37,042 bases of DNA, taken from positions 1 to 37,042 of the forward strand of contig JAPPGG010000002.1 in the NCBI GenBank assembly GCA_028875055.1, in the 5' to 3' direction. The notes under the pieces were generated by a model that was given only the letters and a program-made list of their open reading frames with translations, was not told the origin of the DNA and did not search any database. Of the stretch, positions 1-37,042 are shown in pieces. The stretch comes from Chloroflexota bacterium. Lineage in GTDB: Bacteria > Chloroflexota > Dehalococcoidia > Lucifugimonadales > UBA3495. Within the stretch, counting starts at the first letter, position 1. Each line of letters begins with the position of its first letter. The position numbers and the translations under genes are program-made.

Positions 1-60
1 TATTCAAATCAGGTGTTGCACTTGAAATGTGAATCCACCTACCGGCCTTCGCCGGAATGA
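1..60. repeat. Remnant of dispersed CCGGC-CTTC-GCCGG repeat
   Basis: Positions 42-55 form a small hairpin, CCGGC, loop CTTC, GCCGG, followed by GAATGACGAG. Short elements of this look are commonly dispersed between genes in GC-rich genomes. A related hairpin (CCGGC-CTTT-GCCGG) lies near 10287-10300 in this window. It has no T-tract, so I do not call it a terminator. Confidence 0.35.
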
Positions 61-136
61 CGAGTTCCAAGCCTCCATGAAAATCAACCCTGAACTGTTA
101 CGATTAGAGGCAACGGGGTGAGGGCCATCGCCCCTT

Positions 137-149
137 GTGATAGAATCAC
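137..149 (+). promoter_or_regulatory. Extended -10 promoter with overlapping palindrome, upstream of lactonase gene
   Basis: TAGAAT at 141-146 is preceded by TGA (138-140), which makes an extended -10 element. The same bases lie in the palindrome GTGAT-AGA-ATCAC (137-149). No good -35 is visible. The start codon at 198 would leave a leader of about 45 bases. The palindrome could be an operator, but five-base arms are weak evidence. Confidence 0.4.
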
Positions 150-197
150 GGCCATTCGGCAACCAGGTGAATATTCTGAGCAATACGAGGTAGAGCC

Positions 198-1214
198 ATG
201 TCTTTCTACACGTACGTTTCCATTTCCGGCGAGGGCAAGGTCCTGCGCTTTTCCATGGACCCGTCCGACGGCAGCCTGGAACTGCTGGGGGAGACGGCGG
301 CCCCGGGCCGGCCGGCGCCCATGGCGGCCAGCCCGGCCCGGCAGTACGTTTACGTGGGGCGGCGGGATGACCTGGAGGTTTCCAGCTACGCCCTGGACGC
401 CGCCACCGGAGACTTGGCCCTCATCGGTACCGCCGGGCTGGAGTCGGACCCCTGCTACATGTCCACCGACCGGTCCGGCCGCTACCTGCTGAGCGCCTAC
501 TACAATGCCGGCCATGCCGCCGTCCACGCCATTGGCGACGACGGCGCGGCAGCGGGGCCGCCGGTGGAGTGGGTGGCCACGGGCACGGGCGCCCACTGCT
601 TCCAGACGGACCCCACCAACCGCTACGGCTACGTGCCCCACATCGCCGCCCGCCCCGGCCCCAACGCCATATTCCAGTTCCGGTTCGACGGCAATACGGG
701 CCGTATAACGCCCAACGACCCGCCCCGGGTCAGCCCGGAAAACCCGGACGGCCCGCGCCATTTCTGCTTCCACCCCAGCCGGGACATCATCTACGTGTCC
801 AACGAGCAGGGCTGCAGCGTAACGGGCTACAACCTGGACCCGGCCACAGGCAGCCTCAGCCCCTTCCAGACCCTTTCAACCCTGCCCGAGGGGTTCGAGG
901 AGCGCAACAGCTGCTCGCAGATCCAGATAACCCCCAACGGCAAGTACGTCTATGCTCCCAACCGGGGCCACAACAGCATTGCCGGCTTTGCGGTGGGCGA
1001 CGACGGCCGGCTGACAGCCCTGGGACAGACTCCCGCCGAGGCGGTGCCCCGGGCCTTCGGTATCGACCCGACGGGGAGCTACCTCTATTCGGCGGGGCTG
1101 GAATCGGGCCGGCTGGCGGCCTTCCGCATTGACGACGCCACCGGCGGACTGGAACGCATCGCCACCTACGACGTGGGCGAGGGCCCCATGTGGGTGCTGG
1201 CGGTGGAAGTCTGA
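198..1214 (+). CDS. Lactonase-family seven-bladed beta-propeller protein (6-phosphogluconolactonase-like)
   Basis: The 338-residue protein has the repeated pattern of the YbhE/Pgl lactonase family: blades built around SFYTYVSISGEGKV, RQYVYVGRRDD, GRYLLSAYYN, YGYVPHI, IIYVSNEQG, KYVYAPNRGHNS and SYLYSAGLESG. Family members hydrolyse 6-phosphogluconolactone or related sugar and muconate lactones. The length matches the family (about 330-380). There is no signal peptide, so it should be cytosolic. ATG 198 has GAGG seven bases upstream. No other pentose-phosphate gene is adjacent, so the substrate is not shown by context. Family assignment is firm; the substrate is inference. Confidence 0.88.
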   Translation: MSFYTYVSISGEGKVLRFSMDPSDGSLELLGETAAPGRPAPMAASPARQYVYVGRRDDLEVSSYALDAATGDLALIGTAGLESDPCYMSTDRSGRYLLSAYYNAGHAAVHAIGDDGAAAGPPVEWVATGTGAHCFQTDPTNRYGYVPHIAARPGPNAIFQFRFDGNTGRITPNDPPRVSPENPDGPRHFCFHPSRDIIYVSNEQGCSVTGYNLDPATGSLSPFQTLSTLPEGFEERNSCSQIQITPNGKYVYAPNRGHNSIAGFAVGDDGRLTALGQTPAEAVPRAFGIDPTGSYLYSAGLESGRLAAFRIDDATGGLERIATYDVGEGPMWVLAVEV

Positions 1215-1291
1215 GAGGGAAGAGCTGTCATCCTGTAATCGCGAGTTGAGACCGGCGCCCGATAATTAGGATTGGAACGCAGTTGCGAGCG

Positions 1292-1357
1292 GAAAGGGGC
1301 GTGGCGTCGAGCGGTTGGGAGCCTCGGGGCGGGAGGCTGGAAGTCTCTGCCCCTTTC
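1292..1357. other. Two-level inverted repeat in convergent gap
   Basis: Between the convergent lactonase and DUF2851 genes, GAAAGGGGC (1292-1300) pairs with GCCCCTTTC (1349-1357). Inside it AGCCTC (1320-1325) pairs with GAGGCT (1333-1338). It could act as a bidirectional transcription barrier, although neither side has a proper T-run. Confidence 0.35.
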
Positions 1358-1391
1358 TCAGCGTTCAACTGGGAGCCGCCACTCTTGACGG

Positions 1392-2672
1392 TTAGCTCAG
1401 CTGCCGGTGAAGGTGGATGAGGCCCTGCTGACGGCGGGCGGTTGTGACCAGCGCGGCCCAGTCCGGGTGCAGCAGCTGGTCTGCCATTTCCCGGGTAATT
1501 TCATTGGGCTGCAGCCTGGGAAATTTCCGGTAGAGGGCCAGGGCCGTGGAGTCCTCAGCGTCACCGGAAAGGGCATGGAGGAAGGGCAGCGCCACGTTGA
1601 CGGCCATATCCCGGGCCCGGTCGGCGCCGATGAACGCCGGACCGCCGGCGCTGTCGCCCTTGACTGCCAGGGCGTCGGTCAGGGCGGAGGGCTTGCCGCC
1701 GGCCACCCTTTCGGCCAGGGCGTCAGCCAGCGGAGCCTCCCCCGCCGGGGGTGAAGCCACCAGGAAACGGGCCAGGAGCCGGGCCGCGCCGGCAATGCGG
1801 TGGCGGGGATGGTTGGCCGGCCGCACCCGGAAGGTGTGCCATTCGTCAACCGCCAGGGCCGGCCCGAAGCCGGATTTCCGGCGTTTCCGGTTTCCTGGCG
1901 CAGCCGCCAGCCCCGACACTTCCAGCAACCGTTCCTGGACCAATCCTGAACGTAGCTGGGGCGCTTGGGCCAGTGCCTCCGCGGCCAGCATTTCCCACGG
2001 CGCCCGCTGGGCCAGCTTGAGGAAGGGCTGGCGGTTGGCCCGGTAGCCCAGGGCCTCCATCAGCCCCTCGTAAAGGCACTGGTCGGCGGACTGTTCCCCC
2101 GTGAGGCTGGCGAAAACGGCGGCCCTAACCCGGAAACGGGCGTCGCCGGCGGCGTCCAGCAGGCGGCCCATCTCTTCGGCGTCGTCGGGACGGCGCCACC
2201 CTTTCCTCTCCAGCAGGGGCCACAGACCCCCGCCTTCTCCAACCTCCGGATCGCCAGAACCGGCTTCCTCCCCGGCGGAGTCGTCATCCTCCAGCAGGGA
2301 TGCCAGGGAGATGACCGGGGCCCTGCCGCCGTTTTGCAGGTCGGTGGTCCGGGGCGAGGTTTCCAGGGCGGCGTGGAGCACCACCCCGTTGTAGTTGGGG
2401 TCGCCCGAGTGGCCGTGGGCGTACCAGTCCTGCTGGCGCAGGTGCAGTTCCACGTCGCCCCGCACCAGGCCCGTTCCCTCCACCTCCAGCAGGGCGTCGC
2501 GGAAGTCGGGGCCGGCGGCAGTCCCCGGACGGCCCGGGTAGAGCACCCGGACCCGCCGGCCGGCGGAGGTGCGGAACTCCCGCTGGCGGGCCGCCCGCTT
2601 CTGCCACAGCCGGGCCAGGGCCTTCTCCGGAAGGGGCTGGTACTCCTCTTTTCTTTCCAGCAGCGCAGGCAT
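1392..2672 (-). CDS. DUF2851 family protein
   Basis: The 426-residue product matches DUF2851. The N-terminal block contains RVLYPGRPGTAAGPDFRDA, followed by GLVRGDVELHLRQQDWYAHG and then HSGDPNYNGVVLHAALE. The C-terminus ends with ARRQQGLIHLHRQLS, as family members typically do. The function of the family is unknown to me; conserved acidic residues and histidines in the first block (D, E, H, W) hint at an enzyme, but this is speculation. A central stretch (about residues 145-170) is acidic and low complexity. ATG 2672 is used; a GTG sits immediately before it at 2675, and neither has a strong ribosome site. It stands alone, convergent with the lactonase gene and divergent from the CoA-transferase gene. 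Confidence 0.85.
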   Translation of the reverse strand: MPALLERKEEYQPLPEKALARLWQKRAARQREFRTSAGRRVRVLYPGRPGTAAGPDFRDALLEVEGTGLVRGDVELHLRQQDWYAHGHSGDPNYNGVVLHAALETSPRTTDLQNGGRAPVISLASLLEDDDSAGEEAGSGDPEVGEGGGLWPLLERKGWRRPDDAEEMGRLLDAAGDARFRVRAAVFASLTGEQSADQCLYEGLMEALGYRANRQPFLKLAQRAPWEMLAAEALAQAPQLRSGLVQERLLEVSGLAAAPGNRKRRKSGFGPALAVDEWHTFRVRPANHPRHRIAGAARLLARFLVASPPAGEAPLADALAERVAGGKPSALTDALAVKGDSAGGPAFIGADRARDMAVNVALPFLHALSGDAEDSTALALYRKFPRLQPNEITREMADQLLHPDWAALVTTARRQQGLIHLHRQLS

Positions 2673-3014
2673 CACCGGTACAGGTTATGCGCCAATTGCC
2701 GCCCCTGTCCATTACCACGGGTGCCGTGGTAGGCCTGCCGCTCGGCCGGATACGCCGCCAGCCGGGGAGAGTTTCGCGTCTTACGGTCTGGGATAAGAGG
2801 CACGCCCGCCCGACTTCGGGCAGGGGAGGGACTTGCCCTGAAAGGGGTGGGAAGCCCGAAAGGGCCCGCCCCGGGGACGGCCGGGCAGGCCCCCGGCAGA
2901 TGTCGCTGGCGCGCGGTCAGGGTCCGGCGGCGACAATACGGGCCGGCTTGCCCTTTCCCCTTAGCGGTGGTAAATTAGCCCGAAACCACCAGACTAGAAT
3001 AGGGGTGTTTTCAG
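2673..3014. other. Divergent intergenic region with GC-rich hairpins
   Basis: This 342-base gap separates divergent genes. Positions 2805-2880 hold several potential hairpins, including GCCCG-ACTT-CGGGC and GCCC-GAAA-GGGC (a GNRA-type loop on the + strand). I compared it by eye with RNase P RNA, tmRNA and SRP RNA signatures and found no match. The right end holds the promoter of the CoA-transferase gene. No credible coding frame was seen. Confidence 0.4.
2948..2976 (+). promoter_or_regulatory. Promoter of CoA-transferase gene, with overlapping inverted repeat
   Basis: The -35 is TTGCCC (2948-2953), then a 17-base spacer, then -10 TAAATT (2971-2976). An inverted repeat GGTGGT (2966-2971) / ACCACC (2985-2990) straddles the -10 and the expected transcription start near 2983. 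That is a typical place for a repressor operator. The start codon is at 3015. Confidence 0.6.
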
Positions 3015-4229
3015 ATGGCAGAAGGCAATGGTCCCTTGAATGGTATTCGAGTAATTGACCTGGGCCGCCACCAGGCCGGCCCCCGCTGCGCCCAGGTACT
3101 GGCCCGCATGGGCGCCGAGGTTATCAAGGTGGAGCGTTTGGGCGGCGAGGAGACCCGCTACCACGGGCCCTGGGTGCGTAAGCAGAGCGCCTACTGGGTG
3201 CAGTACAACAGCGGCAAGAAGTCCCTGAGCATGGACCTGCGCAAGGAGGAAGGCAAGGAGGCCCTGCGCCGGCTGGTCAAGGTTTCCGACGTCATCCTGC
3301 AGAACTTCCGCCCCGGCACGATTGACACCATGGGCTTCGGCTACGACGTGCTGAAGGAACTCAACCCCCGCATCATCATGGTCAACGTCTCCGCCTACGG
3401 TCAGTTCGGCCCCTACCGGGAGAAGATCGGCTACGATCCCATCGGCCAGACCATGTCCGGCATCGCCATGATTACCGGCGAGGACGGAATGCCTCCCATC
3501 CGGGCCGGCGTACCCATCATTGACCGCACCACCGCCCTGCACGCCGCCATCGGCACCCTGGCCGCCCTGCACGAGCGGGAGCGTTCCGGCGAGGGCCAGT
3601 GCATTGACGTGTGCCTGGCCGACACGGGCTACAGCTACACCGAGATTCCCATCACCGCCTACCACGGCGCCGGCGTCGAACCCCGTCGCGGCGAGTCGGC
3701 GGCGCCCCCCAGCGGCACCTATCCCTGCAAGGACGGCTGGGTGTTGATTTCCGCCGGCGACCAGCACCACTGGCACCGGGTCTGCAACGCCCTGGGACGC
3801 CCGGAGTGGCTGGAAGACCCCCGCTTCACCACCCGCCACGAGCGGGGTCGCAACGGGTCGGTGATCAACGACGCCATGCGGGACCTGATGGCCGAGATGA
3901 CCATGTCCGAGGTGATTGAGCACTTCACCCGTCACGACGTGGTGGCGGCGCCGGTCAACACCATCGCCCAGGCGGCGCAGGACCCCCACCCGTGGGAGCG
4001 CGGAGCCCTGCAGGAGGTCCCCGACTTCCTGGCCGGAACCATTGCCGTCTCCGGAGACTTCTGGCACTTCAGCCGCACTCCGGCGGTGGTCGGCTCCACC
4101 CCCAAGGTGGGCGAGCACAACGAAGAGGTGCTGGGCAGCCTGCTGGGCTACACCGAGGCTGAAATTGCCGAGTTGAAGGAAGGCAACGTAATAGCCGAGT
4201 TCGACCATTACGACGACATACCCGGTTAA
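3015..4229 (+). CDS. Family III (CaiB/BaiF) acyl-CoA transferase
   Basis: The 404-residue protein has the whole family III layout: N-terminal GIRVIDLGRHQAGPRC and GAEVIKVERLGGEETR, then SGKKSLSMDLR, NFRPGTIDTMGFGYD and NVSAYGQFGPY, and the catalytic segment AGVPIIDRTTALHAAIGTLAAL. Asp170 in PIID aligns with the catalytic Asp169 of formyl-CoA transferase. Such enzymes move CoA between an acyl-CoA and a free acid in the cytosol. The substrate cannot be read from the sequence; formyl, carnitine, succinyl and aromatic acids are all possible. AGGGG (3001-3005) lies nine bases before ATG 3015. It is monocistronic, with its own promoter and a strong terminator at 4271-4304. Confidence 0.92.
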   Translation: MAEGNGPLNGIRVIDLGRHQAGPRCAQVLARMGAEVIKVERLGGEETRYHGPWVRKQSAYWVQYNSGKKSLSMDLRKEEGKEALRRLVKVSDVILQNFRPGTIDTMGFGYDVLKELNPRIIMVNVSAYGQFGPYREKIGYDPIGQTMSGIAMITGEDGMPPIRAGVPIIDRTTALHAAIGTLAALHERERSGEGQCIDVCLADTGYSYTEIPITAYHGAGVEPRRGESAAPPSGTYPCKDGWVLISAGDQHHWHRVCNALGRPEWLEDPRFTTRHERGRNGSVINDAMRDLMAEMTMSEVIEHFTRHDVVAAPVNTIAQAAQDPHPWERGALQEVPDFLAGTIAVSGDFWHFSRTPAVVGSTPKVGEHNEEVLGSLLGYTEAEIAELKEGNVIAEFDHYDDIPG

Positions 4230-4250
4230 ACCCGTATAATCCCCGAAGCA

Positions 4251-4436
4251 ACACGAAGAACCACGAAGGTGAGGGCCCAGGAATTTCTGGGCCCTCTCGC
4301 TTTTGGCATGCCACCGGCGTCCCTTCGTGAATATTCGTGCCTATTCGTGGATAAACCTCCCCTTCGCGCCCCTTTGTGCCCTTCGTGGATAAACCACCCC
4401 TTCGTGTTCCTTCGTGTCCTTCGTGGACGAACGAAC
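4251..4436. repeat. TTCGTGG-type dispersed repeat cluster
   Basis: This spacer carries CCACGAAGG (4261-4269) and several copies of the opposite orientation: ATTCGTGGATAAACC near 4343, CCTTCGTGG at 4380 and CCTTCGTGG at 4418, with extra CTTCGTG half-units between. The same unit occurs at 14360-14443, 15381-15448 and 23917-23997. The terminator at 4271-4304 is embedded in it. Confidence 0.7.
4271..4304 (+). terminator. Rho-independent terminator of CoA-transferase gene
   Basis: GAGGGCCCAG (4271-4280), loop GAATTT, CTGGGCCCTC (4287-4296), then TCGCTTTT. The ten-pair stem is perfect and lies 41 bases after the stop codon. Confidence 0.85.
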
Positions 4437-5462
4437 CTAATACTCCAGCATCATCCGCTGTATCTCCCCCGGGTCGTCCGTCTTCGTCAGGGCCAGCATC
4501 AGCAAGATTCTCGCTTTCTTGGGGGCCAGGTTGTCGGCGGCGATATAGCCGTCCTCCGCGAAGCGGCGGGTGCGCATAACCCGCCCGTTGCCCGTCTGGG
4601 TGGCGATGACCACCGGAATTCCCTTTTCGCGGGCCGACTTCAGGGCCGCCATGAACTCGGGCGAGGAACTGCCGCCGCCCAGCCCGGCGGCCACGATGCC
4701 GGCCACCCCGGCATCGGCCAGGGCGTTGACCACCAGCCCGTCGGCCCCGGCGTAGGCGTAGGCAATGTCCACCCGGGGCAGTTCATCCACGCCGGTAATG
4801 TCGAACTCGCTGTCCACCGTGTGGGCGCGGGCCGGGCTGCGGTAGAAGACCACCTCCTCATCGGAGTCGGCGTAGCCCAGGCAGCCCAGCTCGCCGGCCC
4901 GGAAAGTCTCCAGCCGGTAGCTGTTGCTCTTGGTCACGTCCCTGGCGGCCTGGATCTCGTTGTTCAGGACCGTCAATACCCCCCGGCCCGCCGACTGGGG
5001 CGCCGCGGCCACCCGGATGCAGTCCAGCAGGTTGATGTCCGCGTCGGTGCCCATGCCCGTGGGGGGCCGCATGGCTCCGGTTACCACCACCGGCCGCCGG
5101 TCCTTCACCGTCAGGTTGAGAAAATAGGCCGTCTCCTCCAGAGTGGCGGTCCCGTGGGTAACGGCCACACCGGCGGCGCCCTGGTCCAGGGCGAAGATGT
5201 CGTTGATGCGGCGGGCCAACTGCAGCCAGTGGCCGGGCAGGATGTTGGCACTGCCCACGTTTACCAGCTGCTCCGGCAATACCTCGGCAAATTCCGCGGC
5301 CTCGGGAATGTTGCCCAGCATCTCCTCGATGGTCAGGTGCCGGTTGCGATAGCTGTAATTGATGTAGTCGGTACGGAAGTCCCCGATGAATGAGATGGAC
5401 CCGCCGGTGCCGATGAGATATACGCGGGGCTTCTGGTCGGTGGTCATGGGGTCGGTGGTCAT
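4437..5462 (-). CDS. Asparaginase/glutaminase-fold protein with Asp-to-Ala change in the catalytic site
   Basis: The 341-residue protein follows type I/II L-asparaginases, which hydrolyse asparagine to aspartate and ammonia. The nucleophile motif is GTGGSIS (Thr19). The second motif reads VTHGTATLEETAYFL, where the usual HGTDT has become HGTAT: Thr105 is kept but the following Asp is Ala106. The KSNSYRLETF stretch supplies the expected lysine (Lys178). Loss of this Asp from the Thr-Asp-Lys triad suggests altered or weak activity, or another amide substrate. There is no signal peptide. ATG 5462 has AAAAGGAG upstream. The first 15 bases are nearly repeated in tandem, giving a second in-frame ATG at 5447. 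Confidence 0.85.
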   Translation of the reverse strand: MTTDPMTTDQKPRVYLIGTGGSISFIGDFRTDYINYSYRNRHLTIEEMLGNIPEAAEFAEVLPEQLVNVGSANILPGHWLQLARRINDIFALDQGAAGVAVTHGTATLEETAYFLNLTVKDRRPVVVTGAMRPPTGMGTDADINLLDCIRVAAAPQSAGRGVLTVLNNEIQAARDVTKSNSYRLETFRAGELGCLGYADSDEEVVFYRSPARAHTVDSEFDITGVDELPRVDIAYAYAGADGLVVNALADAGVAGIVAAGLGGGSSSPEFMAALKSAREKGIPVVIATQTGNGRVMRTRRFAEDGYIAADNLAPKKARILLMLALTKTDDPGEIQRMMLEY

Positions 5463-5599
5463 GGGGAGCGCTCCTTTTGCTTAATGCGGGATGGTTTCGT
5501 ATGCTGTAAGTATAGGCTATTGCCTCAACCGCAGAACCGGGGGATGTAAACGACTTAGCCATGCCCGAAGCCGTGGCCGGGCACGGCGGCCTGAACCTT

Positions 5600-6745
5600 A
5601 TGCGTCCGCTCACCATATACTCTCTGCTGACAATCCTGGCCGCGCTGGCCCTGTCGGCGGCGGCATGCCAGCCCTTCCTTGCCGGCGGCGACGGGAACGG
5701 CGGTACCGTGGCGGCCGAGGTTGTTGCCCCTCCCGGGGGGCTGGTCGTGGAAACGGTGGTGGAAGGACTGGAGATTCCCTGGGACCTGGCATTCACCCCC
5801 GATGGCCGCATTCTGGTCACCGAGCGCCCGGGGCGCATAAGGGTTGTGAAAGAGGGATTACTGCAGGACGTCCCCTACGCCACCATTGACGTCTTTCACC
5901 GCTCGGAGGCGGGGCTCATGGGAATTGCCCTGCATCCCCGGTTCGCCGACAATGGCTACCTTTACGTCTGCTACACCTACCGCTCGGGACGTGACACCTA
6001 CAACCGCGTTGCCAGGCTGACCGACCGGGGAGACCATGCCGCAGACCACCACGTTATCCTGGACGGCATCCCCGGCGATACCCGCCACGACGGCTGCCGC
6101 ATCCGCTTTGGCCCGGACGGCTACCTGTACGTCACCACCGGCGACGCCACCGACCCCGGCCTGTCCCAGGACCTGCATTCGCTGGCGGGAAAGGTGCTGC
6201 GGATGACGGCCGACGGCGACGCGCCGCCGGACAACCCCTTCCCCGGGTCACTGGTATTTACCTGGGGTCACCGGAACCCACAGGGGCTGGACTGGCATCC
6301 GGAGACGGGGGACCTCTTTATTACCGAGCACGGCCCCAACCGAGATGACGAGGTCAACCTGCTGCGCCCGGGCGGGAACTACGGCTGGCCCGAGGTAACC
6401 GGGGCCGCGGGTGACCCGGAATACGTGGACTCCGTGCTGGCCCTGACGCCCACCGTGGCCATTGCCGGGGCGGCCTTTGTTTCCGGCGGAGGTATGCCCG
6501 CCTCGTGGCAGGGCAACCTGGTATTCGCCGCGCTCAAGAGTTCGCACCTGCAGCGGGTGACCCTGGAACCGCCCGACTATCGCGCGGCAGCCTCGCGCCA
6601 GATAATGTTCCAGGGCCGGTACGGACGTCTGCGCGCCGTGTTTATGGGTCCGGACGGCTATCTCTACTTCACCACCAGCAACCGCGACGGCCGGGGCAGT
6701 CCCCGCCAGGGCGACGACCGCCTGCTCCGGCTGGGACTTCCCTGA
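5600..6745 (+). CDS. PQQ-dependent sugar dehydrogenase family lipoprotein (soluble aldose dehydrogenase type)
   Basis: From ATG 5600 the protein has 381 residues. It begins with a lipoprotein-like signal (basic N-terminus, hydrophobic core, LSAAAC with Cys23 as the lipidation site), so it should be anchored outside the membrane. The rest is a six-bladed propeller of the GSDH/YliI family: GLEIPWDLAFTPDGRILVTERPGRIR, RHDGCRIRFGPDGYLYVTTGDA (His163 is the likely catalytic base), GHRNPQGLDWHPETGDLFITEHGPN and GGNYGWPEVTG. Relatives oxidise aldose sugars with PQQ as cofactor. No PQQ synthesis gene is in the window. An upstream in-frame start at 5561 would bury the signal peptide, so I prefer 5600. 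Confidence 0.87.
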   Translation: MRPLTIYSLLTILAALALSAAACQPFLAGGDGNGGTVAAEVVAPPGGLVVETVVEGLEIPWDLAFTPDGRILVTERPGRIRVVKEGLLQDVPYATIDVFHRSEAGLMGIALHPRFADNGYLYVCYTYRSGRDTYNRVARLTDRGDHAADHHVILDGIPGDTRHDGCRIRFGPDGYLYVTTGDATDPGLSQDLHSLAGKVLRMTADGDAPPDNPFPGSLVFTWGHRNPQGLDWHPETGDLFITEHGPNRDDEVNLLRPGGNYGWPEVTGAAGDPEYVDSVLALTPTVAIAGAAFVSGGGMPASWQGNLVFAALKSSHLQRVTLEPPDYRAAASRQIMFQGRYGRLRAVFMGPDGYLYFTTSNRDGRGSPRQGDDRLLRLGLP

Positions 6746-7247
6746 TAAGGGGGTCCGGATACGGGTCCTGATGCGGGTGCTGATGCCGGTCACTATAACC
6801 CCTCGCGGTCGAAGTCCTGTTCAGCCGCGCTGAGCCTTACCCGACGGGGTCGCGCCGGTGACCGGCGGGGCCGAAGAGGCGTTGCGCGAGTCTGTTGGGG
6901 AAACGAAAAGCCGCGACCGGCGACCTCGCCCCGCCGGCCGGGGCAAGCGCATTATTGGGGATGGGCAAACCCAGCCAGGCAGAAACGCCTGAACCCACAC
7001 CTGGCCGCCAGGACTCCGAACCCGGGCCGTGTTCCCCCGCCGGGAGCTCGGTCCCTTTGGCATGCTGGGGGTGACCGGATTCTTTACCGCCAGGCCTGGC
7101 GTAATTTGGGCGAAAACCGTAGTGAGATTGCCCTTTCCCGGTAGCTGAATTCTTTGCAATTTCACAACGCCTCATTTAATATATGACGTAGAAGAAGGGT
7201 AGTGTGGACGGTTCCGGCCCAAATGCTGGCCGCAGAAGGGGATTAAA
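6746..7247. other. Long GC-rich intergenic region upstream of ftsH
   Basis: These 502 bases hold no convincing gene. Opposite-strand frames are rich in Arg, Pro and Ser and look like chance reading. CCGGCGGGGC near 6862 pairs with GCCCCGCCGG near 6930 (ten bases), and further GC-rich inverted segments lie at 6990-7060, so a structured leader or small RNA is possible. TTGCCCTTTCCC at 7128-7139 repeats a string found at the CoA-transferase promoter (2948-2959). The ftsH promoter is at the right end. Confidence 0.4.
7154..7182 (+). promoter_or_regulatory. ftsH promoter
   Basis: TTGCAA (7154-7159), a 17-base spacer, and TAATAT (7177-7182). Transcription would start near 7189 and leave a leader of about 60 bases. 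GAAGGGG (7235-7241) is the ribosome site. Confidence 0.65.
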
Positions 7248-9248
7248 TTGAGAATGGGAAATAACCGGTGGCTCCGCAACAGCCTGGTTTACCTGTTAAT
7301 AATCATCGGTGTAATCGTCATCTTCTACACCCTGATTCCGGCCTTTGGCACCCGAAACGACCTGCCGCTTACCGAGGTAATTGCCAAGGCCCAGAATCAC
7401 GAGATCAGCGAGATCATTGTCGAAGGCGAGAAGCTGACCGTGATTCCCATTGTTACCGGCGGCGTGGGTGGAACCCAGTACACCAGCCGCATCAACGAGC
7501 AGACCGACATCATGCAGGTGCTGGCGGCCAATGACGTTGAGACCGGCCCCGGCAGCCTGCAGGTTACCTTCAAGGGTTCCGGCGGTCTGGGCAGCTTCCT
7601 GGGGTTGCTGCTGAACTTCCTGCCCCTTATTTTCTTCGGCGGCCTGATTCTGTTCATGATGCGCCAGGCCCAGGGCAGCAATAACCAGACCCTGAGCTTC
7701 GGACGCAGCCGCGCCCGGATGATGCCCTTCAACCGCCCCACGGTAACCTTCTCCGACGTAGCCGGCGTGGACGAGGCCAAGACGGAACTGGTGGAGGTGG
7801 TGGAGTTCCTGAAGTACCCGGAACGCTTCCTCTCCCTGGGCGCCCGCATTCCCAAGGGTGTGCTGCTGGTGGGCCAGCCCGGAACGGGCAAAACCCTGCT
7901 GGCCCGGGCCGTAGCCGGAGAGGCGGGAGTGCCTTTCTTCCACATCAGCGGCAGCGAATTTGTTGAAATGTTCGTGGGCGTAGGCGCCGCCAGGGTGCGC
8001 GACCTGTTCGACCAGGCCAAGCGCAACGCCCCCTGTATCGTGTTCGTGGACGAAATTGACGCCGTGGGCCGCCACCGGGGAGCCGGTCTGGGCGGCGGCC
8101 ACGACGAGCGGGAGCAGACCCTGAATCAGATCCTGGTGGAAATGGACGGCTTCGAAAGCAACACCAACATCATCGTGCTGGCCGCCACCAACCGCCCGGA
8201 CATCCTGGACCCGGCCCTGCTGCGTCCCGGACGGTTCGACCGCCGGGTGGTGCTGGACCTGCCCGATGTGGTGGGGCGCCAGGCCATCCTGAAGGTCCAT
8301 TCCGCCGGCAAGCCCCTGGGGGCTGAAATAAACCTGGAAACCCTGGCCAAGGAGACGCCCGGCTTCAGCGGGGCCGACCTGTCCAACCTGATTAACGAGG
8401 CGGCCCTGCTGGCCGCCCGCAAGAACCAGAAGTCAATCCACATGCCAGACTTTGAAGAGGCGGTGGAGCGGGTGATCGCCGGCCCGGAGCGCAAGAGCCG
8501 GGTCATCAACACCCGGGAGAAAGAAATGACGGCCTACCACGAGGCGGGCCACGCCCTGGTGGCCTGGGTATTGCCCCACGCCGACCGGGTCCACAAGATT
8601 TCCATAATCTCCCGGGGCAACATGGGCGGCCACACCACCCTTCTGCCAGAAGAAGACCGGTATCTGTGGACGAAAAACCAGTTCCTGGACATGATGGCCG
8701 TCACCATGGGCGGACGCGTGGCCGAGGAGCAGATCTTCGACGAGGTTACCACCGGCGCCAGCAACGACCTCGAGCGGGCCACCAAGATAGCTCTCGGCAT
8801 GATCAAGCGCTACGGCATGAGCAGCGCCCTGGGTCCCCGCACCTTCGGCAAGCGGGAGGAACTGGTCTTCCTGGGCCGGGAAATCAGCGAGGAACGGGAC
8901 TACGGCGACAAGGTGGCCGAGGAGATTGACCAGGAGGTCAAGGAACTGGTCAACAACGCCTACGTTCAGGCCTGCGAGATTTTGATCGAGCACAAGCCCG
9001 ACCTGGTCCGGATTGCCGAGTACCTGATCGAGCATGAGGCCATATCCGGCGACGCCCTGACCCGCCTCTTCAACAACGAAGACATGGGCGGAGAGGGCGA
9101 CACGGGCACCCCGGCCGTTCCGCCGGAAACGCCTCCCTACGCCCCGAAGCCGGCCTCGCCCAACACCTCTCCGCAGCCGGCGCCGTCCCTGTCCAGCCAG
9201 AACGCCCCGGATATGGGAACGATGTCCACGGGCAGCGGCGACAACTAG
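7248..9248 (+). CDS. ftsH: ATP-dependent zinc metalloprotease FtsH
   Basis: The 666-residue protein has two membrane segments (about 12-30 and 118-138) around an extracytoplasmic domain. The AAA module follows: Walker A GQPGTGKT at 209-216, Walker [11 protein letters not shown] with Asp268-Glu269, then the second region of homology with [19 protein letters not shown]. The protease has the zinc site HEAGH at 431-435. FtsH extracts and degrades membrane and regulatory proteins. Walker A has Gln where Pro is usual (GPPGTGKT). The last 45 or so residues are a Pro/Ser-rich tail. The start is TTG 7248, six bases after GAAGGGG; ATG 7254 is an alternative but is spaced less well. Its regulators hflK and hflC lie 1.8 kb downstream. 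Confidence 0.97.
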
Positions 9249-9419
9249 AGCGCGCCATCGGGACAACCGGTCCCGCATGTGGCTGACAACAGCAGGGCCG
9301 GGGAAAATTGCGAAACTCTCTGGCTTCTCCAAGTGCGCCTGGGTTGTGTTGCCGGGCGGGAATTGGCGACGGGCATGTTGTGGTGGGTTGGGTGTTGAAT
9401 GGAGTGGCAGCTGCCTTTT
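9249..9419. other. Convergent gap after ftsH
   Basis: CGGGAC (9259-9264) and GTCCCG (9270-9275) form a six-pair hairpin ten bases after the ftsH stop, but no T-tract follows. Nothing else is recognisable. Confidence 0.35.
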
Positions 9420-9839
9420 CTATTCGTTCTCGCGGAGCAGGGCTCTGAATCCAGCCTGTTCGAAGTAGTGGTCAAAAGCAAGGGCTTCCCGGATTCGGCG
9501 TTCCTCCATGACTATGAAGCTCGCGCAGTCCACCAGGCTCCAGCCCTGGTCCGGGCGGCTTATGTATCTTTCCAGCGCCTGCTGGAACTGACCTGAGGTC
9601 TGGGGAATTACTTCCACGTTGGGTTCCCGGCAAAGCTGTCTGCTGGTCTCGCCGGCCAGTATCCGGAGATTTTGTCCCTGTCGGCTGGCGAAGTTTAGCA
9701 GCTCGGTCAGTATCATCTCCGTGGTGATGATCTGCTGGTTTGCCATGCCTTCAGTGAGTCTGCGCGCTTGATTGTGGCCTTGATCTCTATGGTCGATTAG
9801 AGCGATCCAGTAGCCTGTGTCGGCGAAGACTTCGGGCAT
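9420..9839 (-). CDS. PIN-domain toxin (ribonuclease) of DUF104-PIN toxin-antitoxin pair
   Basis: The 139-residue protein has the four acidic positions of PIN ribonucleases: Asp7 in VFADTGYW, Glu46 in MILTELLNF, Asp104 in SLVDCASF and Asp123 in ALAFDHYF. These residues hold Mg2+ or Mn2+ for RNA cleavage in VapC-type toxins. The gene starts at ATG 9839, two bases beyond the antitoxin stop codon, so the two are almost certainly cotranslated. A longer reading frame to 9914 would overlap the antitoxin and is not needed. The RNA target cannot be read from the sequence. The pair sits between ftsH and hflK on the opposite strand. Confidence 0.88.
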   Translation of the reverse strand: MPEVFADTGYWIALIDHRDQGHNQARRLTEGMANQQIITTEMILTELLNFASRQGQNLRILAGETSRQLCREPNVEVIPQTSGQFQQALERYISRPDQGWSLVDCASFIVMEERRIREALAFDHYFEQAGFRALLRENE

Positions 9840-9841
9840 TC

Positions 9842-10096
9842 TTATTCCACCTTCGGGTGGCCGTACATGTGATGCCGGTAGTTCTTTGCTCCGTCGGTGG
9901 GGATGCCGTCCCACTCGTCTTCACCTATGGACTCGCGGAGTCGGTCGATGGTTTCCAGGATGCTGTGTGGCTGCCCATCTTTCACTTCGTCTTGCTCGAT
10001 AGCGAGCGTTACGATTGTGCCTTCCTGAAGTTCCAGCGATTCCAGGGGCTTCAGTGTTCCGTTGGTCCATTCAGCTTTCAGTCGCCGGGTTGTCAT
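9842..10096 (-). CDS. DUF104 (AF2212-like) antitoxin
   Basis: The 84-residue protein starts TRRLKAEWTNGTLKPLESL and continues ELQEGTIVTLAIEQ, the beta-rich N-terminal pattern of DUF104 antitoxins (typically V-x-A-x-Y-x-N-G-x-L-x-P-L-x-x-L-x-L-x-E-G). The C-terminal part (IDRLRESIGEDEWDGIPTDGAKNY) is the likely toxin-binding region. ATG 10096 is preceded by GGAGGGGG with five bases of spacing. It is the first gene of the pair, in the order usual for antitoxins. Family identity is good; DNA binding and self-repression are inferred from the class. Confidence 0.85.
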   Translation of the reverse strand: MTTRRLKAEWTNGTLKPLESLELQEGTIVTLAIEQDEVKDGQPHSILETIDRLRESIGEDEWDGIPTDGAKNYRHHMYGHPKVE

Positions 10097-10449
10097 GTTC
10101 CCCCTCCATGGCGGCTTGTTCTTTTCGGTCTGTTTGAGGTCATTGTCAACCTTGAAGTCCAGTTTCGCAATTTTTTCGGGCCGGGGCAATGCCCCGGCCC
10201 TGTTTCCGTGTGGGGTGGGCAAGTCGAGCCCCGTTTCGGCTCTTCCGAGGCTTCCTGCCGTCTCTCCGGGCGGAGCGAGTAGCCCGGCCTTTGCCGGCTC
10301 AAATTCTGGCAGCGGGGAAGGGGGATCTCCAATGTAACGGGAGCCTGGGTGGCCGCGCCCCGCAGCGCGAGGGGTTCGCGGATAAACGGCAGAAACCGGG
10401 ACAATCGACCGTTCCCGAGGCCGGTTCTTCCCGGGCCGGCGCTGCCCCG
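10097..10449. other. Intergenic region upstream of the DUF104-PIN pair
   Basis: On the minus strand TTGCGA-17-GACAAT and a perfect TTGACA (plus-strand TGTCAA near 10144-10149) lie 50-90 bases before the antitoxin start, so a promoter is likely here although no single pair is ideal. GGGCCGGGGC (10178-10187) / GCCCCGGCCC (10191-10200) is a perfect ten-pair hairpin. On the minus strand an A-run follows it, so it is not a minus-strand terminator. CCGGGC/GCCCGG and CCGGC/GCCGG repeats occur at about 10267-10300. No gene was seen. Confidence 0.45.
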
Positions 10450-10731
10450 TCAGGTCTGCTCTTCCCCTGCTTCGCCTTCCGCAGCCGTCTCCAGGGGCAA
10501 CTGGCGGTAGTAGAGGCCCCATTCCTGCATCAGGGCGCTTACCCGGTCGTCCTTCAGGTTGACCAGTTCCCGAAAGAAACCGGCCAGGGCGTGGGCGGGC
10601 ACCTGTTCGGAGTCGCACACCCAGCTTCGTTCCGCCGGCACCACGTATAGCAGGCCGCTTTGGTGAGGACAGGTAACCTGGATTCGGGTCATGTCGGCCC
10701 CCGGGCTGATGGTCATTCCGTTTTCCGCCAT
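10450..10731 (-). CDS. Small hypothetical protein
   Basis: I do not recognise this 93-residue protein. It contains TRIQVTCPHQSGLLYVVPAERSWVCDSEQVP, a beta-strand-like stretch with two cysteines (one in TCPH, one in WVCD), then an amphipathic helical part (LAGFFRELVNLKDDRVSALMQEW) and an acidic tail. The low-complexity tail GEAGEEQT argues for a soluble protein. ATG 10731 has AGGAGG ten bases upstream. It is transcribed away from hflK, and codon use resembles its neighbours. It lies 350 bases before the toxin-antitoxin pair, so a shared operon is not evident. Confidence 0.6.
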   Translation of the reverse strand: MAENGMTISPGADMTRIQVTCPHQSGLLYVVPAERSWVCDSEQVPAHALAGFFRELVNLKDDRVSALMQEWGLYYRQLPLETAAEGEAGEEQT

Positions 10732-10908
10732 AGGTTGCGTGCCTCCTGGTGGCGCGGTGTGCAGTCAGGGTGGGTATTCCTTCCCACCAGGCAAACATTA
10801 TATGCCGGGCTGCTGGGGGCAGGCCACCATTAGCCTTGGGCCGGTGGTTCGAGATGTCCCGTTGCCCTGGTCGAAAATTGGCAAAAGCGTCACGCCCCGG
10901 CAATTTAG

Positions 10909-10917
10909 TGGTACAAT
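10909..10917 (+). promoter_or_regulatory. Extended -10 promoter of hflKC
   Basis: TGG immediately precedes TACAAT (10912-10917), giving an extended -10. The -35 region is poor. The leader to the hflK start would be about 90 bases. Confidence 0.5.
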
Positions 10918-11013
10918 CTGTAATTGTGATTTCGGAGCCCACTTTCGGGGTCCGAGCATCCTCCTGGTTGGCGGTCCACTGGCCGCCGAAAAATTTTCGG
11001 AAGGAAACAGCTT

Positions 11014-12096
11014 ATGTATCCACCTGGTGGCGGACAGCGCCAGCCTGAAATGGACTTCGAGCAGGTGACTGCTCGATTCCGGGAAGGAATGGGCCGGTTC
11101 TCCGGCCGCTTCGGCGGTGGAGGAATGGCCCTGTTCATAGTAGGTATCGTCATACTGGCGATCATCGTCTGGATGGGGACCGGCGTCTATACCATCGGTC
11201 CCGGTGAAAATGCCGCCCTGCGCCTCTTCGGAGCCGTGCAGGGGGCCCCCGTAACCCAGGAAGGTCTGCGCTGGTGGTGGCCGACACCCATAGGCAAGCG
11301 CGACGTGATCCTGGTCACCGAAACCCGCCGCATGGAGCTGGGTTTCCGCAGCAACGCCAACGGGGCCGGCAGCCCCTTCGCCACCGAAGCGCTGATGATC
11401 AGCGGCGACCTGAACATCGTGGACGTTCAGATGGTGGTCCAGTACAACATCAAGAGCCTGAATGACTTCCTTTTCCGGGTTGACGACCCCGGAGAGGAGA
11501 GTCGAACCATTCCCATGGGCCGGCCCGACGGACGCACCCTGAAGGACGCCGCCGAGGCCGCCCTTCGCCTGGTGGTGGGCCAGCGGTCCATCGACGATAT
11601 TCTGGTCCGCAACCGTGAAGAGGTGGAAGAGCAGACCAAGATAAGGCTGCAGGAAATCCTCGACACCTACAATACCGGCCTAAACATCGAGACGGTGCAG
11701 TTGCAGGACGTAAAGGCCCCTGAAGAAGTCCGGGATGCCTTCGACGACGTGCTCCGGGCCCGCCAGGAGCGCGATACCCGAATCAACCAGGCCAGGGCCT
11801 TTGAAGCCGACATCATCCCCAGGGCCGAGGGTGACGCCGAACGCATCAAGGAAGGCGCCGAGGCCTTCAGGCAGGCCCGTATCGCCAGGGCCCGTGGTGA
11901 AGCCGAGCAGTTCAAGGCCATCCTGGCCGAGTACCGCAAGTCCCGGGAAGTGACCCGACAGCGTCTCTACCTGGAGGCCATGGAAGAGGTTCTGCCCGGT
12001 GTCAGCAAGATAATTGTTTCGCCGGAAGCTGAAACTGTTCTTCTTCTTGGCGAAAACGAGGGTGTCAGGCCGGTCCCCATAGGGCCGCAGCCCTAG
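11014..12096 (+). CDS. hflK: HflK, SPFH/band-7 membrane regulator of FtsH
   Basis: The 360-residue protein has a Gly-rich cytosolic N-terminus, one membrane segment (about 38-56), and then an SPFH domain beginning YTIGPGENAALRLFGAVQGAPVTQEGLRWWWP. The segment RRMELGFRSN with a later MVVQYNIKSLNDFLFRV is characteristic of HflK. The C-terminal third is charged, coiled-coil helix (RAFEADIIPRAEGDAERIKEGAEAF and on). HflK and HflC form a large membrane cage around FtsH and limit its access to membrane substrates. GGAAGGA lies a few bases before ATG 11014. hflC follows after 71 bases in the same direction. Confidence 0.93.
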   Translation: MYPPGGGQRQPEMDFEQVTARFREGMGRFSGRFGGGGMALFIVGIVILAIIVWMGTGVYTIGPGENAALRLFGAVQGAPVTQEGLRWWWPTPIGKRDVILVTETRRMELGFRSNANGAGSPFATEALMISGDLNIVDVQMVVQYNIKSLNDFLFRVDDPGEESRTIPMGRPDGRTLKDAAEAALRLVVGQRSIDDILVRNREEVEEQTKIRLQEILDTYNTGLNIETVQLQDVKAPEEVRDAFDDVLRARQERDTRINQARAFEADIIPRAEGDAERIKEGAEAFRQARIARARGEAEQFKAILAEYRKSREVTRQRLYLEAMEEVLPGVSKIIVSPEAETVLLLGENEGVRPVPIGPQP

Positions 12097-12167
12097 TTGA
12101 CCGTACCGGCATTTTCTCCCCCAGCGTCGGTGGCTTAGCGGCCTAACCAGAAGTTAAGAGTGTAAAT

Positions 12168-13106
12168 ATGCGACCATTAATCATCGTAGCGGTACTGGTA
12201 GTAGTCGGGCTGATTGTCCTGCGCCAGGCCCTCTACATAGTGGATGAGACCCAGCAGGTCATAATCCTTCGCTTCAATGAGGTAATCAACACTCACCAGT
12301 CCCCGGGCCTTTACGTCAAGGCCCCCTTCGTGGACACGGTGGTTACCTTTGACAAGCGGGTCCTCCGCATTGACGCCCCCGCCGCGTCCATGCCTGACAA
12401 GGAAAAACAGAACCTGATCATTGATTCGTACGCCCGCTACCGGATAGTTGATCCCGTCCAGTTCCGCAAGACCCTGCAGACGGAGATAAATGCCAGCAGC
12501 CGCCTGGGCGACATCGTCACTTCCACCCTGCGTGACCGGGTGGCTCTGCGTGACCGGTTCGAGATTATCGGTTCGGAGCCAATAGTCGATGAGCAGGGGA
12601 ACCCCGTGGAAGACTCGGAGGGGCTGCCCCTTTTCGAAGGCCGCGATACCAGGAACCAGATCCTGGCTGAAGTGCTGACGGGGGTACGCGAACTTACCCA
12701 GGATCAGAACTTTGGAATCGAGATGACTGACGTGAGGATCAAGCGGGCCGACTTCCCTGAATCGGTTACGCCCAGCATCTACACCCGCATGCGGGCGGAA
12801 CGTAACCGTATCGCTACCCGGTTCCGCGCCGAAGGTGAAGAGGAAGACCTGAAGATTCGCGCCGTGGCCAACCGCAACCGCGAGGTCATCCTGGCCACTG
12901 CAGAGCAGGAAAGTAACGAAATCCGTGGTGAGGGCGAAGCTGAGGCCATCAGCATTCTGGCCGAGGCCCTGAACCAGGACCCGGACTTCTTCGCCTTCCG
13001 CCGCAGCCTGGACGCTTACAAGCGGTTCCTCAGCGACCAGGACAAGATTATCCTCTCGGCCGACGAGGACCTGTTCAAGTTCCTGGGCACGCCGGAATCC
13101 GAGTAG
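12168..13106 (+). CDS. hflC: HflC, SPFH/band-7 partner of HflK
   Basis: The 312-residue protein has an N-terminal signal-anchor (about 3-20, IIVAVLVVVGLIVL), then the SPFH domain YIVDETQQVIILRFNEVINTHQSPGLYVKAPFVDTVVTFDKRVLRID, which is diagnostic of HflC. KRADFPESVTPSIYTRMRAERNRIATRFRAEGEEE and the Ala/Glu-rich coiled coil match the C-terminal half of known HflC. It works with HflK in the FtsH-HflKC complex. It sits 71 bases after hflK, probably in one transcript. The start ATG 12168 places the anchor directly at the N-terminus, as expected. Confidence 0.94.
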   Translation: MRPLIIVAVLVVVGLIVLRQALYIVDETQQVIILRFNEVINTHQSPGLYVKAPFVDTVVTFDKRVLRIDAPAASMPDKEKQNLIIDSYARYRIVDPVQFRKTLQTEINASSRLGDIVTSTLRDRVALRDRFEIIGSEPIVDEQGNPVEDSEGLPLFEGRDTRNQILAEVLTGVRELTQDQNFGIEMTDVRIKRADFPESVTPSIYTRMRAERNRIATRFRAEGEEEDLKIRAVANRNREVILATAEQESNEIRGEGEAEAISILAEALNQDPDFFAFRRSLDAYKRFLSDQDKIILSADEDLFKFLGTPESE

Positions 13107-13147
13107 CGGCAACCCTCCGGCGCCGGTCCAGGTCAATGAGCAAGAAG

Positions 13148-13172
13148 GGGCAACGCCATCGGGTCGTTGCCC
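13148..13172 (+). other. Hairpin in hflC-sucC spacer
   Basis: GGGCAACG (13148-13155) pairs with CGTTGCCC (13165-13172) around a nine-base loop, 21 bases before the sucC start. No T-run follows. It may protect an mRNA end or influence sucC translation. Confidence 0.45.
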
Positions 13173-13193
13173 AACCCCTGTCTGGGAGCATAG

Positions 13194-14348
13194 ATGAAAC
13201 TGCACGAGTACCAAGCCAAGGAGATTTTCGCCCGGTATGGCATTGAGGTCCCCCGGGCGATCCTGGCCACCACACCCGAGGAGGCAGGCGACGCAACCCG
13301 CGAACTGGGCGGCCAGGCGGTAATAAAGGCCCAGGTCCACGCCGGCGGTCGGGGCCAGGCGGGCGGCATCAAGGTGACGCGCTCCCCCGAGGAAGCCGAA
13401 GAGGCGGCCCGGGGCTACATTGGCCGCAACCTGGTGACTCGCCAGACGGATGCCCAGGGCGTACCCATCAACTCGGTTCTGGTTGAAGAGCTGGCCGATA
13501 TCAAGAAGGAACTGTACGTGGCCTTAACCATCGACCGGGGCTTCCGCGGCCCCGTGATGATCGCCAGCGCCTCGGGCGGCATGGACATTGAGGAAGTGGC
13601 CGCCACCAGTCCCGAAGACATTCACACCGAACCCATCGAGCCTGTCCTGGGGTTGATGCCCTACCAGGCCCGGCGGGTGGTTTCCCGTCTCGGGCTGGAG
13701 GGAACGCCGGCCCGTCCTGCCGTCCAGGTCCTGAATGCCCTCTACCGGATCTTCACCGAGAATGACTGTTCCCTGGTGGAGATAAATCCCCTGATCGTTA
13801 CCGCCGATGACCGGGTTGTGGCCCTGGACGCCAAGCTGGACGTGGAGGATGACTCCCTTTTCCGGCACGGCGACCTGCGCGACCTGCGGGACCGCTCCCA
13901 GGAAGACGCCCTGGAAGCGCGAGCTTCGGATATGGAGATTGCCTACGTCAACCTGGATGGCAGCGTGGGCTGCCTGGTCAACGGGGCGGGCCTGGCCATG
14001 GCCACCCTGGACGTGACCAACGCCGCCGGCGCGGCTCCGGCCAACTTCCTGGATGTGGGCGGTGGCGCCGACGAGGAGAAGGTGGCCAGCGCTGTGAGCA
14101 TAATCCTGTCCGACCCCAAGGTGGACCGGGTGCTGGTCAACGTCTTCGGCGGTATCCTTCGCTGCGACATTGCGGCCCGGGGCATCGTGCTGGCCTTCGA
14201 GCGAATGAACTCCGCATTGCCGCTCATTGTCCGCATGCTGGGCACCAACGTGGACGAGGGCAAGGAAATCCTGGGCGCCTCATCCCTCAACGTAACCTTC
14301 GCCGACACCCTGACCGAGGCGGCCGCCGCCATCCGGCAGGCGGGTTAA
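13194..14348 (+). CDS. sucC: Succinyl-CoA synthetase beta subunit
   Basis: The 384-residue protein begins MKLHEYQAKEIFARYGIEVPRA, the hallmark of SucC. The ATP-grasp part includes QAVIKAQVHAGGRGQAGG and later CSLVEINPLIVT with VVALDAKLDVEDD. The CoA-ligase domain contains NGAGLAMATLD, FLDVGGGADEEKV and VFGGILRCD. The enzyme makes ATP or GTP from succinyl-CoA in the TCA cycle. The nucleotide preference cannot be told by eye. GGGAG upstream of ATG 13194 serves as ribosome site. sucD follows after 119 bases that contain a repeat element, an unusually long gap for this gene pair. Confidence 0.97.
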   Translation: MKLHEYQAKEIFARYGIEVPRAILATTPEEAGDATRELGGQAVIKAQVHAGGRGQAGGIKVTRSPEEAEEAARGYIGRNLVTRQTDAQGVPINSVLVEELADIKKELYVALTIDRGFRGPVMIASASGGMDIEEVAATSPEDIHTEPIEPVLGLMPYQARRVVSRLGLEGTPARPAVQVLNALYRIFTENDCSLVEINPLIVTADDRVVALDAKLDVEDDSLFRHGDLRDLRDRSQEDALEARASDMEIAYVNLDGSVGCLVNGAGLAMATLDVTNAAGAAPANFLDVGGGADEEKVASAVSIILSDPKVDRVLVNVFGGILRCDIAARGIVLAFERMNSALPLIVRMLGTNVDEGKEILGASSLNVTFADTLTEAAAAIRQAG

Positions 14349-14359
14349 GAAAAGCAACT

Positions 14360-14443
14360 TATCCACGAACAGCCGCAAATGCTCACTAATGATTGGTTGA
14401 CCCTGACAGGTTATTGGTGAACATTGGTGTGCATTCGTGGATA
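14360..14443. repeat. Inverted-repeat element between sucC and sucD
   Basis: TATCCACGAA (14360-14369) and TTCGTGGATA (14434-14443) are perfect ten-base inverted arms, 64 bases apart, filling most of the sucC-sucD gap. The inner sequence carries TTGGTGAACATTGGTG, a diverged echo of the same unit. The element belongs to the family at 4251-4436, 15381-15448 and 23917-23997. Confidence 0.75.
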
Positions 14444-14467
14444 GACAACTGACTGGAGCAACCAACC

Positions 14468-15355
14468 ATGGGCATCCTCTTAGATGAAAATTCCCGCATC
14501 CTGGTCCAGGGCATTACCGGACGGGAGGGCAGTTTCCACGCCCGCACGGGCATGGCCTACGGCACCAACGTGGTGGCCGGCGTCACCCCCGGGCGGGGCG
14601 GGCAGATGTTTGAAGAAACCGTTCCCGTCTTCAACTCGGTGGAAGAAGCCGTGGCCGAAACCGAGGCCAACGTGTCCCTGATTTTCGTGCCGCCTCCCTT
14701 CGCCCCCGACGCCGTGGTGGAGGCCGCCGATGCCGGCGTGCCTTTGATCGCCTGCATAACCGAGGGAGTGCCGGTGCAGGATATGGCCAGGGTGGCCCGC
14801 TACCTGGAGCGAAAGCCGGAAGTTCGGCTTATCGGGCCCAACTGCCCCGGGATGATCAATCCCGGCGCCCGCTGCAAGGTGGGCATTATGCCCGGCAACA
14901 TCCACATGCCCGGTCGCGTGGGCGTGGTATCCCGCAGCGGCACCCTCACCTACGAGGCGGTGCAGCAGCTGACCAACCTGGGCATTGGCCAGTCCAGCTG
15001 CGTGGGCATTGGCGGCGACCCCATCATCGGCACCAGCTTCGCCGAAATCCTGCGACTATACAATGAAGACCCCGACACCGACCTCATCGTCTTCATCGGT
15101 GAAATTGGCGGTACCATGGAGCAGGAGGCCGCCGCCTACATCAAGGAGTCGGTGACCAAGCCCGTCTGCACCCTGATCGTTGGCGCCACCGCTCCCCCGG
15201 GCAAGCGCATGGGCCACGCCGGAGCCATCATCACCGGCGACAGCGCCCGCGCCGAGGCCAAGATAGCCGCCATGCGCGAGGCCGGCGCCCACATCATCCC
15301 CACCCCGGCCGACATAGGCTCCACCGCCCAGGCGGTCCTGGCAGGCATGGGGTAA
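14468..15355 (+). CDS. sucD: Succinyl-CoA synthetase alpha subunit
   Basis: The 295-residue protein begins [21 protein letters not shown] and has the CoA-binding Rossmann part with [29 protein letters not shown] and [12 protein letters not shown] follow. [14 protein letters not shown] contains the active-site histidine (His250), phosphorylated during catalysis. It pairs with SucC to form the enzyme. The start ATG 14468 follows GACTGGAGCAACC. It is flanked on both sides by CCACGAA/TTCGTGG elements. Length and motifs are normal. Confidence 0.97.
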
Positions 15356-15380
15356 TGCCCCTTCTCGACTGACAATTCAG

Positions 15381-15448
15381 CCACGAAACGCCAGGCACAT
15401 TCGGGAGTGAATCGCTCACCATTTGTGGGGATTCGGGCGCCTTCGTGG
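15381..15448. repeat. Inverted-repeat element downstream of sucD
   Basis: CCACGAA (15381-15387) and TTCGTGG (15442-15448) are seven-base inverted arms. The unit is more diverged than the copy before sucD. It lies in the gap between sucD and mog. Confidence 0.6.
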
Positions 15449-15500
15449 ATGAACTTCATCGCCTTTTCTTCGTATGATATTATTCCTTCCTGGAGGGGAT

Positions 15501-15995
15501 ATGTTTGGACTTGCAGTTCTTACGGTAAGCACCTCGGCATACCATGGGCAACGGAAGGATGACGCAAGCGGCGACAAGATCAAGGAAATGCTGCCGCCGC
15601 CGGAGTACGAGCTGGTCCGCTACGCAATCGTTTCCGACGACAAGGAAATGATTGCTCAGCGCATGGCCGAGTGGGCCGACGCCCCTGAGGTCAACCTTAT
15701 TGTCAGCACCGGAGGCACCGGCCTCGGGCCCACTGACATTACGCCCGAAGCCTGCTTGTCAATTATTGACCGGGAGGTGCCAGGCCTGGCTGAAACAATG
15801 CGTGCCCAGACGCTGAAGTTCACCCCCATGGCCATGATAAGCCGGTCTGTGGCGGGTACCCGGGGCAAGACCCTGATTCTCACATTGCCCGGCAGCCCCA
15901 AGGGGGTGGCGGAAACCCTGGAAGTTGTCATGCCGGTGCTTCCCCACGCCCTGGAACTGATGCGCCGGGACTCTATGCAGGAACACCCGGTTTAG
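15501..15995 (+). CDS. mog: MogA/MoaB-type molybdopterin adenylyltransferase
   Basis: From ATG 15501 the protein has 164 residues, which fits MogA/MoaB. FGLAVLTVSTSAYHGQRKDDASG is the N-terminal nucleotide-site region and VSTGGTGLGPTDITPEA is the family signature. It is followed by ISRSVAGTRGKTLILTLPGSPKGV. The enzyme activates molybdopterin with ATP before molybdenum insertion. GGAGGGG lies directly upstream of 15501, so I reject the in-frame start nine codons earlier at 15474. No other molybdenum-cofactor gene is in the window. MogA and MoaB are hard to separate by eye. Confidence 0.9.
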   Translation: MFGLAVLTVSTSAYHGQRKDDASGDKIKEMLPPPEYELVRYAIVSDDKEMIAQRMAEWADAPEVNLIVSTGGTGLGPTDITPEACLSIIDREVPGLAETMRAQTLKFTPMAMISRSVAGTRGKTLILTLPGSPKGVAETLEVVMPVLPHALELMRRDSMQEHPV

Positions 15996-16085
15996 GAGAA
16001 CGCAAGCAAGGATGTTCGGGGAATTTCCCCGCAGTTGTCCCGCCCTTCCGGTCCAGCCACGCAAGCAAACCCAGGAGCGCAATTA

Positions 16086-16436
16086 ATGACGCAACCCAAC
16101 GAGACTCCGGAACCGGTGTACTGGCCGCGCGTAAAGCATCTGCTGGAGAACGTCATGGAACGCTGGAAGGAGCGGTGGGGTCGGGAACCCTACCCAGGCA
16201 TCCATGAATACTACTGGGAAACGCCCCAGGAGCTGTCCGTGGCGGTCCTGAATGGCTTCAGGGCCATAGAACCCGGGGTTCCAGGCTGGGAGACACACCT
16301 GGTGCGCTCGCTGTTCCGGAATGTGGGCACCTTTGGCAAGATGCCCCTGCGCGGACCCTTCCTGTCCCGCGCCGAGTGCGAAGAGATAGCCCGGTGGATT
16401 GATGATGGCATGCCGGAGGGGCCACCGGAGGAGTAG
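16086..16436 (+). CDS. Small hypothetical protein rich in Trp and Tyr
   Basis: I do not recognise this 116-residue protein. The N-terminal half is helical and aromatic (VYWPRVKHLLENVMERWKERWG, then YPGIHEYYWETPQEL). The end, LSRAECEEIARWIDDGMPEGP, resembles the closing helix of some cytochrome-c-like domains (WIxxGMP), but there is no CxxCH haem site. ATG 16086 follows CGCAATTA without a strong ribosome site; an upstream in-frame start at 16035 is possible. It follows mog on the same strand after 90 bases and ends before the terminator at 16529. Confidence 0.6.
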   Translation: MTQPNETPEPVYWPRVKHLLENVMERWKERWGREPYPGIHEYYWETPQELSVAVLNGFRAIEPGVPGWETHLVRSLFRNVGTFGKMPLRGPFLSRAECEEIARWIDDGMPEGPPEE

Positions 16437-16475
16437 GAGATTTTAGCGGACAGCCAGGGGATTTGACACTGGCGG

Positions 16476-16505
16476 CGTGAGGTGGTTTCACACCCGCCCC
16501 TGCAG
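16476..16505. repeat. Diverged GGGGCGGG palindrome copy
   Basis: GAGGTGGTTTCACACCCGCCCCTGCAG is read here in two parts: GAGGTGGTTTCA and CACCCGCCCCTGC. It resembles half of the palindrome at 17717-17745, with a decayed left arm. Confidence 0.4.
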
Positions 16506-16528
16506 TAAACAAACTGAGGGAACGAGGT

Positions 16529-16563
16529 GAGGGGCTCACCGGTCGGTGAGCCCCTCTAATTTT
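16529..16563 (+). terminator. Rho-independent terminator in convergent gap
   Basis: GAGGGGCTCACC (16529-16540), loop GGTC, GGTGAGCCCCTC (16545-16556), then TAATTTT. The twelve-pair stem is perfect and the T-run is on the + side, so it ends transcripts of the mog/hypothetical side. It may also block the NHL gene from the other side. Confidence 0.8.
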
Positions 16564-16594
16564 CCATGGTTCCAGGCTGTGGGACCGGCTGGCG

Positions 16595-17599
16595 CTACAC
16601 CAGTACCGGGTCCTTGACCTTGCTGTAAACCTGGATGCGGCCGCGGGTGTGGTCCAGGATGCAGATGCGACCCTGGCTGTCCACGCGGACGGCGCAGGGG
16701 TGGGCAAAGTTGCGCTCGTAGGAGGGGTCGTTGGCAAAGGCCAGCGACCGCTGCCGGATCATATCCGGGTTGGAGAGCAGCTTGTCCTTGCCCCACTGGG
16801 ACATTACGTGGTCGCCCACCATCTGGGTGACGAAACGTCCGTCGGGAGCCAGGACCTGTACCCGGTCGTTCAGCCAGTCGGCGACATAGATGTCCCCGTC
16901 TTCGTCCACGGCCACGCCGTTGGGGCGGTTAAACTCGCCCACGCCGCTGCCGGACCGGCCAAAGCTGGCCTGCCACACGCCGTCGGTGTTGAAGACCTGG
17001 ATGCGGTCGTTGCGCCAGTCGGCGACATAGACGTTGCCTTCCTTGTCCAGGTCGATACCCCAGGGCATGTTCAGCTCGCCCGGACCGCTGCCAAAGGAAC
17101 CAAACTGGCCCAGGTACTGGCCGTCCAGGGTGAACTTCTGAACTCGGGAGTTGCGGCTGTCCACGATGAAGACGGTGCCGTCGTCGCTGATGGCGATGCC
17201 GGCCGGGCGGTCCAGTTCGCCGTCTCCCGAACCACTGGCGCCCCACTTGCCCAGGAACTCGCCGTCCTTGGACATGATGGTTACCCGGTTCAGCCACTCG
17301 TCGGTGATGAACAGGCGTTCCTGGCTGTCGATGGCGATGCCGGCGGGCCAGATGAAGTTGCCGTCTTCCTCGCCGTAGGTGCCGAATTCGCTGATGTACT
17401 CTTCATCCAGGGTGCAGGCAGTTACGCGAACACCATCGGGACGGTTCTCATAGGACCGGTTGACCACGTACACCACGCCGTCGGCATCCACTGCCATGTC
17501 TGAAGGGTTTCGGAACCCCGTACCAGCGAACTCGTTACGGCCCACGGAGTGGCTGTATTCATAAGTCCGGCTGGTAAGACCAAAGAAATGGGTGCTCAT
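16595..17599 (-). CDS. NHL-repeat beta-propeller protein
   Basis: The 334-residue protein is built of NHL repeats of about 47 residues, most regular between residues 85 and 260: GELDRPAGIAISDDGTVFIVD, then GELNMPWGIDLDKEGNVYVAD, then GEFNRPNGVAVDEDGDIYVAD, each ending in R(I/V)QVF- or QKF-like strands. NHL propellers bind proteins, RNA or small ligands; some are enzymes. There is no signal peptide or membrane segment. ATG 17599 follows a GAGG. It lies 189 bases downstream of the DUF1501 gene on the same strand, with a palindromic repeat between. The order DUF1800-DUF1501-NHL suggests one cluster, but cotranscription is inference. Confidence 0.87.
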   Translation of the reverse strand: MSTHFFGLTSRTYEYSHSVGRNEFAGTGFRNPSDMAVDADGVVYVVNRSYENRPDGVRVTACTLDEEYISEFGTYGEEDGNFIWPAGIAIDSQERLFITDEWLNRVTIMSKDGEFLGKWGASGSGDGELDRPAGIAISDDGTVFIVDSRNSRVQKFTLDGQYLGQFGSFGSGPGELNMPWGIDLDKEGNVYVADWRNDRIQVFNTDGVWQASFGRSGSGVGEFNRPNGVAVDEDGDIYVADWLNDRVQVLAPDGRFVTQMVGDHVMSQWGKDKLLSNPDMIRQRSLAFANDPSYERNFAHPCAVRVDSQGRICILDHTRGRIQVYSKVKDPVLV

Positions 17600-17716
17600 G
17601 CTCTTACCTCGTCTTTGTGTTTCGGGTTTTTCCGACGGCTCCCCCTATGTTTACTGAGGGGTATGGCGGGCGCCGCCGGACATTGTGCTTCAATTTTTCC
17701 GGTTTGTCCGTTCGGG

Positions 17717-17745
17717 GTAGGGGCGGGTTTGAAACCCGCCCCTAC
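17717..17745. repeat. Perfect 29-base palindrome (GGGGCGGG type)
   Basis: GTAGGGGCGGGTTT (17717-17730), one central G, AAACCCGCCCCTAC (17732-17745). It lies between the DUF1501 and NHL genes. Similar palindromes occur at 33396-33427, and decayed ones at 16476-16505 and 34723-34750. No T-run follows. Confidence 0.85.
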
Positions 17746-17787
17746 GGGCCAACGGTTCACCGGGTCGGGTGTAGCGCGATTCCTGGC

Positions 17788-18924
17788 TTACAGGAAATTG
17801 ACCTTCTCGAAGGAACCGCCAACGATGGTCTGGGGGTCCATCTTGAAATAGTCTTCCACTATGGTCGTGTAGATGGAGCGGAAGTCCATTCCGTACTTGA
17901 GATTTCCGCCCTCTTCCTGCTGGCTGGGCTCCAGGGACGGGTACTCGCCGTAGATGCCGCCCTTGACGTGTTCGCCCACAACAAAGGCGATGCCGCCGGC
18001 GCCGTGGTCGGTGCCGGAGCCATTGTCGCCGATGCGGCGGCCGAACTCGGTGAACATGAGCAGCATGACTTCATCGCTGGCGTTGTGTTCCCGCAGGTCC
18101 TGGTAGAAAGTGTCCACGTTGTTGGACACGTCCGTCCACAGGCCCGAATGCAGGGAGGCCTGGTTGGCGTGGGTGTCAAAGCTGTTGTACGGAGACGTGG
18201 TATAGAGCACCCGGCTGCCGAACCCGGCCAGATGGGTCTGGGCGATGTTCTTCATGTACTGGCCCACTACCGTGTTGGAGTACTCGACGCTGCTGGAGTA
18301 CTTGTCGGGGGCGGTGGCCAGGATGTCGGCGCCCTTGAGGGCGTTGGTCCCGGTGCTGTGGATGTAGTCCATGACGGCGCCGGTGCCCATGGCCGGGGAA
18401 TACATGCGGCCGAACACGTCCAGAGCGTCGTTGCGCTGTTCCTCGCCGTCAATGCCGGTCAGCAGACCATAGGTCTCCAGGTTGCCGACGGAGGCGACGG
18501 GCACGCCTTCCATTACCAGGGCCCGGGGAAGACCGCGGCCGAAGTTGACTCCGCAGAGCACGTTCTCGGCGTTGGGGTCAATTTCCTTCAGGACGCGACC
18601 CAGCCAGCCCTCGGTGCCGATCTTGTCGGGCTCGCAGGTGTGCCAGATGTCCATGGAACGGAAGTGGGAATAGCTGGGGTTGTCGTAGCCGACGCCCAGG
18701 AAAATGGCCAGCTTGCCCTCGTCCCAGAACTTCTTCAACGGACCCATTGTGGGGTGGAAACCCAGCTGGTCGTTGATGGGAATAATCTGCCCTTCGGGAA
18801 TGCCCAGGGTGGGGCGATAGTCCCGATACAGGGGGTTGGCATAGGGAATCACGGTGTTCAGGCCATCGTTGCCGCCGGAAAGGGACAGAACGGCCAGTAC
18901 CGGGTCTTTCTGCGTAGAAACCAT
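17788..18924 (-). CDS. DUF1501 family protein
   Basis: The 378-residue protein begins near VLAVLSLSGGNDGLNTVIPYANPLY, the conserved DUF1501 opening. It continues with GFHPTMGPLKKFWDEGKLAIFLGVGYDNPSYSHFRSMDIW, and near the end has TEFGRRIGDNGSGTDHGAGG, the metal-site-like motif that links this family to the alkaline phosphatase/sulfatase superfamily. Relatives usually carry a Tat signal; none is present here. I choose ATG 18924, which follows AAGGAGAAAAGG and leaves 22 bases after the DUF1800 stop. The longer frame starting at 18978 would overlap DUF1800. The biochemical activity is not known. Confidence 0.9.
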   Translation of the reverse strand: MVSTQKDPVLAVLSLSGGNDGLNTVIPYANPLYRDYRPTLGIPEGQIIPINDQLGFHPTMGPLKKFWDEGKLAIFLGVGYDNPSYSHFRSMDIWHTCEPDKIGTEGWLGRVLKEIDPNAENVLCGVNFGRGLPRALVMEGVPVASVGNLETYGLLTGIDGEEQRNDALDVFGRMYSPAMGTGAVMDYIHSTGTNALKGADILATAPDKYSSSVEYSNTVVGQYMKNIAQTHLAGFGSRVLYTTSPYNSFDTHANQASLHSGLWTDVSNNVDTFYQDLREHNASDEVMLLMFTEFGRRIGDNGSGTDHGAGGIAFVVGEHVKGGIYGEYPSLEPSQQEEGGNLKYGMDFRSIYTTIVEDYFKMDPQTIVGGSFEKVNFL

Positions 18925-18946
18925 ATCCTTTTCTCCTTCTACTAAA

Positions 18947-20365
18947 TTACTCGAACTGGAACTCTGCCGTAGCGGCAATCATCTGGAACATTTCGCCGGT
19001 GCGGCGGGCGAACTCGTCCTGGTTTGAAGTGCTGAGGTCGCCTTCCTTGGAAGCGTGGGACCTGAGCTGCTGCAGGGTGTCCTCGGTAACCATCAGGGGG
19101 CCGGTCAGGTCCAGGCAGCCTGCCACGAACTGGTCGGGGGACAGGGTGTCGCCCTGGGCCTTCAGCCGGTCCACCAGGGACTGGACGCCCGGAAGTTCGG
19201 TGTTGCCCATCAGGTCGGCGGCGAAGTTGATGCGCTCAACCAGGGTGCCGCTGTCAATCCACTCGCGGCCGGTGTGCCAGCCTTCTACGGTGGGGGGATT
19301 CATCAGGTCCATGCCCATGTACTTGGGCTCCTGGGAGAATTCGAACAGGCCGGGCTGAATGTCCCGGTGCTCGCCCACCAGGCGCATGGTGCCTACCACC
19401 ATCTCCGCCGGATTCTTGACCTTGGCGTAGCGAACGTCCTCAGCCTTGAAGAAGTCGGACTTGAAGAGGACTTCCAGCATGGGCTTGATTTCGTATCCGG
19501 AGTCGAAGTAGGCCTTCTCCATGGCTTCGATGGCCTTCATGTCCCGGGGCGGGGTCAGCCGCCAGGCCGGAATCTGAACGTCGTCAGCAACGAAGAAGTT
19601 GTAAAGGTGGCGGGCCACGAAGCGGGCGGTGGCGGGCTGCTTGCAGATGATGTCCAGCACGTCGTCGCCGTTCAGGTTCCCGGTCTCGCCCAGGAAGGTC
19701 TTTTCGCTGTCATCGTGGTCGGCCGGGTCGAAGCGGAATTCCCACGGGCTGCGGCCGTAGGGGAAAGGCGGGTACGAAGGAGCGATGTTCCAGCCGGTGA
19801 AGGCGCGGGCGCAGGCCTTAACATCGTCCTCGGAGTAGTTGAAGCTCTCGTCCATGCCGACGCCCAGGGAGAACAGCTCCAGCAGCTCGCGGCCGTAGTT
19901 CTCATTCAGGTTCGTCTTGTGGCTTTCGCTGTTGTCCAGGTAATAGACCATGGCGGGGCTGGTGGAGAGCAGCCAAAGCAGATTGCGGAAATTGCCCATT
20001 CCGTGGTCACGGAACATCTGGATCATCCGGCCCATTTCCTGGCCGCTGTCGATCTTCGAGTGGCCGGCGCAGAAAATCATGTGCCAGAAGAGGGCCATCT
20101 TTTCCTGCAACTGGCGGGGGGTGTTGATCATGCGCCACACCCACGCCTGAATGTTGGTCTCGATAGCGGCGGCTTCGTGGTAGGCCGGCATATAGCGCAG
20201 CAGCAGGTCGTCCTCAACGCCCGGTACCGAGTCGGGGTTCAGCAACTCGTCCACTACGCTGTCATATCCCTGGGCAGCTCTGGCCTCAATCTCGTCGCGG
20301 CTGGCTCCGAAACCGGCGCGCCGCAACAGGTGAGCCATCAAGGCAACATCTTGCTGGTCAGCCAT
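18947..20365 (-). CDS. DUF1800 family protein
   Basis: The 472-residue protein shows DUF1800 features: MAHLLRRAGFGASRDEIEA at the start, MALFWHMIFCAGHSKI, the signature NENYGRELLELFSLGVG, ACARAFTGWNI, and FLGETGNLNGDDVLDIICKQPATARFVARHLYNFFV. Its C-terminal part includes MNPPTVEGWHTGREWID. The family is nearly always found beside DUF1501, as here, and is thought to act outside the cytoplasm. This copy has no signal peptide. ATG 20365 has AAAGGAGG at ideal spacing, and a strong promoter lies about 140 bases upstream. Function unknown. Confidence 0.92.
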   Translation of the reverse strand: MADQQDVALMAHLLRRAGFGASRDEIEARAAQGYDSVVDELLNPDSVPGVEDDLLLRYMPAYHEAAAIETNIQAWVWRMINTPRQLQEKMALFWHMIFCAGHSKIDSGQEMGRMIQMFRDHGMGNFRNLLWLLSTSPAMVYYLDNSESHKTNLNENYGRELLELFSLGVGMDESFNYSEDDVKACARAFTGWNIAPSYPPFPYGRSPWEFRFDPADHDDSEKTFLGETGNLNGDDVLDIICKQPATARFVARHLYNFFVADDVQIPAWRLTPPRDMKAIEAMEKAYFDSGYEIKPMLEVLFKSDFFKAEDVRYAKVKNPAEMVVGTMRLVGEHRDIQPGLFEFSQEPKYMGMDLMNPPTVEGWHTGREWIDSGTLVERINFAADLMGNTELPGVQSLVDRLKAQGDTLSPDQFVAGCLDLTGPLMVTEDTLQQLRSHASKEGDLSTSNQDEFARRTGEMFQMIAATAEFQFE

Positions 20366-20488
20366 ACAATCCTCCTTTGTATTTGTCCTGTATTACGCGA
20401 ACTCCGTGGCCCGGTTGTTAATCGAGCCGATAAGACGCCGGGCAACTGCCTATCTGAATCACCCCGAAAAGGCCGTTGTTTGGCATCG

Positions 20489-20533
20489 ATTATAAGGTAG
20501 AAAAAAGATACCCTAACCCCTTCTGCCTGTCAA
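20489..20533 (-). promoter_or_regulatory. Promoter(s) of the DUF1800-DUF1501 cluster
   Basis: On the minus strand a perfect TTGACA (plus-strand 20528-20533) is 17 bases from TATCTT (20505-20510). Twelve to twenty bases further downstream is a perfect TATAAT (20489-20494) with a weak -35, possibly a second start. The leader is 110-130 bases. Confidence 0.65.
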
Positions 20534-20644
20534 TATTTCCGGGTGCGATTTTGACCCTTGCGGCAACGTTCATGAACTCGCACGGAGGGACACGAGGCGG
20601 AAGGTCCGCCAGCTAACATTCGCCCCCATGCCCCGGAGTTGGTA

Positions 20645-21199
20645 CTAAATCGGCAACACCGGCTCGGTCCGTTCGTCGGGCAGGTCAATCATGAAGGTGT
20701 TGGCGTTGAAGGCCAGCAGGGCGTAGTAGCCAAACAGGGTGCAAAGCTCGGTCAGCCCCTGGGCCCCGAACTGGTCTATGGCCGCCTGGAATGTGGCGTC
20801 GCTGACCTTGCGAGTGCTGAAGAACTCCTGCCCCAGGTTTACGACCGCCTGCTCATCGGCGGCCAATTCCGGAAGGGGTTGCCCGTCCCGCAAGGCATCC
20901 ACGAAGGCGTCGGGAATACCCTGGCGGCGGGCCCCGGCGGCGTGGGCGTTCCAGATATACTGGCAGTGGTTGGCCTTGGCCGTGACAATCATGGCCAGTT
21001 CCTGGATGCGCTTGTCCAGCGTGGACTCGTCGCGGAGGTAGTTGACCAGCGCATTGGCCCGCTTCCGCATTTCGGGGCTGTTAATCATCGCCGACCCCGG
21101 GCCGCTGGTGACGGTCCCACCGGTGGCAGCGGTTTCAGAGTCAAAGGCTTCTTGCAGGTTCTCGGGTACCATGTCGCGGGTGGCAACGGGCGTTCGCAT
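20645..21199 (-). CDS. Carboxymuconolactone decarboxylase / AhpD-like family protein
   Basis: The 184-residue protein is all helical. Its core, LDKRIQELAMIVTAKANHCQYIWNAHAAGARRQGIPDAFVDAL, fits the CMD/AhpD fold, where a Cys or Glu and a His in the CxxxWxxH region serve catalysis. Only one cysteine is present at this place, not the CxxC of AhpD peroxidases, so peroxidase activity is doubtful and a decarboxylase-like or unknown role is more likely. ATG 21199 has AAAGGAGG upstream; the longer frame from 21265 is not needed. It lies 73 bases downstream of brnA on the same strand. Confidence 0.85.
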   Translation of the reverse strand: MRTPVATRDMVPENLQEAFDSETAATGGTVTSGPGSAMINSPEMRKRANALVNYLRDESTLDKRIQELAMIVTAKANHCQYIWNAHAAGARRQGIPDAFVDALRDGQPLPELAADEQAVVNLGQEFFSTRKVSDATFQAAIDQFGAQGLTELCTLFGYYALLAFNANTFMIDLPDERTEPVLPI

Positions 21200-21271
21200 G
21201 GTGGGGGCCTCCTTTCCTTTTCTGTCCCATGACGGATATTCTTGACGCGCTAGTTTCCTCATCAAGTGTCA

Positions 21272-21601
21272 CTATCTGCTCTTAGTTTTCTCGTCCCTCT
21301 GCACTGCTTCCCGCAACGCTTCATTGATTCTGGAATGCCAATCGCCGCCCTGGTTGCGAAAATAGTCCAGCACTTCCTTGTCGAGAAGGACTCGCAGCCT
21401 TTCCTTTTTGCCGGATTCCAAGGCTTCTTTTTCCCGGTGGTATCTTTCCAGAATGTGGGGGATTATTTCCGCCGAGGGCTTGGCATTCTTGAACCATTCT
21501 TCGTCGGCTTCAAAATCATCCGGATCCTCGGAGATTTGACGGTTAATTTCTGCGTCTTCCTCAGGGGTGGGTCTAATTATCTTCCGACGTTTGGTTGTCA
21601 T
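21272..21601 (-). CDS. brnA: BrnA antitoxin (DUF4415)
   Basis: The 109-residue protein ends in a ribbon-helix-helix DNA-binding region, ERLRVLLDKEVLDYFRNQGGDWHSRINEALREAV, typical of BrnA (compare the family pattern LDxDVLxWFRxQGxGYQxRINxxLR). The N-terminal part, charged and probably flexible, would hold the toxin. BrnA neutralises BrnT and represses the operon. ATG 21601 lies inside the end of brnT, a 29-base overlap, so translation is coupled. A long frame from 21622 adds seven residues; TTKRRKI from 21601 fits better. The likely operator is at 21854-21880. Confidence 0.88.
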   Translation of the reverse strand: MTTKRRKIIRPTPEEDAEINRQISEDPDDFEADEEWFKNAKPSAEIIPHILERYHREKEALESGKKERLRVLLDKEVLDYFRNQGGDWHSRINEALREAVQRDEKTKSR

Positions 21602-21848
21602 AGTTGTCAGTCTCCCTGGCATTGGCCTTTCGAAGGCTGATTATGCGAATTGATTCGCCGCGCACCGTCCACGCAACATGATAAAGACGGTCGCCAATTA
21701 ACCCGTAGCTGGACCACCTAACCTCGCCATGCCGGTCACTACGAAAGGTCAAGGCAGTATCCCAATCAAAATACTCCATTGAGTCGAAGGCAACGCCTCG
21801 GGCCCTCAAAGTCTCCGCCCTCTTTTCCTCGTCCCATTCGTAAGGCAT
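21573..21848 (-). CDS. brnT: BrnT toxin (ribonuclease)
   Basis: The 91-residue protein opens PYEWDEEKRAETLRARGVAFDSMEYFDWDTALTF, a clear BrnT start (the family pattern FEWDxxKxxxNxxKHGVxF). It continues with GEVRWSSYGLIGDRLYHVAWTVRGESIRIISLRKANARE, where the arginine and the RIIS-RKA strand match the BrnT RNase fold. It would block translation by cutting RNA. ATG 21848 sits about eleven bases from the predicted transcription start, so the message is almost leaderless. A frame start at 21881 would lie inside the promoter and is rejected. Toxin precedes antitoxin, the standard brnTA order. Confidence 0.9.
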   Translation of the reverse strand: MPYEWDEEKRAETLRARGVAFDSMEYFDWDTALTFRSDRHGEVRWSSYGLIGDRLYHVAWTVRGESIRIISLRKANARETDNYDNQTSEDN

Positions 21849-21853
21849 ACCAC

Positions 21854-21894
21854 TGCTGTCATATAATTGTACCGACAGCAAAACCTACCTGCAA
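21854..21894 (-). promoter_or_regulatory. brnTA promoter with BrnA operator
   Basis: On the minus strand TTGCAG (plus 21889-21894), 17 bases, TACAAT (21866-21871). TGCTGTC (21854-21860) and GACAGCA (21874-21880) form perfect seven-base inverted arms around the -10, as expected for a BrnA operator. Confidence 0.75.
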
Positions 21895-21923
21895 AGGAAG
21901 TTTTGCCATTTCTTCCACCGGAC

Positions 21924-23039
21924 CTACCCCACAATCTCCCGCACCGTCCGGTCCACCAGTTCCACCGGCACATTCCTCCGCACCGACGCCTGGCCCACCC
22001 CGTCCAGCATTATCCAGCGATTGGCGCCGCCGGCTACCTTCTTGTCCAGGGACATGGCCCGGCGGATGTCCTCCGCGTCAACTCCCTGGGCGGTGGTGGG
22101 CAGGTTGAACCGGCGGAGCAGTTCGTACTGGCGGTCCACCAGGTCCTGTCCGTGGAAACCCAGTTCGCAGGCCATTTTGGCGGCGCCCATCATGCCGATG
22201 GCCACGCCCTCGCCGTGCATAAACCTCCCGTACTCGGTGGAGGCTTCCAGGGCGTGGCCGATGGTGTGGCCGTAGTTGAGCAGGATGCGGATGTCCAGGG
22301 TTTCCCGCTCGTCCTGGCTCACCACCTCGGCCTTGATGGCCATGCTTCGGCGGATCACCTCGGTGGAAATCTCCGGCTCCACGTCCATCAGCGCCTCGGC
22401 GTGCTCCTCGAACACGTCCACCAGGTTGGCGTCCATGATGAAGCCGTGCTTGATGGCCTCGGCCCACCCTTCGGAAAGCTCCCGCTTGCCCAGGGTGGAC
22501 AGGGCCTCCACGTCGGCCAGCACCGCCTTGGGCTGGTAGAAGGCCCCTACCAGGTTCTTGCCCTGGGGCAGGTTCACCGCCACCTTGCCGCCGATGGACG
22601 CGTCCACCATGGCAGCCATGCTGGTGGGCACCTGGACGAAGGGAACGCCCCGCAGGAAGGTGGCCGCCACGTATCCCGCCAGGTCGCCCACAACGCCGCC
22701 GCCCACGGCCAGGATGGCGTGGCCCCGCTCGGCCCGCAAACCCACCAGCCATTCGTAAATGGCCTGGGCCAGGCTGTTGGTCTTGCTGGGCTCCCCGGGC
22801 GGGATGATGAAGCAGTGGGCGGCAATGCCCTTCTTCTGCAGCGCCCGCTGGGCCCGGCGGCCGTAGCGGTTCATCAGGTTTTCGTCGGTGATGACATAAA
22901 CGGGACTGCCGATGTTCAGATCTTCCAGCCAGTCGCCCAGCCGGTCAATTACGCCCCAGCCGGCCACCACGGGATAGCTGCCGCCGGAGTGGTAAACGGT
23001 GGCGGCCAGGTCGGGGTTACTGCTTGCGGTGTTGGTCAT
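21924..23039 (-). CDS. aroB: 3-dehydroquinate synthase
   Basis: The 371-residue protein has the NAD-binding and catalytic motifs of AroB: VGGGVVGDLAGYVAATFLRG, VQVPTSMAAMVDASIGGKVAVNLPQGKNLVGAFYQP, then GWAEAIKHGFIMD, LLNYGHTIGHALE and FMHGEGVAIGM, which carry the zinc ligands (Glu and His residues). It converts DAHP to 3-dehydroquinate in the shikimate pathway. Its ATG at 23039 overlaps the stop codon of the preceding small gene (ATGA), so it is translationally coupled. It is the last gene of the aroK-unknown-aroB operon. Confidence 0.96.
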   Translation of the reverse strand: MTNTASSNPDLAATVYHSGGSYPVVAGWGVIDRLGDWLEDLNIGSPVYVITDENLMNRYGRRAQRALQKKGIAAHCFIIPPGEPSKTNSLAQAIYEWLVGLRAERGHAILAVGGGVVGDLAGYVAATFLRGVPFVQVPTSMAAMVDASIGGKVAVNLPQGKNLVGAFYQPKAVLADVEALSTLGKRELSEGWAEAIKHGFIMDANLVDVFEEHAEALMDVEPEISTEVIRRSMAIKAEVVSQDERETLDIRILLNYGHTIGHALEASTEYGRFMHGEGVAIGMMGAAKMACELGFHGQDLVDRQYELLRRFNLPTTAQGVDAEDIRRAMSLDKKVAGGANRWIMLDGVGQASVRRNVPVELVDRTVREIVG

Positions 23040-23380
23040 CTGTCTTCTCCGAGTAAGCGTTTAAGGATGGGCAGGCTGTCGGGCCAGACGCCCGGGGTCT
23101 TTATCGTTTCGTTAGAATTCAGGAACTCCACGAACTGCCATGGTACCGCGTCATCATCAGGGCAGGGGCACTCTTCCTCATGATAGCAACCGGTCACGTA
23201 TAGTGCGTGGGTAAAGAGTTGCCCTGCCCGGGAATCGAGTATGGGCACCATAATTTCACTCGGTGTCTTCACCATAATCCGACCGGCCAGGCCGGAATGT
23301 TCCAGTATCCACCGTCGGGAAGGCCGGTCAGGCATACCGAAGTGCGAAGCCGGCAAACGGTCGAATAATGAACCGAACAT
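23036..23380 (-). CDS. Unknown protein inside the aroK-aroB operon
   Basis: I do not recognise this 114-residue protein. It begins MFGSLFDRLPASHFGMPDRPS and contains MVKTPSEIMVPILDSRAGQLF, a likely beta-strand pair. The His/Cys-rich stretch TGCYHEEECPCPDDD could bind metal. The end is helical (WPDSLPILKRLLGEDR). GGAGG precedes ATG 23380 with good spacing. The gene begins one base after the aroK stop codon and its stop overlaps the aroB start, so it is almost certainly translated. Tight packing between two shikimate genes suggests a related or regulatory role, which is inference. Confidence 0.75.
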   Translation of the reverse strand: MFGSLFDRLPASHFGMPDRPSRRWILEHSGLAGRIMVKTPSEIMVPILDSRAGQLFTHALYVTGCYHEEECPCPDDDAVPWQFVEFLNSNETIKTPGVWPDSLPILKRLLGEDR

Positions 23381-23381
23381 T

Positions 23382-23909
23382 CTATCCTCCCTCAGGGCAA
23401 AGGACTGCCCTCACTCTCTCCGCCACATCCTCCGGCGTCAACTCATCGGTATCAATGCAATGGTGCGCCTGCCCGTAAGCCTGGGCGCGTTGTGCCAGCA
23501 ATTCCCGTATCCGCCCCAGCGGATCAGGACCGGCCAACAGGGGCCGCACCGCCTGCCCCGACTCGTCGTCGGCCTTGAGCCTGTGGTAGATGGTTTCCGG
23601 ACGGGCCTGTAAACAGAAAACTGTCCCGCCCTCCAGCATTTCCCGCCTGTTGTCGGGGTCAACGAAGGCCCCGCCCCCGGCGGAGATTATCTGTCCAGAC
23701 TGTCCGAACAACTCCGCGATAACCTGCCGCTCCAGGGACCGGAAAGCGGCCTCTCCATCGTCGGCAAAAATTTGTTCGATGGACTTCCCCGCCCGTTCCA
23801 CAATCACCGAGTCGGCGTCCACCAATGGCATGCCGGTGCGCTGGGAAAGGATTTGCCCCACGTGGCTCTTCCCCGAAGCCATGAAACCCACCAGGATAAT
23901 GTTGGCCAT
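23382..23909 (-). CDS. aroK: Shikimate kinase
   Basis: From ATG 23909 the protein has 175 residues, the usual size. It opens MANIILVGFMASGKSHVG, with Walker A GFMASGKS (8-15). The shikimate-binding Asp is in PLVDADSVI, and SAGGGAFVDPDNR supplies the GGG motif. RPLLAGPDPLGRI is the lid. It phosphorylates shikimate with ATP. A GTG at 23924 would add five residues, but it lies inside the repeat element at 23917-23997, so I prefer ATG 23909. The gene leads the operon with the unknown gene and aroB. Confidence 0.94.
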   Translation of the reverse strand: MANIILVGFMASGKSHVGQILSQRTGMPLVDADSVIVERAGKSIEQIFADDGEAAFRSLERQVIAELFGQSGQIISAGGGAFVDPDNRREMLEGGTVFCLQARPETIYHRLKADDESGQAVRPLLAGPDPLGRIRELLAQRAQAYGQAHHCIDTDELTPEDVAERVRAVLCPEGG

Positions 23910-23916
23910 TTCCTTC

Positions 23917-23997
23917 TTATCCACGAATAAACGTCAATTGTCACAGATGTAATCTCATTCTATCCCCATTCGTGAAGATTCGTGCCCATTCGTGGAT
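23917..23997. repeat. Inverted-repeat element upstream of aroK
   Basis: TTATCCACGAAT (23917-23928) and ATTCGTGGAT (23988-23997) are inverted arms of at least ten bases, with ATTCGTGAAG and ATTCGTGCCC as internal extra half-units. It fills the gap between aroK and the VOC gene, and its left arm reaches the aroK start region. Confidence 0.75.
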
Positions 23998-24004
23998 TGA
24001 AAAC

Positions 24005-24829
24005 CTAGTCCGGCAGTTGCGTCAGGTGCATGCGGCTGCCCATGCTGGTGGTGGTGTCGAAATAGAGCACCTGCTGCCCCACCGAGTTAGTGTTGGGGGT
24101 GTCAGCGACGAATTTGAAACCACGGCCGCAGCAATCGTCAATGCCGGACTGGATGTCGTCCATCACGTAGCCCACGTGGTCCATGGCGTGGTGGCCGCCC
24201 AGCCGTGCTGGGTCGTGAGGCTCGATCAGCTCCACCTGTACTTGCCCGAAGTTGACGAAGGCGTTGCGGCTGCCCGTGCGTGAGGGACCTCCCCCGATGT
24301 GCTCGCCATCGAACTTCTCAACGTACCAGGCGATGGCCTCGTCCAGGTTGGGCACCAGGTATCCGGCGTGGACAATCCTGGTCGCCTGCACGCCGCCACC
24401 TACGCCGGTCATCACGGCGTCTGCGGGGGCCGGAAGCTGGGTCAGGTGCATCAGGATGTTGTTGGTGGTTTCGGGGTGGAAGTAGAGCAGCTGCTGGCCC
24501 AGCTGGTTGGTTCGGGGAGCGTCGGCCGCGAACCGGAATCCGCGCGCCTTGCACTCCTCGATGGCCTTGTGGATGTCTGGGACAACGTAGGCCACGTGGT
24601 GCATAACCAGGCCGTCCCTGGGCAGGCCGGAAGTATCGGCTGGCTGGATCAGCTCGACCTCGACCTGGCCAAAACGCAGGAAGGCGTTGACTCCGCCCCC
24701 GGGCACCTGGACGCTGGCAGTCAGTTCGCCGCCACCGGCGCTGAGCGCGCCAAAACCCTCGTTGTACCAGTCTATAGCGGCCTCCAGGTCGGCGCAGTAA
24801 TACCCAATATGCTGAATTTTGTCGAACAT
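24005..24829 (-). CDS. Two-domain VOC (glyoxalase/dioxygenase) superfamily protein
   Basis: The 274-residue protein has two tandem VOC units, about 3-130 and 145-270. The first opens FDKIQHIGYYCADLEAAIDWYNEGFGA, the second ATRIVHAGYLVPNLDEAIAWYVEKFDG. Each ends in a strand with QVEVELIQPAD or QVQVELIEPHD and a late HHVAYVV or DHVGYVM. The His and Glu residues of these strands normally hold a metal. Relatives include methylmalonyl-CoA epimerase, lactoylglutathione lyase and ring-cleaving dioxygenases; the substrate cannot be told here. ATG 24829 is used; a GTG six bases before it is an alternative. The neighbours give no hint. Confidence 0.85.
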   Translation of the reverse strand: MFDKIQHIGYYCADLEAAIDWYNEGFGALSAGGGELTASVQVPGGGVNAFLRFGQVEVELIQPADTSGLPRDGLVMHHVAYVVPDIHKAIEECKARGFRFAADAPRTNQLGQQLLYFHPETTNNILMHLTQLPAPADAVMTGVGGGVQATRIVHAGYLVPNLDEAIAWYVEKFDGEHIGGGPSRTGSRNAFVNFGQVQVELIEPHDPARLGGHHAMDHVGYVMDDIQSGIDDCCGRGFKFVADTPNTNSVGQQVLYFDTTTSMGSRMHLTQLPD

Positions 24830-25029
24830 GACCACTTCTCTATTATTGTAGTTGTAAGGGTTGAATTCGGCCCATTATGCCATATTTCCCAGGGCATGGC
24901 AGGCATGGATTCGGCAGCAGTGAAGTTTCCTATTGGGCAGTTTGGCAGGAAACCGGCAGGGGCAGACCAGGGCAGACGCCCCGGTCCGGGGGCGATGCCA
25001 AGTGAATCGCAGCCCAGCCCCCGCCGCCA

Positions 25030-25064
25030 CCCAATTTGACATTGGGCACGGGGCTACCTAGACT
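25030..25064 (+). promoter_or_regulatory. MFS promoter with inverted repeat around the -35
   Basis: TTGACA (25036-25041), 17 bases, TAGACT (25059-25064). CCCAAT (25030-25035) and ATTGGG (25041-25046) flank the -35 as six-base inverted arms, separated by five bases. This is a likely repressor site for the exporter gene. Confidence 0.6.
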
Positions 25065-25100
25065 GGGCAAGTCGCCGTTTGCGTCTGGTGGAAAAGACTC

Positions 25101-26642
25101 GTGGGAATATTATCCTTAATTCTTGACCGGCTGAACATTGTCAGCGCCTTCCGCGAGTTGGGGGGCACGCCGCAAAGAGTGGAGACTTTGCTGGCGCTGG
25201 CCGCTTCCCAGCTCCTGGTCCAGCTAACCTTCTTGCCCGTTACCCTGGCCACACCCTCCGTCGCCGACTATTTCAGCGTGGACGTGGATGATGCCACCTG
25301 GACGGTGATCATCCGCCTTCTCATGCTGGGCAGCACCGTTTTCCTGACCTCCCGGCTTGGCGAGAAGTTCGGCCACGTGCGAATTTTCTTCCTCGGAATC
25401 TGCGTCCTTACCGCCGCCAACCTGATGGCCACCACTTCCCAGACCTTGTGGCAACTGATTCTCTGGTGTGGACTGGGCGGGTTTGGCGGCGCCCTGATAA
25501 TCTCCAACTCCAATGCCATCATTGCCCTGGTTTACGAACCCAACGAGCGGGGAAGGGCCTTCGCCGTCCCCGTCACCGCCTCCCGATTCGGCACCTTGAT
25601 CGGGCTGTTGCTCTTCGGCCTGTTCCTGGAGTTCATAAGCTGGCGACTGGTTTACCTGTCGGCCCTGGTGGTTGGGTTGTTCGCCATCTGGTTCTCCTTC
25701 CCCGTATTGAAGTACCAGGGTTTCCAGTGGGCCCAGTCCGGCGGCGAACGGGCCAGGGTTAAGATTGATTACGTGGCCGCCACGGTATTGGTGGCCGTGC
25801 TTGGCACATTCATTCTTTCCGGGTCCCACCTGCATGACGGCGCCGAGTCCTTCACCACGCCCGATGCGCTGGGCTACCACATCCCCATGCACGTGCTCAG
25901 CCTGGCCCTGGCTGGCCTGTTCATAGTGCTGCAATTGCGCAGCATTGAACCCTTCCTTGATTTCCGGTACTTCAAGCGCAAGTACTTTTCCATGGCCCTG
26001 TTCAGCAACACCACCTGCCACATGTCCATGCTGGTCATCTTCACCCTGGTGCCCATTGTGGTGGAGGACGGCCTGGGCTACAGTCCCCTGGTGGTTATGC
26101 TGGTGCTTCTGCCCCACCAGACCTTTGGCCTGTGGGTCCCGGCCATTGCGGGCTACATCTACGACCGCTACAACCCGCGCTGGATGGGGCCCATGTCCCT
26201 TTTCCTGATCGCGTCGGGGGTGGGACTGCTGGGCCTGTTCGCCAACCAGGTGCCCATCTGGGGCGTCCCCCTGTTGCTGCTGCCGGCTTCCGTAGGCACC
26301 GCGCTGTTCATTTCCCCGTATAACGCGGTGGTGATGAACACCCTGCCGGACAACCGCAGTTTCGCTTCCGGGATGCTGGAGACCACCCGCCAGATGGGCC
26401 ATACCGTGGGCAGTACCATTGGCGCTACTATCCTGGGGCTCAGCCTGCCGGTGGCCGCCGAGTTCCTGACCGCCGCCGAAGCCCGTCCCTACTACCAGCA
26501 GGGTTTCCAGATTGCCGCGCTGTCGGTGGTCTGGATTATCGTCGCCGGGGGCATTGTGGCCATCTTCCAGCGGGTGCCCGGCCTGCGTCCCAGCCCCGGG
26601 CCCCGGGGCGGCTTGACACCTCAACCGGGCGGGGATGATTAG
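25101..26642 (+). CDS. MFS transporter, DHA2 (EmrB/QacA-like) type
   Basis: The 513-residue protein has around fourteen hydrophobic segments, the number expected for the DHA2 drug:H+ antiporter family. The first helix follows ETLLALAASQLLVQLTFLPVTLATP, and the early motif SRLGEKFGHVRIFFLGI is the loop 2-3 signature. The late part holds ETTRQMGHTVGSTIGATILG. Such proteins export small toxic or signal compounds with protons. Start is GTG 25101, with a weak GGAAAAG upstream; no better start is visible. It has a clear promoter and may be controlled by the inverted repeat at 25030-25046. No fused or adjacent HlyD-type partner is present. Confidence 0.9.
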   Translation: MGILSLILDRLNIVSAFRELGGTPQRVETLLALAASQLLVQLTFLPVTLATPSVADYFSVDVDDATWTVIIRLLMLGSTVFLTSRLGEKFGHVRIFFLGICVLTAANLMATTSQTLWQLILWCGLGGFGGALIISNSNAIIALVYEPNERGRAFAVPVTASRFGTLIGLLLFGLFLEFISWRLVYLSALVVGLFAIWFSFPVLKYQGFQWAQSGGERARVKIDYVAATVLVAVLGTFILSGSHLHDGAESFTTPDALGYHIPMHVLSLALAGLFIVLQLRSIEPFLDFRYFKRKYFSMALFSNTTCHMSMLVIFTLVPIVVEDGLGYSPLVVMLVLLPHQTFGLWVPAIAGYIYDRYNPRWMGPMSLFLIASGVGLLGLFANQVPIWGVPLLLLPASVGTALFISPYNAVVMNTLPDNRSFASGMLETTRQMGHTVGSTIGATILGLSLPVAAEFLTAAEARPYYQQGFQIAALSVVWIIVAGGIVAIFQRVPGLRPSPGPRGGLTPQPGGDD

Positions 26643-26747
26643 AGCGTCAATGAATTGTCTGCCCACCCGCGGTCACATGCGTTCCACCTTTATTACGCAA
26701 CAAATCAACTCCGCTATTGACCGGCCTGGGGTATCCGGAGGTCCCTG

Positions 26748-27551
26748 ATGCCTACCGACTTTATTGACTTCACCCGCAAGGACACCCTGGGCCTGATTAC
26801 TCTCAACCGCCCCGAGGCGCGCAACGCCCTGACCCCGGCAATGGTGGCCGATTTGGGGAGGATAATTGGGGATTGCGCCCGGCCGGAAATCCGCGCGGTG
26901 ATGCTGACGGGAACAGGCGGGGCGTTCTGCGCGGGAGCGGACGTCAAGGACTTTGCGGACAGCCTGGAGTCGGGAGGACCTGAAGCTCTCTCCACTCACG
27001 TTCAGGAACTGGCCGATGCGCTGCACCGCGACGTGATAATGGGCATCCGCAGGCTGCAGAAGCCCGTTATCGCTGCCGTCAACGGGGTGGCCGCCGGGGC
27101 CGGTTTCAGCCTGGCCCTCTGCTGCGATGTGAGGGTTGCTTCCGCCGATGCCCGTTTCATCATGGCCTATGCCGGCATTGGCTGCACCGCCGACGGGGGG
27201 TCCACCTACATGCTTCCCCGCCTGGTGGGGGTAAGCAAGGCCATGGAAATCTATATGGCCAGCCAGCCCATCGGCGCCGAGTACGCCCGGGAACTGGGGC
27301 TGGTGAACCAGGTGTGTCCTGCCGACACCTTCGATCGCCACGCCCTGGAAATGGCCACCCGCCTGGCCCAGGGTCCCACGTTGGCCTACGGCCGGGTCAA
27401 GTCCCTGTATGAGAACGGGTGGGGAGCCTCCCTGGAGGAGCAGCTGGATGCGGAGACCGACGCCATCAGCAAGATAGTCTTCACCGGGGACTTCCAGGAA
27501 GGAGTTAAGGCCTTCACCCAGAAACGGCTGCCCTGGTTCCAGGGGCGGTAG
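26748..27551 (+). CDS. Crotonase-fold enoyl-CoA hydratase/isomerase family protein
   Basis: The 267-residue protein fits the crotonase family: LGLITLNRPEARNALTPAMVADL, then GTGGAFCAGADVKDF (oxyanion hole) and NGVAAGAGFSLALCCDVRVAS. The two catalytic Glu residues of classical hydratases are not where expected: the first is Ser in GAGFS, the second is Tyr in IMAYAGIG. Asp149 in TADGGST is kept. This resembles PaaG-type isomerases with a single acid, so isomerisation is more likely than hydration. GGAGG precedes ATG 26748. It follows the MFS gene after 105 bases on the same strand. The substrate is unknown. Confidence 0.88.
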   Translation: MPTDFIDFTRKDTLGLITLNRPEARNALTPAMVADLGRIIGDCARPEIRAVMLTGTGGAFCAGADVKDFADSLESGGPEALSTHVQELADALHRDVIMGIRRLQKPVIAAVNGVAAGAGFSLALCCDVRVASADARFIMAYAGIGCTADGGSTYMLPRLVGVSKAMEIYMASQPIGAEYARELGLVNQVCPADTFDRHALEMATRLAQGPTLAYGRVKSLYENGWGASLEEQLDAETDAISKIVFTGDFQEGVKAFTQKRLPWFQGR

Positions 27552-27566
27552 GCTTCCACAAGCTGA

Positions 27567-27669
27567 TTCAAAATTCCTCGGTTTTCGACGGGAGAAGGTC
27601 AGGGTAGGGATGACTCCCCGCGAAATACCGCCCCTCGCTTGACTGGTGGGGCTTTACCTCAATTTTGAA
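27567..27669. repeat. Nine-base inverted repeat in convergent gap
   Basis: TTCAAAATT (27567-27575) and AATTTTGAA (27661-27669) are perfect inverted arms 85 bases apart, between the convergent crotonase and TldD/PmbA-like genes. The arms are AT-rich against a GC-rich background. It could be a small element with terminal repeats, or part of the termination region. Confidence 0.4.
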
Positions 27670-27676
27670 ACGGCTG

Positions 27677-29266
27677 TTAGAAAACCTCTTCCATGTAGCC
27701 GGCAATCGCCTCCAGTTGGAAGTTACCGACTGCAACCTCAGGCGCCCACGTCACCTGGTCCGACGACCAGCGCACCGTGCCCGTTCTTTGAGCTCCAATG
27801 CCAAGGATGTCGTTGAAGACACGGAGAATGTTGTCGTTCATGCGCAGGGTGTTTGGCTTTAGCGGTTCAGCCAGTCGGCCATCCCGTATCAGGTAGGAGT
27901 CGCCAACCACTGTGCCGCTGAAATCTCCGCTGGTGAACCCGTTAACCGGGTAGGTGTACCAGATGCGCCCAATATAGATGCCGTCGCCTACTCGCCGAAG
28001 CAGTTCCTCCGCGCTGGCGTCCTCCCGCCCCTCGACCACCAGGTTGGTTGGCACTGTAGAAATTCCGGCGGAAAAATCGCGGCCTCCGCCGTTCCCAGCC
28101 CGGAATCCGTTGCGGGGCAAAATGCCTCGTTCAACCGTGGCCGGTACCACCCCCAGCTTGTCCCAGTTTCTTGGAGCGTTCATGGTCCGGCGGTAATTGT
28201 AATAGTCTGCCAGCAGCCCAACCAGGCGGCCGTTCTGAATCAGGTCGGTACGCCCCGTGGGCAATCCCTCATCGGTAATGCTCTTGGACCCTGCCAGCCC
28301 GGGGCCGGAGCCGTCGTCATACAGCGACAGGTTTTCCGAAAGAATCTGCTGCCCGAACTTCCCCACAAAGGGAGAGGCATCGGCGTGGAAGGACTCCAGG
28401 TAGAGACCGGGCATCAGAATCCATTCCAGCAGCTCCGCTACCGGTTGCGGCCCCAGCACCACCCTGTAGCCCCCCGAGGCCGTCCGCTGACCGTCCATGG
28501 AGGCGATGGCCCGCCGGGCCGCAGTGGCGGCGGCCCCGGGCTCGAAGTCCGACAGGTGGGTGCAAACGGACCAGCCACTGCCCTTGGCGTTCATCTCCTC
28601 AACCATGGCCGTCGCGAAGGACATTATCATGGTTGACTCATCGGTTTGCGGTTCAGGCATCGAAGTGGAGGCGATGGCCATTCGTTCCAGCAGCATCACC
28701 ACGTCGCCGCCAAGGATCAGCCCTAGGTCTGCCAGCTGGGCCTGGACTGCTCCTTCCGGTTGCCTGGCCCGGAAACGCTCCAGGGCTGCCAGCAGGCTCT
28801 CCGATGACTGGAATGCCTCCAGCCCCTGCCTCAGCACATCCCAGCCGTGGGCCAGCAGCTTGGAGTTCCGGATGCGCACCAGGGTCGGGTCGTGGTACTC
28901 AAACAGGGTCGGACCTCGAAGGGAAGGCCGGGGCAGACAGTCGAAATCCGGATCATGAACGGCTGCCGTCCTCGCCTTTTCCAGCGCGCGGGCCACGCCG
29001 TCCACCGAGAGGTCGCTGACCTCGCTGCCGGACCCAATTCGGGCGCCCCGCCTGGTCCGGAAGGCGGCGCGTACGGAAAGCCCGTGGGAGTCGATGGATT
29101 TGGGTTCCTCCACGCCGTTGCAGGGAATGTGGGATGTAAAGTTGAGGCGGAGGGTCAGATTAGTGTTGGCCGAGGCAAAAACCTCGGCCTCGATCACGTC
29201 GGGCTGCTCGGTGAGATAGGCCAGTCCGTCTCGGACGGCAATGCGCAGGTTCACCAGGGGGAGCAT
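27677..29266 (-). CDS. TldD/PmbA family protein
   Basis: The 529-residue protein has the family layout. The N-terminal domain includes SHGLSVRAAFRTRRGARIGSG and the middle has GGYRVVLGPQPVAELLEWIL. The C-terminal part has FVGKFGQQILSENLSLYDDG, GSKSITDEGLPTGRTDLIQNGRLVGLLADYYNYRR and GDGIYIGRIWYTYPVNGFTSGDFSG. TldD/PmbA act as modified-peptide proteases. I see no HExxxH zinc motif, so this copy is PmbA-like, the non-metal partner, and a TldD partner is not next to it. It is longer than E. coli PmbA (about 450). ATG 29266 has no strong ribosome site. The CBS gene lies upstream on the same strand. Confidence 0.85.
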   Translation of the reverse strand: MLPLVNLRIAVRDGLAYLTEQPDVIEAEVFASANTNLTLRLNFTSHIPCNGVEEPKSIDSHGLSVRAAFRTRRGARIGSGSEVSDLSVDGVARALEKARTAAVHDPDFDCLPRPSLRGPTLFEYHDPTLVRIRNSKLLAHGWDVLRQGLEAFQSSESLLAALERFRARQPEGAVQAQLADLGLILGGDVVMLLERMAIASTSMPEPQTDESTMIMSFATAMVEEMNAKGSGWSVCTHLSDFEPGAAATAARRAIASMDGQRTASGGYRVVLGPQPVAELLEWILMPGLYLESFHADASPFVGKFGQQILSENLSLYDDGSGPGLAGSKSITDEGLPTGRTDLIQNGRLVGLLADYYNYRRTMNAPRNWDKLGVVPATVERGILPRNGFRAGNGGGRDFSAGISTVPTNLVVEGREDASAEELLRRVGDGIYIGRIWYTYPVNGFTSGDFSGTVVGDSYLIRDGRLAEPLKPNTLRMNDNILRVFNDILGIGAQRTGTVRWSSDQVTWAPEVAVGNFQLEAIAGYMEEVF

Positions 29267-29431
29267 CGAAATTATCGCTCTTGATTGCTGTGCTTCGGGT
29301 TCGGGAACCGTCCCGTCTTTTTGGCGCCAACCATCCTGCTGGCCTCATGCCGCGACTGAAGTTCCAGGAGCAGCGGAGTGGTCAGGGAGCCAGCTTGAAC
29401 CCTGGCCGGGAATACCGATAGTCGCGGTTGC

Positions 29432-29878
29432 CTAAGCCGCCTGCGCAATCAGCTTCAGAAAGTCGTGGCGGGTCACAATTCCTACCAGCCTGCCACCGGT
29501 TACCACGGGCAGCCGGTGTATCTGGGCGCGCAGCATCAGCCGGGCAATATGTTCAATGCTGGCGTCCTCAGGCACCGTAATGATGTTGCGCCGCATCACT
29601 TCCCGCACCTGCCTGTTGCCTACCTGGTGGGCCGTCGCCTCCAGGTGTTCCGGCGTGGTGGTCGATCCCAGCAGGCTGTAAATGTTGTCCACCAGGGGGC
29701 GGAACTTTGGGCTGAGGCCGAAATCCGAATGAGTCAGGATGCCCGCCAGCTTTTCCGAGTCGTTCAGCACCGGCAGGGCGCTGACGTCGCGGTCCAGCAT
29801 CAATTTGGCGGCTTCAGCCACCGTGGCGTCTTGCCGAATGGTAATAACCGGCGAGGTCATGATGTCTCTGGCTTGCAT
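29432..29878 (-). CDS. CBS-domain pair protein
   Basis: The 148-residue protein consists of two CBS motifs. The first, MQARDIMTSPVITIRQDATVAEAAKLMLDRDVSALPV, runs to about residue 55; the second is VREVMRRNIITVPEDASIEHIARLMLRAQIHRLPVV, about 93-145. CBS pairs bind adenosine nucleotides and act as energy or ligand sensors. Nothing else is fused to it. ATG 29878 follows GAAGGGAA; the longer frame to 29941 starts in a less likely place. It is upstream of the TldD/PmbA-like gene with 165 bases between. The target protein is unknown. Confidence 0.9.
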   Translation of the reverse strand: MQARDIMTSPVITIRQDATVAEAAKLMLDRDVSALPVLNDSEKLAGILTHSDFGLSPKFRPLVDNIYSLLGSTTTPEHLEATAHQVGNRQVREVMRRNIITVPEDASIEHIARLMLRAQIHRLPVVTGGRLVGIVTRHDFLKLIAQAA

Positions 29879-30041
29879 GGGGTTCCCTTCAACGGTGAGT
29901 CCAGGGGTCTTGCTGGGGTTACTGGCCTTGAATTTTAACACACGGTTCCGTCACGGCGGTTGCCTTCCGGCGCGGCGCGGCGTCCCCGACATCACTGTCT
30001 CCACCCTTGCAAAACTTTAACAATTTCAAGGAGGTTTATAT

Positions 30042-31838
30042 TTGACGTTGCTTGGCTGGCCGGCGTATCCTGTGCCCATGGCACAAGAGGGACCATTCAA
30101 GGTAATACGCGAACGAAACGTAATGGTGCCCATGCGCGATGGGACCTGCCTGGCAACCGACGTTTTTCGTCCCGACGCCCCTGGTCGGTTTCCGGTTCTG
30201 GTCAACCGAGGCCCCTACGGGAAGGACGACTACGTGGCGGCCCCCGACCATTCGGTGTGGTTCTTTCCTACCTACGGCTACGTGGTGGTGAGCCAGGACT
30301 GCCGAGCCCGCTTTGAGTCGCAGGGCGACTACTACAATCCCCTGTTCCAGGAGGTCCAGGACGGCTACGACACGGTGGAGTGGGCCGCCCGCCAGGCCTG
30401 GAGCAACGGCAGGGTGGGCACTACGGGCCAGTCCTACCTCGGGGCTACCCAGTACACCCTGGCTACCAATAATCCCTTGCCGCCCCACCTGCAGGTCATG
30501 GCCCCGGTATCCGCCTCTTCCGACTTTCACCAGAGCTGGGTGTACCACACCGGCGGCGCCATGGAGTGGGGCTGGATGGTGCCCTACGCCATCCACAAGG
30601 GGCGTAACACCCTGCAGAGGCTGGGTCGGCAAGACCTTCTGGCCCAGATGGACGACTATGTCCTGGAACCCGGAAACTTTGGTCGTCCCCTGAGCGACGA
30701 GTGGTTCCGACATCTGCCCCTGAAGGACTGGATTGAGCGCCTGAAAGAGACGGCCCCCTATTTTCGCGAATATTTCGAACAGGAACTGGACGGCCCCTAC
30801 TGGTGGCAGCTGAACCTGCTGCACAACCTGGACGGGATAAAGATCCCCATGTTCCACGTCAGTTCCTGGTACGACATCTTCCTCGAAGGCGCCCTCAACG
30901 CCTACCGGGCTATCTCCGACCGGGGCGGCAGCGACCTCGCCCGCCGCAACCAGCGTCTGCTGGTGGGTCCCTGGGCCCACATCCGTCCCTACACCCGGGC
31001 CACCTCAGGCGACACCGGCGACATCGACTTCGGTCCGGAAGCGGCCATAGAACTCCACGACCACCTGCGTCGCTGGTTCGACTATTGGCTCAAGGACGAC
31101 GCCAACGGAATTATGGAAGAGCCGCCCGTCTCTATTTTCGTGATGGGCGACAACAAGTGGCGACACGAGAATGAGTGGCCCCTTGCCCGTACCCACTATA
31201 CCCGGTACTACCTTCATTCCGGCGGGTCGGCCAACACCCGGGCGGGGGACGGTTCCCTGTCCACCTGGCCGCCGGCGGACGAGCCCGCCGACAGCTACAC
31301 CTACGATCCCGGTGACCCCGCGCCTACCCTGCGGGGCAATACTCTCATGATTCCCCACGGGGTCCAGGACCAGCGTCCCGTGGAAGATCGCCCTGATGTG
31401 CTGGTCTATACTTCCGAGCCGCTGGAGAAGGAACTGGAGCTGACCGGCCCCATCGAAGTCAGGCTGTTCGCCGCCAGCAGCGCGGTGGACACCGACTTCA
31501 CGGCCAAGCTGGTGGACGTGCGCCCCGACGGCTACGCCCACAATATCCAGGACGGCATTATTCGCGCCCGTTACCGCACTTCCGACCGAAGGCCGTCCTT
31601 CATCACCCCCAGCAAGGTGTACGAGTACACCATTGACCTGTGGGCCACCAGCCACGTGTGGAAGGAGGGGCACCGCCTGCGCGTGGAAGTGTCCAGCAGC
31701 AACTTCCCCCGATTCGACCGCAACCCCAACACCGGCGCTCCCCTGGGCGAAGATGACCGGTTGGAAACGGCGCGGCAGACCGTGCACCACAGCGCCGAGT
31801 ACCCTTCCCACATAGTGCTGCCGGTAATTCCCAGGTAA
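30042..31838 (+). CDS. CocE/NonD family serine hydrolase (X-Pro dipeptidyl-peptidase S15 fold)
   Basis: The 598-residue protein resembles bacterial cocaine esterase throughout, from VMVPMRDGTCLATDVFRPDA to VEVSSSNFPRFDRNPNTG and YPSHIVLP. The catalytic triad is visible: Ser131 in GQSYLGATQ, Asp278 in SWYDIF, His313 in GPWAHI. The C-terminal jelly-roll domain has SSAVDTDFTAKLVDVRPDG. It should hydrolyse esters or amides of small molecules; the substrate is unknown. The TTG at 30042 has a perfect AAGGAGG seven bases upstream; ATG 30078 fits homolog length but has no ribosome site, so I choose TTG. No signal peptide. Confidence 0.93.
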   Translation: MTLLGWPAYPVPMAQEGPFKVIRERNVMVPMRDGTCLATDVFRPDAPGRFPVLVNRGPYGKDDYVAAPDHSVWFFPTYGYVVVSQDCRARFESQGDYYNPLFQEVQDGYDTVEWAARQAWSNGRVGTTGQSYLGATQYTLATNNPLPPHLQVMAPVSASSDFHQSWVYHTGGAMEWGWMVPYAIHKGRNTLQRLGRQDLLAQMDDYVLEPGNFGRPLSDEWFRHLPLKDWIERLKETAPYFREYFEQELDGPYWWQLNLLHNLDGIKIPMFHVSSWYDIFLEGALNAYRAISDRGGSDLARRNQRLLVGPWAHIRPYTRATSGDTGDIDFGPEAAIELHDHLRRWFDYWLKDDANGIMEEPPVSIFVMGDNKWRHENEWPLARTHYTRYYLHSGGSANTRAGDGSLSTWPPADEPADSYTYDPGDPAPTLRGNTLMIPHGVQDQRPVEDRPDVLVYTSEPLEKELELTGPIEVRLFAASSAVDTDFTAKLVDVRPDGYAHNIQDGIIRARYRTSDRRPSFITPSKVYEYTIDLWATSHVWKEGHRLRVEVSSSNFPRFDRNPNTGAPLGEDDRLETARQTVHHSAEYPSHIVLPVIPR

Positions 31839-31937
31839 GAGGAAGGGTGAAAGACCGGGAAACGCCAGCGTAAGACATTTCCGCAGTCCCCAATTCGGAA
31901 GACTGCCGCCCAAGCCGCCAACCCGGAGGATGCGCAA

Positions 31938-32396
31938 ATGACCACAGGGACCAACATCTTTACCCAGGCGCAGCGTGACCTGCTTACGGCAGCCTGCAAC
32001 CGAATCATTCCCGCCCAGGACCAGTTCCCCGGCGCCGGCGACCTGGGCGCCGCCAAGTTTGTAGAGGGGGTGGCCGCTGGCAACATCGTCCTGCGCCGTT
32101 CCTTTGGCGAGGGGCTGGCCCAGCTGGACATTGCGGGTTCCCGCCGGGGAGGCGACGGCTTTGCGGCCCTCACTCCCCAAGTTCAGGACGAGACTTTGCG
32201 GGAAATAGAGGCGGAAAATTCCGGGTTCTTCCGGGAATTGGTCCGGCAGTGCTACAACTTCTACTACACCAATCCGGTTGTGTTTGACCTGATCGGGTAC
32301 GTCATGCCGGAGCCGCAGGACTACCAGCCATTGCCCTTCGACGAGACTCTGCTGGAACCGGTAAAGCAGCGGGGCCAGATGTGGCGACCCGTTTAA
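31938..32396 (+). CDS. Gluconate 2-dehydrogenase subunit 3 family protein
   Basis: The 152-residue protein starts TNIFTQAQRDLLTAACNRIIPAQDQFPGAGDLGAAKFVE, the typical opening of subunit 3 of membrane-bound gluconate/sorbitol-type dehydrogenases. It ends FFRELVRQCYNFYYTNPVVFDLIGYVMPEPQDYQPL. In complete complexes it partners a flavoprotein and a cytochrome subunit; neither is here. Many family members carry a Tat signal, this one does not. ATG 31938 follows CGGAGGATGCGCAA. It lies 99 bases after the CocE-type gene on the same strand. Either the large subunit is elsewhere or this lone copy has another role. Confidence 0.82.
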   Translation: MTTGTNIFTQAQRDLLTAACNRIIPAQDQFPGAGDLGAAKFVEGVAAGNIVLRRSFGEGLAQLDIAGSRRGGDGFAALTPQVQDETLREIEAENSGFFRELVRQCYNFYYTNPVVFDLIGYVMPEPQDYQPLPFDETLLEPVKQRGQMWRPV

Positions 32397-32466
32397 CCGG
32401 CAGCCAGATCTGTCCCGGGAGCCGCCGCGAGACGGAAAAAAGAACCCTGTGACTGGAGGTGGCCCA

Positions 32467-33132
32467 ATGCAAAGAGCGGACTTCGACCGTCAGCTCGCCC
32501 ACCTGCAAGAAGAGATCGCCCTCATGTCCAATGTGGTGGACAAGGCCATTTACCGGTCGGTGGAAGCCCTGAAGAATCGTGATCTGGCCGAATCCCAGGC
32601 GGTCATAGACGGCGACGACTACATCGACCAGAAACGGTACGATATCGAGGAATTGTGCGTTGACCTGATTGCCACCCGTCAGCCCATGGCCGTTGACCTT
32701 CGCGCCATCGTCGCCATGCTCCATATCGCGGTGGAGCTGGAACGCATGGGCGACTATGCCGAGGGCATCGCCAAGATCAGCCTGCTTATGGGCGACGAAC
32801 CGCCCCTGAAACCCCTCATCGATATTCCCCGCATGGCCAACAAGGCCACGGAAATGTTGCGCGACAGCGTTGACAGCCTCATCGGGCGGGACCAGGACAA
32901 GGCCGAAAGGGTGATGGACGATGACGACGAGGTGGACGACCTGTATGACCAGGTTTACCGGGAACTGCTGCTCTTCATGATCCAGGACCCCCGCAGCATC
33001 CAGCGAGCCACCTACCTGCTGTGGGCCGCCCACGACCTGGAACGCATCGCCGACCGCGCCACCAACATCGCCGAACGGGTCGTGTTCCTGATTACCGGCA
33101 AAATGCGCAAGGAAAAAGCCAGCAAGTACTAG
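32467..33132 (+). CDS. phoU: Phosphate-transport regulator PhoU
   Basis: The 221-residue protein has two similar three-helix halves. The opening is FDRQLAHLQEEIALMSNVVDKAIYRSVEAL; the metal-binding motif EELCVDLIATRQPMAVDLRAIVAMLHIAVELERMGDYAEGIA occurs in the first half, and LYLLWAAHDLERIADRATNIAERVVF in the second. PhoU links the Pst transporter and PhoR kinase to shut phosphate uptake. No pst or phoR gene is in the window. ATG 32467 has GGAGGTGG directly upstream, so I reject a GTG six codons earlier. Confidence 0.94.
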   Translation: MQRADFDRQLAHLQEEIALMSNVVDKAIYRSVEALKNRDLAESQAVIDGDDYIDQKRYDIEELCVDLIATRQPMAVDLRAIVAMLHIAVELERMGDYAEGIAKISLLMGDEPPLKPLIDIPRMANKATEMLRDSVDSLIGRDQDKAERVMDDDDEVDDLYDQVYRELLLFMIQDPRSIQRATYLLWAAHDLERIADRATNIAERVVFLITGKMRKEKASKY

Positions 33133-33495
33133 ACCGGGGCCCCGGAGAAAACCGGATCTGCAAGGATTAGCGGGGAGCCTCCGTCGAACCGGAAGCGCCG
33201 GGAAAGCAGGATTCCCTACCTTCTCTGCGGCCTTGAGCCGCCCAACTCCATTTGCACATCCCACCTGGGCGCCGGTTCAGGGGCCGAATCAGAAATCATC
33301 CGGTGATGTGGCAGCTGCGGCCAGGGCAAGCGCGGCCAGGGCATCACCCCCCTTCTGACCTGCCGCCGCCAGGAGGATGGAAGCCTTGAAATGCGATGCA
33401 GGGGCGCACGTCCATGCGCCCCTGCATTTTTCCGTCTCCCCGGTCTTTCCTGCTTGCCCCTTGAATCCAGCGGCCACCCGGCTATGCGAATCCGA
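33133..33495. other. Convergent intergenic region with direct and inverted repeats
   Basis: The 12-base direct repeat GCGGCCAGGGCA occurs at 33317-33328 and 33332-33343, enclosed by GGTGATG (33302-33308) and CATCACC (33342-33348). GCGGC/GCCGC forms a small hairpin near 33220-33236. The strong terminator-like palindrome at 33396-33431 ends the region. A small transcript ending there is possible. No protein gene is convincing. Confidence 0.4.
33396..33431 (+). terminator. Palindrome with T-run, terminator-like
   Basis: ATGCAGGGGCGCA (33396-33408), loop CGTCCA, TGCGCCCCTGCAT (33415-33427), then TTTT. The thirteen-pair stem is perfect. It is 264 bases after phoU, so it ends either a long 3' end or a separate small transcript. 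Its core (GCAGGGGCGC/GCGCCCCTGC) belongs to the same type of palindrome as 17717-17745. Confidence 0.7.
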
Positions 33496-34401
33496 TCACG
33501 CAATCAGGGCCAGTTGTTGTGCCTGGCGCGGCGCGTTCAGTTCGCGGGGCGGAGTAACCGAGGGCAGGTGATAAACCCTTCGGGCCTCCTCCACCAGGGC
33601 CAGCACCGATTCGGTATAGTCCTTGTCGGCGTAGGTGTTCCGGTACAAACGCAGATAGCCTGCGGTCAGGTGCGGGTAAGACTCCCGCAGCATGGGCATG
33701 AACCATTCCCTGGAGCCGGGCTTCAGGAAAAGAAGGTTGCCGGACAGGAACTGGGCGTGGTGGCGGGCCGCAGCCTGGACCGTCTCATTGATGGCCTCGG
33801 CGCTGTCGGAGATGCCAGGCAGCAGGGGCGCCATCATCACCCCCGCAGGTATGCCGCTCTCCACCAGGAACTGCATCGCTTCCAGCCTGGCTATGGGGCT
33901 GGGCGTCCCGGGTTCGGTGCGCCTCCAGACCTGCTCGTCCACGCTGCCCACGCTGAAAATTACCTGTACATCGGCCGCGTGGTAAAGCTCTCTCAATACG
34001 TCCACGTCCCTCCGCACCAGCACGCCCTTGGTGGTAATAGAGGCGGGATTACGAAGATCGGCCAGGACCTGGATAATTTGCCTGGTCAGCTTGTACTGGG
34101 CCTCGGCGGGTTCGTAGGGGTCCGATGCCGTGCCTATGGCTACAGGCTCGCCCTTCCACTTGGGCCGGCGCAACTCGTCGCGCAGTACCTGGGCAGCGTT
34201 TACCTTGGCGAAAACGCGTTGGTCGAATTCCTCGCCCGAGTTCATCCCCCAGAATTCGTGGGTGGGCCTGGCATAGCAGTAACGGCAGGCGTGACGGCAG
34301 CCGCGATAGGGGTTCAGGGTCCAGCGAAAGGGATACCCAGGCACATCAATTCGGTTAAGCAGGGACTTGCAGGTGATCTCCTGAACCTCAGCTTGAGCCA
34401 T
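33496..34401 (-). CDS. Radical SAM protein, SplB-like (photolyase-type lyase family)
   Basis: The 301-residue protein has the radical-SAM cluster CxxxCxxC as GCRHACRYCYAR (Cys35, Cys39, Cys42), preceded by LNPYRGCRHAC, the pattern of the Rv2578c/SplB-like group. GTASDPYEPAEAQYKLTRQIIQVLADLRNP and VIFSVGSVDEQVWRRTEPGTPSPIARLEAMQFLVESGIPAGVMMAPLLPGISDS are also family-like. True SplB repairs spore photoproduct; this group is wider and its substrate is mostly unknown. ATG 34401 follows GAGGGAGTG. Its promoter (34427-34471) carries inverted arms resembling SOS boxes, which would suit a DNA-repair role. Confidence 0.85.
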   Translation of the reverse strand: MAQAEVQEITCKSLLNRIDVPGYPFRWTLNPYRGCRHACRYCYARPTHEFWGMNSGEEFDQRVFAKVNAAQVLRDELRRPKWKGEPVAIGTASDPYEPAEAQYKLTRQIIQVLADLRNPASITTKGVLVRRDVDVLRELYHAADVQVIFSVGSVDEQVWRRTEPGTPSPIARLEAMQFLVESGIPAGVMMAPLLPGISDSAEAINETVQAAARHHAQFLSGNLLFLKPGSREWFMPMLRESYPHLTAGYLRLYRNTYADKDYTESVLALVEEARRVYHLPSVTPPRELNAPRQAQQLALIA

Positions 34402-34426
34402 AACAACACTCCCTCTGTCCACAAAC

Positions 34427-34471
34427 TAGAACAAGCGTCCTAATCGTACAGATGTTCTATAATGTTGTCAA
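34427..34471 (-). promoter_or_regulatory. Radical SAM promoter with GAAC/GTTC-type inverted operator
   Basis: On the minus strand a perfect TTGACA (plus 34466-34471), 17 bases, TACGAT (34443-34448). TAGAACA (34427-34433) and TGTTCTA (34453-34459) are perfect inverted arms on both sides of the -10. Each also forms an imperfect GAACnnnnGTTC-type box (GAAC-AAGC-GTCC and GTAC-AGAT-GTTC). Confidence 0.65.
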
Positions 34472-35098
34472 CCTCTGAGTTCTCGGGCAATCGAGCTCTA
34501 TTTCCCCTTGAATTGCTCCGGTCTGGCAGCCAGGAATCACGTCGAAGCGTGCCCACATCCCGCTTTTAACAGGCTATGTCTATGGCATGCCGGTGATTCG
34601 ACCAGTCCGGACACGTTCCAATCCACCTCATTTGTCCATTATATGCCCCAGTACCCGGCTTGACGAACAGATGCCCCAATACCCAATAGTGGTAGCTTTG
34701 CGATTCGGGGGGGTTATGGCAGGCAGGGGAGGTTTCAAACCCGCCCTGACTGCTTATCGACCGTTCTCCCTGTGCGATATCACCCAAAATGGAGCATTTG
34801 CCTTGATAGTCCCTGTATTGCTTTTCAACCGGCGGGAAGCTTGAGCCCTCTGCGGTTCAGGCATTTTACGGGTCAGGAGTGTAAAAGACCGTGAGACCGG
34901 TCCACACGGGAGCTCAGACTTGGCGGAGGTTCCGTGGCGGCCTGCTCTGTCGTACCGGTTAAAGCCGGTATCAGGGAGTCCCTGCCACGCCTGACCTGTG
35001 GACGCCGCCAGGATTGCCTGATTGCGGCCTGTGCCGAATGGCGCGTTCCCCGCCACCGAGGCTCACAAACCTTGGACGGTTGCCAGGCCGGAATGTTT
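34472..35098. other. Repeat-rich non-coding stretch before the alcohol dehydrogenase
   Basis: No credible gene lies here. GGCAGGGGAGGTTT/AAACCCGCCCTG (34723-34750) is a decayed copy of the palindrome at 17717. TACCGG-TTAAAG-CCGGTA forms a hairpin near 34959-34976. GTTTTCGACAAGCTCAGC near 35094 resembles another short element frequent between genes in environmental genomes. Short frames on both strands look like translated repeat sequence. Confidence 0.5.
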
Positions 35099-35128
35099 TC
35101 GACAAGCTCAGCGCCAGCGGTATAGAAT
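35099..35128 (+). promoter_or_regulatory. Promoter of the alcohol dehydrogenase gene
   Basis: TCGACA (35099-35104), 18 bases, TAGAAT (35123-35128). The leader would be about 105 bases and contains the hairpin CACGCC-GCCGGAA-GGCGTG (35155-35173). Confidence 0.5.
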
Positions 35129-35238
35129 GACACACCTGTCAGGCAGTCAAAGTCACGCCGCCGGAAGGCGTGCCGGACAGTGATTCAGACAGGCTTTGTC
35201 GGTACCGCAATCACCCCTGCTCTTGAGGACACTCCGAA

Positions 35239-36270
35239 ATGAAAGCGATGGTTCTGGAGCAATTCAATGCTCCACTGAAGTTGAACGAAGTCCCCGACCC
35301 CCTCATGGGCCCGCGCGACGTGATAATCAGGGTGGTGGCCAATGGCCTTTGCGCCACCGACCTGAAAATATCCGGTGGCCTCGTCCCCACCGTGCCCCTG
35401 CCCCATATACCGGGCCACGAAGCGGCCGGCGAGGTCGTTGAAGTCGGCGCCGAAGTGCCGGGCCTCCAGAAGGGGGACCGCGTCACCGTGTATCCCACCG
35501 AAGGCTGCGGCTTCTGCGACTACTGCCGCAAGGGCATGGAGAACTACTGCGTTACCGCCCCCCGCACCGGTTTCGAAATCAACGGCGGCTTCAGCGAGTA
35601 CATGCGCGTATCCGGCCGCAACGCCGTGAAAATCTCCCCCGATGTGCCCTGGGAAGAGGCTGCCATCATCCCCGACGCCATTGCCAGCGTTTACCACGCG
35701 CTTACCCAGCGGGCCGCAATCCAGCCCGGGGAAACCGTGGTAATTGTGGGCATCGGGGGACTGGGTATCCACGCCATGCAGATGGCCAAAATCATGGGCG
35801 CCCGGGTAATTGCCGCCGACGTGGTGCCCGACAAGCTGCAGGGAGCCGAGCAGTTCAATCCCGACGTCATCGTCAACAGTCGCGCGGAGAGCCTGCCCGA
35901 ACGGGTCAAGGAGCTAACCAACGGCCTGGGCGCCGACGTTGTGGTCGAGGGCGTGGGCGGAGAGGCAGTGGCGGCCGTCCTGCCCGACAGCGTCGCCAGC
36001 CTGAGGTTGGGTGGCCGGCTGGTTATCCTGGGCTATAACTACGGCATCCCCCTGGCGGTGGACACTGCCGATCTGATCTACGGCCAGTGGAGCATCCTCG
36101 GCACCCGCGCCTCAAATCTGCAGGACGTGGTGGAAGTGGTGAAGCTGGTGGAACAGGGACAGCTTAAACCGGTGGTTTCGGAAACTTATCCCCTTGACGA
36201 CGTGGAACAGGCCCTGGCAAAACTGCGGGAAAGCCCGCCTCTTGGGAGGATTGTGCTTCAGTCCCCGTAG
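35239..36270 (+). CDS. Zinc-dependent alcohol dehydrogenase (MDR superfamily)
   Basis: The 343-residue protein keeps the catalytic zinc ligands Cys38 (GLCATD) and His60-Glu61 (PGHEAAGEV). The structural zinc site is complete: Cys90, Cys93, Cys96 and Cys104 (GCGFCDYCRKGMENYC). The Rossmann motif is GIGGLGIHAMQMAK. It should oxidise or reduce an alcohol/aldehyde pair with NAD(P); the substrate cannot be read from the sequence. ATG 35239 follows GAGGACACTCCGAA. It is monocistronic, with a long leader. The tRNA gene follows on the opposite strand. Confidence 0.92.
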   Translation: MKAMVLEQFNAPLKLNEVPDPLMGPRDVIIRVVANGLCATDLKISGGLVPTVPLPHIPGHEAAGEVVEVGAEVPGLQKGDRVTVYPTEGCGFCDYCRKGMENYCVTAPRTGFEINGGFSEYMRVSGRNAVKISPDVPWEEAAIIPDAIASVYHALTQRAAIQPGETVVIVGIGGLGIHAMQMAKIMGARVIAADVVPDKLQGAEQFNPDVIVNSRAESLPERVKELTNGLGADVVVEGVGGEAVAAVLPDSVASLRLGGRLVILGYNYGIPLAVDTADLIYGQWSILGTRASNLQDVVEVVKLVEQGQLKPVVSETYPLDDVEQALAKLRESPPLGRIVLQSP

Positions 36271-36303
36271 GAGGTGCGGCGATAACCGTGCCGGTAGCCA
36301 ACG

Positions 36304-36330
36304 AAAAAGACCTGCCGCACGGGCAGGTCT
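36304..36330 (-). terminator. Terminator downstream of tRNA-Pro
   Basis: On the minus strand AGACCTGCC, loop CGTGC, GGCAGGTCT (plus 36308-36330), then TTTTT (36304-36308). The nine-pair stem is perfect. It ends the tRNA transcript and may also slow the alcohol dehydrogenase transcript. Confidence 0.85.
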
Positions 36331-36353
36331 TGCCATACTGGTAGCTCCTTTGA

Positions 36354-36430
36354 TGGTCGGGGCGGCCGGATTTGAACCGGCGACCCCCTGCACCCCATGC
36401 AGGTGCGCTCCCGGGCTGCGCCACGCCCCG
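36354..36430 (-). tRNA. tRNA-Pro (anticodon GGG)
   Basis: On the minus strand the acceptor CGGGGCG pairs with CGCCCCG, followed by discriminator A and an encoded CCA (36354-36356). The anticodon stem CCTGC/GCAGG holds the loop ATGGGGT, giving anticodon GGG. The T arm is GCCGG-TTCAAAT-CCGGC. The cloverleaf is complete, with 77 bases including CCA. A promoter lies just upstream (36444-36472). Confidence 0.96.
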
Positions 36431-36443
36431 ACACTAGGCAGAT

Positions 36444-36472
36444 AGAATACCATACAGGGGATACGGCCACAA
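36444..36472 (-). promoter_or_regulatory. tRNA-Pro promoter
   Basis: On the minus strand TTGTGG (plus 36467-36472), 17 bases, TATTCT (36444-36449), with TGG directly before the -10 (extended). Transcription would begin about seven bases before the mature tRNA. Confidence 0.6.
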
Positions 36473-36593
36473 GCTCACCGGGGTAGCGGGCAACAATTCC
36501 CCTTCAAATTGCGCCAGGGCTGCCAGGAAGGAACCGCGTCACCCTGCTCAACAGGACGCCACCCATAGTCCCTCAAGCCGAATCCGAAGCCCC

Positions 36594-36941
36594 TTAAGCC
36601 GAATCCGGCATCTGCATTACTTCGTGAACCTCAATCTCGCAACTGGAGTCCAGTCTAAAGTGCGGATGCCCCTCCAGCATGGCCTGCGCTGCGCTCATGT
36701 CCGCGGCTTCCAGTATCGAGTAGCCCACAACACCCCTGTCGCTGGCCGAACTGCCCTGGCTGGTCAGCTTCAGGTTACCGACCATGGGACCGCCCATTTC
36801 GGCCAGGCCGTCGCCGCACCGTCCGGCCCAATCCATCCAGGCCTGCATCTCTGCCTGCATATCCTCCTGGGTGGAGCCCTTTTCCTGCATCATCTGCATA
36901 AAGGGCGCCCGCGCGTGGTAAATCACTATGAACTTGCTCAT
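36594..36941 (-). CDS. YCII-related domain protein
   Basis: The 115-residue protein starts MSKFIVIYHARAPFMQMMQ and has the alpha/beta (dimeric ferredoxin-like) pattern of YCII-related proteins, ending in VVGYSILEAADMSAAQAMLEGHPHF and CEIEVHEVM. The conserved His/Asp pair of YciI is only partly recognisable. The family includes dehalogenase-like and unknown small proteins; I give no specific reaction. GGGGAGAGA precedes ATG 36941, and the longer frame to 37028 is rejected. A promoter TTACCA-16-TAGAAT lies on the minus strand at 36986-37013. Confidence 0.8.
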   Translation of the reverse strand: MSKFIVIYHARAPFMQMMQEKGSTQEDMQAEMQAWMDWAGRCGDGLAEMGGPMVGNLKLTSQGSSASDRGVVGYSILEAADMSAAQAMLEGHPHFRLDSSCEIEVHEVMQMPDSA

Positions 36942-36985
36942 TCTCTCCCCTGGCCGGCAGCTTCCCTGCTGCCATTGGCCTCGGT

Positions 36986-37013
36986 ATTCTAGGGCGTGTG
37001 GACAAAATGGTAA
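36986..37013 (-). promoter_or_regulatory. Promoter of the YCII-domain gene
   Basis: On the minus strand TTACCA (plus 37008-37013), 16 bases, TAGAAT (36986-36991). The leader would be about 40 bases. Confidence 0.45.
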
Positions 37014-37042
37014 CATAGGGGGAGTCAAGGATACGGGTATGG

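Follow-up and report, generated by a model that had tools for sequence, protein, structure and literature searches.

A promoter whose −10 hexamer is bracketed by two perfect inverted arms precedes the radical SAM gene studied here, and this raises the question which regulator would bind at this place and under which conditions the gene would be expressed. We analysed the site in the context of the window, that is, the whole stretch of 37,042 nucleotides, which is contig C27 of a 75-contig, 3.75-Mb assembly. Our results make it very likely that we are dealing with an SOS operator under LexA control, consisting of two abutting GAAC-N4-GTTC boxes on a near-consensus sigma-70 promoter.

Promoter, boxes and gene start

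The features of the region are the following.

34466–34471, minus strand: −35 hexamer TTGACA (direct reading and promoter scan; unchanged in five congeneric genomes)
34443–34448, minus strand: −10 hexamer TACGAT, separated from the −35 hexamer by a 17-base spacer (direct reading and promoter scan)
34444–34459, either strand: putative LexA box 1, minus-strand TAGAACATCTGTACGA, overlapping spacer and −10 (13.7 bits, rank 1)
34427–34442, either strand: putative LexA box 2, plus-strand TAGAACAAGCGTCCTA, over the predicted transcription start (11.0 bits, rank 3)
34427–34459, either strand: perfect 7-base arms TAGAACA (34427–34433) and TGTTCTA (34453–34459) (direct reading)
34409–34414, minus strand: ribosome-binding-like AGGGAG, 7 bases upstream of ATG 34401 (by eye)
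33496–34401, minus strand: Rv2578c-like radical SAM protein of 301 amino acids with the conserved start ATG 34401

The minus-strand TTGACA-17-TACGAT promoter of the initial annotation is recovered by direct reading as well as by a promoter scan of 33100–35400, which yielded three promoter-like sites where 0.6 are expected. The perfect arms that had been described around the −10 hexamer are also present, and they had been taken for an SOS-like operator of the LexA type. This assignment holds insofar as the site fits the lineage-specific LexA motif; the arms themselves, however, do not appear to act as a unit. Each arm sits in its own near-palindromic 16-mer with one mismatch from GAAC-N4-GTTC, and both 16-mers abut, with box 1 over the −10 hexamer and box 2, which is imperfect and weaker than box 1, over the predicted start site. 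Judged from the sequence, the arms are thus the outer half-sites of two abutting boxes and not the unit of recognition.

The conserved start codon of the gene is ATG 34401 (MAQAEVQEITCK). As nearly all relatives begin with M-A-x-A-E/D-V, this codon is the likely start, and GTG 34422, which would add seven residues, was rejected. With this start the transcript would have a leader of ∼35 nt carrying the AGGGAG (34414–34409) after the predicted transcription start. Between the radical SAM gene and its divergently oriented, alcohol-dehydrogenase-like neighbour lies a long intergenic stretch (34472–35238), in which a second promoter-like site is found (TCGTCA-17-TATAAT, 34666–34638, minus strand). 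A tRNA-Pro (ggg) is encoded on the minus strand at 36354–36430.

The LexA motif of the lineage

LexA is encoded in the genome of the window (G000:C46; TIGR00498, 171 bits with a cut-off of 111), and by eye the protein has the A-G in GRIAAGSP as well as the Ser and Lys of the dyad. A motif was trained solely on the lexA upstream regions of 29 related genomes, so that the radical SAM gene was never included. The resulting motif, CAGAACATATGTTCTG, comprises 28 sites with 14.4 bits and is located near the start codon in most cases. According to the initial annotation, a clearly different LexA consensus in this lineage would speak against the proposed operator; the consensus obtained from the lexA promoters alone, AGAACATATGTTCT, is of the GAAC-N4-GTTC type. 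In the genome of the window the lexA site reads GAGAACATTAGTTTTA, and AGAACATTAGTTTT lies immediately upstream of the lexA start. Within the genus, the lexA promoter (L002 2410–2455) has longer inverted arms, ATGTTCTCA and TGAGAACAT, which are 13 bases apart around the −10 hexamer; of the two halves only the downstream one amounts to a complete box.

When all 37,027 positions of the window were scored with this lexA-only motif, both boxes came out at the ranks listed above, and rank 2 (position 23764) lies within a coding frame. Mere counts are less informative. The loose pattern GAACNNNNGTNC occurs six times in the window with 4.6 occurrences expected, which is not above chance. Pattern searches across the genome gave 19 places for MGAACAWNNGTNY, two of which are the boxes of the window, compared to 14 for the reversed pattern, so this pattern is not over-represented; the exact GAACNNNNGTTC was found at 63 palindromic places compared to 46 in the reversed control and is not strongly enriched. 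A count of 19 versus 14 proves nothing, and it is position, score and conservation that mark the true sites.

Conservation in related genomes

Upstream of the orthologous radical SAM genes of 30 related genomes, including the genome of the window, a box of at least 8 bits is present in 28 and of at least 10 bits in 25 cases, although these relatives are not independent of one another. With 500 column-permuted motifs the means were 1.4 and 0.7, respectively, and the observed counts were never reached. Of 210 control windows taken from these loci only one reaches 8 bits, and in 26 of the 30 genomes the upstream box is the top place of the entire 2.5–3.9 kb locus. Exceptions are G037, which has no box upstream of its orthologue, and G032, which has weak boxes only. 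Within the genus the −35 hexamer and both boxes are kept while the flanks vary, and the second box is kept in G001–G004.

These data bear on two other explanations of the site. The boxes could be a chance resemblance in an AT-rich promoter, as one would expect 4.6 occurrences of a degenerate pattern across the window. This explanation is hardly credible given that the two boxes rank first and third among all window positions, and it is rejected by the 28 of 30 relatives with a box as compared to the control windows and the permuted motifs. Alternatively, LexA could have nothing to do with the site, the 33-bp palindrome as a whole being either the single operator of some different dimeric regulator or a hairpin of the mRNA. 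The arms would suit such a reading, being perfect 7-mers 19 bases apart on both sides of the −10 hexamer. We nevertheless regard it as very improbable, since the relatives keep the 16-bp boxes and not the palindrome (many have a single box, and the spacing of the boxes ranges between 13 and 19 bases) and since the boxes fit a motif derived from lexA promoters alone. In addition, a hairpin is hard to reconcile with a palindrome most of which belongs to the promoter and would not be transcribed.

From the promoter, the boxes and their conservation we infer the following regulation by LexA. A LexA dimer on box 1 would cover the −10 region and a dimer on box 2 the start site, and with LexA on both boxes RNA polymerase would be kept off the promoter. 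Upon DNA damage, RecA on single-stranded DNA would provoke the self-cleavage of LexA, and the strong TTGACA promoter would fire. As the promoter carries two side-by-side boxes of the lineage type, DNA damage most likely induces the radical SAM gene.

Other SOS genes of the genome

It had been proposed that the same site should be sought upstream of further SOS genes, and that its absence from known SOS genes would speak against LexA. In the genome of the window the same box precedes lexA (18.0 bits) and a gene for an imuB-like Y-family polymerase (17.5 bits), the next gene being the error-prone dnaE2 (747 bits). A box of 16.0 bits is found upstream of a repair-type radical SAM gene of family TIGR03916 (L207 1871–3243, C32:20370–21743), whose product has helix-hairpin-helix motifs and belongs to the uracil-DNA-glycosylase-linked type. 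Two boxes (15.4 and 13.4 bits) precede the gene of a 121-amino acid protein with a weak helix-turn-helix match (L208 1071–1479, C11:39570–39980), which we consider a candidate new SOS member. Furthermore, the perfect palindrome TAGAACAATTGTTCTA (19.6 bits) is located upstream of a small open reading frame which is followed by a weakly RuvC-like one (L209 1455–2410, C62:44455 onwards), and a box of 16.1 bits precedes a 204-codon open reading frame without assigned family (L210 1617–1632, C4:8117). In the congeners G001 and G002 sites of the pattern recur at the lexA, imuB-like/dnaE2, TIGR03916, helix-turn-helix and TAGAACAATTGTTCTA loci as well as at the radical SAM gene of the window; at the C4:8117 locus such a site was not found in G001 or G002.

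The expectation did not hold for recA. The recA genes of G000, G001, G002 and G004 have no LexA box (best score −3.4 bits), whereas some other relatives have one. In the genome of the window recA is L092 (C46:84287–85252), and here as well as in L095, L096 and L097 the box is absent though lexA and the imuB-like/dnaE2 genes are boxed. A recA gene without a LexA box is unusual for an SOS system. Together these sites amount to a motif-level description of the SOS system in a largely uncultured marine-type Chloroflexota family.

Occurrence in other phyla

Among named records, the gene has its closest counterparts in marine-type Chloroflexota/Dehalococcoidia assemblies, with identities of up to 72%. 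Orthologues of other phyla were fetched from a public genome collection and scored with the same lexA-derived motif. In the Actinomycetota 32 of 34 orthologues have a box of at least 8 bits not more than 300 bases upstream, and many of these boxes are the textbook TCGAAC-N4-GTTCGA. None of the 17 orthologues of the Acidobacteriota, two of which have short upstream regions, has a box of at least 8 bits; we take this phylum as an internal negative control. The Rv2578c-type radical SAM enzyme thus appears to have remained under LexA in both Chloroflexota and Actinomycetota, and the conserved control points to a cultured actinobacterium in which to test the enzyme.

LexA control of SplB/radical SAM genes is already known in other phyla, and the Chloroflexota case adds to it. 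The splB/COG1533 genes are under LexA in both alpha- and beta-Proteobacteria (PMC3323433) and in Bacteroidetes (PMC8565304), and the core SOS regulon of Gram-positive bacteria as well as the Balneolaeota regulon include a radical SAM protein (PMC7739468). Likewise, for S. venezuelae a radical SAM gene is listed both among the genes bound by LexA and among those responding to mitomycin (PMC9380542). A mycobacterial “DNA repair photolyase” gene is RecA-dependent after mitomycin C (PMC8151990); this gene may be Rv2578c, a name which the paper does not give. In the literature searched we found neither a report of LexA control of such a gene for this Chloroflexota group nor a text joining Rv2578c and LexA.

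With the SOS regulons of Bacillus, mycobacteria and other Actinomycetota the system described here has in common the GAAC-N4-GTTC box type, its position over the promoter and, among its members, lexA, imuB-like/dnaE2 and the radical SAM gene. It differs by the consensus AGAACATATGTTCT, by the unboxed recA of the genus and by the pair of adjoining boxes at the promoter of the radical SAM gene. The SOS-controlled splB/COG1533 genes of alpha- and beta-Proteobacteria and of Bacteroidetes are likewise SplB-like genes under LexA, but LexA motifs and phyla differ.

The radical SAM enzyme

The activity of the gene product might be deduced from its family and its fold. The protein scores 315 bits (E 4e-94) with the Rv2578c model NF038135, which is below the curated equivalog cut-off of 430 and makes it a relative of this family and not a member by model; the PA0069 model yields 245 bits. 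The radical SAM domain is recognized (PF04055, 52.7 bits), and the CX3CX2C cluster motif is found at C35, C39 and C42. With the Rv2578c family and its actinobacterial relatives, to which it is 40–50% identical, the protein shares this motif as well as the SOS box of the actinobacterial orthologues.

The description as SplB-like is borne out by the predicted fold but not by the family model. The structure was modelled from 41 sequences (pLDDT 91), since 13 sequences had given a poor result (pLDDT 65). Its best match is spore photoproduct lyase, with Z 21.0 and an rmsd of 2.9 over 258 residues at 14% identity, followed by lipoyl synthase as the next family (Z 16.1). On the other hand, the spore photoproduct lyase model TIGR04070 gives 23.7 bits with a cut-off of 400, and a search of solved structures by sequence, with the single protein or with a profile, gave no significant match. 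Fold match and sub-cut-off score together suggest that the enzyme uses the lyase scaffold without being a member of the spore photoproduct lyase family. Besides the cluster cysteines spore photoproduct lyase has a hydrogen-donor cysteine, C140/C141. In the 41 aligned sequences C35, C39 and C42 are the sole invariant cysteines. With SplB (TIGR04070; PDB 4fhc and others) the protein has the predicted fold in common, and it may lack a conserved counterpart of the extra cysteine.

We infer that the product, a radical SAM enzyme of the predicted spore photoproduct lyase fold and of the Rv2578c/PA0069 type, most likely repairs or processes a nucleic acid lesion. It is conceivable, though rather unlikely, that the operator is indeed that of LexA and the enzyme serves another purpose than DNA repair, for example, the modification of protein, RNA or a nucleotide during stress. 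Radical SAM folds serve many chemistries, and both the low TIGR04070 score and the lack of a conserved cysteine beyond the cluster motif would fit such a role. Three points argue for repair instead: the top fold match of the predicted structure is, by a clear margin, a DNA repair enzyme; the apparent SOS control is conserved over two phyla; and the gene seems to share its regulation with the genes of translesion polymerases and with a further radical SAM gene of the repair type. Control by LexA that has been kept for so long would be a good argument for damaged nucleic acid as the target of this enzyme group.

A phased TGACA element

The promoters of the relatives contain another conserved sequence. 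TGAC-N9-TTG occurs upstream of 20 of 30 radical SAM genes, 17 of 29 lexA genes and 17 of 27 recA genes, the background being 0.073 per 300 bases. The extended pattern TGACA-N8-TTG-N20..22-TANNNT is found at 21 places in the genome of the window (reversed control 2) and at 7–100 places in eight relatives (control 0–1). When the gap was left free from 0 to 20, it was exactly 8 in 21 of 40 places, hence the TGACA element is phased. In the genome of the window it is located upstream of the following genes.

C46:84193 (L224): recA
C46:71427 (L223): lexA
C68:81980 (L230): ruvB
C70:66611 (L231): dprA

Further genes behind the element are mnmA, a TcmP gene and Uma2 in the same genome and, in relatives, those of recQ-type helicases and of a CBASS cyclase. 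In the genus of the window the element is missing from the radical SAM gene, which has instead the consensus TTGACA and two LexA boxes; in fact, the element and a second box tend not to occur together (Fisher p 0.004, ignoring kinship).

That recA, lexA, ruvB and dprA have a phased element in common suggests a second response to damage, and TGACA-N8-TTG may be its signal; it may also mark a promoter class of another meaning. Tentatively, and with more doubt than confidence, we suggest that two damage control systems meet on the radical SAM gene, namely, the LexA box and a LexA-independent activator reading a TGACA exactly 8 bases before the −35 TTG, and that the genus of the window would have lost the element. 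A search of the genome for a PafB/PafC-like WYL regulator gave one weak partial match (22.8 bits, in a 110-amino acid frame).

TGACA-N8-TTG also heads dispersed repeats. At least 14 of them are present in G019 (L310–L323), with the element and a LexA-like GAAC-N4-GTAC box over the −10 hexamer. These repeats have no Rfam match and share a conserved downstream stretch of ∼120 bases, and in several copies a small protein without assigned family (M..LRSQVDALLRKYATEVE) follows after ∼350–480 bases.
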